Shown in pieces: positions 1 through 44,871 of a stretch of 44,871 nucleotides of DNA. The translations under genes and the position numbers were made by a program. This DNA is from Phascolarctobacterium sp. (GTDB lineage: Bacteria; Bacillota; Negativicutes; Acidaminococcales; Acidaminococcaceae). Under the pieces are notes generated by a model, which worked only from the letters and a program-made list of their open reading frames with translations, did no database searches and was not told where the DNA came from. Numbering within the stretch: the stretch's first letter is position 1; each line of letters begins with the position of its first letter. The DNA lies in NCBI GenBank assembly GCA_017623055.1, contig JAGAPX010000010.1, positions 1 through 44,871 of the forward strand, given 5' to 3'.

Positions 1-28
1 CTGAGCCAGGATCAAACTCTCCAATAAA
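1..28 (-). rRNA. rrs: 16S rRNA gene, 5' end (partial)
   Basis: The first 20 bases are the exact reverse complement of the universal 16S 5' primer site (AGAGTTTGATCCTGGCTCAG), so a 16S gene on the minus strand begins near position 28 and runs out of the window to the left. The precise mature 5' end is estimated from alignment with other Firmicutes 16S genes, which start a few bases before this motif. The gene lies downstream of, and in the same direction as, the FAD-oxidoreductase operon but has its own promoter. Confidence 0.95.
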
Positions 29-138
29 GTTTATTGAAGAACCGATTGGCTCTATCTTATTTTAAAGAAATTATTTTGACTTTTAGGTCGTACATTTCCG
101 AAGAAATGCTTGACCCGCACATTCGCTTTTTTCTAGGT

Positions 139-156
139 TGTTGTTCAGTTTTCAAG
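139..156 (-). promoter_or_regulatory. rRNA leader boxA-like antitermination element
   Basis: On the minus strand this reads CTTGAAAACTGAACAAC, matching the conserved motif found in the leaders and spacers of many Firmicutes rRNA operons, where it takes part in Nus-factor antitermination and precursor folding. It lies between the proposed promoter and the 16S start, the expected place. The surrounding leader (29-185) shows no ORF worth calling. Confidence 0.6.
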
Positions 157-191
157 GTTCTGTTTCGTCGTTGTTCATCAGCGACTTTGAT

Positions 192-220
192 AGGATACCA
201 CTTTCTTAAAGGCGTGTCAA
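192..220 (-). promoter_or_regulatory. rRNA operon promoter
   Basis: On the minus strand TTGACA (220-215) and TATCCT (197-192) are separated by 17 bp, a near-ideal sigma-A promoter about 160 bp upstream of the 16S 5' end. A weaker upstream candidate, TTGCCA (277-272) and TAAGAT (253-248) with an 18-bp spacer, could be a second tandem promoter, as is common for rRNA operons. Both are read from sequence only. Confidence 0.75.
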
Positions 221-359
221 CACCTTTTTGTAAAGTTTTTTACAAAAATCTTACGATACACAAGGGTACGTTGGCAAAAAGAACATTGCTTTATGTTGCT
301 TAGAGCACCCTAAAAATTTTTGAAAAAAGTCTAGAAAAACATAGTTTTCTACATTAAGT

Positions 360-385
360 AAGGCGCTCCCTAACGGGAACGCCTT
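360..385 (-). terminator. Terminator-like hairpin after the FAD-oxidoreductase operon
   Basis: AAGGCG (360-365) pairs with CGCCTT (380-385) and TCCC with GGGA, around a 4-base loop, with one mismatch. It lies 25 bp beyond the stop of the DUF1667 gene. The minus-strand tail is not U-rich, whereas the plus-strand side is followed by AAAATTTTT, so termination strength on the minus strand is uncertain. Confidence 0.55.
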
Positions 386-410
386 AAAATTTTTATGATA
401 CAGTTAAAAA

Positions 411-773
411 TTACATGCCACGGCTAGCAATGATGTCAACGCCCAAGCCCAGAATGTCTTTAACAACTACGTCGCCAGCTTTGATGGGAGCTTGTACTTT
501 AACGCCACGCAGATATGCAGCGCAGTCCAAAACTCTTTCTTTAGGCAGAACGGTAGAAGATACTACGGGCAGCAAGGGGAGCAAGCCACCTTCTACTGCT
601 ACGGTAGTAGTGAGCATTCTTTTGGGAGCAGTTACTTCGTCAGCAGCATATTTAGGACCGCGAGGGCAGGTGTTACCGGTAACGTTGGTAACTTTGCCAT
701 CTTCAATGGTTACGGTCATTTCGCAGCCCATAGGGCACATAATGCAGTTCATAACTCTAGTTTCAACAGCCAT
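411..773 (-). CDS. DUF1667 family protein
   Basis: A 120-residue protein of the DUF1667 family, which is almost always encoded beside a GlpA-like and a second FAD/NAD oxidoreductase. The N-terminus has C10-x2-C13-x3-C17 followed by C36, an arrangement that could bind an iron-sulfur cluster or zinc; this is inference. It is the last gene of a three-gene minus-strand operon, 15 bp after its neighbour, with a good ribosome binding site (AAGGAGGG). By context it may be an accessory or electron-transfer subunit of an anaerobic glycerol-3-phosphate-dehydrogenase-like complex. Its biochemical role has not been established. Confidence 0.85.
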   Translation of the reverse strand: MAVETRVMNCIMCPMGCEMTVTIEDGKVTNVTGNTCPRGPKYAADEVTAPKRMLTTTVAVEGGLLPLLPVVSSTVLPKERVLDCAAYLRGVKVQAPIKAGDVVVKDILGLGVDIIASRGM

Positions 774-788
774 TTTATACCCTCCTTC

Positions 789-2057
789 TTACAGTACCAA
801 ACCAACGGTGATTTCTTCGCCAATCAAGTCGAATTTAGCAGCAGGAATTTCTACTGCAATCATTTCACTGGGTTTAGCAACGGGCAACGGTTTGCTGAGA
901 AGCACATTGTCGCCACTCTTGATTTCCAAACGAACTTTACGGTGAGGAGCACCAACACGCATAAAGAGTTTAACTTTTTCGTCAGCAGTGTTTTCGGTAG
1001 GCATGGTAAGTTTTTGCGGAACGCAGGTTCTTACGCCATTGATAGCGCTAACCTTAACTTCGCGGGTTTCGCCTTCCATTTTACCCATAGCTTTCAATGC
1101 TGCATATTTACCAGCGATTTCTGCTTCGTCAGATACGAAGTCTACCAAATCGTGTACGTGAACTACGTTGCCAGCAGCAAAGAAGCCGTCAAGGCTGGTT
1201 TCACGATGTTGGTCAACTACAGGACCAGCAGTCAGCGGAGCCATATCCAAGTTCAAGCCATTGGACAATTCGTTTTCAGGAATGAGACCAACGGAAAGGA
1301 GTACGGTATCGCATTCGATATCAAATTCAGTACCGGGGATGGGAGCCATCTTATCGTCAACTTTTGCAACGGTAATACCGGTTACGCGGGTATCGCCATG
1401 AATTTTAACGATGGTGTGGGACAGGTACAGAGGAATGTCGTAATCGTGCAAGCATTGTACGATGTTACGGGTCAAGCCGTTGGAGAAGGGGCAGATTTCA
1501 AGTACAGCTTGTACTTTGCAGCCTTCCAGGCTCATACGGCGAGCCATTACGAGGCCGATGTCGCCAGAACCCAAAATAACGATTTTGTGACCGGGCAGAT
1601 AGCCTTCCATATTTACCATACGTTGTGCAGCGCCTGCAGTGAATACGCCAGCCGGACGTTCACCCGGAGTACGGATAGCGCCACGAGTACGTTCACGGCA
1701 GCCCATGGTCAGGATAACGGTTTTGCCTTTAAGTTCCAGCAAACCTTTTTCCGGGCTAACTGCGATAACGGTTTTATCAGGTTTAACTTCGAGAACCATG
1801 GTATCAACCAAGGTTTCGATTTCCGGTTTGTCTTTAATCATTTCGATGCAACGATAAGCATAGCCAGGGCCGGTCAATTCTTCTTTGAAGTGATGCAGGC
1901 CAAAGCCGTTGTGGATGCATTGTTGCAGGATGCCGCCAAGTTCGCGGTCACGTTCGATAACGATAATCTTTTTAGCGCCATTTTCCCATGCGCTGTAAGC
2001 AGCAGAAAGACCAGCAGGGCCGCCGCCAATAATAATTACATCATATAATTGGTTCAT
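789..2057 (-). CDS. NAD(P)/FAD-dependent oxidoreductase, second subunit of GlpA-type complex
   Basis: A 422-residue flavoprotein with an N-terminal FAD-binding Rossmann motif (GGGPAG, residues 11-16) and a second nucleotide-binding motif (GSGDIG, about 163-168), typical of pyridine nucleotide-disulphide oxidoreductases. The C-terminal ~100 residues are a separate beta-rich region. It begins 2 bp after the upstream GlpA-like gene, so the two are probably translationally coupled. Family members are often labelled sarcosine oxidase alpha-like or HcnB-like; with the GlpA-like and DUF1667 neighbours, a role in oxidising glycerol-3-phosphate or a related 2-hydroxy substrate is the best inference. 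Confidence 0.85.
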   Translation of the reverse strand: MNQLYDVIIIGGGPAGLSAAYSAWENGAKKIIVIERDRELGGILQQCIHNGFGLHHFKEELTGPGYAYRCIEMIKDKPEIETLVDTMVLEVKPDKTVIAVSPEKGLLELKGKTVILTMGCRERTRGAIRTPGERPAGVFTAGAAQRMVNMEGYLPGHKIVILGSGDIGLVMARRMSLEGCKVQAVLEICPFSNGLTRNIVQCLHDYDIPLYLSHTIVKIHGDTRVTGITVAKVDDKMAPIPGTEFDIECDTVLLSVGLIPENELSNGLNLDMAPLTAGPVVDQHRETSLDGFFAAGNVVHVHDLVDFVSDEAEIAGKYAALKAMGKMEGETREVKVSAINGVRTCVPQKLTMPTENTADEKVKLFMRVGAPHRKVRLEIKSGDNVLLSKPLPVAKPSEMIAVEIPAAKFDLIGEEITVGLVL

Positions 2058-2059
2058 AA

Positions 2060-3520
2060 TTATTCCTCCCCGCCATCAGCTGCATATTTTTCGTAGAACA
2101 TATTGGAATCAGTACGTTCTTTCAAAACTTCGGTAATGGGAATGTTCAGTTCGCGAGCCAAAATTTGGGTAACACGCGGACCACAGAAGCCACCTTGGCA
2201 ACGACCCATACCTGCACGGGTACGACGTTTTACGCCGTCAACAGTACGTGCGCCAACAGGAGAGTTGATTGCTTCTACGATTTCACCTTCGGTGATGGTT
2301 TCGCAACGGCAAATTACACGACCATAGAGGTTGTTTTCTTCGATTGCTTTAGCTTGTTCAGTTCTGGTCATGCGCAAGAAAGCTTTTTTCTTGGGCAGTT
2401 CAGCTTTGAAATTAGCTTTTTTAGCAGCACCGCTTACACGAGCGATTTCTGCAGCAACAAGTTCGCCAACTGCAGGAGCAGCGGTCAAACCAGGAGATTG
2501 CATACCAGCAGCGTTGAAGAAGCCTTCAACATCGGAAGGACCAATGATGAAATCGCCAGTGCTGGAAACTGCACGCAAGCCTGCGAATTGGGTAATAGCT
2601 TGACCCATGGGCAGGTTGGGGATCAGTTTACGAGCAGAGGTCATGATTTCGTTCATGCCTTCGTTGGTAACTGCATGGTCTTCTTTATCTTCCAATTCAT
2701 TAGCGTTGGGGCCAATGAAGGTGTTACCATGGGTAGTGGTGCAAACCAAAATACCTTTGGATTTTTTAGTGGGGCAGGGGAATACTACACCGTAAACCAA
2801 GCTGTTGCAAGCGGTTTTGTCGAACAAAATGTATTCGCCTTTACGAGCGGTAATAGTAAAGCTGTCATCGCCAGCCAATTTAGCAATTTCGTCAGCGTAA
2901 ACGCCAGCAGCGTTAACTACATATTTAGTTTTGATAACGCCTTTGTTAGTTTCAACGCCTGCAATGCGACCATCTTCTTTAATGAAGCCCAAAACTTTGG
3001 TATCGCACATAACTTCTGCACCATTTTGTACTGCGCATTGAGCAAATGCTACAGTTGCGCCAAAAGGCCAGCACACACCAGCGCTGGGAGCCCACAAAGC
3101 GCCTTTAACGTTTTGCAGATTAGGTTCTTGCTCAATTACTTCGTCAGCAGCCAAAATTTGCAAGCCTTCAACACCATTAGCATTGCCACGTGCCATCAGC
3201 TCTTGCAAGGTTACCATTTCTTCGTCAGTAGTAGCAACAACCAAGGAACCAGTCCATTTAATATCTAAATCCAGTTCTTTTTCCAATTGATGATACAATC
3301 TGTTACCACGTACATTGGTAATAGCTTTCAAGCTACCGGTAGGAGCGTCAAAGCCAGCGTGCAAAATAGCACTGTTTGCTTTAGTGGTACCCAAAGAAAC
3401 GTCGGGTTCTTTTTCTACCAAAACACATTGTAAATCATATTTGGAAAGTTCACGTAAAATAGCAGTACCGACAATACCGCCGCCGATAACGACAACGTCA
3501 GTAGATTTTACAAATTCCAT
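2060..3520 (-). CDS. GlpA-like FAD-dependent glycerol-3-phosphate dehydrogenase with [2Fe-2S] domain
   Basis: A 486-residue DAO-superfamily enzyme. The FAD motif GGGIVG is at residues 13-18, the DAO catalytic domain spans about 1-370, and a C-terminal BFD-like [2Fe-2S] domain carries cysteines C404, C406, C441 and C446. This architecture matches anaerobic glycerol-3-phosphate dehydrogenase subunit A. It is the first gene of the operon; the ATG is preceded by GAGGAAGTGAAGGA. Canonical GlpB and GlpC are absent and are replaced by the second oxidoreductase and the DUF1667 protein, as in many anaerobic Firmicutes. Other 2-hydroxyacid substrates cannot be excluded. Confidence 0.85.
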   Translation of the reverse strand: MEFVKSTDVVVIGGGIVGTAILRELSKYDLQCVLVEKEPDVSLGTTKANSAILHAGFDAPTGSLKAITNVRGNRLYHQLEKELDLDIKWTGSLVVATTDEEMVTLQELMARGNANGVEGLQILAADEVIEQEPNLQNVKGALWAPSAGVCWPFGATVAFAQCAVQNGAEVMCDTKVLGFIKEDGRIAGVETNKGVIKTKYVVNAAGVYADEIAKLAGDDSFTITARKGEYILFDKTACNSLVYGVVFPCPTKKSKGILVCTTTHGNTFIGPNANELEDKEDHAVTNEGMNEIMTSARKLIPNLPMGQAITQFAGLRAVSSTGDFIIGPSDVEGFFNAAGMQSPGLTAAPAVGELVAAEIARVSGAAKKANFKAELPKKKAFLRMTRTEQAKAIEENNLYGRVICRCETITEGEIVEAINSPVGARTVDGVKRRTRAGMGRCQGGFCGPRVTQILARELNIPITEVLKERTDSNMFYEKYAADGGEE

Positions 3521-3678
3521 TCCTTCACTTCCTCACTGAATTTTAAAAATAATAATGCACTTTCATTCTAACACAAAATAATTAAAAAAAGAACTGTTTT
3601 ATGATAACATATACATTAGAAAGATAACTTTTTATACACAAAATTACCAACACCCTGTTAATAAAAGGAGGTGCCTTT

Positions 3679-4209
3679 ATGCGTAGAATCTTACTCTTAA
3701 CTATCTTCTTGTGTAGCCTAATTTTCCCAGCCTTCGCCGCAGAAAAAGAAGAACAACAAATCACCCTGGTTACTCCTGCTGAGACCATCACCCTTGCTGA
3801 AATGAACCAGCGTTTAAATAGGGGAGAGGGTACGGATTTATACTTAAAGCTTGCAGATGATAAGGTTGCCGTTTACCAGAACGTTGGCAAAGACCGTTCC
3901 CTGCGCAGACAAATTGCACTTACCGCTCCCAATAGTGATATGCTGCGTTTATACACCAACGATAAAAACACCTTCCGCCAAATGTCTAAGCTTTTGCGCG
4001 ATTACGAAGAAGGCAACAAAAACATCAACGGATACTACGTGATTACGGATGTTGACCCTGAAAAAGAAATAAGCAAAAAAATTACCATCTACCGTTTTTG
4101 GTTCATGAAGCTGGAAAAAGAAAAACACAGCCGCCGCATTCCCATAGGTATCGGCATTGGCATAGGTGGGGGACACCATCGTGGACCGTGGATTGGGATA
4201 GGGATTTAA
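3679..4209 (+). CDS. Secreted protein of unknown function with Gly/Ile-rich tail
   Basis: I do not recognise this 176-residue protein. It has a clear Sec signal peptide (residues 1-20, Arg-Arg start, hydrophobic core, FAFAA cleavage region), a mixed charged middle, and a C-terminal tail of alternating Gly-Ile with a His-His-Arg insert from about residue 153. The start is supported by an excellent AAAGGAGG 8 bp upstream. It is divergent from the FAD-oxidoreductase operon and sits 34 bp before the macrodomain gene, so the two may be cotranscribed. It is probably periplasmic or surface-associated. Confidence 0.75.
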   Translation: MRRILLLTIFLCSLIFPAFAAEKEEQQITLVTPAETITLAEMNQRLNRGEGTDLYLKLADDKVAVYQNVGKDRSLRRQIALTAPNSDMLRLYTNDKNTFRQMSKLLRDYEEGNKNINGYYVITDVDPEKEISKKITIYRFWFMKLEKEKHSRRIPIGIGIGIGGGHHRGPWIGIGI

Positions 4210-4243
4210 AGCAAAGCAAATTCTATCTAATAGGTGACAAATT

Positions 4244-4753
4244 ATGGATAATAAAATCATCATTAAATTAGCAGATATAACTAAATCAACATCAGATTGC
4301 ATTGTTAACGCTGCCAATCAAACTTTATTAGGTGGTGGCGGAGTAGATGGTGCCATTCATCACGCTGCTGGTCCCAAACTTTTAGAGGAATGTAAGACTC
4401 TAAATGGTTGTAAAACCGGAGAAGCAAAAATTACGAAAGGCTATAATCTTAAAGCAAAATATGTAATACACACTGTTGGTCCCATCTACCATCAAAATGC
4501 TCAGCCTAAATATTACTTAGCTTCTTGTTACAAAAATTGTTTGGATTTAGCTAAGGCGCATGATTTGCACAGCATTGATTTTCCTGCAATTTCCTGCGGA
4601 GTTTATGGCTATCCAATTAATGAAGCTTGCCAAATTGCTTACTCTACCATCTGCACTTGGTTAAACGAAAATGCTGATTATCAAATGCAAATTACCCTGT
4701 CCTGTTTTAATCAAGAAGTTTATGATGCATATATGAATATTGCTAAAACCTAA
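4244..4753 (+). CDS. Macrodomain protein, probable O-acetyl-ADP-ribose deacetylase
   Basis: A 169-residue single macrodomain. The ADP-ribose-binding signatures are present: IVNAANQ with a GGGGVDGAIH loop near residues 25-40 and AISCGVYGYP near 115-125, as in YmdB-type enzymes that remove ADP-ribose or deacetylate O-acetyl-ADP-ribose. Length is normal for a stand-alone domain. It is followed directly by a strong hairpin terminator. The physiological substrate cannot be read from sequence. Confidence 0.9.
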   Translation: MDNKIIIKLADITKSTSDCIVNAANQTLLGGGGVDGAIHHAAGPKLLEECKTLNGCKTGEAKITKGYNLKAKYVIHTVGPIYHQNAQPKYYLASCYKNCLDLAKAHDLHSIDFPAISCGVYGYPINEACQIAYSTICTWLNENADYQMQITLSCFNQEVYDAYMNIAKT

Positions 4754-4761
4754 AAATAACA

Positions 4762-4806
4762 AAAAGCTGTAGCTAATCATTGAGATTGGCTACAGCTTTT
4801 CTTTTT
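4762..4806. terminator. Bidirectional terminator between macrodomain gene and DUF2922 gene
   Basis: AAAAGCTGTAGC (4762-4773) pairs perfectly with GCTACAGCTTTT (4789-4800), followed by CTTTTT on the plus strand; the minus strand also ends in a T-run. It separates convergent genes and can serve both. Confidence 0.85.
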
Positions 4807-4871
4807 ACCTTAGTACTTAATCCTTAGTGCGCCACACTCTTAAAGATTTAGAGGTTATGAAACGCAACCGC

Positions 4872-5084
4872 TTATTGCAACACAGTCACTTGGGTAATGC
4901 GCAAGCGTGCTTCTACAATTTCTGCAAGCTTACCGCCGCTAGTTTCAAACACATCTGCGGTGATGATGATTTGCATTGCATCATTTGCTTCCTCCGCAGT
5001 AATGCCTTCACGAGGGTCTACAACGGTTACCACCTTGGTATCGCCGTCTTCATTTTTAAAAACTAATTCTAAAACTTTTTCCAT
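4872..5084 (-). CDS. DUF2922 domain protein
   Basis: A 70-residue protein of the DUF2922 family (short, beta-strand then helix; no signal peptide). Families DUF2922 and DUF1659 are repeatedly neighbours in Firmicutes, often with a tiny YvrJ-type protein and a sigma-like regulator. Here it is the last gene of the cluster, 15 bp after a 22-codon mini-ORF, with AAAGGA before its ATG. Function is unknown for the family. Confidence 0.85.
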   Translation of the reverse strand: MEKVLELVFKNEDGDTKVVTVVDPREGITAEEANDAMQIIITADVFETSGGKLAEIVEARLRITQVTVLQ

Positions 5085-5099
5085 TAAATCAATCCTTTC

Positions 5100-5168
5100 T
5101 TATCTACGTTCCCACATTATCAGCTTAAGTAGAATGCGTGCTACTGCATGCCAAAACTTATTCCACAT
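5100..5168 (-). CDS. 22-residue mini-ORF between DUF1659 and DUF2922 genes
   Basis: Between the DUF1659 stop and the DUF2922 start there is an ATG ORF of 22 codons that almost exactly fills the gap. It is preceded by AAGGA at 8 bp spacing. The peptide begins MWNKFWHAVARILLK and ends in two Arg, so it would be a short cationic amphipathic or membrane-associating helix with three Trp. It occupies the position where related clusters carry a small YvrJ-type protein, but I cannot assert homology at this length. Evidence is position, ribosome binding site and composition only. Confidence 0.45.
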   Translation of the reverse strand: MWNKFWHAVARILLKLIMWERR

Positions 5169-5179
5169 AGGCAGCTTCC

Positions 5180-5404
5180 TTATTCTTCCACAAGCTCGCT
5201 TCTGTCGCTGAGCATAATGCTGGACAAGGTGTTCGCCATAAGGCTTGCGAGGGCATTGCCTGCGTTATACAAATTTTCAATGGGAGCAGTCTCCTTGATG
5301 TCGCTGTAGGTACGGCTCTTAGTTTTTACGCTGCCATCAGCGTTGAAGCCATCCTCCACATTAATTACCAAACTACGTCTAAGCAGTTCTTGTTGAATTG
5401 CCAT
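5180..5404 (-). CDS. DUF1659 domain protein
   Basis: A 74-residue protein of the DUF1659 family, with an N-terminal half rich in beta-prone residues and a C-terminal helix containing NAGNALASLM. It lies 16 bp after the amidase gene on the same strand, preceded by AAAGGAGATAG. The DUF1659/DUF2922 pairing is a recurrent Firmicutes arrangement of unknown function. Confidence 0.85.
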   Translation of the reverse strand: MAIQQELLRRSLVINVEDGFNADGSVKTKSRTYSDIKETAPIENLYNAGNALASLMANTLSSIMLSDRSELVEE

Positions 5405-5420
5405 GTTTTACTATCTCCTT

Positions 5421-5999
5421 TCAAGCCGCAATCCTGCGGTCAAACAAATCTTTGTACCATTGCGCTTTCCTGCGCAGGGTTACTCCGCCCATCCTGTGGT
5501 CAAAATTTCTGGGCGTTCCGGGTAAGTACCATAAATCCCAACGCTTTTGTTCATCGCTACTTAAAGGTCCATAACCATCAACGATGGCAACCTCCGCGTG
5601 GGTGGCGACGGCGCTAAACTCAATGGGCAATTCCAGCGCGTCCGCCAGAATCGCAATCACCTGCGCCATCTTTTCAATCTGCATCATAGTTGGCGGGCAT
5701 TCGCCAAAATCAATGGTCTGTGGATTTTTACCAGTGAAGCTTGCCCCAACGCCACAACACAACGCGATTCCGATGCCGTCCTTGTTCCGCAAAAAAGTGT
5801 GGGACTTAGGTTGGTACAGCTCGTGACAGGTTAAGTAAACCTCGCCGTCCTTGTCGATGTTGATGTGGTAATCGCTGTAGGCTTGCCCGTAGTAGCCTGC
5901 AGTCCAGTGCAGGTACAGGTGCTTGATTTGCCCTTTAGCCTTTAAGCCAAGCATGTGCAGTTCTTGGTGTGTAATCGTTACCGGGTTTTCTACCAGCAA
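5421..5999 (-). CDS. N-acetylmuramoyl-L-alanine amidase-like protein (PGRP/Amidase_2 fold)
   Basis: A protein of about 192 residues resembling Amidase_2/peptidoglycan-recognition domains. It has a KHLYLHWTAG segment carrying the first zinc-ligand-like His and a downstream ATHAEVA segment with a second His. No signal peptide is visible. The frame is open to a GTG at 6008, but GGAGG at 6013-6009 directly abuts that codon; the TTG at 5999 has correct spacing and is preferred. It heads the amidase-DUF1659-mini-ORF-DUF2922 operon, directly downstream of the 140-bp dyad. Phage-endolysin ancestry is possible. Confidence 0.75.
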   Translation of the reverse strand: MLVENPVTITHQELHMLGLKAKGQIKHLYLHWTAGYYGQAYSDYHINIDKDGEVYLTCHELYQPKSHTFLRNKDGIGIALCCGVGASFTGKNPQTIDFGECPPTMMQIEKMAQVIAILADALELPIEFSAVATHAEVAIVDGYGPLSSDEQKRWDLWYLPGTPRNFDHRMGGVTLRRKAQWYKDLFDRRIAA

Positions 6000-6015
6000 G
6001 CGTATCACCTCCTTT

Positions 6016-6155
6016 CACTCTTATAATGGGGTCAAAAACACCAAAAAGGGACATAAATTCTTAAAAAATTTTTCAAACCCACTTTTTCTGAGATTTTTAA
6101 AATTTTTTCGCGAACCATGTCCCTTTTTACACAAAACTTGCCCATTATAAGGGTG
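6016..6155. repeat. 140-bp interrupted dyad upstream of the amidase operon
   Basis: Three blocks are mirrored about position 6085.5: CACTCTTATAATGGG (6016-6030) with CCCATTATAAGGGTG (6141-6155); AAAAAGGGACAT (6043-6054) with its complement (6117-6128); and AAAAAATTTT (6063-6072) with its complement (6099-6108). Spacer lengths are equal on both sides but their sequences differ. Read outward, each arm ends in ATTATAAG, a plausible -10 element; the left arm would start transcription just before the amidase ribosome binding site. It could be a divergent promoter/operator or a small terminal-inverted-repeat element. Confidence 0.7.
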
Positions 6156-6304
6156 AGATTTCTTTTTTCCTCTCCTTCTTTTATTAAATTTTCTTCCTCT
6201 CCTTTATTTCTTTGCCCTCTATTCAAGCAAAGCTTTCAGCTTTGCTACCTTTTCCTATACTTATTACTAAATTTTTACTTAAAGCTATGTCCCTCATATG
6301 TAAA

Positions 6305-6320
6305 TGTTTCACGTGAAACA
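6305..6320. other. parS site, left side of origin
   Basis: TGTTTCACGTGAAACA is a perfect 16-bp palindrome matching the Firmicutes parS consensus bound by ParB/Spo0J. It lies about 21 kb from the dnaA-dnaN spacer, on the opposite side from the four other copies in this window, in the intergenic stretch between the amidase and the sigma-like gene. This copy lacks the flanking repeat seen around three of the others. Confidence 0.92.
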
Positions 6321-6376
6321 TTCATACACCCCTAAAATATTAAAAGCTCCGTCCCTAAGAACGGAGCTTGGTACTG

Positions 6377-6970
6377 CTAATCATCTAAATGTTTTCTGAT
6401 GTTTTTCAACGCTTCCAGCTTCAAGCGTTTTATATGGCGTTCGCTATAACCAAACCACTTCGCTATCTTCCTGTGGCTGTTCTGCTGTACATAGTACTCC
6501 TCTAAAATTTTGTACTGCATTGGTCGCAAAGCCTTTAACGCTTCCTTTACCGATAAATTGGTGAAATTTTCCTCAATAGCATCATAGGACTGGTTTTCCA
6601 AAGCTTCTTCTGAATTGACTTCATTGTTCCAAAGGCTGCTTTCCCTTTCGATGTGGTGAAGCAGCTCGTAACGCAAGTGGCATTGAAGCAAGCCCGGTAG
6701 ATGAGCGTAATCCTTGCCATTGTAACGTTTGATGAAGCTTAGAAAAATAACCCACGCAATATTGACGGAATCTTCGCCAAAGGTATTGAAAACCGTCTGA
6801 CGTTTTGCCTCGCTATTAATAAGAGGCGTGAACAATCGGCACAATTCATCAATGGCAGCTTGCTCATTATTTTGTGCCCTACAAACTAAACCTTTTAATT
6901 TTTCAGGGTCGAGTTTGGTAAAACTTGGTACTGCTAAATTAAAACAACTGCTAGTTGTCTTAGCTATAAT
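6377..6970 (-). CDS. Sigma-70-like regulator with C-terminal HTH
   Basis: About 197 residues resembling a minimal sigma factor: an N-terminal region with conserved LCRLFTPLIN and AWVIFLSFIKRY segments (region-2-like), and a C-terminal helix-turn-helix (SHRKIAKWFGYSERHIKRLK) resembling region 4. The frame is open to a TTG at 7051, but that codon is the -35 box of a strong promoter (7051-7046 and 7028-7023), so translation must start downstream. An AAGGAAGG ribosome binding site at 6983-6976 points to an ATT at 6970 (or ATA at 6967); no ATG, GTG or TTG is suitably placed. It lies upstream of the amidase cluster, which it may control. Confidence 0.7.
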   Translation of the reverse strand: MIAKTTSSCFNLAVPSFTKLDPEKLKGLVCRAQNNEQAAIDELCRLFTPLINSEAKRQTVFNTFGEDSVNIAWVIFLSFIKRYNGKDYAHLPGLLQCHLRYELLHHIERESSLWNNEVNSEEALENQSYDAIEENFTNLSVKEALKALRPMQYKILEEYYVQQNSHRKIAKWFGYSERHIKRLKLEALKNIRKHLDD

Positions 6971-7022
6971 AATTACCTTCCTTCTGTAGTTTATTTTACT
7001 GCATTTCCAAGTCGACACCGCC

Positions 7023-7051
7023 ATTATATCGCAATATTCCGAATTTTGCAA
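7023..7051 (-). promoter_or_regulatory. Promoter of sigma-like gene
   Basis: On the minus strand TTGCAA (7051-7046) and a perfect TATAAT (7028-7023) are separated by 17 bp. The predicted transcript starts near 7016, about 30 bp before the AAGGAAGG ribosome binding site. This decides the start of the downstream gene. Confidence 0.75.
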
Positions 7052-7091
7052 GTATTATCTGAAAAATAATTAAACGTTTAATCTTGAAAGG

Positions 7092-7274
7092 TTTTTCACC
7101 ATGTTCGCTTGCTAAAATCTTGAACATAAGAAAAGCCGCAGCACTTAAGTGCGGCGGCATAGGAACTCGTTATATTTGCAGGATGTGTGGCAAGGAGTTT
7201 GCCATTTGAGGCAAAGATGGTAAGTTGTTTATTGAGGGGGAGAAGCGATGTTTTAAGAAATACTTCCGTGTATA
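7092..7274 (+). pseudogene. Collapsed copy of the polymerase locus (small CxxC gene remnant)
   Basis: Bases 7092-7122 match 12723-12752 (upstream of the Y-family polymerase gene) with one mismatch, and 7112-7240 match 14172-14300 (the small CxxC gene after the polymerase). The two parts join within a shared TAAAAT-containing stretch, as if the polymerase gene had been deleted by microhomology. The copied reading frame carries an in-frame TGA where the intact gene has Phe, then continues to a stop near 7274. It is thus a nonfunctional fragment marking the left edge of the restriction island. From 7275 to 7339 I see nothing I can assign. Confidence 0.75.
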
Positions 7275-7339
7275 AAAGTTATTCTTCTGCTGAAGAAATG
7301 ACTAGTGATATTTTAACAGAAGCAGTAAAGTGAAAAAAT

Positions 7340-7366
7340 AAAACGCACCCGCGAGGGTGCGTTTTT
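7340..7366. terminator. Terminator after the restriction operon
   Basis: AAAACGCACCC (7340-7350) pairs perfectly with GGGTGCGTTTT (7355-7365) around a GCGA loop. T-runs lie on both sides, so it can end the minus-strand restriction operon and also any plus-strand transcript of the remnant. Confidence 0.85.
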
Positions 7367-7379
7367 GTGTTTTAAGCAA

Positions 7380-8969
7380 TCATCGTTTTTCACCATATTC
7401 ACTAAAAATATCAACTATCAAACCAAGAACTCTAGTACGGAAGTTGCCATCCCATTCTTTTCCTGATAAATACAAATTAAACATTTCTTCTGCAGGCATA
7501 AGAATAATATCTATCTCATCCTTGTAATGCTTTTTCTCATTAGGTTTTCCAAAATTAAAAAATTGCAGAATCTCTAAATTTGCGTAACCACGTTTCACAA
7601 ACTCATTACCATCTACAGGCATCAAGAAGCAGTTGCAAACACGATCAAAATCATGCTTTTCAATAAAATCTTTATAGGCAAGATTATACAAATATTGCTT
7701 AGTAATATCGCCTATGCCTGGTTGTCCTTTTAATTCCGGACTAAAAATAGCTTTATAATATTTAGCATCCAACACTGCAAAGCATTTTGTGCCTTCATAT
7801 AGAAAAATACTAACGATATCAGGCTTTAAGGTTTCAGCTACTTTAGGTTCTTCTTTCTGATTAACACTACTATACGCAACCCATTGCGGTTTAGCAATTA
7901 TGGATATAAGTTTATCTTTTTTGTGCTTTTCATAATCAGCATGTAAAGTACCTAAGCAACCTTTGCTTAATTCTCCAAGCTCATCGTGCAAATTATTGTG
8001 CATAACTTTAGCACATACTTGCTCCCACACCAAATTAAAAGATGTAGTACCATGAACACTTAATGCAACATTTTCATAAACGCCTTTTTTGCTATCAATA
8101 TAGGTATGCATAGCTTTCAAAAGCTGTTGCTTACGAGTATTAAATTGTTCCCCAAGCTCTCTTTCGATACGATACAAAATATAGTCCGTATCTCCAAAAT
8201 CATCAAGTACAGTATCAGTTAATTCAATAGGCGACAAATCATCAAAGAGCTCAAACAAATCGTGGTCAGCAAAAGTTTTACTGCATTCCGTTAAGATACA
8301 TTCATGCAATCTTCTAAAATAATTTTCTTGCTCATCAACGCGCTTTCTAGTTAAAAGCTCTGTGTAATATGGTCTATTATTAACAATTAAAGGTTGCACT
8401 TGGTTGACAGTTCTATCCCACAAAATGGCACCTGTACCATTACTTTCGATAATGGATTTGTGATTAAAGTAGATGCCGTGTTCATAATAATCATGAAGCA
8501 AGTACAATATTACTTCTAACAAATTAAACCCTTTTTCAGAAACATCATCAGACAACATTCTTATATCAGTACTATTGGAATTATGTTTCTCTAAAACCCT
8601 TAGCACTTGTTTAAATTTGTTAAGCAAGTTTTTCTCATCAGCTTCTTCAATATATTTAGGGTAGCACTTCAACACGAAACCGCCAATGATTATAATGCCA
8701 ACATAGGTAAAAGTGTACCTATATCCATTAATATCAGCAATGGCATCTGTAACATCAATTACTTCATCTGCCATATCACTCATATCATCAGTAGCTTTAT
8801 TGCTTTGATTTATCTTGAGTATTTTTTTGTAACGTAACTGTCTGATAATGTTAGCAAAATCAGTTTCTTTGCACTTGAAGATAGCTTCTAATTCTTTGCG
8901 TGTATATGGAGTTTCCTCTTTGACATATCCACTTTTTAAATTTTTGGAAGCAGTTTTATCTTCAGTCAT
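7380..8969 (-). CDS. LlaJI-family restriction endonuclease subunit (McrC-like)
   Basis: A 529-residue McrC/LlaJI R2-type protein. A predicted PD-(D/E)XK nuclease core lies near the C-terminus: Asp384 in the DIVSIF strand and D401-A-K403 in VLDAKYYK. The N-terminal half holds a winged-helix-like segment and the McrC-type insert. It begins 4 bp after the stop of the McrB-like GTPase gene and is the last gene of a methyltransferase-GTPase-nuclease operon. By family knowledge the nuclease partners the GTPase, which drives translocation and cleavage at unmodified sites. Local base composition is AT-rich, consistent with horizontal acquisition. Confidence 0.85.
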   Translation of the reverse strand: MTEDKTASKNLKSGYVKEETPYTRKELEAIFKCKETDFANIIRQLRYKKILKINQSNKATDDMSDMADEVIDVTDAIADINGYRYTFTYVGIIIIGGFVLKCYPKYIEEADEKNLLNKFKQVLRVLEKHNSNSTDIRMLSDDVSEKGFNLLEVILYLLHDYYEHGIYFNHKSIIESNGTGAILWDRTVNQVQPLIVNNRPYYTELLTRKRVDEQENYFRRLHECILTECSKTFADHDLFELFDDLSPIELTDTVLDDFGDTDYILYRIERELGEQFNTRKQQLLKAMHTYIDSKKGVYENVALSVHGTTSFNLVWEQVCAKVMHNNLHDELGELSKGCLGTLHADYEKHKKDKLISIIAKPQWVAYSSVNQKEEPKVAETLKPDIVSIFLYEGTKCFAVLDAKYYKAIFSPELKGQPGIGDITKQYLYNLAYKDFIEKHDFDRVCNCFLMPVDGNEFVKRGYANLEILQFFNFGKPNEKKHYKDEIDIILMPAEEMFNLYLSGKEWDGNFRTRVLGLIVDIFSEYGEKR

Positions 8970-8973
8970 TTTA

Positions 8974-10893
8974 TTACTCCACAGTCTCTGCAGTTTCTAC
9001 TGTTTGCTCTTGGTTAGTAGTGGTTACTTGTGTTTCAGCCAACCTTTTGTACTCTTCAACGATATTAGCTACGAAGATATTGATACCGTTCTTCTCAAAA
9101 TCTTTGCAAAGAGCAGAATATCTTGTTTTATTATTATCAAGTTTAAAAATTCTTCCCGGCTTTTGTCGTACAGCATCTTCAAACAGATACATAATAACCT
9201 TGTTGCAGAATGCTTCAACAAATTTCTCGTTATTGTTTTCATCAATAACATTTTTAGAAACAAAGAAAGCACCCATCAATTTATCTTCATTGATTCCGTT
9301 ATCAGTTAATTCCTTGTTAATAGCTTTACGCAAAGAGTTCCAATGTAGTTTTACACCAGCAACTTCAAACCAGTAATGATTTATATCTTTGTCGTTATTA
9401 TCAATGTCAATATATTCGAAACCCCATCTACGTTTGAAGGCAGTATCCATAGGATAAACACCTTGGTCAGCACTATTCATAGTTGCCCAAAGGAACAAAT
9501 TGTTAGGAATCTTAATGCTTTCAACTTTAGTACTATCAATATTCAAAGCTTCAGACAAATACTTACGCATATCTTCAGAAGTTTGAATTGCATATTCGCT
9601 TACACCCTTTGCATCTCGGTCAAGCAATTGGAAAACATCACCAAAAACAGCTGCTACATTGGCACGATTAATTTCTTCAATAATCAGCAAATGAGCTTGT
9701 TCCGAATTTAGCAATGCTTTTACCAACATACGCATAAAAGGACCAGGTATATATTTGTAGGTGATAATATCTTTACCAGCTTCGTCTTTTGCAGGCACAG
9801 GTTTGTAGGTGCCAACGAAATTAGCATAAGTATAATCGGGATGGAATGTTACACGTTCAAAATTATTAGTATCTCCTACCAAATCTTTTTGTTGTTCTTT
9901 CAACAGATGACTTTTGCCAGTACCAGGAGCACCAAAGATAATGCGATTAAGGGGATAACTGCTAGTTACATTAGTGTTGTAGATTATTTCAAAAGCAGCC
10001 ATATCTTTTACTGATAAAAATTTACGATACAAATTAAGACACGGCATCAAAGCATTAGCACCATAACTTAATAATTCTGGTAGCAGTTCATCTTTCTCTA
10101 TAACATCCTTAACAATTCTATCAAGTACTGTAACACTGTTTATGTTAAAAATGCTCTCATACGTTCCAAACTTACCTCTTAACTTATTAGAAGCATTTTT
10201 TACAGAACCTATATAATTGGATCGTGTACTATCAGTATAAGGTTTACCATCATCGTGAGTTTGCAACTTAAACCATTCTTTAAATTCTTCTTCATTGTTA
10301 ACAGTAATATCAATATCCCATGCACTGTGAAGCGCATTTGCATCTGAATATGTCTCTGGACCATTACTATTAACTATAACAGTTTTAAGTACCAATTCAT
10401 CTTGATTGCGTACAACTATTTCATATACAAACCAACATGCATTGTCTGCAAGTCCAAGTTGTTGCCTTACTTGGCTATAAAACATTTCGTTTGTATAAGC
10501 TGTACCATCTGTATATGTGATTGAAGGTGCATATTTCAAAATTAGTCTACCTTTATGTGATTCAGAATCATCCCTTATAATAACTAATCCAAATTTACCA
10601 CCATTAATCAATGCTTCGTTAATATAAACCTTAGAAAACACCGAAGCTAATACAAAAGGAGAGTCACTATCCGTGCCCGTAATATAGGCACCGCCTCTAC
10701 CCTTTTTCATTTTTATCTTTTCTAAAGAAACAGATTTATACACCATTCCCTTGAGTAATTCATTTATTTCAGCATTTTCATTAATTCTATAATTTTTAGC
10801 TTTACTTTGTCCTAAAGATGTTGCCCAATTAGGAGTATTACCACCACTTGTAACAGTATAACCAAACGCTAAAGTTGCAAAATCGATTCTCAT
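8974..10893 (-). CDS. McrB-like AAA+ GTPase, restriction system motor subunit
   Basis: About 639 residues. The N-terminal ~250 residues form an unassigned, presumably DNA-recognition domain; the C-terminal half is an McrB-type AAA+ motor with Walker A GAPGTGKS (about 321-328), Walker B LLIIEEINRAN, and MNSADQG, corresponding to the McrB-specific MNxxDRS signature with Gln in place of Arg. The ATG at 10893 overlaps the methyltransferase stop (ATGA) and has GGAGG 8 bp upstream; the frame extends to a TTG at 10908 but that lacks a site. It partners the McrC-like nuclease encoded next. Confidence 0.87.
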   Translation of the reverse strand: MRIDFATLAFGYTVTSGGNTPNWATSLGQSKAKNYRINENAEINELLKGMVYKSVSLEKIKMKKGRGGAYITGTDSDSPFVLASVFSKVYINEALINGGKFGLVIIRDDSESHKGRLILKYAPSITYTDGTAYTNEMFYSQVRQQLGLADNACWFVYEIVVRNQDELVLKTVIVNSNGPETYSDANALHSAWDIDITVNNEEEFKEWFKLQTHDDGKPYTDSTRSNYIGSVKNASNKLRGKFGTYESIFNINSVTVLDRIVKDVIEKDELLPELLSYGANALMPCLNLYRKFLSVKDMAAFEIIYNTNVTSSYPLNRIIFGAPGTGKSHLLKEQQKDLVGDTNNFERVTFHPDYTYANFVGTYKPVPAKDEAGKDIITYKYIPGPFMRMLVKALLNSEQAHLLIIEEINRANVAAVFGDVFQLLDRDAKGVSEYAIQTSEDMRKYLSEALNIDSTKVESIKIPNNLFLWATMNSADQGVYPMDTAFKRRWGFEYIDIDNNDKDINHYWFEVAGVKLHWNSLRKAINKELTDNGINEDKLMGAFFVSKNVIDENNNEKFVEAFCNKVIMYLFEDAVRQKPGRIFKLDNNKTRYSALCKDFEKNGINIFVANIVEEYKRLAETQVTTTNQEQTVETAETVE

Positions 10894-11888
10894 ACCAACT
10901 GCCTCCAAATATGTTTCAATAATATACCTACAAGATTAACATCCCAACCATTAGCTGCGCGTTTAGAAAGTTGAGTGTATGATTGATTTGCAAAATTTAC
11001 TTCTCCATCTTTGAAACCCATTAATCTAAATTGTTCCGCAACTGAATATTTACGTACTATTTCAATCCCATCTTCACCAGTAGGTTCAACGAGTCGCAAT
11101 TTATTATGTTCTGGTGCTAATATTGTAATACTAATACCATCATCTCTAATTTTTCTATTATACAAATCGAAGCAAGAAGCCTCATCTACAACGAATGAAG
11201 GAATACCATAAAAGTCTTTTATTCTTTGTATTTGTTGCTGTGTAAGATATAAAAACTTTTCAGGTTCTTTATCCACAAAATCTTTCAACTTTAAATCACT
11301 ATCTATTTTAGGTGGCACCATTGAAAAATCTTCTGGTAATCCTCCCAATTTCGCAAACATCCATAACCTTTCACGATTTTGAGGAATACCATAATCTTTG
11401 GTGTTTAAGATTGCATACTTTAAATCACCATATCCTAATTCTTTGAGTGCATTTTTCAAAGTATCAAATGTATTTTTAAATCTCTTTGTTGCTAAGCCTT
11501 TTACATTTTCCAATAAGATGTAACGAGGCTTTTTATGTGCGCAAATTCTAATAATATCATAAAGCAAAGTTCCTCTACCATAACGATCATTTTCACCTTG
11601 TTGCATCCCAACAGTAGAAAATGGTTGACAAGGAAAACCGCCTGTAAACATATCAAAATCAGGTAAATCTTCGGGATTGATTTTGGTTATATCTCCCCAA
11701 TTTTTTATTGGGTTTCCATTCTCATCGCGATGATTCGCATCGTATAACGCAGAAGCAAATTTATCAAATTCTGAATAACCAATAACTTGATGGTTTATAC
11801 CTGCACGTCGCAACCCATACGTTGCCCCACCATAACCAGCGAATCCCTCAAACACTTTTATAGCTTCATTCTTTACAGTTTCATTCAT
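10890..11888 (-). CDS. DNA (cytosine-5) methyltransferase
   Basis: A 332-residue C5 methyltransferase with motifs in order: FEGFAGYGGATYG (motif I, SAM binding), GGFPCQPFS with catalytic Cys87 (motif IV), ENVKG (motif VI), QNRERLW (motif VIII) and NGWDVNLVGILL (motif X). The target-recognition region lies between about residues 190 and 275. It is the first gene of the restriction-modification operon and overlaps the GTPase gene by 4 bp. Classical LlaJI systems carry two methyltransferases for an asymmetric site; only one is present here, which suggests a symmetric target. Specificity cannot be read from sequence. Confidence 0.92.
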   Translation of the reverse strand: MNETVKNEAIKVFEGFAGYGGATYGLRRAGINHQVIGYSEFDKFASALYDANHRDENGNPIKNWGDITKINPEDLPDFDMFTGGFPCQPFSTVGMQQGENDRYGRGTLLYDIIRICAHKKPRYILLENVKGLATKRFKNTFDTLKNALKELGYGDLKYAILNTKDYGIPQNRERLWMFAKLGGLPEDFSMVPPKIDSDLKLKDFVDKEPEKFLYLTQQQIQRIKDFYGIPSFVVDEASCFDLYNRKIRDDGISITILAPEHNKLRLVEPTGEDGIEIVRKYSVAEQFRLMGFKDGEVNFANQSYTQLSKRAANGWDVNLVGILLKHIWRQLV

Positions 11889-12074
11889 TGTAATACGACC
11901 TCTTTAAATCAATTGTTATACCATTCATAAAGACTATTTTAATATTATGTAAAGTACTTTTAATATGTGAAATTATATCAAAAATATGTATTCATCACAA
12001 GACAAAGACTATTTTATCCACAGAATTATTTTAAACGAAATGCAAATTTTCATTCTGTATAGAACATTGCTTTC

Positions 12075-12156
12075 ATAACGCAAAAAGCATTGTCATTTTC
12101 ACAACACCAAGTACGCCTCATCTTGTTGTTGTTAATTTTGACAATGCTTTTGTTAT
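12075..12156 (-). terminator. Long-stem hairpin, probable terminator of the 85-residue gene
   Basis: AAAAGCATTGTCA (12083-12095) pairs with TGACAATGCTTTT (12139-12151), with further partial pairing inside and outside. On the minus strand the 3' arm is followed by TTTTTGCG. It lies downstream of the 85-residue gene and upstream of the methyltransferase operon. The rest of 11889-12223 is AT-rich and presumably contains the methyltransferase promoter; it includes a 10-bp palindrome AAAGTACTTT at 11951-11960. Confidence 0.5.
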
Positions 12157-12223
12157 AAAGACCTCCCAAACACTGATAGCAGTTTCAAGATAACTGGCTA
12201 TGACTTTTGGGTAGCTTCTTTAT

Positions 12224-12481
12224 CTAATTTTGTTGTGGCAAATCTTTAATGCCATCTCTTAATGCTTTCAGCACTTCATCAACACTTGTTTCATGCTTTT
12301 GAGCAATGCGTACAATCAAATTAGCAATCATATGCATCATCTCATTATCGCTAGTTTTATTGTAAGCCAGCATTGCGTTATCTGCCTTGTCAATAAAGTA
12401 TCCAAAAGAGCCTTTCATTCCGTGTTCATTGCTCAGTTGAACAAAATCTTCCTGTAACATTTGCGCTTGTTCCTTAATCAT
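12224..12481 (-). CDS. Hypothetical protein, 85 residues
   Basis: I do not recognise this protein. It is predicted to be mostly helical and acidic, with no signal peptide or membrane segment. A TAAGGAGG ribosome binding site 8 bp before the ATG supports it as a real gene. It lies alone between the methyltransferase operon and the polymerase gene, inside the region bounded by the duplicated polymerase-locus sequence, so it may belong to the inserted island. Confidence 0.65.
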   Translation of the reverse strand: MIKEQAQMLQEDFVQLSNEHGMKGSFGYFIDKADNAMLAYNKTSDNEMMHMIANLIVRIAQKHETSVDEVLKALRDGIKDLPQQN

Positions 12482-12589
12482 AAGAATGCCTCCTTAGAAA
12501 ATTTATGTAATACTCCTCCAAGGTTTCGTTTAGTACCATAATTATACATTTAGAAGGTGCCAAATAATGACACTGTGGTTTTTAAAACA

Positions 12590-12629
12590 AAAAATAACCG
12601 CCCCTTCTGCCAAAGTCGCGGTTATTTTT
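12590..12629. terminator. Hairpin terminator-like sequence upstream of the polymerase gene
   Basis: AAAAATAACCGC (12590-12601) pairs perfectly with GCGGTTATTTTT (12618-12629) around a 16-base loop, with T-runs on both sides. No gene ends immediately beside it; it may be left over from a gene lost at the island boundary, or insulate the divergent genes. Nothing else is recognisable between 12482 and 12738. Confidence 0.6.
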
Positions 12630-12738
12630 AATCACACTTTAGGCTAACCATCACCGGTAGCGCCTCTTTGCATCTTGATTGTACTTTACTATTTGTGTTG
12701 TTGTCAAATTTTATAAAGCTATTTTTCACCATGTTCAC

Positions 12739-12767
12739 TTGCTAAAATCTTCACGCTGGGTTATACT
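12739..12767 (+). promoter_or_regulatory. Promoter of the Y-family polymerase gene
   Basis: TTGCTA (12739-12744) and TATACT (12762-12767) are separated by 17 bp, about 50 bp upstream of the polymerase ATG. The -35 lies inside the 30-bp stretch duplicated at 7092-7122. No convincing LexA box was found. Confidence 0.5.
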
Positions 12768-12818
12768 TTTATCGAACGTTATTTTGTTTTGTTTTCTTGT
12801 TTTCGAAAGCGTGATTTT

Positions 12819-14060
12819 ATGCGAACCATTCTCCACATAGATATGAATAATTTTTATGCTTCTGTTGAGTGCCTGTATCGTCCTGAAATCAGGCACTTGC
12901 CTGTTGCCGTTGCAGGTGATCCTTTAAACCGCCACGGGATTATTTTGGCGAAGAATATGCTTGCGAAAAAATTAGGTGTAAAGACTGGCGAGGCAATTTG
13001 GCAGGCAAAGCTTAAAGCTCCGGAACTTGTCACCGTTCCACCGGATTTTCGCAAATATTTAAAGTTCTCCCGTCTAGCACGTCAAATTCTTTACGATTAC
13101 ACTAATCAAATCGAACCTTTTGGCATTGACGAAAATTGGGCAGACGTTACAGGCTCCGAGCTTTTATGCGGGGACGGTTCTGCCATTGCCAATTCCATTC
13201 GTCTGCGTATGAAGGAGGAGCTTGGCATAACCGTCAGTATTGGCGTGTCCTTTAACAAAATTTTCGCCAAGCTTGGCTCCGATATGAAAAAGCCTGACGC
13301 AGTAACAGTTATTCCACATAACAGGTTCAAAGAAATTATTTGGGGCTTGCCTGTTTCCGAACTTCTTTACGTTGGCAAATCTACTGAACGCAAACTTAAC
13401 AGTAGGGGAATCATGACCATTGGCGATTTGGCAAATTACCCTGTAGAGCTTTTAGTTGCCATGCTGGGTAAGTGGGGAGAAGTGCTTTCCCTTTTCGCCA
13501 ACGGTAAGGACACTTCGCCCGTCCGCAAGATAAACGAAGCTTCTGCCGTAAAAAGTATTGGCAATGGAACGACCTGCCCACACGATTTGACCTGCAACCA
13601 AGATGTGCAGCTTGTCTTTACCGTACTGGCGGAATCCGTGGCAGCAAGGTTGCGCGATTACGGACTAAAGTGTACGGGAGTGCAAATCTACTTGCGTGAT
13701 AACGAGCTTCATTCCATAACAAGGCAAAAGAAGCTTTCCAAGCCAACATATTTGAGTACGGATATTTTGCAGGCTGGTATGGAACTTCTTATTAGCAACT
13801 ACAATTGGCAAAAGCCATTGCGTTCCATTGGCATACGCGCCATTGACCTTGTTACGGAAAACAGTTATATGGAGCTTTCCCTCTTTGAAGAAAACGATAA
13901 GCTAATTCAGCAGGAAAACCTTGCCCACACCATTGATGCTTTACGTGGCAGGTTTGGTCACAACGCTATTTTGAAGGCTTCCTGCCTTTTGGACCCTAAG
14001 CTGACAGATTTCAACCCAAAAGAAGACCACACCATTCATCCTATTTCGTACTTCCGTTAG
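12819..14060 (+). CDS. dinB: Y-family DNA polymerase (DinB/UmuC type)
   Basis: About 413 residues with the Y-family layout: catalytic DMNNFYASVE at the N-terminus, second metal-binding motif in FGIDENWADVT, an RLRMKEELGITVSIGVSFNKIFAKLGSD palm segment, then helix-hairpin-helix-like thumb and little-finger domains. The expected error-prone lesion-bypass role is family knowledge. The ATG at 12819 gives the canonical N-terminus; the frame opens at a TTG 30 bp earlier but that adds an atypical extension. The stop is followed at once by the small CxxC gene. A collapsed copy of the same locus lies at 7092-7274. Confidence 0.88.
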   Translation: MRTILHIDMNNFYASVECLYRPEIRHLPVAVAGDPLNRHGIILAKNMLAKKLGVKTGEAIWQAKLKAPELVTVPPDFRKYLKFSRLARQILYDYTNQIEPFGIDENWADVTGSELLCGDGSAIANSIRLRMKEELGITVSIGVSFNKIFAKLGSDMKKPDAVTVIPHNRFKEIIWGLPVSELLYVGKSTERKLNSRGIMTIGDLANYPVELLVAMLGKWGEVLSLFANGKDTSPVRKINEASAVKSIGNGTTCPHDLTCNQDVQLVFTVLAESVAARLRDYGLKCTGVQIYLRDNELHSITRQKKLSKPTYLSTDILQAGMELLISNYNWQKPLRSIGIRAIDLVTENSYMELSLFEENDKLIQQENLAHTIDALRGRFGHNAILKASCLLDPKLTDFNPKEDHTIHPISYFR

Positions 14061-14071
14061 GAGTGAGGCAA

Positions 14072-14302
14072 ATGTCTAAAATAGAACTGAATATTATTGT
14101 CCAACATCTACCGGACGGGCAAGCTGTGCCTAAAATGATTTTGTGGGAAGATGGGCGCAAGTTTGCCATTGATAAAATTCTGGACATTAGAAAAGCCGCA
14201 GCACTTAAGTGCGGCGGCATAGGAACTCGCTATATTTGCAGGATATGTGGCAAGGAATTTGCAATCTTTGACGAAGACGGAAAGTGGTTTATTGAGGGGT
14301 GA
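14072..14302 (+). CDS. Small CxxC protein cotranscribed with the polymerase
   Basis: A 76-residue protein I do not recognise. It contains a single Cys-x2-Cys (YICRICGKEF) and a preceding Cys (KCGG), and is predicted to form small beta strands, so metal binding is possible. Its start 11 bp after the polymerase stop is preceded by AGGAGTGAGG overlapping that stop, implying translational coupling and a functional link to lesion bypass. A decayed duplicate, with a TGA in frame, lies at 7112-7240. The palindrome GCACTTAAGTGC within it is present in both copies. Confidence 0.75.
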   Translation: MSKIELNIIVQHLPDGQAVPKMILWEDGRKFAIDKILDIRKAAALKCGGIGTRYICRICGKEFAIFDEDGKWFIEG

Positions 14303-14372
14303 GGGGAAATAAGCTAGCATTGAATATTGTTTCTTCCGCATCACTCTGTTAAACTTAATCTAGGTGATGTAA

Positions 14373-14807
14373 ATGGATTGTATGACTTCTGAACAACGCT
14401 CCAAAAATATGAAGGCGATAAAAAGCCACGATACCAAAATTGAAGTACTGTTACGCAAAGCATTATGGCATCAAGGAATACGCTACCGTAAAAATTTTAA
14501 AGTGTGCTCTTGTAAGCCTGATATTGTATTAACTAAACATAAGATAGCAATTTTTTGTGATGGTGATTTTTGGCACGGTAAAACTACAGAAAAATATACT
14601 GTCAAAACACACGCTAATTACTGGAACGAAAAAATTAAGCGTAACGTTGAACGTGATTTAGAAAATACAATAGAATTGCGCGACAATGGTTGGACAGTTT
14701 TAAGATTTTGGGAAAGCGACATAAAAAAGAATATAGATATGTGTGTTGAAACGATAATGTTTCACGTAATGCAATTTAATGTAAAAAATAAGCGTATGAC
14801 AAACTGA
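14373..14807 (+). CDS. vsr: Very-short-patch repair endonuclease (Vsr-like)
   Basis: A 144-residue Vsr-family nuclease: MTSEQRSKNMKAIKSHDTK at the N-terminus, CKPDIVL (catalytic Asp), FCDGDFWHGK, KIKRNVERD and a C-terminal GWTVLRFWESDI. Vsr nicks beside T:G mismatches made by deamination of 5-methylcytosine, so it is a natural companion of the cytosine-5 methyltransferase 2.5 kb away. The zinc-binding Cys/His pair seen in E. coli Vsr between FWHG and the next conserved Trp is reduced here, as in a shorter Firmicutes subgroup. Start may be the ATG at 14373 or the one at 14382. Confidence 0.85.
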   Translation: MDCMTSEQRSKNMKAIKSHDTKIEVLLRKALWHQGIRYRKNFKVCSCKPDIVLTKHKIAIFCDGDFWHGKTTEKYTVKTHANYWNEKIKRNVERDLENTIELRDNGWTVLRFWESDIKKNIDMCVETIMFHVMQFNVKNKRMTN

Positions 14808-14836
14808 TTACGTTAGTCCGTCATACGCTTTTATAT
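14790..14836 (+). terminator. Terminator overlapping the vsr 3' end
   Basis: AAGCGTATGAC (14790-14800) pairs with GTCATACGCTT (14820-14830) and is followed by TTATATTTTT. The left arm lies within the last codons of vsr. Confidence 0.8.
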
Positions 14837-14850
14837 TTTTGCAATACTTG

Positions 14851-14890
14851 TGAATGAATCCTGCAAGCTTTCACTCGCAGGATTCATTCA
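14851..14890 (-). terminator. Hairpin after the hicB gene
   Basis: TGAATGAATCCTGC (14851-14864) pairs perfectly with GCAGGATTCATTCA (14877-14890). It lies 25 bp beyond the hicB stop on the minus strand and is probably its terminator, although the minus-strand tail is not strongly U-rich. Confidence 0.6.
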
Positions 14891-14915
14891 TTATTTTACG
14901 ACACAAAATCAACTT

Positions 14916-15320
14916 CTACTTATGTCCCAACTGCACTTTCAAAGCTTCTTGTAAAACTTGGGAAAAATTGATTTTATGCTCCATTGCTTCCGCATTGAGC
15001 CAAGCAGGAAGCGTAACAGTTCTATTAACAGATTTATTTACACGCGTTAAGCGATACACTGGCATAAACACGTCAATTAAACATGCTCGTTCGTTAGGTT
15101 CTAACTTAACATTCACTAGTGGTGTAGGTTGTGGAATATCATCGCCATCTTCTTCTAAACCACAAATAACGCATCCTAACAATTCACGAGCAGCATTTAA
15201 TGCATCTACATCATCTACGCCACAAGTTGCACATTCCAAATCTGGAAAGTCTACTGCAATACTTTGCCCTTCTTCGTATGTAAACACTGCTGGAAAAATA
15301 TATCTGTCTTTCTTTTTCAT
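14916..15320 (-). CDS. hicB: HicB-family antitoxin
   Basis: A 134-residue HicB-like antitoxin. The N-terminal degraded RNase-H-like fold reads RYIFPAVFTYEEGQ...VDFPDLECATCGVDDVDALNAARELL, the HicB signature, and the C-terminal ~40 residues (VNRTVTLPAWLNAEA...FSQVLQEALK) resemble a ribbon-helix-helix DNA-binding domain used for autoregulation. It lies 23 bp after hicA, the common toxin-first order. The ATG has GGAGG upstream. Confidence 0.9.
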   Translation of the reverse strand: MKKKDRYIFPAVFTYEEGQSIAVDFPDLECATCGVDDVDALNAARELLGCVICGLEEDGDDIPQPTPLVNVKLEPNERACLIDVFMPVYRLTRVNKSVNRTVTLPAWLNAEAMEHKINFSQVLQEALKVQLGHK

Positions 15321-15343
15321 AAAGATACCTCCATTCCTAAGAC

Positions 15344-15541
15344 TTACCTAAACTTTAAACCACTTTGCTGTTCTATCCTACGCAAAGTTTTTACAGGAAT
15401 ATCTTTATAGGGATGTTGAACAGTTACACGCCCTTTTTTATGGGGATGCTTAAATTGCTGATGACTACCAGTTATATTTTTTAGTTCCCAACCATCAGCT
15501 TCAAGAAGTCTAATAACTTCTTTAGAAGAATAACTCGTCAT
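15344..15541 (-). CDS. hicA: HicA-family mRNA interferase toxin
   Basis: A 65-residue HicA toxin with a double-stranded-RNA-binding-like fold; the catalytic His lies in GSHQQFKHP, followed by RVTVQHPYKDIPVKTLRRI, a typical HicA C-terminus. The start at 15541 is supported by GAGGAGG 7 bp upstream; the open frame extends 19 codons further but without a site. It forms a type II toxin-antitoxin pair with the downstream hicB. Confidence 0.92.
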   Translation of the reverse strand: MTSYSSKEVIRLLEADGWELKNITGSHQQFKHPHKKGRVTVQHPYKDIPVKTLRRIEQQSGLKFR

Positions 15542-15804
15542 AAGTTCCTCCTCTGTGCCAAGACTAACACATATTATAATATTTGTCAAAGATTGCAATC
15601 CTTAAACAAATAATTCAAGAAGAAGCTATTTTTACCCCTATTTATTTTGCGAAGTTGTGAAATCCAGGTGAAACTTCTCACTTAAAATATCTTAACTGCC
15701 AAAGTTTGACATCGTTATTTTATAAAATATGCTTAGATGTGATAAAATAGTTTGCAAGGTCTTAAATTTCAAAACAAATAATTTTATATAACTGGAGGTA
15801 TTTT

Positions 15805-16554
15805 ATGAACATTAACCCTAAATATTTTGTTGGTCTTGGTGGATTTGCCCTAACAGGTTTAATTGCGCTGGCAATTTTCCTCGGCTCTTGGACTATTGTC
15901 GAAACTGGTGAGCGTGGCGTTGTTTTAAGACTTGGTCGCTATGCAGAAACTATGGACGAAGGCTTGAACTTTAAAATTCCCGTAGTAGATAAAGTTGTGA
16001 AGCTTAACATTCGTGACGTTAATCTTGGCGTTGATACCGAGGTAAGCTCTGGCGATATGCAAACCATTCGCGTAAAAACTTCTTTGATTTACGCACTTGA
16101 CCCTCAAAACGTAGGCACTATTTACCAAAAGTACAATGTTAACTACGAAAACATTTTGATTAAACCCTTACTCCTTGAATCTATCAACAGCGTTGTTGCT
16201 AATTATCCCATCGAAGCCTTCGTTGAAAAACGTGCAGAAATCTCTGAACGTATTAAAGAAACCTTCCTTTCCAAAGCTGGTCACAATGGTATCATCGTAA
16301 AAAGCCTGATGATTACTGAGCATGATTTTAGCGACGAGTTCAACAAAGCAATTGAAGATAAAAAGATTGCGGAACAAGGCGCACTCAAAGCCAAGTACGA
16401 TTTGGAACGTGTAACCCTGGAAGCTAAGGCGCAAATGGAAAAACAAAAATCCCTTAATCAAATGGTTCTTCAAGAAAAAGCCATTGATAAGTGGGACGGC
16501 AAACTGCCTCAATACTTTAGTGGTGGCGAGTTACCTTTTATTATGAGTAAATAA
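15805..16554 (+). CDS. SPFH/Band 7 (prohibitin-like) membrane protein
   Basis: A 249-residue prohibitin-type SPFH protein: one N-terminal membrane helix (about residues 10-30), the band-7 domain (VETGERGVVLRLGRY to about 180), then a charged helical segment with alanine/glutamate-rich coiled-coil character. Such proteins scaffold membrane microdomains and can regulate FtsH-type proteases. No NfeD-like partner is adjacent, so it appears monocistronic. TGGAGG precedes the ATG, and a strong terminator follows. The intergenic region 15599-15804 holds a TTGACA at 15708 but no well-spaced -10. Confidence 0.87.
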   Translation: MNINPKYFVGLGGFALTGLIALAIFLGSWTIVETGERGVVLRLGRYAETMDEGLNFKIPVVDKVVKLNIRDVNLGVDTEVSSGDMQTIRVKTSLIYALDPQNVGTIYQKYNVNYENILIKPLLLESINSVVANYPIEAFVEKRAEISERIKETFLSKAGHNGIIVKSLMITEHDFSDEFNKAIEDKKIAEQGALKAKYDLERVTLEAKAQMEKQKSLNQMVLQEKAIDKWDGKLPQYFSGGELPFIMSK

Positions 16555-16560
16555 ATAAGC

Positions 16561-16606
16561 AAAAATCCCTAAATTTAGTCATAACTAAACTTAGGGATTT
16601 TTATTT
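16561..16606 (+). terminator. Terminator of the SPFH gene
   Basis: AAAAATCCCTAA (16561-16572) pairs with TTAGGGATTTTT (16591-16602), with additional inner pairing (TTTAGT/ACTAAA), followed by ATTTTG. Confidence 0.85.
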
Positions 16607-16814
16607 TGTTATATTCTTAAAACTATATCCAACTAACTTTTTCAATACTTCCTAAAACATCCATCATAAACTACTTGCTACCAAAAGCTTTAATTAATTC
16701 TTTCTCCCACCCAACTTTCCCACCATAGAAATTCTACCAATCTTGTAGTATAATATAATCAAAGGTATCTTAACTAATTTTTACTTAAATTCATAAAACA
16801 AAGGAGGCAAGACC

Positions 16815-17462
16815 ATGTGTATCTTTTGTGTTCCTGAAAAGATTGATAAAACTTCCATAGATTTCGCCAAGGCAATGCACGAAAAATATTATGTTCCTCT
16901 TACAGCACTGGTGGAAGAAATGGACGCCCTACGTAAAACTTATAAAAATAAACCTAACTACCACAACGAAGCAGAGCTTCCCGAACTTTTAGAAGCAAAG
17001 TATCTGCCTAAATTTAAGGATATGGTGCTTTCCTTCGCCTTGGAAAATATTTCTTCGGAAAGCAGCGTAACCGTCGCTGCACTAAAAGTTGTTGTAGAAA
17101 ACGCCTATCGTCGTACCCAAAAATATGTTGATTGGAAAACCTACAAATTCGCCTTATGCGAGCAAAGGGCAGCTCTACACAAAACAACTTGGCCTACTTC
17201 CCGTGATTATTTTGATAGCAAAATTGCTTACGAAAACCTTTACGCCAAACTCACAACGGGAACTGATCTTACTACCATCACTCACGAAACCATCCAAAAG
17301 GTTGCAGTAGGGCAGGGGTATTCAGATTTGGTAGAACTTTTCCACGCACCTGGAAGCTTAATTCAAGAAACAGATTTTGATTATCAATACCAATGGAAGC
17401 ATGACGAAGCTTCCGTAACGGTTGTTATAAACCAATATGGTATTGTAGAAAAAATTATATAA
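16815..17462 (+). CDS. Hypothetical protein, 215 residues
   Basis: I do not recognise this protein. It begins MCIFCV, is predicted to be soluble and largely alpha-helical, and ends with a short beta-rich segment (ASVTVVINQYGIVEKII) that resembles the tail of a small sensor or binding domain. An AAAGGAGG ribosome binding site lies 9 bp upstream. It is monocistronic between the SPFH gene terminator and a bidirectional terminator shared with gyrA. A TATAAT near 16749 may be its -10; the preceding 130 bp is pyrimidine-rich with nothing else recognisable. Confidence 0.7.
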   Translation: MCIFCVPEKIDKTSIDFAKAMHEKYYVPLTALVEEMDALRKTYKNKPNYHNEAELPELLEAKYLPKFKDMVLSFALENISSESSVTVAALKVVVENAYRRTQKYVDWKTYKFALCEQRAALHKTTWPTSRDYFDSKIAYENLYAKLTTGTDLTTITHETIQKVAVGQGYSDLVELFHAPGSLIQETDFDYQYQWKHDEASVTVVINQYGIVEKII

Positions 17463-17470
17463 CAACGCAA

Positions 17471-17506
17471 AAACGGACGAACCAATCGGCTCGTCCGTTT
17501 AATTTT
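17471..17506. terminator. Bidirectional terminator between the 215-residue gene and gyrA
   Basis: AAACGGACGA (17471-17480) pairs perfectly with TCGTCCGTTT (17491-17500), followed by AATTTTTATTTTTT; it ends both converging genes. Confidence 0.85.
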
Positions 17507-17512
17507 TATTTT

Positions 17513-19960
17513 TTAGTTTTCTTCCTCTTCGTGATGAATAGCAGCCAAGGAAACTACCTTGTCATCATCGTTCAAGGTCATCAGCTTCACACCTTGGGTG
17601 TTACGGCTGTATTGGGAAATTTGGTCAACATCAATGCGGATAATAATGCCACCTGCGGTAATCATCATAATCTCTTGTTCCGGATTGATAACACGCATAC
17701 CTACAACGGCACCGGTTTTTTCGGTAATCTTCATGTTGATTACGCCCTTACCACCGCGAGTTTGCTTACGATATTCGCTTACTGCAGTACGTTTACCCAT
17801 ACCAAGCTCGGTAGCGGTCAGCACTTCGTAATTTTCGTTAGCAACGCTATCCATGGCAACAACTTCGTCGCCAAAATTCAAGCTAATGCCACGCACGCCA
17901 TGAGCAGTTCTACCCATAGGTCTTACGTCTTGCTCGTCAAAGCGGATGGCAATACCATTCTTGGTTGCAATAACAATTTCGCTGTTGCCGTCAGTCATTT
18001 CTACGCCAATAAGGTCTTCGTTATCGTCCAAGTTAATAGCAATCAAGCCAGATTTACGAGCGCTGTCAAAATCTAAGAGATTAGTTTTCTTAACAGTACC
18101 TTTGTTGGTTGCCATGAACATGAAGTGGTCATCTTTGAATTCCTTAACAGGAATAACTGCGGTGATTTTTTCTCCTTGTTCAATGGGCAGTACGTTAATA
18201 ATGGCAGTGCCTTTAGCAGTACGTCCTGCTTCGGGAATTTCGTAGCCTTTTTGGCGGTAAACCTTGCCTTTATTGGTAAAGAACAAGATATTATGGTGAG
18301 TGGTAGAAAGGAACAAATGCTCTGCGCAATCGTCAGCTTTCTTGCCGCTACCACCGGTTTTACCTACGCCGCCACGTTTTTGGTTGCGGAAATTATCCAA
18401 GGTTTGACGTTTAATATAGCCTTGATGGCTAATGGTAACAACAATGTCTTCTTCAGCAATCAGGTCTTCAATATCCATATCAGAAGTATCCATGGAAATT
18501 TCAGTACGGCGTGCATCGCCAAACTTTTTCTTTATTTCCAGCAAATCTTCTTTAATGATGTTCATAACCTTGCTTTCGTCAGCAAGTACGCTTTCCAACC
18601 AGTCGATGGTTTCCATAACATCGATGTATTCGTCATCAATCTTCTTACGTTCCAAACCGGTTAAGCGTTGCAGGCGCATATCAAGAATTGCCTGTGCTTG
18701 ACGTTGGCTAAGGCTGAATTTTTCCATCAAGGAAGTTTTCGCAATATCAGCAGTTGCACTATTACGAATGGTATGGATTACTTCGTCAAGATTATCAAGA
18801 GCAATCTTTAAACCTTCCAAAATATGAGCGCGGTCTTGTGCCTTGCCCAATTCGTAACGGGTACGACGAGTAACAACTTCTTTTTGATGTTCTAAATAAT
18901 ATTCTAAAATTTGTTTAAGGTTCAAAATGCGAGGCTGACCTTTTACCAGCGCCAGCATAATGATACCAAAGGAGCTTTGCAATTGAGTATGCTTGTAGAG
19001 CTGGTTCAAGATTACATCAGGCACTACATCGCTCTTCAACTCAATAACAATGCGCATACCTCTGCGGTCAGATTCGTCGCGTAAATCGGTAATACCTTCA
19101 ATTACGCCGTCTTTAACCAGCTGAGCAATATTTTCAATCAAACGTGCTTTATTTACTTGATAAGGAATTTCGCTAACAACAATGCGGTTCTTGCCCTTTT
19201 GCATGGGTTCGATTTCCGCTTTGGCACGAATCTTCACTACACCACGACCAGTATTATAAGCACTGCGGATACCTTCAGTACCTAAAATCATTGCGCCGGT
19301 AGGGAAGTCAGGGCCTTTAATGGCAGTCATCAGCTGAGGAATTTCTGCATCAGGATTATCAATAAGCATTACCAAGCCATTAATAACTTCTGCCAAATTA
19401 TGGGGAGGAATATTAGTAGCCATACCTACTGCGATACCTGCACTACCATTAATTAAGAGGGCAGGAACTTTAGAAGGCAGTACGCTGGGTTCTTTCAAGG
19501 ATTCGTCGTAGTTAGGAACAAAGTCAACGGTTTCCTTTTCGATGTCTTCCAGCATCATCTCTGCAATTTTCGCCATACGTACTTCTGTATAACGCATTGC
19601 TGCAGCGCTGTCACCGTCCACACTACCAAAGTTACCATGACCATCAACCATTAAGTAACGGGTAGAGAAGTCTTGCGCCAAACGAACGATAGCTCCATAA
19701 ACGGAAAAATCGCCGTGGGGATGATACTTACCTAAAACTTCACCGACAATACGTGCAGATTTTTTGTAGGGTTTGTTAGAAGCCATGCCAGCTTCTTGCA
19801 TAGCGTACAAAATTCTGCGGTGTACAGGTTTCAAGCCATCACGAACATCAGGCAACGCACGTTGAATGATAACGCTCATGGCATAGTCGATGTAAGATTT
19901 TTGCATCTCTTCTTCGATATAGACTGGTAAAATTTTACCGGTAGTATTTTCTAAATCCAC
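17513..19960 (-). CDS. gyrA: DNA gyrase subunit A
   Basis: 815 residues, normal length. The winged-helix/tower domain carries catalytic Tyr124 in AMRYTEVR, and six C-terminal beta-pinwheel blades include the GyrA box QKRGGVG near residue 530. The quinolone-determining region reads HPHGDFSVYGAIVRLAQ: the residues equivalent to E. coli Ser83 and Asp87 are Phe85 (TTT) and Gly89 (GGA), both classical resistance positions. The start is a GTG with AAAGGGTGAT upstream. It has its own promoter (20050-20078), separate from the gyrB operon, and ends at a bidirectional terminator. Confidence 0.97.
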   Translation of the reverse strand: MDLENTTGKILPVYIEEEMQKSYIDYAMSVIIQRALPDVRDGLKPVHRRILYAMQEAGMASNKPYKKSARIVGEVLGKYHPHGDFSVYGAIVRLAQDFSTRYLMVDGHGNFGSVDGDSAAAMRYTEVRMAKIAEMMLEDIEKETVDFVPNYDESLKEPSVLPSKVPALLINGSAGIAVGMATNIPPHNLAEVINGLVMLIDNPDAEIPQLMTAIKGPDFPTGAMILGTEGIRSAYNTGRGVVKIRAKAEIEPMQKGKNRIVVSEIPYQVNKARLIENIAQLVKDGVIEGITDLRDESDRRGMRIVIELKSDVVPDVILNQLYKHTQLQSSFGIIMLALVKGQPRILNLKQILEYYLEHQKEVVTRRTRYELGKAQDRAHILEGLKIALDNLDEVIHTIRNSATADIAKTSLMEKFSLSQRQAQAILDMRLQRLTGLERKKIDDEYIDVMETIDWLESVLADESKVMNIIKEDLLEIKKKFGDARRTEISMDTSDMDIEDLIAEEDIVVTISHQGYIKRQTLDNFRNQKRGGVGKTGGSGKKADDCAEHLFLSTTHHNILFFTNKGKVYRQKGYEIPEAGRTAKGTAIINVLPIEQGEKITAVIPVKEFKDDHFMFMATNKGTVKKTNLLDFDSARKSGLIAINLDDNEDLIGVEMTDGNSEIVIATKNGIAIRFDEQDVRPMGRTAHGVRGISLNFGDEVVAMDSVANENYEVLTATELGMGKRTAVSEYRKQTRGGKGVINMKITEKTGAVVGMRVINPEQEIMMITAGGIIIRIDVDQISQYSRNTQGVKLMTLNDDDKVVSLAAIHHEEEEN

Positions 19961-20049
19961 TTTATCACCCTTTACTTTCCACTAAATCAATACATTTCAA
20001 CAATTATTCAAAACATCTATATAGAGAATAAATCAATTTTTAATACTTT

Positions 20050-20078
20050 ATTATACCATATTTAGTGATTTTTTACAA
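20050..20078 (-). promoter_or_regulatory. gyrA promoter
   Basis: On the minus strand TTGTAA (20078-20073) and a perfect TATAAT (20055-20050) are 17 bp apart, about 90 bp upstream of the gyrA GTG. Confidence 0.7.
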
Positions 20079-20116
20079 AACTCACAAAGGTTACCTCTAT
20101 GGGTAAATAATAAAAA

Positions 20117-20896
20117 TCACTTAAATAAGATTTCGTAAACCTGCTTGCCAATCAATAAACTAGTCACCAGCAAATACAAAGGGCGCACATAACTTGCTCC
20201 TTTTTTTATTGCCATGCGGGAGCCAAAAATTGCGCCTACAATCATACCGCCAGCCATTATTACGCCATACACCCAAAGTACGGAACCACTCAAAGCAAAG
20301 GAGAGCAAAGCGCCAATACCGCTGGCAAAGTTCAAAGCCTTGGCATTACCTGCCGCTGTAACAAAATCACAGCCAATAAATAAAAAACCAAAAATTAGGA
20401 AGGAACCAGTACCAGGACCAAAGAAGCCGTCGTAAAAGCCTAAGCCTAAAGCCATCAAGGCTACGGCAAATAAATCTTTTACGCCTAATTGCTCCTTAGA
20501 AGCAACGTCGCCCCAGTCCTTGCGGAAGTAGGTATAAATTGCCACTGCTACCAGCATTACGACAATAATGTTCTTCATCAATGCTTCCGGCAAAAGGTAC
20601 ACCACATAGGCACCAATGGCGGAGCCTATAAACGACAAAGGCATAAAGCATAGGGCAACCTTTTTATTTATCTTGCCTGCTCGCCAAAAGGAAAGCACAC
20701 TGGTAAAAGCACCTGTTGATGCTGCCAGCTTATTTGTTCCCAGCGCCAAAGGTACTGGCATTCCCAAAGCAAGTAGGGCAGGGGTGGAGATTAACCCGCC
20801 ACCACCAACAGTGGAATCTATAAAGCAAGCGATGAAGCCAGCAATTACTAGGAACGCCACCGTATACATATCTAAGTCAGCAATAAATTGCTCCAT
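20117..20896 (-). CDS. TSUP (TauE/SafE) family membrane transporter
   Basis: A 259-residue integral membrane protein with about 7-8 hydrophobic helices arranged as two halves. The N-terminal half contains DSTVGGGGLISTPALL and ALGTNKLAAS, and the second half has the repeat GFYDGFFGPGTGSFL, all typical of TSUP proteins that export sulfite, sulfonates or other organic anions. It is 18 bp after thiN, the last gene of the gyrB-thiN operon. Substrate cannot be assigned. Confidence 0.88.
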   Translation of the reverse strand: MEQFIADLDMYTVAFLVIAGFIACFIDSTVGGGGLISTPALLALGMPVPLALGTNKLAASTGAFTSVLSFWRAGKINKKVALCFMPLSFIGSAIGAYVVYLLPEALMKNIIVVMLVAVAIYTYFRKDWGDVASKEQLGVKDLFAVALMALGLGFYDGFFGPGTGSFLIFGFLFIGCDFVTAAGNAKALNFASGIGALLSFALSGSVLWVYGVIMAGGMIVGAIFGSRMAIKKGASYVRPLYLLVTSLLIGKQVYEILFK

Positions 20897-20914
20897 ATTA
20901 ACCCCTCTTTTTAT

Positions 20915-21613
20915 TTATTCAACAAAACATAAATACAAACCAATTTTGCCAGCAATACATTCACAGGTAAATTCCTTATCAGGAATATTGCTGATGGCAT
21001 AAGGGTGCAGTAATTTTAAACTTGCTTCTTCAAGTTCCCAACGGACATTCTTTAAAGTAACCTTGCTTTCCTCACACAAGGGAAGCAGGGACAAGGCTTT
21101 AACTTTTTCCTGTAAGCAAATCTTTACTGCTTCGCCTGCGTTCATAAGTAGCATTGCTTCCTTATCGTCCGCAAGGATAACCTGCCCTTGATTTTTCTCT
21201 TTATGGGCAAGTAGGGAAAAAACATTGCTGTAAAGGTGGTCAAACCTGCCACCCCACACACCAGTGCAAATTACATCACCACTGGGTAAATTTTCTAAAA
21301 GCAGTTGTAAATCTGTATCGTCTTTTTCCGCAGGGTAGCTTTTTACTGCAACGCCTAAATCTTTTGCTTTTTCATAAAGCTCTTTAGGCGCGCTATCCCC
21401 ATCACCATAAAGCTCTAGGGGAATAACATCTGCTTCAAGGCAAATTTCTACACCTTTATCTGCACAATATACTTTTTTATTATGAGCTACTTCCTGTAGC
21501 CAGCTTGCCCTAGGCGCTCTGCCACCTGCAACAACTACATTGGTAGCTTCATATTCTTTAGGTAAAATTACCTCAGCTATAAACTGAGGTAATTTAAAAA
21601 TCTTAGTAGCCAT
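20915..21613 (-). CDS. thiN: Thiamine diphosphokinase
   Basis: A 232-residue thiamin pyrophosphokinase-like protein: ADKGVEICLEADVIPLELYGDGDS in the N-terminal half (nucleotide-binding region), the signature YPAEKDDTDLQLLL and GVWGGRFDHLYSN, then a beta-rich C-terminal thiamine-binding domain. It converts thiamine to thiamine diphosphate with ATP. Its ATG overlaps the stop of the preceding ORF by one base (TAATG), implying coupled translation. No TPP riboswitch is visible, consistent with its embedded operon position. Confidence 0.85.
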   Translation of the reverse strand: MATKIFKLPQFIAEVILPKEYEATNVVVAGGRAPRASWLQEVAHNKKVYCADKGVEICLEADVIPLELYGDGDSAPKELYEKAKDLGVAVKSYPAEKDDTDLQLLLENLPSGDVICTGVWGGRFDHLYSNVFSLLAHKEKNQGQVILADDKEAMLLMNAGEAVKICLQEKVKALSLLPLCEESKVTLKNVRWELEEASLKLLHPYAISNIPDKEFTCECIAGKIGLYLCFVE

Positions 21614-21915
21614 TATTTATTTTTAGCGACGGGTTTAATAACAATTTGTCCGCCTTCTTTTAAAACTTTCCAGGTGCAGTCGCCGTTTTTATTTTTCAAC
21701 CATTCCATACTGATTTCCAAAAGGAAACGGTTTAAACGCTCTTGGGCATCTTGGGGAAGCAGCAGCTCTTTTTTAGCAGGAGCAGGTGCTTTCGCTTTTA
21801 ATTTCATTCTTGCACTAGTCTTTTCTTCAGAGTAGATACCATTTTCAAAGGACAGCTCTTCGCTAAAACCCTTCAACATATCCTCATCAGAAAGATTTTT
21901 TCTAATTTTAGCCAT
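21613..21915 (-). CDS. Hypothetical protein between gyrB and thiN
   Basis: A 100-residue protein I do not recognise. The N-terminus is charged (KIRKNLSDEDMLKGF), the middle is a lysine/alanine/proline-rich linker (about residues 40-53), and the C-terminal half (LNRFLLEISMEWLKNKNGD...) appears to be a small alpha-beta unit. It lies 16 bp after gyrB, has a GAGGTAAAA site, and overlaps thiN by one base. A function tied to either gene is not evident. Confidence 0.7.
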   Translation of the reverse strand: MAKIRKNLSDEDMLKGFSEELSFENGIYSEEKTSARMKLKAKAPAPAKKELLLPQDAQERLNRFLLEISMEWLKNKNGDCTWKVLKEGGQIVIKPVAKNK

Positions 21916-21931
21916 TATTTTTACCTCTCAA

Positions 21932-23878
<1,947 letters not shown>

Positions 23879-24148
23879 CTAAAAATTACTATAAATAGCA
23901 TCAGCGAGAAAATCTTCTTCCACTCGCTTCTTTAATGTCAAAGATGAAATTGCAGATAAATAAATCGTATCCTCAGTCAAAATACAGCTGGAACAGCCTT
24001 CGCCTTCGGATAAATCTACTATTTTATATCTGTCTTTATATTTTTCTACATAATCTTTATAAATTTCAGATTGTGGGTCACGCAAATTAAAGATTGCGAT
24101 AATCTCACTATTTTTTACCATACAATCTGATCCCAGATGTAAATACAC
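23879..24148 (-). CDS. remB: Extracellular matrix regulator RemB (DUF370-type)
   Basis: An 89-residue protein whose N-terminus (MYLHLGSDCMVKNSEIIAIF) and SSLTLKKRVEEDF tail match the YaaB/RemB family, encoded between recF and gyrB in many Firmicutes; RemB helps regulate biofilm matrix genes in Bacillus. The start codon lies inside the end of the preceding DUF721 gene (41-bp overlap), and its canonical N-terminal MYLHLG supports that overlap as real. Confidence 0.85.
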   Translation of the reverse strand: MYLHLGSDCMVKNSEIIAIFNLRDPQSEIYKDYVEKYKDRYKIVDLSEGEGCSSCILTEDTIYLSAISSLTLKKRVEEDFLADAIYSNF

Positions 24149-24896
24149 TTTGATTCCTCCGTAAATAAGCTAAACTGTTCTCATAAATTTTATCATTAAT
24201 TTCTTCAGGCGCTTTTCCTGTTAAAAACATCACTGCCATTTGACAATCAAATTCATCAGCAGTGTTTAAACGCACCTTTTCAAAAAATGTATTCTGTAAA
24301 TTATCCTTAACAGCGTTAAAGATTATTCTATCACATTTATAATAGGTCTGACACTCTTCGAACTTTAGCCAAGGCTGAACCTTTAACAATTCAGCAATCT
24401 TATATTTCAAGATATTTTTTTCTTCGCGAGAACAAACATCACATAAATCATTATTAGATTTAACTATAACTCCACATTTTGAGCAAGGTTTGTTATAAGT
24501 AATGAGTTCTTCTTTTTCAGCTTCATCATCTTTAAAATCTTGAAGCTGATTTTTTATTTTGCTGCTTACTTGAAAATTTATTTTTTTAATAATCACATTA
24601 CCAGCAAGCTGAACGTTTATTTTTTTCAGGAACAAACCTTTCATCATAAAGAGTTCATTTGCCAAAAGGGAATTTGCCACACCTACAATAAGATTATTTC
24701 CCTCAATCTTTTGCACGCAACAATACTTTGCCAAATGCTCACCACAAATTTCCTGCCAATTTTTCTGTAACAAGTATTCAGCATATTTTTCTTTTGCCTT
24801 AGGAAAAGTTACCTGTTTACCTGTTTTTCTTTCTTGGAAACCTGTGGTAAAAAGATTATCTAAAATTTTTTCAGGTTGTTCCATTTGCCTTTGCAT
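24108..24896 (-). CDS. DUF721 (DciA-like) protein with C-terminal zinc-ribbon extension
   Basis: A 262-residue protein. The N-terminal ~110 residues are a DUF721/DciA domain (NWQEICGEHLAKYCCVQKIEGNNLIVGVANSLLANELFMM); DciA is the ancestral bacterial replicative-helicase loader. A spacer then leads to CSKCGVIVKSNNDLCDVCSREE, two CxxC pairs forming a probable zinc ribbon, and a helical tail. The position between recF and remB, within the origin operon, is typical. The usual DciA is shorter, so the zinc ribbon and tail are an elaboration. It starts 3 bp after recF and overlaps remB by 41 bp. Confidence 0.8.
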   Translation of the reverse strand: MQRQMEQPEKILDNLFTTGFQERKTGKQVTFPKAKEKYAEYLLQKNWQEICGEHLAKYCCVQKIEGNNLIVGVANSLLANELFMMKGLFLKKINVQLAGNVIIKKINFQVSSKIKNQLQDFKDDEAEKEELITYNKPCSKCGVIVKSNNDLCDVCSREEKNILKYKIAELLKVQPWLKFEECQTYYKCDRIIFNAVKDNLQNTFFEKVRLNTADEFDCQMAVMFLTGKAPEEINDKIYENSLAYLRRNQSVFTSGIRLYGKK

Positions 24897-24898
24897 AT

Positions 24899-26026
24899 TT
24901 AAGCCTTTCTTACAGACCCTTGCACAATTTCAAAATAATTATTTCCCGCAAGTTCAGGAATAAGCTCCCTGTCATTTACAGTGATAAAAGTTTGCACCTT
25001 ACCATCAATAAACATCAAAAGTTGGGCACGTCTACTATTATCAAGCTCGCTCATTACATCATCTAAAAGTAAAATGGGAAACTCGCCAATTTCTCGACGT
25101 ACATATTCCAACTGGGAAAGCTTCAGCGCCAATGCACCGCTACGTTGTTGACCTTGAGAACCAAAAGACTTTAAGGACATATCGTTCAAAAGCAGAACTA
25201 TATCGTCACGATGGGGACCAATACCGGTATTACCACGCAAAATATCGATACGTTCACGCTCTGCTAATTTTTGAGTATAAAATATTTCCCAATCCTCAAA
25301 ATCATTTTCAGGATAAAGAAGCTCGCCATTATTAGCTTTCAGCTCATACTTAATGGTTAAAATCTCTTTATTTCCCGTAATGGAAGCGTAAATTTCTCCG
25401 GCAATTACCTTTAATTTTTCCAAGGCAAGCTGGCGTTTTTTGGCAATGGCAGTAGCCAAGGCAATAAATTCTTTATTCCAAGGCTGTAACTGCGCAGAAC
25501 TGCCTTCATTATCACGAATTTCTTTTAAAAGCTTATTGCGCTGCTGCACCACTCTATTATATTTAACAAGCAAATCGTAATAGATAGGGTCAGTTTGAGC
25601 AATTTGCATATCAAAGAAGCGACGTCTTAAGCTTGGCTCACCTTTTACTAATTGCAAATCTTCCGGAGAAAACATTACTGCGTTTAAAGAACCATAATGC
25701 TCCTTGGGTTTTACCTTAGCACCATCTAAAAAGATTTCTTTTTTATTACGTCCCAATTGCTGAAACTTTTTTATTTTGATTTCATGCAAACCGCTGAAAC
25801 TATCGTATTCTACGCCAACTGCCATTTCCTTACAGCCAAGCTTAAGTAAATCCTCTTCAGTAAAAGTACGATGACTCATTCCAAAAGCGCTGTAAAAGAT
25901 TGCTTCCAAAATATTAGTTTTACCTTGAGCATTTTGACCATAGAAAACATTAATCATAGAAGAAAAATCTAAATTGCAGGCACCATAATTACGAAAGTTA
26001 ACAGCGTAAATTTTATTGATTTTCAT
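24899..26026 (-). CDS. recF: DNA replication/repair protein RecF
   Basis: 375 residues, an SMC-like ATPase: Walker A GQNAQGKTN near residue 30, signature motif KSFGSQGQQRS, and Walker B/D-loop LLLDDVMSELD near 325-335. It loads RecA at gapped DNA with RecO and RecR. It starts 1 bp after the S4-domain gene, in the standard dnaA-dnaN-rlbA-recF-gyrB order. Confidence 0.97.
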   Translation of the reverse strand: MKINKIYAVNFRNYGACNLDFSSMINVFYGQNAQGKTNILEAIFYSAFGMSHRTFTEEDLLKLGCKEMAVGVEYDSFSGLHEIKIKKFQQLGRNKKEIFLDGAKVKPKEHYGSLNAVMFSPEDLQLVKGEPSLRRRFFDMQIAQTDPIYYDLLVKYNRVVQQRNKLLKEIRDNEGSSAQLQPWNKEFIALATAIAKKRQLALEKLKVIAGEIYASITGNKEILTIKYELKANNGELLYPENDFEDWEIFYTQKLAERERIDILRGNTGIGPHRDDIVLLLNDMSLKSFGSQGQQRSGALALKLSQLEYVRREIGEFPILLLDDVMSELDNSRRAQLLMFIDGKVQTFITVNDRELIPELAGNNYFEIVQGSVRKA

Positions 26027-26027
26027 T

Positions 26028-26249
26028 TTATTCTTGTACTACAGTCAATTCTACTTGATTATCAATATTTACTACATCACCAGGACGTACTTTTTTACGC
26101 TTTTCGGTAACAAGTACACCATTTAAAGTAATGATGCCATCTTCTACCATCATAAAAGCTTGTCCACCGGTATCAGCAATACCGGAGAATTTCAATAATT
26201 TGTCCATAGAAATATATTCAGTATCAATTACAACTTCAGCTTTTTGCAT
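26028..26249 (-). CDS. rlbA: S4-domain RNA-binding protein YaaA/RlbA
   Basis: A 73-residue S4-domain protein (ISMDKLLKFSGIADTGGQAFMMVEDGIITLNG), the YaaA family invariably found between dnaN and recF in Firmicutes; ribosome-associated in Bacillus. An AAGAGGTGC site precedes the ATG; it lies 10 bp after dnaN and 1 bp before recF. Confidence 0.92.
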   Translation of the reverse strand: MQKAEVVIDTEYISMDKLLKFSGIADTGGQAFMMVEDGIITLNGVLVTEKRKKVRPGDVVNIDNQVELTVVQE

Positions 26250-26259
26250 TTTGCACCTC

Positions 26260-27369
26260 TTAGAATACTACACGCACAGGAGTAACGATGTAAGTGTAAC
26301 CTTCTTCTTCAGTAGATTTAACACAAACAGGGCTCAAAGCAGTATTCATGGAGAAAACTGCTTCTTCAGATTCAAGGTTTTTCAAAATATCAAGAATGTA
26401 TCTGGAATTGAAAGCAACATTTAATTGAGCGCCTTCAGTTACGCAGCCAATTACTTCACGACCAGTACCAACATCAGGACTACTGGAAGTAATGGTAAGT
26501 TCATTGCTATCTACACACATTTTAATGATGCTGTATTCGCCTTCAGTTGCAAAAAGAGCAACACGTTCTACTGCGCCAGCCATTTCTTTAATGTTAACGG
26601 TAGTTTTGATGGCAAATTGAGGAGGAATAACCTTGCGATAATCAGGGAACTTGCCTTCAATCAAGCGAGAAACAATAATAACATTGTCAATAACAATCAT
26701 GATTTGGTTATTAAGCAAGGAAATTTGCACTTCTTGAGGCACTTCGCTAGTTAAATTACGAGAGATTTCGCTCAAAACTTTAGCAGGAATAATCATACTC
26801 ATAGGTTCAGCAGCTTCTAAATTCATAGATTTAATTGCCAAACGATGGGTATTGGTACCTACAAAAGTGATTTGTCCATCTTGGATTTCCACAAGAATAC
26901 CGGTAAAGAGAGGTCTTGCTTCGTCAGTAGAGCAGGAGAAAATAGTTTTCTTGATCAGCTCTTTAATTTTTTCATCTTCAATGGAGATGGTTTTATCAGC
27001 ATTGAATTCAGGGAATTTAGGATAATCATCTTCATTCATCAACAAAAGTTGGAATTCAGATTTGCCAGATTCAACTTTAATAGTTTTATTGGAAGTATTT
27101 TTAGTAATGGTAATGGTTTCGCCAGGAAGCTTACGGATAAGTTCAGCAAAATGTTTTGCAGAAACTACAATTTCACCAGCTTCAGCAATTTCAGCGTCAA
27201 TGGTGCAGGAAATTGCCATATTCAAATCCATGGCGATGATTTCTAATTTATCTCCATTAGTTTTAAAATGAATGCCGGAAAAAATAGGAGTACTGGGTTT
27301 GGAAATAATTGCTCTTTGAACAGTTTGGATTGCTTTATTCAGGTTACTTGTATTACAGGTAAAAATCAT
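26260..27369 (-). CDS. dnaN: DNA polymerase III beta sliding clamp
   Basis: 369 residues comprising three repeated clamp domains, with the conserved GTNTHRLA near residue 175 and the C-terminal PVRVVF end that contributes to the partner-binding pocket. It tethers Pol III and other replication and repair proteins to DNA. The start is preceded by AAGGAGG. The 252-bp gap to dnaA holds the origin elements. Confidence 0.98.
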   Translation of the reverse strand: MIFTCNTSNLNKAIQTVQRAIISKPSTPIFSGIHFKTNGDKLEIIAMDLNMAISCTIDAEIAEAGEIVVSAKHFAELIRKLPGETITITKNTSNKTIKVESGKSEFQLLLMNEDDYPKFPEFNADKTISIEDEKIKELIKKTIFSCSTDEARPLFTGILVEIQDGQITFVGTNTHRLAIKSMNLEAAEPMSMIIPAKVLSEISRNLTSEVPQEVQISLLNNQIMIVIDNVIIVSRLIEGKFPDYRKVIPPQFAIKTTVNIKEMAGAVERVALFATEGEYSIIKMCVDSNELTITSSSPDVGTGREVIGCVTEGAQLNVAFNSRYILDILKNLESEEAVFSMNTALSPVCVKSTEEEGYTYIVTPVRVVF

Positions 27370-27387
27370 TTTTACACAGACCTCCTT

Positions 27388-27621
27388 AAGAATTTACTAT
27401 TATATTATTTATAAAAAGATAGTCGTAATAGTAGTAATGCTTGTTGATAATGTGGAAAATTGCTTTAAGGCAAGATGGAGTAAGGGTTTTACTCTGTAGA
27501 TAAGCATGTTGATAAGCTGAAAATTTTATGCACATTATCTACAAGCCAAAAATCTATTAACTTTTTTAAAAAGTTATACACAATTTTTTTAATAGTTATC
27601 AACAGTTTTTGTGGATAACTT
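27388..27621. other. Replication origin region in the dnaA-dnaN spacer
   Basis: DnaA boxes or one-mismatch variants lie at 27442-27450, 27495-27503, 27507-27515, 27535-27543, 27574-27582, 27596-27604 and 27610-27618; the last is the perfect TGTGGATAA. Beside the box nearest dnaN is a run of triplets TAG-TCG-TAA-TAG-TAG-TAA (27420-27437), resembling a DnaA-trio, and next to it the AT-only stretch around 27388-27419. The order dnaN, AT-rich element, trio, DnaA boxes, dnaA resembles the unwinding module of Bacillus oriC. Assignment is from motifs only. Confidence 0.85.
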
Positions 27622-28992
27622 TTATTGTTTCAGTAAATCTTTTAACGCGTTCAAATCATTTTGCAATTTGCTATCGATTTTACTCTTATTGCTAATCTTT
27701 TCGTAAGCGTGGATTACAGTAGTGTGATCCCTGCCTCCAAAAAGTTCGCCAATGCGGGGATAGGACATATCTGCCAGCTCACGGCACAGATACATGGCAA
27801 TTTGGCGGGGGTAGGCAATATTTTGAGTACGTTTTTTATTGAAGAGTTCATCAACTTTAATGTGATAATGTTCTGCAACGGCTTGGGTGATACTTTCGAA
27901 GGTAATTTGTTTTACTTGTACAACATTACCCATATCGTCCAATATTTTTTTAGTGATATCCAAGGTTACAGGAACATTCATTAAGGAAGAATAAGCAACA
28001 ACTTTAGTATAAACGCCTTCAATTTCACGAATATTGCTGGTAATGCTGGTTGCCAGTAAGGTTAAAACTTCGTTGGGAAGTTCAATTTTATCGTTGACAG
28101 CCTTTTGTCTTAAAATTGCCATACGCGTTTCTAAATCAGGAGGTTGAATATCAGCAATCAAACCGGATTCAAAACGGCTACGCATTCTATCTTCCAAGGT
28201 TTCGATTTCCTTGGGTAATCTATCGCTGGAAATAATGATTTGTTTATTAGAATCACGTAAATCATTAAAGGTATGGAAGAATTCTACCTGGGTTTGTTCC
28301 TTACCCTTTAGGAATTGAATGTCGTCGATGATGAGGCAGTCAATATTACGATATTTTCTGCGGAATGCTTCTGTATTTTTATTGTAGATAGAATTAATGA
28401 TTTCGTTGGTGAAGTTCTCGCTGGAAATGTAGAGAACTTTCATGGTAGGGTCATTTTGTTTAATGCGGTTACCAATTGCGTGCATTAAGTGGGTTTTGCC
28501 CAAACCTACACCACCGTATAAAAAGAGGGGGTTGTAAGTAGAGGCAGGGTTATTGGCAACTGCAAGAGCTGCTGCATAAGCAAAGCGGTTAGAATTACCC
28601 ATGACGTAATTTTCAAAAACATACTTGGGATTCAAATTGCTTTCGTCAATTTCATCTTCTCTTTCTGCTTTAAAGAGAGGTCGCATAGGTTCTTCTGCAG
28701 GTTTAATTTCCGGTATGATTTGTTTGCCTTCAGATTCTTCTATGGTATCTATAATTAAGGTAATATTTTTTTCCATGATGGAAGAAAGAATGCTTTCAAT
28801 GGTCTTAGCATATTTTTCTTCGATGACTTTTTTGAAAAAATTATTTTGGACAGCTACCTTATAATATGTGTCCGTTACTTCTAAGGGCATAATAGGATTA
28901 ATCCATACGTCAAATACTTTTTCACTAACTGATTCTTTGAATTTGTCCGTGAATTTAATCCAGATTTCAGCTAAATCGTAGGTGCTCATCAT
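27622..28992 (-). CDS. dnaA: Chromosomal replication initiator protein DnaA
   Basis: 456 residues: N-terminal DnaB-interacting domain I, an acidic linker (about 85-120), AAA+ domain III with Walker A GGVGLGKT (160-167) and Walker B CLIIDDIQFL, and the domain IV signature GGRDHTTVIHAYEKI that binds DnaA boxes. Two adjacent ATGs begin the frame; the site is AGGAAAAA. It is transcribed away from rpmH and flanked by DnaA boxes on both sides, implying autoregulation. Confidence 0.98.
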   Translation of the reverse strand: MMSTYDLAEIWIKFTDKFKESVSEKVFDVWINPIMPLEVTDTYYKVAVQNNFFKKVIEEKYAKTIESILSSIMEKNITLIIDTIEESEGKQIIPEIKPAEEPMRPLFKAEREDEIDESNLNPKYVFENYVMGNSNRFAYAAALAVANNPASTYNPLFLYGGVGLGKTHLMHAIGNRIKQNDPTMKVLYISSENFTNEIINSIYNKNTEAFRRKYRNIDCLIIDDIQFLKGKEQTQVEFFHTFNDLRDSNKQIIISSDRLPKEIETLEDRMRSRFESGLIADIQPPDLETRMAILRQKAVNDKIELPNEVLTLLATSITSNIREIEGVYTKVVAYSSLMNVPVTLDITKKILDDMGNVVQVKQITFESITQAVAEHYHIKVDELFNKKRTQNIAYPRQIAMYLCRELADMSYPRIGELFGGRDHTTVIHAYEKISNKSKIDSKLQNDLNALKDLLKQ

Positions 28993-29024
28993 ATTTTTCC
29001 TTTCCTAAATTTAAAATAAAAAAC

Positions 29025-29068
29025 CGGCAGTTTCATGCAAGCGATTTATAAGAAAAATTGCACTGCCG
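29025..29068 (-). promoter_or_regulatory. Inverted repeat in the dnaA leader
   Basis: CGGCAGT (29025-29031) and ACTGCCG (29062-29068) form the arms of a hairpin in the dnaA leader, enclosing a minus-strand TTATAAAT that could be a -10. Its role in dnaA control is unproven. Confidence 0.35.
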
Positions 29069-29126
29069 CGATAGTGTTTTTGTAATTTATTTTTAAAGAA
29101 ATTCTGCCATCTTTATTTTATCAGAC

Positions 29127-29135
29127 TGTGGATAA
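29127..29135. promoter_or_regulatory. DnaA box upstream of dnaA
   Basis: A perfect TGTGGATAA in the dnaA-rpmH intergenic region, 135 bp upstream of dnaA. Together with the dnaA-dnaN cluster it suggests a bipartite origin and DnaA autoregulation. Confidence 0.75.
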
Positions 29136-29235
29136 CTTCGCAAATCCTTGGTAAATTTTTTTACCGTTAAGTATTTGATTGTTTGTTTTTGAGATTTTTT
29201 TGGCTTAAATACGTGGTTTTTGGGATGTTTTCTAC

Positions 29236-29264
29236 TTGACGAAGAAAATATTTTCAAATATAAT
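29236..29264 (+). promoter_or_regulatory. rpmH promoter
   Basis: TTGACG (29236-29241) and a perfect TATAAT (29259-29264) with a 17-bp spacer, 82 bp upstream of rpmH. Confidence 0.85.
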
Positions 29265-29346
29265 ATCTTAGTAATACATTTACAGCTATCAATTCATTAA
29301 ACATAGAATTTGATAAAAATTCTGGTGGATAAGGAGGGAATACTTA

Positions 29347-29481
29347 ATGAAACGTACTTTTCAACCTAACAATCTTAGAAGAAAAAGAACCCATGGTTTC
29401 AGAGAAAGAATGAAAACTTTGGGCGGTCGTCAAGTTCTCAAAAGAAGACGTGCTAGAGGCAGAAAGAAATTGTCTGCATAA
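29347..29481 (+). CDS. rpmH: 50S ribosomal protein L34
   Basis: A 44-residue, highly basic protein beginning [18 protein letters not shown] and ending [12 protein letters not shown], the exact L34 pattern and length. The start has AAGGAGGG upstream. It opens the plus-strand rpmH-rnpA-yidD-yidC-jag block divergent from dnaA. Confidence 0.98.
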
Positions 29482-29487
29482 CATTAT

Positions 29488-29517
29488 AAAATAGGTCACG
29501 CAAGTGACCTATTTTTT
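29488..29517 (+). terminator. Hairpin between rpmH and rnpA
   Basis: AAAATAGGTCAC (29488-29499) pairs perfectly with GTGACCTATTTT (29504-29515) around a GCAA tetraloop, followed by TT. It probably partially terminates transcription, so that the ribosomal protein message exceeds rnpA. Confidence 0.8.
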
Positions 29518-29538
29518 CCATGCGCAGGTGCACAGTTG

Positions 29539-29898
29539 ATGCAGAAAAAACATTTTTCATTCAAAAAGATTAATCGTTTAAAATCCAAAAAAAGTTTTCA
29601 AGTTGTGTACAATAAGGGACGCTCCGTTGTAGATGGCATGTCCGTTTTTTACATTTTGCCTGAGCAGGCAGAAGATGTAAAAATTGGTATGGCTGTTGGT
29701 AAAAAATTGGGTTGTGCCGTTGTGCGTAACAAAATGAAGCGTCTTATGCGTGAAGTTTTTAGAATGCATAAGATGAGGCTTAAAAAAGGATATCATATTG
29801 TTTGGGTGGCCCGCCGCAAATTGGCGAAGGCTGATTTAAAGACTTATGAGCGTGTTTTTTTAAGACTTGCTAAGAGAGCAGCACTGTTACAAGAGTAA
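29539..29898 (+). CDS. rnpA: Ribonuclease P protein component
   Basis: About 119 residues with the RnpA signature [13 protein letters not shown] preceded by [12 protein letters not shown]; it binds the RNase P RNA and helps recognise pre-tRNA leaders. The start could be the TTG at 29536 or the ATG at 29539; the ATG is preferred (AGGTG 9 bp upstream). The order rpmH-rnpA-yidD-yidC is canonical. Confidence 0.96.
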
Positions 29899-29911
29899 GG
29901 ATGTAAATAAA

Positions 29912-30121
29912 ATGGCAAAAATTCTGATTATGTTCGTCAGATTTTATCAGTTGTTTATTTCACCGATGTTTGGTCCAAGCTGTAGATTTTATCCTACTTG
30001 TTCTGCCTATGCCATTGAAGCATTACAAAAGAAGGGTGCTTTGAAAGGTTCCTGGCTTACAATTAAACGCTTGCTAAAATGTCATCCTTTTCATCCCGGT
30101 GGCTATGATCCTGTTGAGTAA
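29912..30121 (+). CDS. yidD: Membrane protein insertion efficiency factor YidD
   Basis: A 69-residue protein with the YidD hallmarks: [27 protein letters not shown] and [12 protein letters not shown], cysteine-rich and with an amphipathic N-terminus. It assists YidC-dependent insertion. The start at 29912 gives the conserved N-terminus and is preceded by AAGGA; the frame is open upstream through rnpA but that extension is not conserved. Confidence 0.95.
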
Positions 30122-30177
30122 GATAGGTTAATAAATCATAAAAGACAATTACATTATTTCTAAGGAGTAGTGATATT

Positions 30178-30810
30178 TTGGACTTCCTCAGCGATCTCGT
30201 TCAACAAGCGCTTACTTTCTTGTATGGCGTTACTGAAACTTTGGGTATGCCCAGCTACGGTTTGGCAATTATTTTGATGACCGTTATTATCAAAATTGCG
30301 TTATACCCTCTTACTAAAAAACAAATCGAATCCATGAAGGCTATGAATAAAATTCAGCCGAAGATGAAAGAAATCCAAGCTAAGTACAAAGACGACAAAC
30401 AACGCTTGAACTTAGAATTGGCTAATCTTTATAAAACTGAAGGCGTTAACCCTCTTTCCGGTTGCCTGCCTTTGATTGTGCAAATGCCGATTATGATTGG
30501 TATTTTCTACGGCATCCGTGATTTCCAATATGTTGGTCCTTCCAACTTCCTGTGGATGGAAAGCATTTCCAATCCGGATCCCTGGTACATTCTGCCGATT
30601 CTTTCTGCAGTAACTACCTTTATTCAATCCAAACAAACCATGCCTGAAGGTGGCGGTGCTCAAGGTAAAATGATGCTTTACTTCATGCCCTTGTTTATTG
30701 GTTACATCAGCTTCACTTTCCCCGCTGGTCTTGTTATTTACTGGGTTGTAATGAACATTATGCAAATTGGTCAGCAAGCTATGATGAACAAAGCTGCTGC
30801 ATCTAAATAA
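30178..30810 (+). CDS. yidC: Membrane protein insertase YidC/Oxa1
   Basis: A 210-residue short YidC of the Gram-positive type: an N-terminal membrane helix, the charged hairpin MKAMNKIQPKMKEIQAKYKDDKQRLN, then helices including GCLPLIVQMPIMIGIFYGI and PAGLVIYWVVMNIMQIGQQ. It lacks the large periplasmic domain of proteobacterial YidC. The start is a TTG with AAGGAG about 10 bp upstream; no closer ATG fits. Confidence 0.93.
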   Translation: MDFLSDLVQQALTFLYGVTETLGMPSYGLAIILMTVIIKIALYPLTKKQIESMKAMNKIQPKMKEIQAKYKDDKQRLNLELANLYKTEGVNPLSGCLPLIVQMPIMIGIFYGIRDFQYVGPSNFLWMESISNPDPWYILPILSAVTTFIQSKQTMPEGGGAQGKMMLYFMPLFIGYISFTFPAGLVIYWVVMNIMQIGQQAMMNKAAASK

Positions 30811-30830
30811 GAATATTAGGAGTTGTTAAG

Positions 30831-31601
30831 ATGGCTTTTGTTGAAATGACTGCTAAAACTGTCGATGAAGCCGTTGCCAAAGCTCTTAAAGAATTAAATA
30901 TTACTGCTGAAGAAGCTGTAGTTGAAGTTCTGGAAGAAGGCAAAAAAGGTTTTCTTGGCATGTTCAGCAAAGATGCTAAAGTTCGTGTTACTGCTAAAGA
31001 AGTTGCTGCTCCCGTAGTTGAAGAAATTATTGTGGAAGAAGTAAAAGTTGAAGTAGAAACCGAAGTTGAAGAAACTGTTAAAGAAGAAGCTCCTGCTGCT
31101 ACCGAAGAACGTGCAGCTCGTGAGCCGAAAAAATTTGTTGTAAATGACGAAGCTGTTGCTAAAGCAAGAGAGTTCCTGCAAAAAGTATTCAACGCAATGA
31201 AAATTGAAGTTGTTATGGAAAAATTCGTTAACAAAAACGATGGCACCGTAACCTTTAAACTTCATGGCGCTGATATGGGCATCTTGATTGGCAAACACGG
31301 TCAAACCTTGGATTCCCTCCAATATTTGACCAACCTGGTTGCTAACAAAAACAGTGCAGAACGTGTACGTGTAATCATCGACGTTGAAGATTATCGTGAC
31401 CGTCGCATTGAAACCTTGAACCGCTTGGCTTATCGTTTGGCTGACAAAGTTAAACGTAGCGGTGAACGCGTTGCATTGGAACCCATGAATCCACATGAAC
31501 GCAAAATCATTCACATGGCATTGCAAAATGACCGCCGTGTTACTACCTTGAGCGAAGGTGACGAACCGTACCGCCATGTAGTTATCGAATTGAAAAAATA
31601 A
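30831..31601 (+). CDS. jag: RNA-binding protein Jag/KhpB
   Basis: 256 residues: a Jag-N domain (residues 1-50, GKKGFLGMFSKDAKVRV), a Glu/Val/Ala-rich acidic linker (about 55-100), a KH domain with GILIGKHGQTLDSLQYL, and a C-terminal R3H domain (LEPMNPHERKIIHMAL). It partners KhpA in RNA binding in other Firmicutes. It is the usual gene after yidC; a terminator follows, after which mnmE has its own promoter region. Confidence 0.94.
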   Translation: MAFVEMTAKTVDEAVAKALKELNITAEEAVVEVLEEGKKGFLGMFSKDAKVRVTAKEVAAPVVEEIIVEEVKVEVETEVEETVKEEAPAATEERAAREPKKFVVNDEAVAKAREFLQKVFNAMKIEVVMEKFVNKNDGTVTFKLHGADMGILIGKHGQTLDSLQYLTNLVANKNSAERVRVIIDVEDYRDRRIETLNRLAYRLADKVKRSGERVALEPMNPHERKIIHMALQNDRRVTTLSEGDEPYRHVVIELKK

Positions 31602-31606
31602 TTTCT

Positions 31607-31640
31607 AAAACCCGGTAAATTTTTATCGGGTTTTATTTTT
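31607..31640 (+). terminator. Terminator after jag
   Basis: AAAACCCG (31607-31614) pairs with CGGGTTTT (31627-31634), followed by ATTTTT. A TATAAT at 31669-31674 downstream may be the -10 for mnmE. Confidence 0.8.
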
Positions 31641-31718
31641 TTAATATACAAGAACGTGAAGAATATCGTATAATATTAAGATAGAGTAATTATGTAAATT
31701 TTTAGGGAGGAAGTATAA

Positions 31719-33095
31719 ATGCAAGAAGAAACTATCAGTGCTGTCATCACTGCCTTAGGTGAGGGCGCAGTTGGTATTGTGCGTATTAGTGGCGAAAATG
31801 CTTTAGCTGTTGGCGAGAAAATGTTTCGTGCGGCAAGTGGCAAAAAGTTAGTAGAATATGCACCTAATACTTTAGTTTATGGTCACGTATATGAAGAAGA
31901 TAGTTTGATAGATGAAGTCTTAGCAGTTTATATGAAGGCTCCTCGTTCCTATACTGCTGAAGACGTTGTGGAAATTCAATGCCATGGTGGCGTGCAATCC
32001 TTAAAGAAAATCTTGGAGCTTAGCTATAAGGAAGGTGCTCGTCCTGCTGAACCGGGCGAATTTACTAAGCGTGCCTTTTTAAACGGACGTATTGATTTGA
32101 CACAGGCAGAAGCTGTTATGGATATTATTAAATCTCGTAGCGAAGCTTCCTTGAAATTGGCAGTACGTCAGCAAAACGGACAGCTTGCCAAAGCATTGCG
32201 CAGCTTGCGTACAGATTTAGTAGATATCATTGTAAATTTAGAAGCAGTTATAGATTATCCGGAAGAAGATATTGAAGACGTAACCTTTGGCAAGGTACAA
32301 GAAAGTATTTCTACTTCCTGCGAAAAAATAGAAAACCTTTTGGCGCACGCCCACACAGGTAAAATTTTACGTGAAGGCTTGCGTACTGCCATTGTTGGTC
32401 GTCCCAATGTTGGTAAATCCAGCTTGCTCAATGCTTTATTAAAAGAAGATAGAGCAATCGTTTCTGAATACGCAGGCACAACCCGTGACGTTATCGAAGA
32501 ACAACTGCTTTTAGATGGTGTTCCTCTCGTTTTGGCAGATACTGCAGGTATTCGCCAGACCGACGATTTTGTAGAAGCCATTGGCGTAGAAAGAAGTAAA
32601 CAGCATTTGCAAGATGCAGAGCTGGTAATCTGTGTTGTAGATGGTAGCGTATCCTTAACTCCGGAAGATGAGGACATCTTAGAGGCGGCGCAGGCGAAAC
32701 CCTTTGTTATTATCGTCAACAAAAGTGATAAGGATATTAACGACAACTTCCTTGCTTTGCAGGAACGCTTTGGTAAGGAGCAAGTCATGGCGCTTTCTGC
32801 CAAAACTACCCAAGGCATTGACGAATTCACTGCTTGGCTGAAAAACTTTGTTTATGGTAGTGAAGGTGCGTTGAGCGACGGTGTTTACGTACAAAACGCT
32901 CGTCACGAGCAATTATTGCGTGAAGCCTTAGGTTTCCTTGAAGATGCAGGTAACGCAGCAGAAAATATGCTGCCCTACGACTGTATTGTTATAGATGTGC
33001 GCAACGCTATTGATTTATTAGGTGAAATTACAGGCGATACGGTGCAGGACGAAATTATTAACCAAATCTTCTCCCGCTTCTGTATTGGTAAATAA
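31719..33095 (+). CDS. mnmE: tRNA uridine-5-carboxymethylaminomethyl modification GTPase
   Basis: 458 residues: an N-terminal folate-binding domain, a helical domain, an inserted Ras-like G domain (G1 GRPNVGKSS about 226-234, G3 DTAG, G4 NKSD), and the invariant C-terminal CIGK with catalytic Cys. It acts with MnmG to modify wobble U34 of several tRNAs. GGAGG precedes the ATG. It heads the mnmE-mnmG-rsmG-noc operon. Confidence 0.97.
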   Translation: MQEETISAVITALGEGAVGIVRISGENALAVGEKMFRAASGKKLVEYAPNTLVYGHVYEEDSLIDEVLAVYMKAPRSYTAEDVVEIQCHGGVQSLKKILELSYKEGARPAEPGEFTKRAFLNGRIDLTQAEAVMDIIKSRSEASLKLAVRQQNGQLAKALRSLRTDLVDIIVNLEAVIDYPEEDIEDVTFGKVQESISTSCEKIENLLAHAHTGKILREGLRTAIVGRPNVGKSSLLNALLKEDRAIVSEYAGTTRDVIEEQLLLDGVPLVLADTAGIRQTDDFVEAIGVERSKQHLQDAELVICVVDGSVSLTPEDEDILEAAQAKPFVIIVNKSDKDINDNFLALQERFGKEQVMALSAKTTQGIDEFTAWLKNFVYGSEGALSDGVYVQNARHEQLLREALGFLEDAGNAAENMLPYDCIVIDVRNAIDLLGEITGDTVQDEIINQIFSRFCIGK

Positions 33096-33115
33096 ATTTT
33101 TAGGACTGAGAAATT

Positions 33116-34996
33116 ATGGGATTTATTACTGACAAATTTGATGTAATCGTAGTAGGTGCTGGTCACGCAGGTGTTGAAGCTGCTTTAGCAGCTGCTCGTA
33201 TGGGCGGTAAAACTCTTTTGGCAACCCTGTCCTTGGATAATGTGGCGCTGATGCCCTGTAATCCGAGTATTGGTGGTCCGGCGAAAGGTCATCTTGTACG
33301 TGAGATTGATGCTTTGGGTGGACAAATGGGCTTGGCTGCGGATAAGGCTTGCATTCAAATGCGCCTTTTGAATACCGGTAAAGGTTATGCAGTACACGCA
33401 CTGCGCGCTCAAGAGGACAAGCCTTACTATACAATGATAATGAAGGAATTTATCGAAAAGCAGCCTAATTTGGAATTAAAACAGCTGATGATTGATAAAC
33501 TTCTTGTAGAAAATGGTCAAGTTGTAGGCGTGGAAGCTGAAACTGGCGAAATCTTTGAAGCTAAGTGCGTAATTTTGGCGACTGGTACTTATCTGCGTGG
33601 TCGTATTGTTTACGGACAAGTAAATTACGAGTGCGGACCTAACGGTTTGCGTAGCGCTAACAAGCTTTCCGGTTCCTTGCTGGAGCATGGCGTAGAGCTG
33701 ATGCGTTTTAAAACCGGTACTCCTGCACGCTTAGACGCACGTAGCCTTGACTACAGCAAAATGGAAATTCAAGCTGGCGATGATATTTGTCGTAACTTTT
33801 CCTTTATCAGCGATATTAAGACTAGGGAACAAATTCCCTGCTGGCTAACATATACTAATGCGGATACTCACAAGATTATTCGCGACAACTTGCATCTTTC
33901 CGGCATGTTCAATGGTTTAGTAGAGGGCGTTGGCCCCCGTTACTGTCCCTCCATTGAATCCAAACTGGTGCGTTTCGCTGAAAAAGAGCGTCACCAACTG
34001 TTCATCGAGCCGGAAGGTAGACGTACTCAAGAAATGTATGTGCAAGGCATGAGCTCTTCCTTGCCTGCCCACGTACAACTGCAATTTATGCGTACCATTC
34101 CCGGTTTAGAAAATTGTAAGATGATGCGTGCAGGCTACGCTATCGACTACGATTGTCTGAACCCCTTGCAATTGAAACCTTCCTTGGAACATAAAGCAAT
34201 CAGTGGTCTTTTCAGTGCTGGTCAAAGTAACGGTACCAGTGGTTACGAAGAAGCTGCTGCCCAAGGTTTGATTGCAGGCACCAACGCCATGAACAAAATT
34301 AACGGACGTGAACCTTTAGTTTTGCGCCGTGATGAGGCATACATTGGCGTACTTATTGATGATCTTGTGACAAAAGGCACCAACGAGCCTTATAGAATGA
34401 TGACTTCTCGTGCGGAATATCGTCTTTTACTGCGCCAAGACAATGCAGATTTACGCTTGACCGAAAAGGGTAGAGCGCTTGGCTTGGTAGATGATTACCG
34501 TTACGGACGATTTACCGAAAAACGTACTGCTTTAGAGCGCACTTTGGCACAGCTTAGCGGTATTAGCATTTCTCCTAACGAAGAAAGCAATGCTAAACTG
34601 GTGGCAATGGGTACTGTTCCTTTAAGAAGTGGCAGTAATTTGCTGGAGCTTTTGCGCCGTAAAGAAATTACCTACGCAAAACTGCAGGAAGCTTTTGACC
34701 TACCTGTTTTAAACGAACAAGTTGCAGAGCAAGTAGAAATTCACGCTAAATATGAAGGCTACATTGCAAAGCAACGCCAAGAAGTAGAACGTGCACTGAA
34801 GCTGGAAAATAAAAAAATTCCCCAAGACATTGATTATAGAGCCATTAAAGAGCTTTCTTCCGAAGCAGCAGAAAAGCTGGATAAGGTAAGACCCACTTCC
34901 ATTGGTCAAGCCTCCCGTATCAGCGGTGTTTCTCCTGCTGACGTGAATGTGCTGATGATTGCTTTAGAACTTAAACGCCGAAAGGAGCAAGAATGA
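33116..34996 (+). CDS. mnmG: tRNA uridine modification enzyme, FAD subunit
   Basis: 626 residues with FAD motif [17 protein letters not shown] near the N-terminus and the MnmG signatures [11 protein letters not shown] and [17 protein letters not shown] helical C-terminal domain (about 555-626) contacts MnmE. It lies 20 bp after mnmE and its stop overlaps the rsmG start by 4 bp (ATGA). Confidence 0.97.
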
Positions 34997-35715
34997 TGAC
35001 CTTTGCAGAAATTTTGGCGGAAAAAGGCAAGGAAGCAGGCTTTGAATTTACAGAGCGTCAGCTGTGGCAATTTACCAGATACTACGAGCTTTTGGTAGAA
35101 ACTAACAAGGTGATGAACCTTACTGCCATCACCGAGCCGGAAGAAGTTGCCGTAAAGCATTTTATCGACAGTCTTTTGGCTTACGACAAAGGTTTTGAAA
35201 ATAAAAGCCTTGCGGACGTGGGAACAGGCGCTGGTTTTCCCGGTGTTCCCTTAAAAATTTATTGCCCCAGCTTGAAAGTAACCCTGATTGATTCCTTAGG
35301 CAAGCGTTTGAAATTTTTAGAACAAGTTATTGCAGAGCTTGGTTTGGAAAATATTTCCTGCCAGCACCTGCGTGCAGAAGACGCTGGTCGCAATAAAGCC
35401 TTTCGTGAAAAGTTTGACCTTGTTACTGCTAGAGCAGTTGCCCGTTTAAGCGTGCTTTCTGAATATTGTCTGCCCCTTGTAAAAAAGGACGGTAACTTCG
35501 TAGCCTTAAAGGGTAGCAAATTTGCCGAAGAAATAGAAGAAGGCAAGGCTGCTCTGAAAATTTTGGGAGGCAAGCTCCTAAGTGCGGAGCCTGTGAAGCT
35601 TCCCGGTTTAGATGATGGACGCGCAATTATTAAAATTGCCAAGATAAAAGCTACTCCTGCCCAATACCCCCGTAAGGCAGGAACTCCGGAAAAACAGCCC
35701 TTGGGCAGCAAATAA
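34993..35715 (+). CDS. rsmG: 16S rRNA (guanine-N7) methyltransferase RsmG
   Basis: 240 residues with the SAM-binding motif [15 protein letters not shown] (about 75-90) and [22 protein letters not shown], the RsmG family signature; it methylates G527 of 16S rRNA. Its start overlaps the mnmG stop, with AAAGGAG upstream. Loss-of-function mutations confer low-level streptomycin resistance in other bacteria; this copy looks intact. Confidence 0.95.
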
Positions 35716-35727
35716 TGGAGGATGTTT

Positions 35728-36582
35728 ATGTTTGTTGATGATGGATTTTCTGTTTTAGATACTTGTGGCATTATGGCGCAACGCTCTAGCAACACCCAAG
35801 AGGTGAAGGTGGAGAAGATTGCCATTGAAAAAATTGTGCCTAACCCTTACCAACCCCGTAAAACCTTTGATGATGAAGGTTTGGCAGATCTTTCTGCTTC
35901 CATTGCTCAATATGGGGTATTGCAACCGCTTCTTGTTGCTCCTGCAGAAAATGGGGATTATATGCTTATTGCAGGGGAACGTCGCTTGCGCGCTTCCAAA
36001 ATGGCAGAGCTGAAAGAAGTTCCTGTAATCATTAGCCAATACACTTCCCAACAAATTGCAGAGATTGCGCTCATTGAAAACCTGCAACGTGAGGACTTGC
36101 ATTATTTGGAAGAAGCAGAAGGCTATGAGCAATTGATGGAGCAATTCCATTTGACTCAGGAAGCAATGGCAACCAGAGTTGGCAAAAAGCAATCTACCAT
36201 TGCTAACAAGCTGCGTTTGTTGAAATTAAGCGCTAAAGTTCGTGAAGAACTGCGTAGTGCAGGCTTGACGGAACGCCATGCTCGCGCCCTTTTGAAAATT
36301 AAGGACGAGGCTCAACAGCTGGAAATTTTAGCGGTGGTTGTGAAGAACGCTTACAATGTGCGTCAAACTGAACATTACATTGAAAAGCTTTTGGAAGAAA
36401 AGCAGCCTGAAAAGAAAAAACGTATGCTTATCGTCAACGACGTGCGCGTTTACCTCAACAGCATTAAGCAAGTTGTCAATACCATTAAAACTGCGGGTAT
36501 TCCTTGCGAAATGGAACAGACTTTGGAAAATGACGAGGTTGTTATTCAACTGAGGATTAAAAACCAAAAGAAACAGAAATAA
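35728..36582 (+). CDS. noc: Nucleoid occlusion protein Noc-like (ParB family)
   Basis: About 284 residues, a ParB paralogue: N-terminal CTP-binding fold with GERRLRASK and ENLQREDL, a central HTH (TQEAMATRVGKKQSTIANKLRLLKL), and a C-terminal dimerisation domain. Position after rsmG and ahead of parA/parB is that of Bacillus noc. The Bacillus membrane-anchoring amphipathic N-terminus is not obvious. The ATG at 35728 has correct spacing from GGAGG; the ATG at 35722 directly abuts it. No consensus Noc-binding palindrome was seen, so it may also bind parS. Confidence 0.85.
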   Translation: MFVDDGFSVLDTCGIMAQRSSNTQEVKVEKIAIEKIVPNPYQPRKTFDDEGLADLSASIAQYGVLQPLLVAPAENGDYMLIAGERRLRASKMAELKEVPVIISQYTSQQIAEIALIENLQREDLHYLEEAEGYEQLMEQFHLTQEAMATRVGKKQSTIANKLRLLKLSAKVREELRSAGLTERHARALLKIKDEAQQLEILAVVVKNAYNVRQTEHYIEKLLEEKQPEKKKRMLIVNDVRVYLNSIKQVVNTIKTAGIPCEMEQTLENDEVVIQLRIKNQKKQK

Positions 36583-36587
36583 AAATT

Positions 36588-36621
36588 AACTCCGATGTTT
36601 TTAAAAAACATCGGAGTTTTT
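36588..36621 (+). terminator. Terminator of the mnmE-noc operon
   Basis: AACTCCGATGTTTTT (36588-36602) pairs with its complement up to 36617 and is followed by TTTTTG. Confidence 0.85.
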
Positions 36622-36640
36622 GTTTGAAGTGCAGAAAAAT

Positions 36641-36715
36641 TGAAAGTTTTATATAGTGAACTAACAAAAGTGTTCAAAAATGAAAAGTTTTTATAGTTGA
36701 CTATACAAAACTTTG
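36641..36715. repeat. Degenerate ~37-bp tandem repeat
   Basis: Two imperfect copies begin TGAAAGTTTTATATAG (36641) and TGAAAAGTTTTTATAG (36681), each followed by a TGAACTA/TGACTAT element and ACAAAA. They lie between the noc terminator and the palindromic parS. No function is assigned. Confidence 0.45.
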
Positions 36716-36734
36716 CGCTTTTAACGCAAAAGTC

Positions 36735-36774
36735 AAAAAGACAGAATGTTTCACGTGAAACATTCTGTCTTTTT
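36735..36774. other. parS site within a 40-bp perfect palindrome
   Basis: The 16-bp parS TGTTTCACGTGAAACA at 36747-36762 is extended symmetrically by AAAAAGACAGAA/TTCTGTCTTTTT, giving a perfect 40-bp palindrome. As RNA it would be a hairpin ending in a U-run, so it could double as a terminator. Confidence 0.92.
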
Positions 36775-36874
36775 CTTATGCATTGTAGTTAAGAAACCGG
36801 TGCTGGTATGGAAATATTGAAATAGAAGATTTGTGGTATAATCTAAGTATCAGTTACAAGAAGAGGAGATTATT

Positions 36875-37369
36875 ATGATAACTTTAATAGATGCTTGCGA
36901 AATAATTAAAATAGCTGAAGATAATAATCTTAAATTATATATTGATGGTGGTTGGGGAGTAGATGCTTTACTTGGCGAGGTAACAAGGAGTCATAATGAT
37001 ATTGATTTATTTTTAGAAAAAGTAGAGTACCATAAATTCATTGCTTTGATTAGGGATAAAGGGTTTTCTGAAAAGGTAATGGAGTATACTACGAACGATC
37101 ATACTGTATGGGTTGATAAAGCAGGTAGAATAATTGATTTACATTGTTTTGAAATAATAAATGATGTTCTAATAAGATATGATGGGGAAGTATATCCGTT
37201 GAAAATTTTCAGTGGTGTTGGAAAAATTGGGAACTACGATGTTGCGTGTATTGAACCAGTAAGCCAAGTAGTTTTTCATTTAGGTTATGAATTTGAAGAA
37301 AATGATAGACATGATGTTTTATTGATTTGTAAGAAGTTTGGCATACCTATACCTGAACAATATAAATAA
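36875..37369 (+). CDS. LinA/LnuA-like nucleotidyltransferase
   Basis: A 164-residue nucleotidyltransferase. The catalytic signature DGGWGVDALLG...HNDIDLFL (Asp30, Asp42, Asp44) matches lincosamide/aminoglycoside nucleotidyltransferases of the LinA/LnuA group in motif spacing and length. Whether it acts on an antibiotic cannot be told from sequence; many members are of unknown substrate. Base composition is visibly more AT-rich than the neighbouring housekeeping genes, suggesting transfer. A GAGGAG site precedes the ATG and a strong terminator follows. Confidence 0.75.
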   Translation: MITLIDACEIIKIAEDNNLKLYIDGGWGVDALLGEVTRSHNDIDLFLEKVEYHKFIALIRDKGFSEKVMEYTTNDHTVWVDKAGRIIDLHCFEIINDVLIRYDGEVYPLKIFSGVGKIGNYDVACIEPVSQVVFHLGYEFEENDRHDVLLICKKFGIPIPEQYK

Positions 37370-37463
37370 AAGCTGAAAATAACCACTTCACAATAAATAA
37401 ACATATTATAGGATATTTTATTTAAGAATGTTATATTAGGAATAATTGTGGTAATCAAGAACT

Positions 37464-37495
37464 AAAAGCGATGCTCAGACGAGCATCGCTTTTTC
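37464..37495 (+). terminator. Terminator after the nucleotidyltransferase gene
   Basis: AAAAGCGATGCTC (37464-37476) pairs perfectly with GAGCATCGCTTTT (37481-37493), loop AGAC, followed by T. Confidence 0.85.
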
Positions 37496-37506
37496 ATTTC
37501 ATCAAC

Positions 37507-37560
37507 TAATCCACATAATCAACAGCTTATTCACAACTTGTTGTGGAAGTGTTTGGATAA
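37507..37560. promoter_or_regulatory. Cluster of near-DnaA boxes
   Basis: TAATCCACA (37507-37515), TTATTCACA (37527-37535) and TTTGGATAA (37552-37560) each differ from the DnaA box by one base. They lie between two parS sites, 10 kb from the origin. This could be a DnaA-binding cluster; chance occurrence in AT-rich DNA is possible. Confidence 0.35.
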
Positions 37561-37595
37561 GACTACTATATAAAGGAAGAAAGTTGTTAATTGTT

Positions 37596-37661
37596 ATGTC
37601 TTTTGCTTTTTTATCTTGCACATTATCCTGCACACTATCTTGCACACTTGCCAGTGTGTAA
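37596..37661 (+). CDS. 21-residue ORF made of Leu-Ser-Cys-Thr repeats
   Basis: An ATG ORF of 21 codons whose middle is three tandem 12-bp units (37611-37646) encoding LSCT three times. The only two differences between units are synonymous in this frame. AAGGAAG lies 12 bp or more upstream, rather far. An inverted partial copy of the unit follows (37654-37670). It may be a peptide gene or simply a DNA repeat cluster; the coding call is tentative. Confidence 0.3.
   Translation: MSFAFLSCTLSCTLSCTLASV
37611..37646. repeat. Three tandem 12-bp repeats
   Basis: TTATCTTGCACA, TTATCCTGCACA and CTATCTTGCACA lie head to tail, followed by an inverted imperfect copy. Iteron-like spacing and closeness to near-DnaA boxes and parS sites make a protein-binding role possible. 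Confidence 0.75.
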
Positions 37662-37722
37662 GATGGATAATTTTTGAAATATTTTCTGATGCTAACAAAA
37701 AACTTGCCTCCCTGTCTTAATA

Positions 37723-37757
37723 GTCGAAAAGTCAGATTGTTTCACGTGAAACATTTT
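37723..37757. repeat. parS-containing direct repeat, copy 1
   Basis: GTCGAAAAGTCAGAT (37723-37737) directly precedes parS (37738-37753) and ATTT follows. The repeat supplies the last codons and stop of the convergent hydrolase gene. Copies 2 and 3, identical over this core, lie at 39108 and 39747 in the same orientation. Confidence 0.92.
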
Positions 37758-38733
37758 GAAAATTAATCTTGGTAGTTTTAGCTAAGGGGTAACTTATTAG
37801 CGCACTACCGTCTAAATTTTCCTGGTGCATATCAACGGCGGAGATTTGGCTGTTGTCGTAGGTGGTGTAGTAGTAAATGCCCTTATCGATATTACAGCAG
37901 GAGCTATAGACTGTAATTTCGTAAAGGTCTTTTTCCAGATGAACCATTCCTCGTGGCATTTCTACAGATTTTAAAATGTGGAAGAATTGGCTGACGCTTT
38001 CTTCTTCGGTATTGCCGGAAACGGAATTGAGTTTGACAAAGCTTGCTTTAACAAAGCGTGACATGGAGGAAGCATCTCCCGGTAAACCAAGCGCCCCCAT
38101 TCCGCGGGAATACGCTTTTAATTTAAGGTTAGCATTTTGACCACCAAAAGAGTTTTGCGGTTCTTCGCAGGTAAGCTGCATATAATTATTTAGATTTAGC
38201 AGATGATGTTCAAATGGGGGAGCGTTGGTCAGTACTCCGACAGGGTTATCATAAATTTTAATTCCGTCCTGCACTGCTTCAAGGGTAATGGAGCGTTTTT
38301 TATCCGCAATAATCCAGTGAAGAGGGGAGAGGGGAAGCTGGTCGCTAAAGTTTTCTTCCAATATATTAATACGTGTCAGCAGTTTTTCAACCTCCGCAAT
38401 TGTAGCGCATTGCCCCAAAAGCCAAGGGATAAGTTCAAAGGGAGTGATGTTATCCTTGCCAGCGCAGTAAGGTTTGTAACTTGCGTAATTAGGAAAGTTC
38501 AAGCCTGCCATGCTCAGACCTTTTTCGTTGGTGGCGTCGTAGTAAAGTGGGTAATCGTCCACCACGTAAGCCATACCAATTATGGCGAAGTGGTTTGCCA
38601 TTGTACCCATCTTTCTAAAATTGAAAACGAAGTTTCGTGGGGTAATGGTTATACTTTCTCCGTAGGAGCATTCTAAATCTAAGTTTCTGCCAAAATAATG
38701 GTCAATCGTTTTATAAGTAATTGTTGTGCACAT
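37732..38733 (-). CDS. Choloylglycine hydrolase family enzyme, probable bile salt hydrolase
   Basis: 333 residues, an Ntn hydrolase with nucleophile Cys2 exposed after Met removal, and with Arg16, Asp19, Asn79, Asn170 and Arg226 at the positions of the conserved active-site set. The GLNFPNYASYK and SRGMGALGLPGDASSMSRFVKA segments favour bile salt hydrolase over penicillin V acylase. No signal peptide, so cytoplasmic. It would deconjugate bile salts in a gut organism. Its last codons (NVSRETI, stop) are encoded by the parS repeat at 37723-37757, suggesting its 3' end was set by insertion or recombination at that repeat. Confidence 0.87.
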   Translation of the reverse strand: MCTTITYKTIDHYFGRNLDLECSYGESITITPRNFVFNFRKMGTMANHFAIIGMAYVVDDYPLYYDATNEKGLSMAGLNFPNYASYKPYCAGKDNITPFELIPWLLGQCATIAEVEKLLTRINILEENFSDQLPLSPLHWIIADKKRSITLEAVQDGIKIYDNPVGVLTNAPPFEHHLLNLNNYMQLTCEEPQNSFGGQNANLKLKAYSRGMGALGLPGDASSMSRFVKASFVKLNSVSGNTEEESVSQFFHILKSVEMPRGMVHLEKDLYEITVYSSCCNIDKGIYYYTTYDNSQISAVDMHQENLDGSALISYPLAKTTKINFQNVSRETI

Positions 38734-38956
38734 AATTAAGCCTCCGTGTAAATACTCTTCTCACATTGACTTTCATCATAATAGCTTTACTTCATTATAT
38801 ATTGTACGAAAGGTAAGGTTTGTGAATAGTGTGTTGCAATTGTTCTACAAAATTTTTAATGGAAGTGTGAATATCATTTGCGCAATTCTTTATGTCCAAA
38901 GAGAAAGGGAAGAAAGCTAAAAGATTTATATATAATTTAGGAAGAAAACTATCGAA

Positions 38957-39085
38957 ATAAAATTTGTTGTTCCAAAACAGCGATTAGCAAAACGTAGGGA
39001 CAACAAGTTCAAACTAAAGGGAGCGTTGAAATTTGCAGAGCAAATTTCGGGACGTTTTGCGTGCTGTGGGAACAACAAATTTTAT
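38957..39085. repeat. 129-bp inverted-repeat element
   Basis: ATAAAATTTGTTGTTCC (38957-38973) is perfectly mirrored at 39069-39085, with further pairing inside (ACAGC and GCAAAACGT on the left with ACGTTTTGC and GCTGT on the right), and an internal hairpin GAAATTTGC/GCAAATTTC near 39030-39048. It holds no credible ORF. It could be a miniature transposable element or the gene for a structured RNA. The remaining 38734-38956 shows nothing I can assign beyond the hydrolase promoter region. Confidence 0.65.
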
Positions 39086-39107
39086 AAACCAGCATCACAC
39101 CTTAATT

Positions 39108-39142
39108 GTCGAAAAGTCAGATTGTTTCACGTGAAACATTTT
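39108..39142. repeat. parS-containing direct repeat, copy 2
   Basis: GTCGAAAAGTCAGAT (39108-39122) followed by parS (39123-39138) and TTTT. It lies about 100 bp upstream of the nuclease gene. Confidence 0.92.
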
Positions 39143-39241
39143 TAAATTTTGAAGCATTTTTGAGTGCCGTGAAATAAGTGATTTTCATCAAGTATGTTAT
39201 AATCTAACTAAAAGAACATTGAAGAATCTTGGAGAACCAAA

Positions 39242-39745
39242 ATGAAACTCATAAAGCTTGTAATTTTAATACTCGCCATCGTCATAAATATTGCTGGTTG
39301 CAAAAACATAGAGGTAAACGAGCCCGTCGCTACCGTTGTAGGCAAGGTGGTGAAAGTAGTAGATGGGGACACCTTACACGTTTACAACAGCAAGGGAACC
39401 TACAAAATTCGTTTGTCCGGAATTGATGCACCGGAACGTGGGCAAGCTTACGGAAAACGCGCCAAAGAGCATTTGCAGAAATTGGTTGGTGGCAAGCAGG
39501 TCATTGCCATTGTGGAGAGCAAGGATAGATACGGTCGTTACGTTGCCAGCGTGAAATGTCAAAGTAGGGACGTGTGCGCAGAAATGCTACAGGCTGGTTA
39601 CGCATGGCACTATAAACAATACGATAACAACAAATATTACGCAGAATTGCAGCGTGAAGCAAGACGCGCCAAACGAGGCTTGTGGGTTGAGAAAAAACCG
39701 CAAGCTCCGTGGGACTATCGCAAAGAACAAAGGGCAGGACTGTAA
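39242..39745 (+). CDS. Staphylococcal-nuclease-like lipoprotein
   Basis: A 167-residue thermonuclease-family (SNase) protein. A lipoprotein signal peptide ends at Cys20 (NIAGC), placing it on the membrane exterior. Catalytic features are visible: VVDGDTLHV, IRLSGIDAPER (Arg, Asp, Glu of the active site) and DRYGRYVASV (second Arg), then a typical AGYAWHYKQY...EARRAKRGLW C-terminus. It would degrade extracellular DNA or RNA. The gene is bracketed by parS repeats 2 and 3, the latter starting 2 bp after the stop codon. Confidence 0.88.
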   Translation: MKLIKLVILILAIVINIAGCKNIEVNEPVATVVGKVVKVVDGDTLHVYNSKGTYKIRLSGIDAPERGQAYGKRAKEHLQKLVGGKQVIAIVESKDRYGRYVASVKCQSRDVCAEMLQAGYAWHYKQYDNNKYYAELQREARRAKRGLWVEKKPQAPWDYRKEQRAGL

Positions 39746-39746
39746 T

Positions 39747-39781
39747 GTCGAAAAGTCAGATTGTTTCACGTGAAACATTTT
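39747..39781. repeat. parS-containing direct repeat, copy 3
   Basis: GTCGAAAAGTCAGAT (39747-39761) followed by parS (39762-39777). It lies just after the nuclease stop and 160 bp upstream of parA. A small hairpin GCTTCC/GGAAGC (39856-39878) lies between it and parA. Confidence 0.92.
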
Positions 39782-39936
39782 TGCTTTTTCGGGTAAATTT
39801 TAGTATTAGAAAAAGGTAAGATGTGTTAAAATAAAACCATTGAAAAACGGAAAAAGCTTCCTTAATTTAGCAGGAAGCAGTGATTTTACAGATATTAGAT
39901 TGATTTGAGAAAGACTAATAGAATGAGGTGAATTTT

Positions 39937-40698
39937 GTGGTAAAAGTAATTGCTGTTGCAAACCAAAAGGGCGGTGTAGGCAAAACTACTACAGCAGTAA
40001 ACTTGGCTGCCTGCTTGGCGAAAGAGGGACGTAAGGTTCTTTTGATTGATAGTGACCCCCAAGGTAATGCTACTAGCGGTTTGGGTTTTGATAAACGCGA
40101 CGTAAAAAAATGTATTTACGACGCATTGATTAACGAAGTTCCCATGGCAGATACCTTGAAGCACACTGCTTACGAAAATCTGGACGTTATTCCTGCTACC
40201 ATTCAACTGGCGGGTGCGGAAATCGAGCTGGTTTCCTTGATGAACCGCGAAGGCAGATTGAAAAATGCTTTGGAACGTATTAAACATGATTATGATTATG
40301 TAATTATTGACTGTCCGCCGTCTTTGGGACTTTTAACCATTAACGCGTTGACTGCGGCAAGCAGCGTAATGATTCCGGTACAATGCGAGTTCTACGCATT
40401 GGAAGGTATTACCATGCTGATGAACACCATTCAACTGGTGCAACGCAATTTGAACCCTGCCCTGAAATTGGAAGGCGTTGTTATGACTATGTTCGACAGC
40501 CGTACCAATTTGGCGCAAGACGTAGTGGAAGAAGTTAAAAAATACTTTAAAACAAAAATGTATAAGACCATCGTACCCCGCAACGTGCGTTTGAGCGAAG
40601 CTCCCAGCCACGGTATGCCTGTTATCGATTACGATAGCAAGTCCAAGGGTGCGCAGGTTTACATGGAGCTGGCACAAGAGGTGATTGACGATGAGTAA
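39937..40698 (+). CDS. parA: Chromosome-partitioning ATPase ParA/Soj
   Basis: About 253 residues. The deviant Walker A KGGVGKTT with signature Lys11 and Lys16, Walker A' DSDPQGN and Walker B YVIIDCPPSLG identify a Soj-type ParA. It binds DNA nonspecifically and, with ParB-parS, helps segregate origins and regulate DnaA. The GTG at 39937 is preferred (GAGGTG 6 bp upstream) over the GTG at 39928. Its end overlaps parB. Confidence 0.96.
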   Translation: MVKVIAVANQKGGVGKTTTAVNLAACLAKEGRKVLLIDSDPQGNATSGLGFDKRDVKKCIYDALINEVPMADTLKHTAYENLDVIPATIQLAGAEIELVSLMNREGRLKNALERIKHDYDYVIIDCPPSLGLLTINALTAASSVMIPVQCEFYALEGITMLMNTIQLVQRNLNPALKLEGVVMTMFDSRTNLAQDVVEEVKKYFKTKMYKTIVPRNVRLSEAPSHGMPVIDYDSKSKGAQVYMELAQEVIDDE

Positions 40699-41686
40699 GA
40701 AGGCAGGCTTAGGTAAGGGCTTAGGCGCAATTTTTGGCGAGAACCCCACTCCCGTAATGGAAAAACCGGAAGTTAAGGAAGTTGTGGAAGGCACTCCCCA
40801 AGAAGTTGCTGTAAAAGACATCGTTGCTAACCCTTACCAACCCCGTAAAACTTTTGATGAAGAAAAGCTGCAAGAATTGGCAGCTTCCATTAAAGAATAT
40901 GGCGTGGTACAACCCCTGGTAGTACGCAAAAAAGGTAAGCGCTACGAGCTTGTTGCCGGTGAGCGCCGCTTGCGTGCTTCTAAATTGGCGGGCTTGAAGA
41001 AAGTTCCCGTGGTTTTGAAGGAATATGACGAAGCTGAGATGATGGAAATCGCTCTTATCGAAAATATTCAACGCCACGATTTGAACGCTATCGAAGAAGC
41101 CCAAGGTATTAAACGCTTGATGGACGAATGCAAGCTGACCCAAGAGCAGGTTGCTGTAAAAGTTGGCAGAAGCCGTACTGCTGTTGCTAACATTCTGCGT
41201 TTGCTGAACTTGGCGCAAGAGGTACAGGATTTGATTAGCCAAAATCTTCTCTCCATGGGGCAGGCAAAGCAAATTTCTACCCTGCGTAGTGAGGAGGAAC
41301 AAATCCTCGTAGCTAAAAATGCGGTGGAACAAGGTTGGACTGCTCGCACTACGGAAGAAGTTGTCCGCGAAATTCTTGATGGCAAAAAAGTTAAGGTAGT
41401 ACGCGAAACCGTAAAGACTATTTTTGACAAGGAAGATAAGGCTGAGAAAAAAGAACCTAAGGTAAAGGTTAAGGCTGACGTTTTCCATAAGGATTTTGAA
41501 AGCAAGCTGGTTGAGCTTTTGGGAACCAAGGTTAAGGTTAATCCTAAAGGTAATGGCAAAAAGGGTGGTACCATAGAAATTGAGTACTATTCTGCGGAAG
41601 ATTTAGAAAGAATTTACGAAGCACTGCAGCCCAAAGTAGAAATTAAACCGGTGGAGGTACAAGCTCCCCGCAAGCTGCACGTGTGA
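40691..41686 (+). CDS. parB: Chromosome-partitioning protein ParB/Spo0J
   Basis: About 331 residues: Lys/Gly-rich ParA-stimulating N-terminus (KKAGLGKGLGAIFGE), CTP-binding fold with GERRLRASK and ENIQRHDL, central HTH (TQEQVAVKVGRSRTAVANILRLLNL), and a C-terminal dimerisation domain. The ATG overlaps the parA stop. The five parS palindromes in this window are its expected targets. It is closely similar in the core to the Noc-like paralogue encoded 4 kb upstream. Confidence 0.96.
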   Translation: MSKKAGLGKGLGAIFGENPTPVMEKPEVKEVVEGTPQEVAVKDIVANPYQPRKTFDEEKLQELAASIKEYGVVQPLVVRKKGKRYELVAGERRLRASKLAGLKKVPVVLKEYDEAEMMEIALIENIQRHDLNAIEEAQGIKRLMDECKLTQEQVAVKVGRSRTAVANILRLLNLAQEVQDLISQNLLSMGQAKQISTLRSEEEQILVAKNAVEQGWTARTTEEVVREILDGKKVKVVRETVKTIFDKEDKAEKKEPKVKVKADVFHKDFESKLVELLGTKVKVNPKGNGKKGGTIEIEYYSAEDLERIYEALQPKVEIKPVEVQAPRKLHV

Positions 41687-41709
41687 TTTTAAAATGAGGG
41701 GGCAAAATA

Positions 41710-42402
41710 ATGCCTGGACTTGGAACAATAATGAATTGTGCCGCCATCGTCGTAGGCTCGCTGATTGGCGTAGTACTTAAGCGCGGCTTGCCTGAAAAAT
41801 GGCAACAGACCATGATGAGTGGCATTGCTTTGTGCATTGTGGTCATTGGCTTGCAAATGGCGATGAAGACCAATAATATTATCATCACCATAATTAGCTT
41901 AGTGATTGGCGCTATGCTTGGCGAGGGCATTGACATTGAACAGAAGATGAACCGTTTAGGCGATTGGGTGGGCGGAAAGGTTGCTAAAGGCGACGCTTCC
42001 GTAGCGGCGAAGATTGCCGAAGGTTTTGTTAACGCTTCTATTTTGTTCTGCACTGGAGCAATGGCGATAGTTGGCAGTATTCAGGACGGTATCTTGGCGG
42101 ATCATACCACGCTTTTCGCCAAAGGCACTCTGGACGGAATTATTTCTCTGATTTTGGCAGCTAATGTTGGTATTGGCGTAATGCTGAGCGCTATTAGCGT
42201 AGGCATTTACCAAGGAAGTATTACCGCATTGGCGGGCGTAGTGGAGCCTTACGTAACTCCGCAGATTTTGGCAGAGGTTACTGCTTCCGGCGGGGTAATG
42301 ATTATGGCGATTGGCACCAATATGCTGAACGTAACTAAGATTAGAATTGCCAACCTGCTTCCGGGAATGATTCCTGCGGCAATTTTAGCAATGTATTTCT
42401 AA
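41710..42402 (+). CDS. DUF554 family membrane protein
   Basis: A 230-residue polytopic membrane protein of the DUF554 (YdfK-like) family: about six hydrophobic helices, GTIMNCAAIVVGSLIGV at the N-terminus, and conserved GEGIDIEQKMNRLG and GAMAIVGSIQDG segments. Proposed as a transporter; substrate unknown. A GAGGGGG site precedes the ATG. It lies 23 bp after parB in the same direction and is probably cotranscribed. Confidence 0.9.
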   Translation: MPGLGTIMNCAAIVVGSLIGVVLKRGLPEKWQQTMMSGIALCIVVIGLQMAMKTNNIIITIISLVIGAMLGEGIDIEQKMNRLGDWVGGKVAKGDASVAAKIAEGFVNASILFCTGAMAIVGSIQDGILADHTTLFAKGTLDGIISLILAANVGIGVMLSAISVGIYQGSITALAGVVEPYVTPQILAEVTASGGVMIMAIGTNMLNVTKIRIANLLPGMIPAAILAMYF

Positions 42403-42421
42403 AATAAAGAGGGTATATATA

Positions 42422-42901
42422 ATGGAACAAATTAATGCAATAATTACTGCTAACTTAGGTGCCGTAGTGATTGGCTTGGCAGTTTTGGTACTGCTGCTTT
42501 TGATAATGCTTATTTGCGTGAAAAACAAGCTAAGCGCATTGCAAAAGAAGTACGATTTCTTTACCCAAGGTGAAAGCACGGATATTGATACCCTGCTGAC
42601 CAATACTTTGGTGGAGCTGCGCAAGGCTAAGGAAGATTTAGCAGAGTTGACGGAAAAACACAGAGCTTTGCGTGAACAGGTAAAGGGTTGCCTGCAAACT
42701 GTGAAGCTGGAACGCTACGACGCTTTTGATGCCATGGGCGGGAAGATGAGCTATTCCCTACTTTTGGCAGATGAAAATAAAAACGGCGTCATCCTCACCA
42801 GTATGTACGGTAGGGAAGAGAGCCGTTCTTATGCTAAAGATTTGAAAGCTGGTAAATCTGAATACACCCTTGCTGAAGAAGAAAAAGCACTGTTAAAGTA
42901 A
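42422..42901 (+). CDS. DUF4446 family protein
   Basis: A 159-residue protein with one N-terminal membrane helix (about 13-32), a coiled-coil middle (LVELRKAKEDLAELTEKHRALREQ) and a conserved C-terminal RYDAFDAMGGKMSYSLLLAD domain, the DUF4446 pattern. Family members commonly follow parB in Firmicutes; function is unknown. A strong terminator follows. Confidence 0.9.
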   Translation: MEQINAIITANLGAVVIGLAVLVLLLLIMLICVKNKLSALQKKYDFFTQGESTDIDTLLTNTLVELRKAKEDLAELTEKHRALREQVKGCLQTVKLERYDAFDAMGGKMSYSLLLADENKNGVILTSMYGREESRSYAKDLKAGKSEYTLAEEEKALLK

Positions 42902-42923
42902 CATATATTAATGAAGAAAAGTA

Positions 42924-42959
42924 AAAGGCTATGCGATTTTTCGCATAGCCTTTAGTTTT
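42924..42959. terminator. Terminator after the parAB operon
   Basis: AAAGGCTATGCGA (42924-42936) pairs perfectly with TCGCATAGCCTTT (42941-42953), followed by AGTTTTT. It may also serve the convergent membrane-protein gene. Confidence 0.88.
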
Positions 42960-42961
42960 TA

Positions 42962-43372
42962 TCAGCCTTTGAAAAGTTTGAGAAGTACGTACAAATTCAG
43001 TGCGCTCATAATGTAACGGAACCAAATGTTGGAATAGGCAAAGCCAAGTTGGTTAACTACGTAGGTTCCATAGATACGCGCCTTTACTGCGTAGGTTTCC
43101 ATAATGGAAAGGCTTAAGAGGAAGAAGCCTGGTTGCCAGGTTGCTTCATCAGTCAGCAGATAAATACAATATAATAGGAAGAGAATATCCATGGTCAAGT
43201 AAAAAAGAAAGCGCAAGCCAGTTTTATCCATATAAACGATTTGCCTGGTGCCTGGCTTTTCGCGACGGTTTTTTAAAATTTGAGAGAAGGTATGCAAAAA
43301 ATAAGCAAGCTCTCTGGCGTTCATAAAAGAATACATTTTTAAACAAATGAAAAATAGAGCAACGAAATTCAT
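42962..43372 (-). CDS. Small membrane protein of unknown function
   Basis: A 136-residue protein I do not recognise, with a hydrophobic N-terminus, a basic loop (KNRREKPGTRQ), two central hydrophobic helices (about 55-90) and a C-terminal hydrophobic stretch, so roughly three or four membrane segments. A GAGGTAC site lies before the ATG. It is convergent with the parAB operon and divergent from the solute-binding protein gene. Confidence 0.6.
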   Translation of the reverse strand: MNFVALFFICLKMYSFMNARELAYFLHTFSQILKNRREKPGTRQIVYMDKTGLRFLFYLTMDILFLLYCIYLLTDEATWQPGFFLLSLSIMETYAVKARIYGTYVVNQLGFAYSNIWFRYIMSALNLYVLLKLFKG

Positions 43373-43566
43373 AAGGGTACCTCGTAAAATTTATCCTCAC
43401 CATTATACAATAAACGGACAAATAACGCCAGCTGTAAACTTCTTGGAAAAGATACTGGTTCGAAAAATAAATGTATCTTGAAAACGGACAAAGGGGGCGA
43501 TTTTATAAAAAATGTTGCAGTTCGACGCAGAAAGTTAAAAGAGATATAACATTTCTGAAAATTTTG

Positions 43567-43596
43567 TTGACAAAAGTGTGAATGTGTCGCTATAAT
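43567..43596 (+). promoter_or_regulatory. Promoter of the solute-binding lipoprotein gene
   Basis: TTGACA (43567-43572) and TATAAT (43591-43596), both perfect, with an 18-bp spacer. The leader then contains a hairpin (43609-43621 with 43637-43651), which may affect mRNA stability. The remainder of 43373-43566 shows nothing assignable. Confidence 0.88.
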
Positions 43597-43682
43597 GTTT
43601 AACATAAGTTATTATAGTGGTGCTAGGTGTATAAAGACCACTAGATAATAAGAAAAATTCACCAGAAAAGGGGAAATTTAAA

Positions 43683-44855
43683 ATGAAAAAATGGAAAAAA
43701 TTTGCGACTGCAGCTTTAGCTGCAATGGTATGCGCATCCGTAATGGCTGGCTGTGGCGGCGGCGCTAAAAAAGAAGACGCTAAAGAAATCAAAATCGGCG
43801 CTTCCTTCGAATTGACCGGTAACGTTGCTAACTACGGCAAAGCTATTTTGTCCGGTGCTAAAATGGCATTTGACGAAGCTAATGCTAAAGGCGGCGTTCT
43901 TGGCAAAAAAATCGTTGTTATCGAATCCGATAACAAATCCGAACCTTCCGAATCCGGCAACTCCATTACCAAATTGGTAACCCAAGACAAAGTTATTGCA
44001 ATTGTTGGTCCTGCTACCTCCGGTTGCGTAGCTGCAGGCTCCCCGATTACCGAAGCTAACAAAATTCCTCACATTGCTCCGTCCGGTACCGCTCCTGGCT
44101 TGACCGTTGACAACAATGGCAAAGTTAAACCCTTCATGTTCCGTGCTTGCTTCATCGACCCGTTCCAAGGTCAAGTTATGGCAACCTTTGCTAGCAACTC
44201 CTTGAAAGTTAAAAATGTAGCAATCCTCATGGATTCTTCCTCCGACTATTCCAAAGGCTTGGCTCAAGTATTCACTGAAACCTTGGAAAAAGCTGGCGGC
44301 AAAATCGTAACCAAAGAAGCATTCCTTTCCAAAGACTTGGACTTCAAAGCTTCTTTGACCAAAATCAAAGCTACCAACCCGGAAGCAGTTTATGTTCCCG
44401 GCTACTATGAAGAAGTTTCCAAAATCATTAAACAAGCTCGTGAAATCGGCTTAGACGTTCCCATGTTGGGCTGCGACGGTTGGGAATCCCCGAAACTGGC
44501 TGAAATCGCTGGTAAAGACGCTCTGAATAACTGCTACTATGTATCTGCATTCTCTGCTCAAGATACCGACCCGTCCGTACAAGCATTCATCAAAGCTTAC
44601 AAAGAAAAATATCAAAAAGATCCGGACATCTTCGCTATGCAAGGCTACAACGCTGGCTTAGTAGTTGTTGACTCCATCAAACGTGCTAACTCCACTGACG
44701 GCACTGCAATTGCTAAAGCTATGGCAGCTACCAAAGACCTTCCGGTAGCAAGCGGCAAATTGACTTATGATGCTAACCACAACCCGATTATCAGTGCATT
44801 GATTATCTCCTTGGACGGCGGCGTTCCTTCCTTGAAAGAAAAAATCAGCCTCTAA
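43683..44855 (+). CDS. ABC transporter solute-binding lipoprotein, branched-chain amino acid (LivJ) type
   Basis: 390 residues. A lipoprotein signal peptide ends at Cys24 (VMAGC). The mature part is a type I periplasmic-binding fold: IKIGASFELTGNVANYGKAILSGAKMAFDEANAKGG, then GPATSGCVAAGSPITEANKIPHIAPSGT, typical of Leu/Ile/Val-binding proteins. Strong promoter and GGGGAAA site, with codon use biased toward high expression (Gly GGC, Lys AAA, Ala GCT). Permease and ATPase genes would be expected downstream, outside the window. Ligand could be amino acids or related compounds. Confidence 0.92.
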   Translation: MKKWKKFATAALAAMVCASVMAGCGGGAKKEDAKEIKIGASFELTGNVANYGKAILSGAKMAFDEANAKGGVLGKKIVVIESDNKSEPSESGNSITKLVTQDKVIAIVGPATSGCVAAGSPITEANKIPHIAPSGTAPGLTVDNNGKVKPFMFRACFIDPFQGQVMATFASNSLKVKNVAILMDSSSDYSKGLAQVFTETLEKAGGKIVTKEAFLSKDLDFKASLTKIKATNPEAVYVPGYYEEVSKIIKQAREIGLDVPMLGCDGWESPKLAEIAGKDALNNCYYVSAFSAQDTDPSVQAFIKAYKEKYQKDPDIFAMQGYNAGLVVVDSIKRANSTDGTAIAKAMAATKDLPVASGKLTYDANHNPIISALIISLDGGVPSLKEKISL

Positions 44856-44871
44856 TCCTAAGTTAGTCTAA

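Follow-up and report, generated by a model that had tools for sequence, protein, structure and literature searches.

A sigma-linked cassette of amidase, DUF1659, mini-ORF and DUF2922 genes with a divergent promoter-like element, a candidate lysis or release module in a Phascolarctobacterium genome

Introduction

In PBSX, an Xre repressor stands beside a sigma-like activator that switches the genes of an amidase and of a small membrane protein. Lysis of B. subtilis is affected by Xpf, the sigma-like factor of PBSX (PMC4243946). A linked set of comparable content, namely UviA (a sigma factor), UviB (a BhlA-type holin) and an N-acetylmuramoyl-L-alanine amidase, has been described as always accompanying a bacteriocin that lacks a signal peptide (PMC9527704), and the yvrJ gene of B. 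subtilis belongs, together with oxdC, to the SigO-RsoA regulon (PMC8103513). The protein families DUF1659 and DUF2922 are named in a single paper of the open literature searched, in which no title or abstract describes a function for them.

The cassette analysed here joins these two families to a sigma factor and an amidase, and neither a BhlA-type holin nor a recognised bacteriocin was found in it by Pfam and PHROG searches. Because both of the latter are missing, the cassette was not filed under the UviA-UviB set.

Results

The window, i.e. the whole stretch of 44,871 nucleotides that was analysed, is contig 42 (C42) of a 1.72-Mb genome (G000). Four genomes of the genus (G000 to G003) were used, all of them draft assemblies. 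Among named genomes, the relatives of the window's genome are MAGs assigned to Phascolarctobacterium that come from the gut of roe deer. The five ORFs that a sequence-only reading had grouped into a cluster are all present on the minus strand, and code for a sigma-70 family factor (6377..6967), an endolysin-like Amidase_2 protein (5421..6008), a DUF1659 protein of 74 aa (5180..5404), a peptide of 22 residues (5100..5168) and a DUF2922 protein of 70 aa (4872..5084). Both DUF assignments were far above the Pfam cut-offs (71.9 vs. 24.1 bits for DUF1659 and 78.7 vs. 25.5 bits for DUF2922), and the cassette ends at a terminator-like inverted repeat (4762..4800, to which no strand applies) with 17-nt arms that are 94% complementary. 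The gap of around 370 bp between the sigma and amidase genes, absent from the earlier reading, contains two divergent promoter-like arms and the gene of a predicted C/U-rich RNA, and is the most informative feature of the cassette.

The regulator had been described as sigma-like, and this was borne out by matches above cut-off to Sigma70_r4 of Pfam (PF04545, 26.7 vs. 24.1 bits) and to TIGR02937 of NCBIfam (sigma70-ECF, residues 66-222, 47.3 vs. 42.9 bits), the latter covering regions 2 and 4, together with a match to PHROG sigma factors. By its sequence the protein is a member of the sigma-70 family, with promoter-directed initiation as its putative activity. The ORF is formally open from a TTG at 7051, earlier taken as its start, but this triplet represents the -35 box of a promoter of sigmaA-like type recognised in the sequence (7023..7051, minus strand; TTGCAA at 7051-7046, a 17-nt spacer and TATAAT at 7028-7023). 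A comparable TTGC-N17-TATAAT layout was seen by eye upstream of other copies. A more probable start codon for the sigma gene is the ATA at position 6967, following AGAAGGAAGG, because the paralogues have ATT, ATC or ATA at this place. Indeed, where a Shine-Dalgarno sequence predicts the start, the sigma frames often have no ATG, GTG or TTG and carry ATT, ATC or ATA instead, so that these genes apparently use non-canonical AUU, AUC or AUA start codons. The infC gene also starts at a codon of this type.

In total, 15 full-length sigma genes were found in the four genomes of the genus, nearly all of them directly 5' of a divergent element such as that of the window. In several other loci, a Pfam-confirmed XRE-type gene lies divergently upstream of the sigma gene, and a repressor-sigma switch is likely at these loci. 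In the window the divergent XRE gene is missing, and its slot is occupied by genes for an LlaJI-like nuclease, an AAA protein and a C5 methylase, which make up a type II restriction-modification system; a 16-nt repeat suggests a recombination scar.

The mini-ORF MWNKFWHAVARILLKLIMWERR lies in the gap between the DUF1659 and DUF2922 genes, and each of the 12 genus copies compared has an ORF of 22 codons at this position, with the consensus MWNKFW(H/R)AVA(R/Q)ILLKLI(M/A/Y)WER(K/R). Among these 12 copies, the pairwise pN/pS was 0.15 in frame and around 1.6 in the two other frames, the variable columns were distributed as 5, 5 and 16 over codon positions 1, 2 and 3, and none of 1000 column shuffles of the alignment gave a pN/pS as low. 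By these measures the mini-ORF evolves as a coding sequence under purifying selection, and its presence between the two DUF genes, pointed out in the sequence-only reading, is more than a chance occurrence. The conservation expected for it among relatives was found throughout the genus copies, whereas elsewhere YvrJ or other short ORFs take its place; in a neighbouring genus, MKLFWKILLHIIGGKIWKKY is found in the same DUF1659-DUF2922 gap behind GGAGG. The peptide is cationic (net charge +4) and amphipathic, and gave no match in Pfam, PHROG or NCBIfam, including PF12841 (YvrJ/BhlA/UviB) and the holin families. From its composition and position, it may have a holin-like role.

The peptidoglycan amidase announced earlier was recovered as an Amidase_2 match above cut-off (Pfam PF01510, 29.3 vs. 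26 bits) without a signal peptide. In PHROG it matched best to phrog_5867 (E=2.7e-31), a family of phage endolysins, the LHWTAG and THAE motifs were visible by inspection, and no solved structure related to it was found by sequence search. Its start is likely the TTG at 5999, behind AAAGGAGG. Copies of type A carry the whole amidase, 87-88% identical among different genomes, whereas in those of type B only around its first 36 residues are left, with a short conserved tail behind them, and the reading frame has 44 codons. Around half of the genus copies have just this N-terminal remnant, with DUF1659, the mini-ORF and DUF2922 intact. Because of these remnants, and because several outgroup clusters have no amidase, wall cleavage is not a constant function of the cassette; the amidase is optional and lies outside its core. 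Synteny of regulator and amidase was nevertheless present in relatives. With this synteny, and with a mini-ORF that is conserved and evolves as a coding sequence, neither of the two observations that the earlier reading had named as refuting it was made.

Upstream of the amidase there is an inverted repeat, each arm of which is bipartite in the window (GTCCCTTTTT-N12-CCCATTATAAGRGTGA), the two arms facing away from each other. The left arm (GTCCCTTTTT-N12-CCCATTATAAGGGTGA; 6119..6156, plus strand) points to the C/U-rich RNA, and the right arm (GTCCCTTTTT-N12-CCCATTATAAGAGTGA; 6015..6052, minus strand) to the amidase operon. The same layout with another sequence was found before other cassette copies and in other genera. 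The exact pattern of the window class occurred at five sites in its own genome, compared to none for a reversed control pattern: both arms of the window, another divergent pair, on C45, and a single site on C38 with a slightly altered partner arm. The C45 and C38 elements stand alone, without a cassette, as do many of the 11, 18, 15 and 14 copies that were detected in the four genus genomes with a model of the RNA side (R1). This model gave no match at E 1e-4 in 57 other genomes, and no match of the element was found in the phage or plasmid collections searched.

Both arms were present in 36 of the 54 element copies inspected. Between the arms of these 36 elements, block 1 was 89% and block 2 was 91% identical, compared to 32% identity in the 9-nt spacer (background 25%). 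Because the blocks agree and the spacer is at background, the repeat is better read as two promoters recognised by a protein than as a paired RNA stem, and we infer that both arms are promoters to which the window sigma factor would bind. An invertible promoter was not favoured, as flipping a near-palindrome with a short centre alters little.

The arms fall by eye into around eight classes shared between genomes, and the relationship of these classes to the sigma factors was analysed. Distances between sigma regions 2 tracked those between -10 blocks (Mantel rho 0.36, p=0.004, n=14), whereas those between regions 4 did not track the -35 blocks (rho 0.07, p=0.29). As region 2 covaries with the spacer as well (p=0.007) and region 4 gave a null result, shared descent may explain part of this covariation. 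The sigma factors of G003:C58 and G002:C2, with 86% identity in region 2 and 39% in region 4, have similar -10 blocks and different -35 blocks, a pair that suggests matching between sigma factor and arm. The sigma gene of G001:C58 has arms of class W despite only 22-35% identity of its product to the window sigma factor. In G001, a sigma gene of matching class was present for the element classes seen; in G003, which is 89% complete, several element classes were found along with only one full-length sigma gene, most classes being without a matching sigma.

The position of the elements differed among genomes. At the 3' end of rpe, elements of different classes were found in G000 and G001 and none in G002 and G003; at gyrA, there was no element in G000, one of class W in G001 and one of class T in G002. 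Judging from these differences, the elements come and go or are replaced. G002 and G003 have retained one stand-alone copy with a shared gene context. A further synteny comparison, made at the LysE locus, did not recover this gene in the sister genomes.

The predicted RNA of the window (6151..6282, plus strand; R1 match) is directed away from the amidase and ends near a hairpin (GCAAAGC-TTTCA-GCTTTGC, 6227-6245) and a U-rich stretch. Over 54 copies the tract was 88% pyrimidine and 6% G (medians), and 90% pyrimidine was reached in 17 of them, compared to none of 8693 background windows; a hairpin of at least 6 bp followed the tract in 48 of the 54. An undescribed pyrimidine-rich RNA is apparently made at each element, to judge from these sequences. 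When the window and ten loci were searched against Rfam, nothing scored above the gathering threshold except tRNAs in one locus (L043), and a scan of 5990-7200 by E-value gave chance-level matches only. An anti-Shine-Dalgarno role as a constant feature was discarded, as CUCC-type motifs were present in only 26 of the 54 copies. The combination of class-specific, dispersed double promoters with a C/U-rich RNA is the most unexpected part of these results.

The window's genome has two copies of the cassette and a sister genome up to five. Across the phylum, 100 of the 199 sampled genomes carried DUF2922, mostly once per genome, and outside the genus DUF1659 lay upstream of it in all 36 DUF2922 loci examined (Bacillota-type genomes), in agreement with the earlier statement that both small proteins recur together in Firmicutes. 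A YvrJ gene was found downstream of the pair in 29 of these 36 loci and a sigma gene directly upstream of DUF1659 in nine; Amidase_2 or Peptidase_M15 genes lay near the DUF1659-DUF2922-YvrJ trio in at least six, L217 being counted among them by its similarity to L212. The YvrJ proteins of outgroup loci match PF12841 and, in PHROG, phrog_4898 (E=4.5e-5), which is a family of phage holins. The DUF pair is the ancient and widespread core of the cassette. The view that the five parts form one unit stands as regards the constancy of this pair and the regulator-amidase synteny in relatives, but does not extend to the amidase, which is outside the core, or beyond the genus for the mini-ORF.

AlphaFold2 predicted a beta-beta-alpha-beta arrangement for both DUF1659 (pLDDT 83.7) and DUF2922 (pLDDT 80.3), and the models indicate that the two may share a fold; the comparison of their profiles was at most suggestive and not significant (P 0.019, probability 2.4%). 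A specific fold relative was not supported for either of them: the lowest Foldseek E was 0.088 (DUF2922), and the VIA-align Z values of both stayed below 5. The VIA-align lists of the two proteins shared phi29 p6, T7 Gp2, p56 and others, which was read as no more than a common small fold. In PHROG there are families for DUF1659 as well as for DUF2922; DUF2922 itself had no match in 50,697 phage records and none by pattern in IMG/VR. No transposase, integrase or phage structural gene was recognised in the cassette and no recombinase in the units, and PADLOC gave no defence-system match for the cassette proteins. The neighbours examined were the type II restriction-modification system, a macro domain protein, a dinB-like polymerase, gyrA, gyrB and dnaA.

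Discussion

The cassette could be a domesticated, phage-derived-looking lysis or release module switched by its sigma factor, with a mode of action comparable to that of UviA/UviB-endolysin, a proposal to which we give an even chance. According to this model, a Cro/CI-type (XRE) repressor would keep the sigma gene off where such a repressor is present, and on release from it the dedicated sigma-70 factor would be made and would direct RNA polymerase to the divergent pair of near-identical bipartite promoters. One of these would drive the amidase-DUF1659-mini-peptide-DUF2922 operon and the other would produce the C/U-rich RNA with its 3' hairpin. The mini-peptide, or YvrJ in other clades, would weaken or perforate the membrane, the signal-less amidase would then reach the wall, and DUF1659 and DUF2922 would be released cargo or small structural partners. 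This proposal, whose lysis or release part had been put forward from the sequence alone, gains weight because the best match of the amidase is a phage endolysin family and YvrJ matches a phage holin family; the recurrence of Amidase_2 or M15 genes beside DUF1659-DUF2922-YvrJ elsewhere was also counted in its favour, as were the position of the sigma genes 5' of the elements, the agreement of the arms, the region 2 covariation, the divergent XRE genes, the coding evolution of the mini-ORF and the UviA/UviB and Xpf precedents. Counted against it were the amidase remnants in around half of the genus copies and the outgroup clusters without an amidase, the null result for region 4 and the tracking of region 2 by the spacer, the class W arms of the distant G001:C58 sigma factor and the single full-length sigma gene found in G003.

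A non-lytic function is possible, if rather doubtful, in which DUF1659 and DUF2922 would form a small beta-rich assembly or regulator, the mini-peptide or YvrJ would be a membrane anchor and the amidase would take part occasionally, to remodel the wall or to let the assembly through. The fixed order of the DUF pair in 36 of 36 loci with an optional hydrolase, the mostly single DUF2922 gene in half of the genomes sampled (100/199), which fits a housekeeping-like function, and the reduction of the genus amidase to 44 codons beside intact partners all agree with such a function, as does the presence of B. subtilis yvrJ in the SigO-RsoA regulon with oxdC and not in a lysis operon (PMC8103513). Nevertheless, the amidase of type A copies is intact, conserved at 87-88% and endolysin-like, and hydrolase genes of the Amidase_2 or M15 type recur beside the DUF trio in distant genomes.

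The variable occurrence and class of the element at orthologous rpe and gyrA sites, the many copies at contig ends and the loss of the operon (L134, L142) or of the second arm in some units would be expected of a selfish, mobile or decaying MITE-like repeat family, for which the cassette would be cargo or a defective-phage remnant with little present function. We consider this unlikely, given the purifying selection on the mini-ORF, the conservation of arms, tract and hairpin in stand-alone copies, the one copy kept in context between G002 and G003, and the failure to recognise a transposase, integrase or phage structural gene in the cassette or to find DNA or DUF2922 protein matches in the phage or viral collections searched. 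The inverted repeat itself could be taken for an RNA hairpin, acting as an attenuator or RNase III site and not as a promoter pair, as two blocks of its arms show near-complementarity and the repeat lies immediately ahead of the Shine-Dalgarno sequence; yet the spacer within the arms keeps its length at background complementarity, arms exist without any downstream cassette, and the blocks resemble -35/-10 elements with TATA motifs. This reading was rejected as very improbable, the spacer not being complementary.

Returning to the sigma-switched module, a wider proposal, which we put forward tentatively, is that several parallel sigma networks exist in the genus whose main targets would be the dispersed double promoters. 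Every such element would give rise to a short pyrimidine-rich RNA, and some would also drive the cassette. If this were the case, translation or RNA-binding proteins would be the target of the RNA and the envelope that of the cassette, as a two-armed response under one sigma factor, and the AUU, AUC or AUA starts of the sigma genes would tie the switch to initiation-factor activity. The C/U-rich RNA is a candidate undescribed RNA family, and the dispersed class-specific elements amount to a natural collection of putative sigma-promoter pairs; both can be tested with reporters and RNA-seq. For DUF1659 and DUF2922, families without a described function, the association with dedicated sigma factors, with a holin-like protein or a conserved mini-peptide and with hydrolases of peptidoglycan means that a role in release or lysis can be tested directly.

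With respect to known systems, two proteins of the cassette are direct members of Pfam DUF1659 (PF07872) and DUF2922 (PF11148), families without a described function. The SigO-RsoA system resembles it in that a dedicated sigma factor controls a YvrJ gene, YvrJ accompanying the DUF pair in 29 of 36 loci; in contrast, that sigma factor is split and linked to oxdC, and neither DUF1659/DUF2922 nor an amidase is mentioned in PMC8103513. PBSX shares the XRE-type repressor adjoining a sigma-like activator in control of amidase and small membrane protein genes, whereas here phage structural genes were not seen and several sigma classes coexist in a genome. The UviA-UviB-endolysin-Bcn5 set of C. perfringens pIP404 also links a dedicated sigma factor, a holin-like small membrane protein and an amidase, with products that lack signal peptides. 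The cassette differs from it in the unrelated 22-mer (YvrJ in other clades), in having DUF1659 and DUF2922 in the place of the bacteriocin, and in being chromosomal, multicopy and associated with a dispersed divergent promoter/RNA element.

Directly upstream of the sigma gene, the window carries a LlaJI-like type II restriction-modification system (7380-11888) composed of a nuclease, an AAA protein and a C5 methylase, in the position that is occupied in other copies of the cassette by XRE genes. A 16-nt repeat, found at 7091 and 7385, was similar to the end of the nuclease gene. Elsewhere, a stand-alone class W element is followed by an MmeI-type restriction-modification gene (locus L099:5451-8552), and Vsr-like ORFs were detected close to the modules of loci L033 and L034. 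Elements and modules may possibly tend towards the neighbourhood of defence genes.

Class G elements were broken at their centre by an identical sequence at the contig ends of L143 and L196 (G001:C11 and G001:C90), which is probably either an insertion sequence or a single locus divided between two contigs.

Regarding the cassette genes, 15 sigma genes apparently use ATT, ATC or ATA start codons preceded by good Shine-Dalgarno sequences, among them those of the window (6967), L151, L155 and L154. The amidase N-terminus persists in several genomes as a conserved 44-codon remnant (..PKLITQEELHKLASKTVGNAKKIYLHYTPQEGAMVLKFLF; L035:3621-3755, L037, L038 and L041:359-493).

In other Bacillota, a protein family of ~180-250 aa, without Pfam match, repeatedly adjoins DUF1659-DUF2922 and the holin-like YvrJ (L209:2126-2770, L218:89-847 and similar loci).
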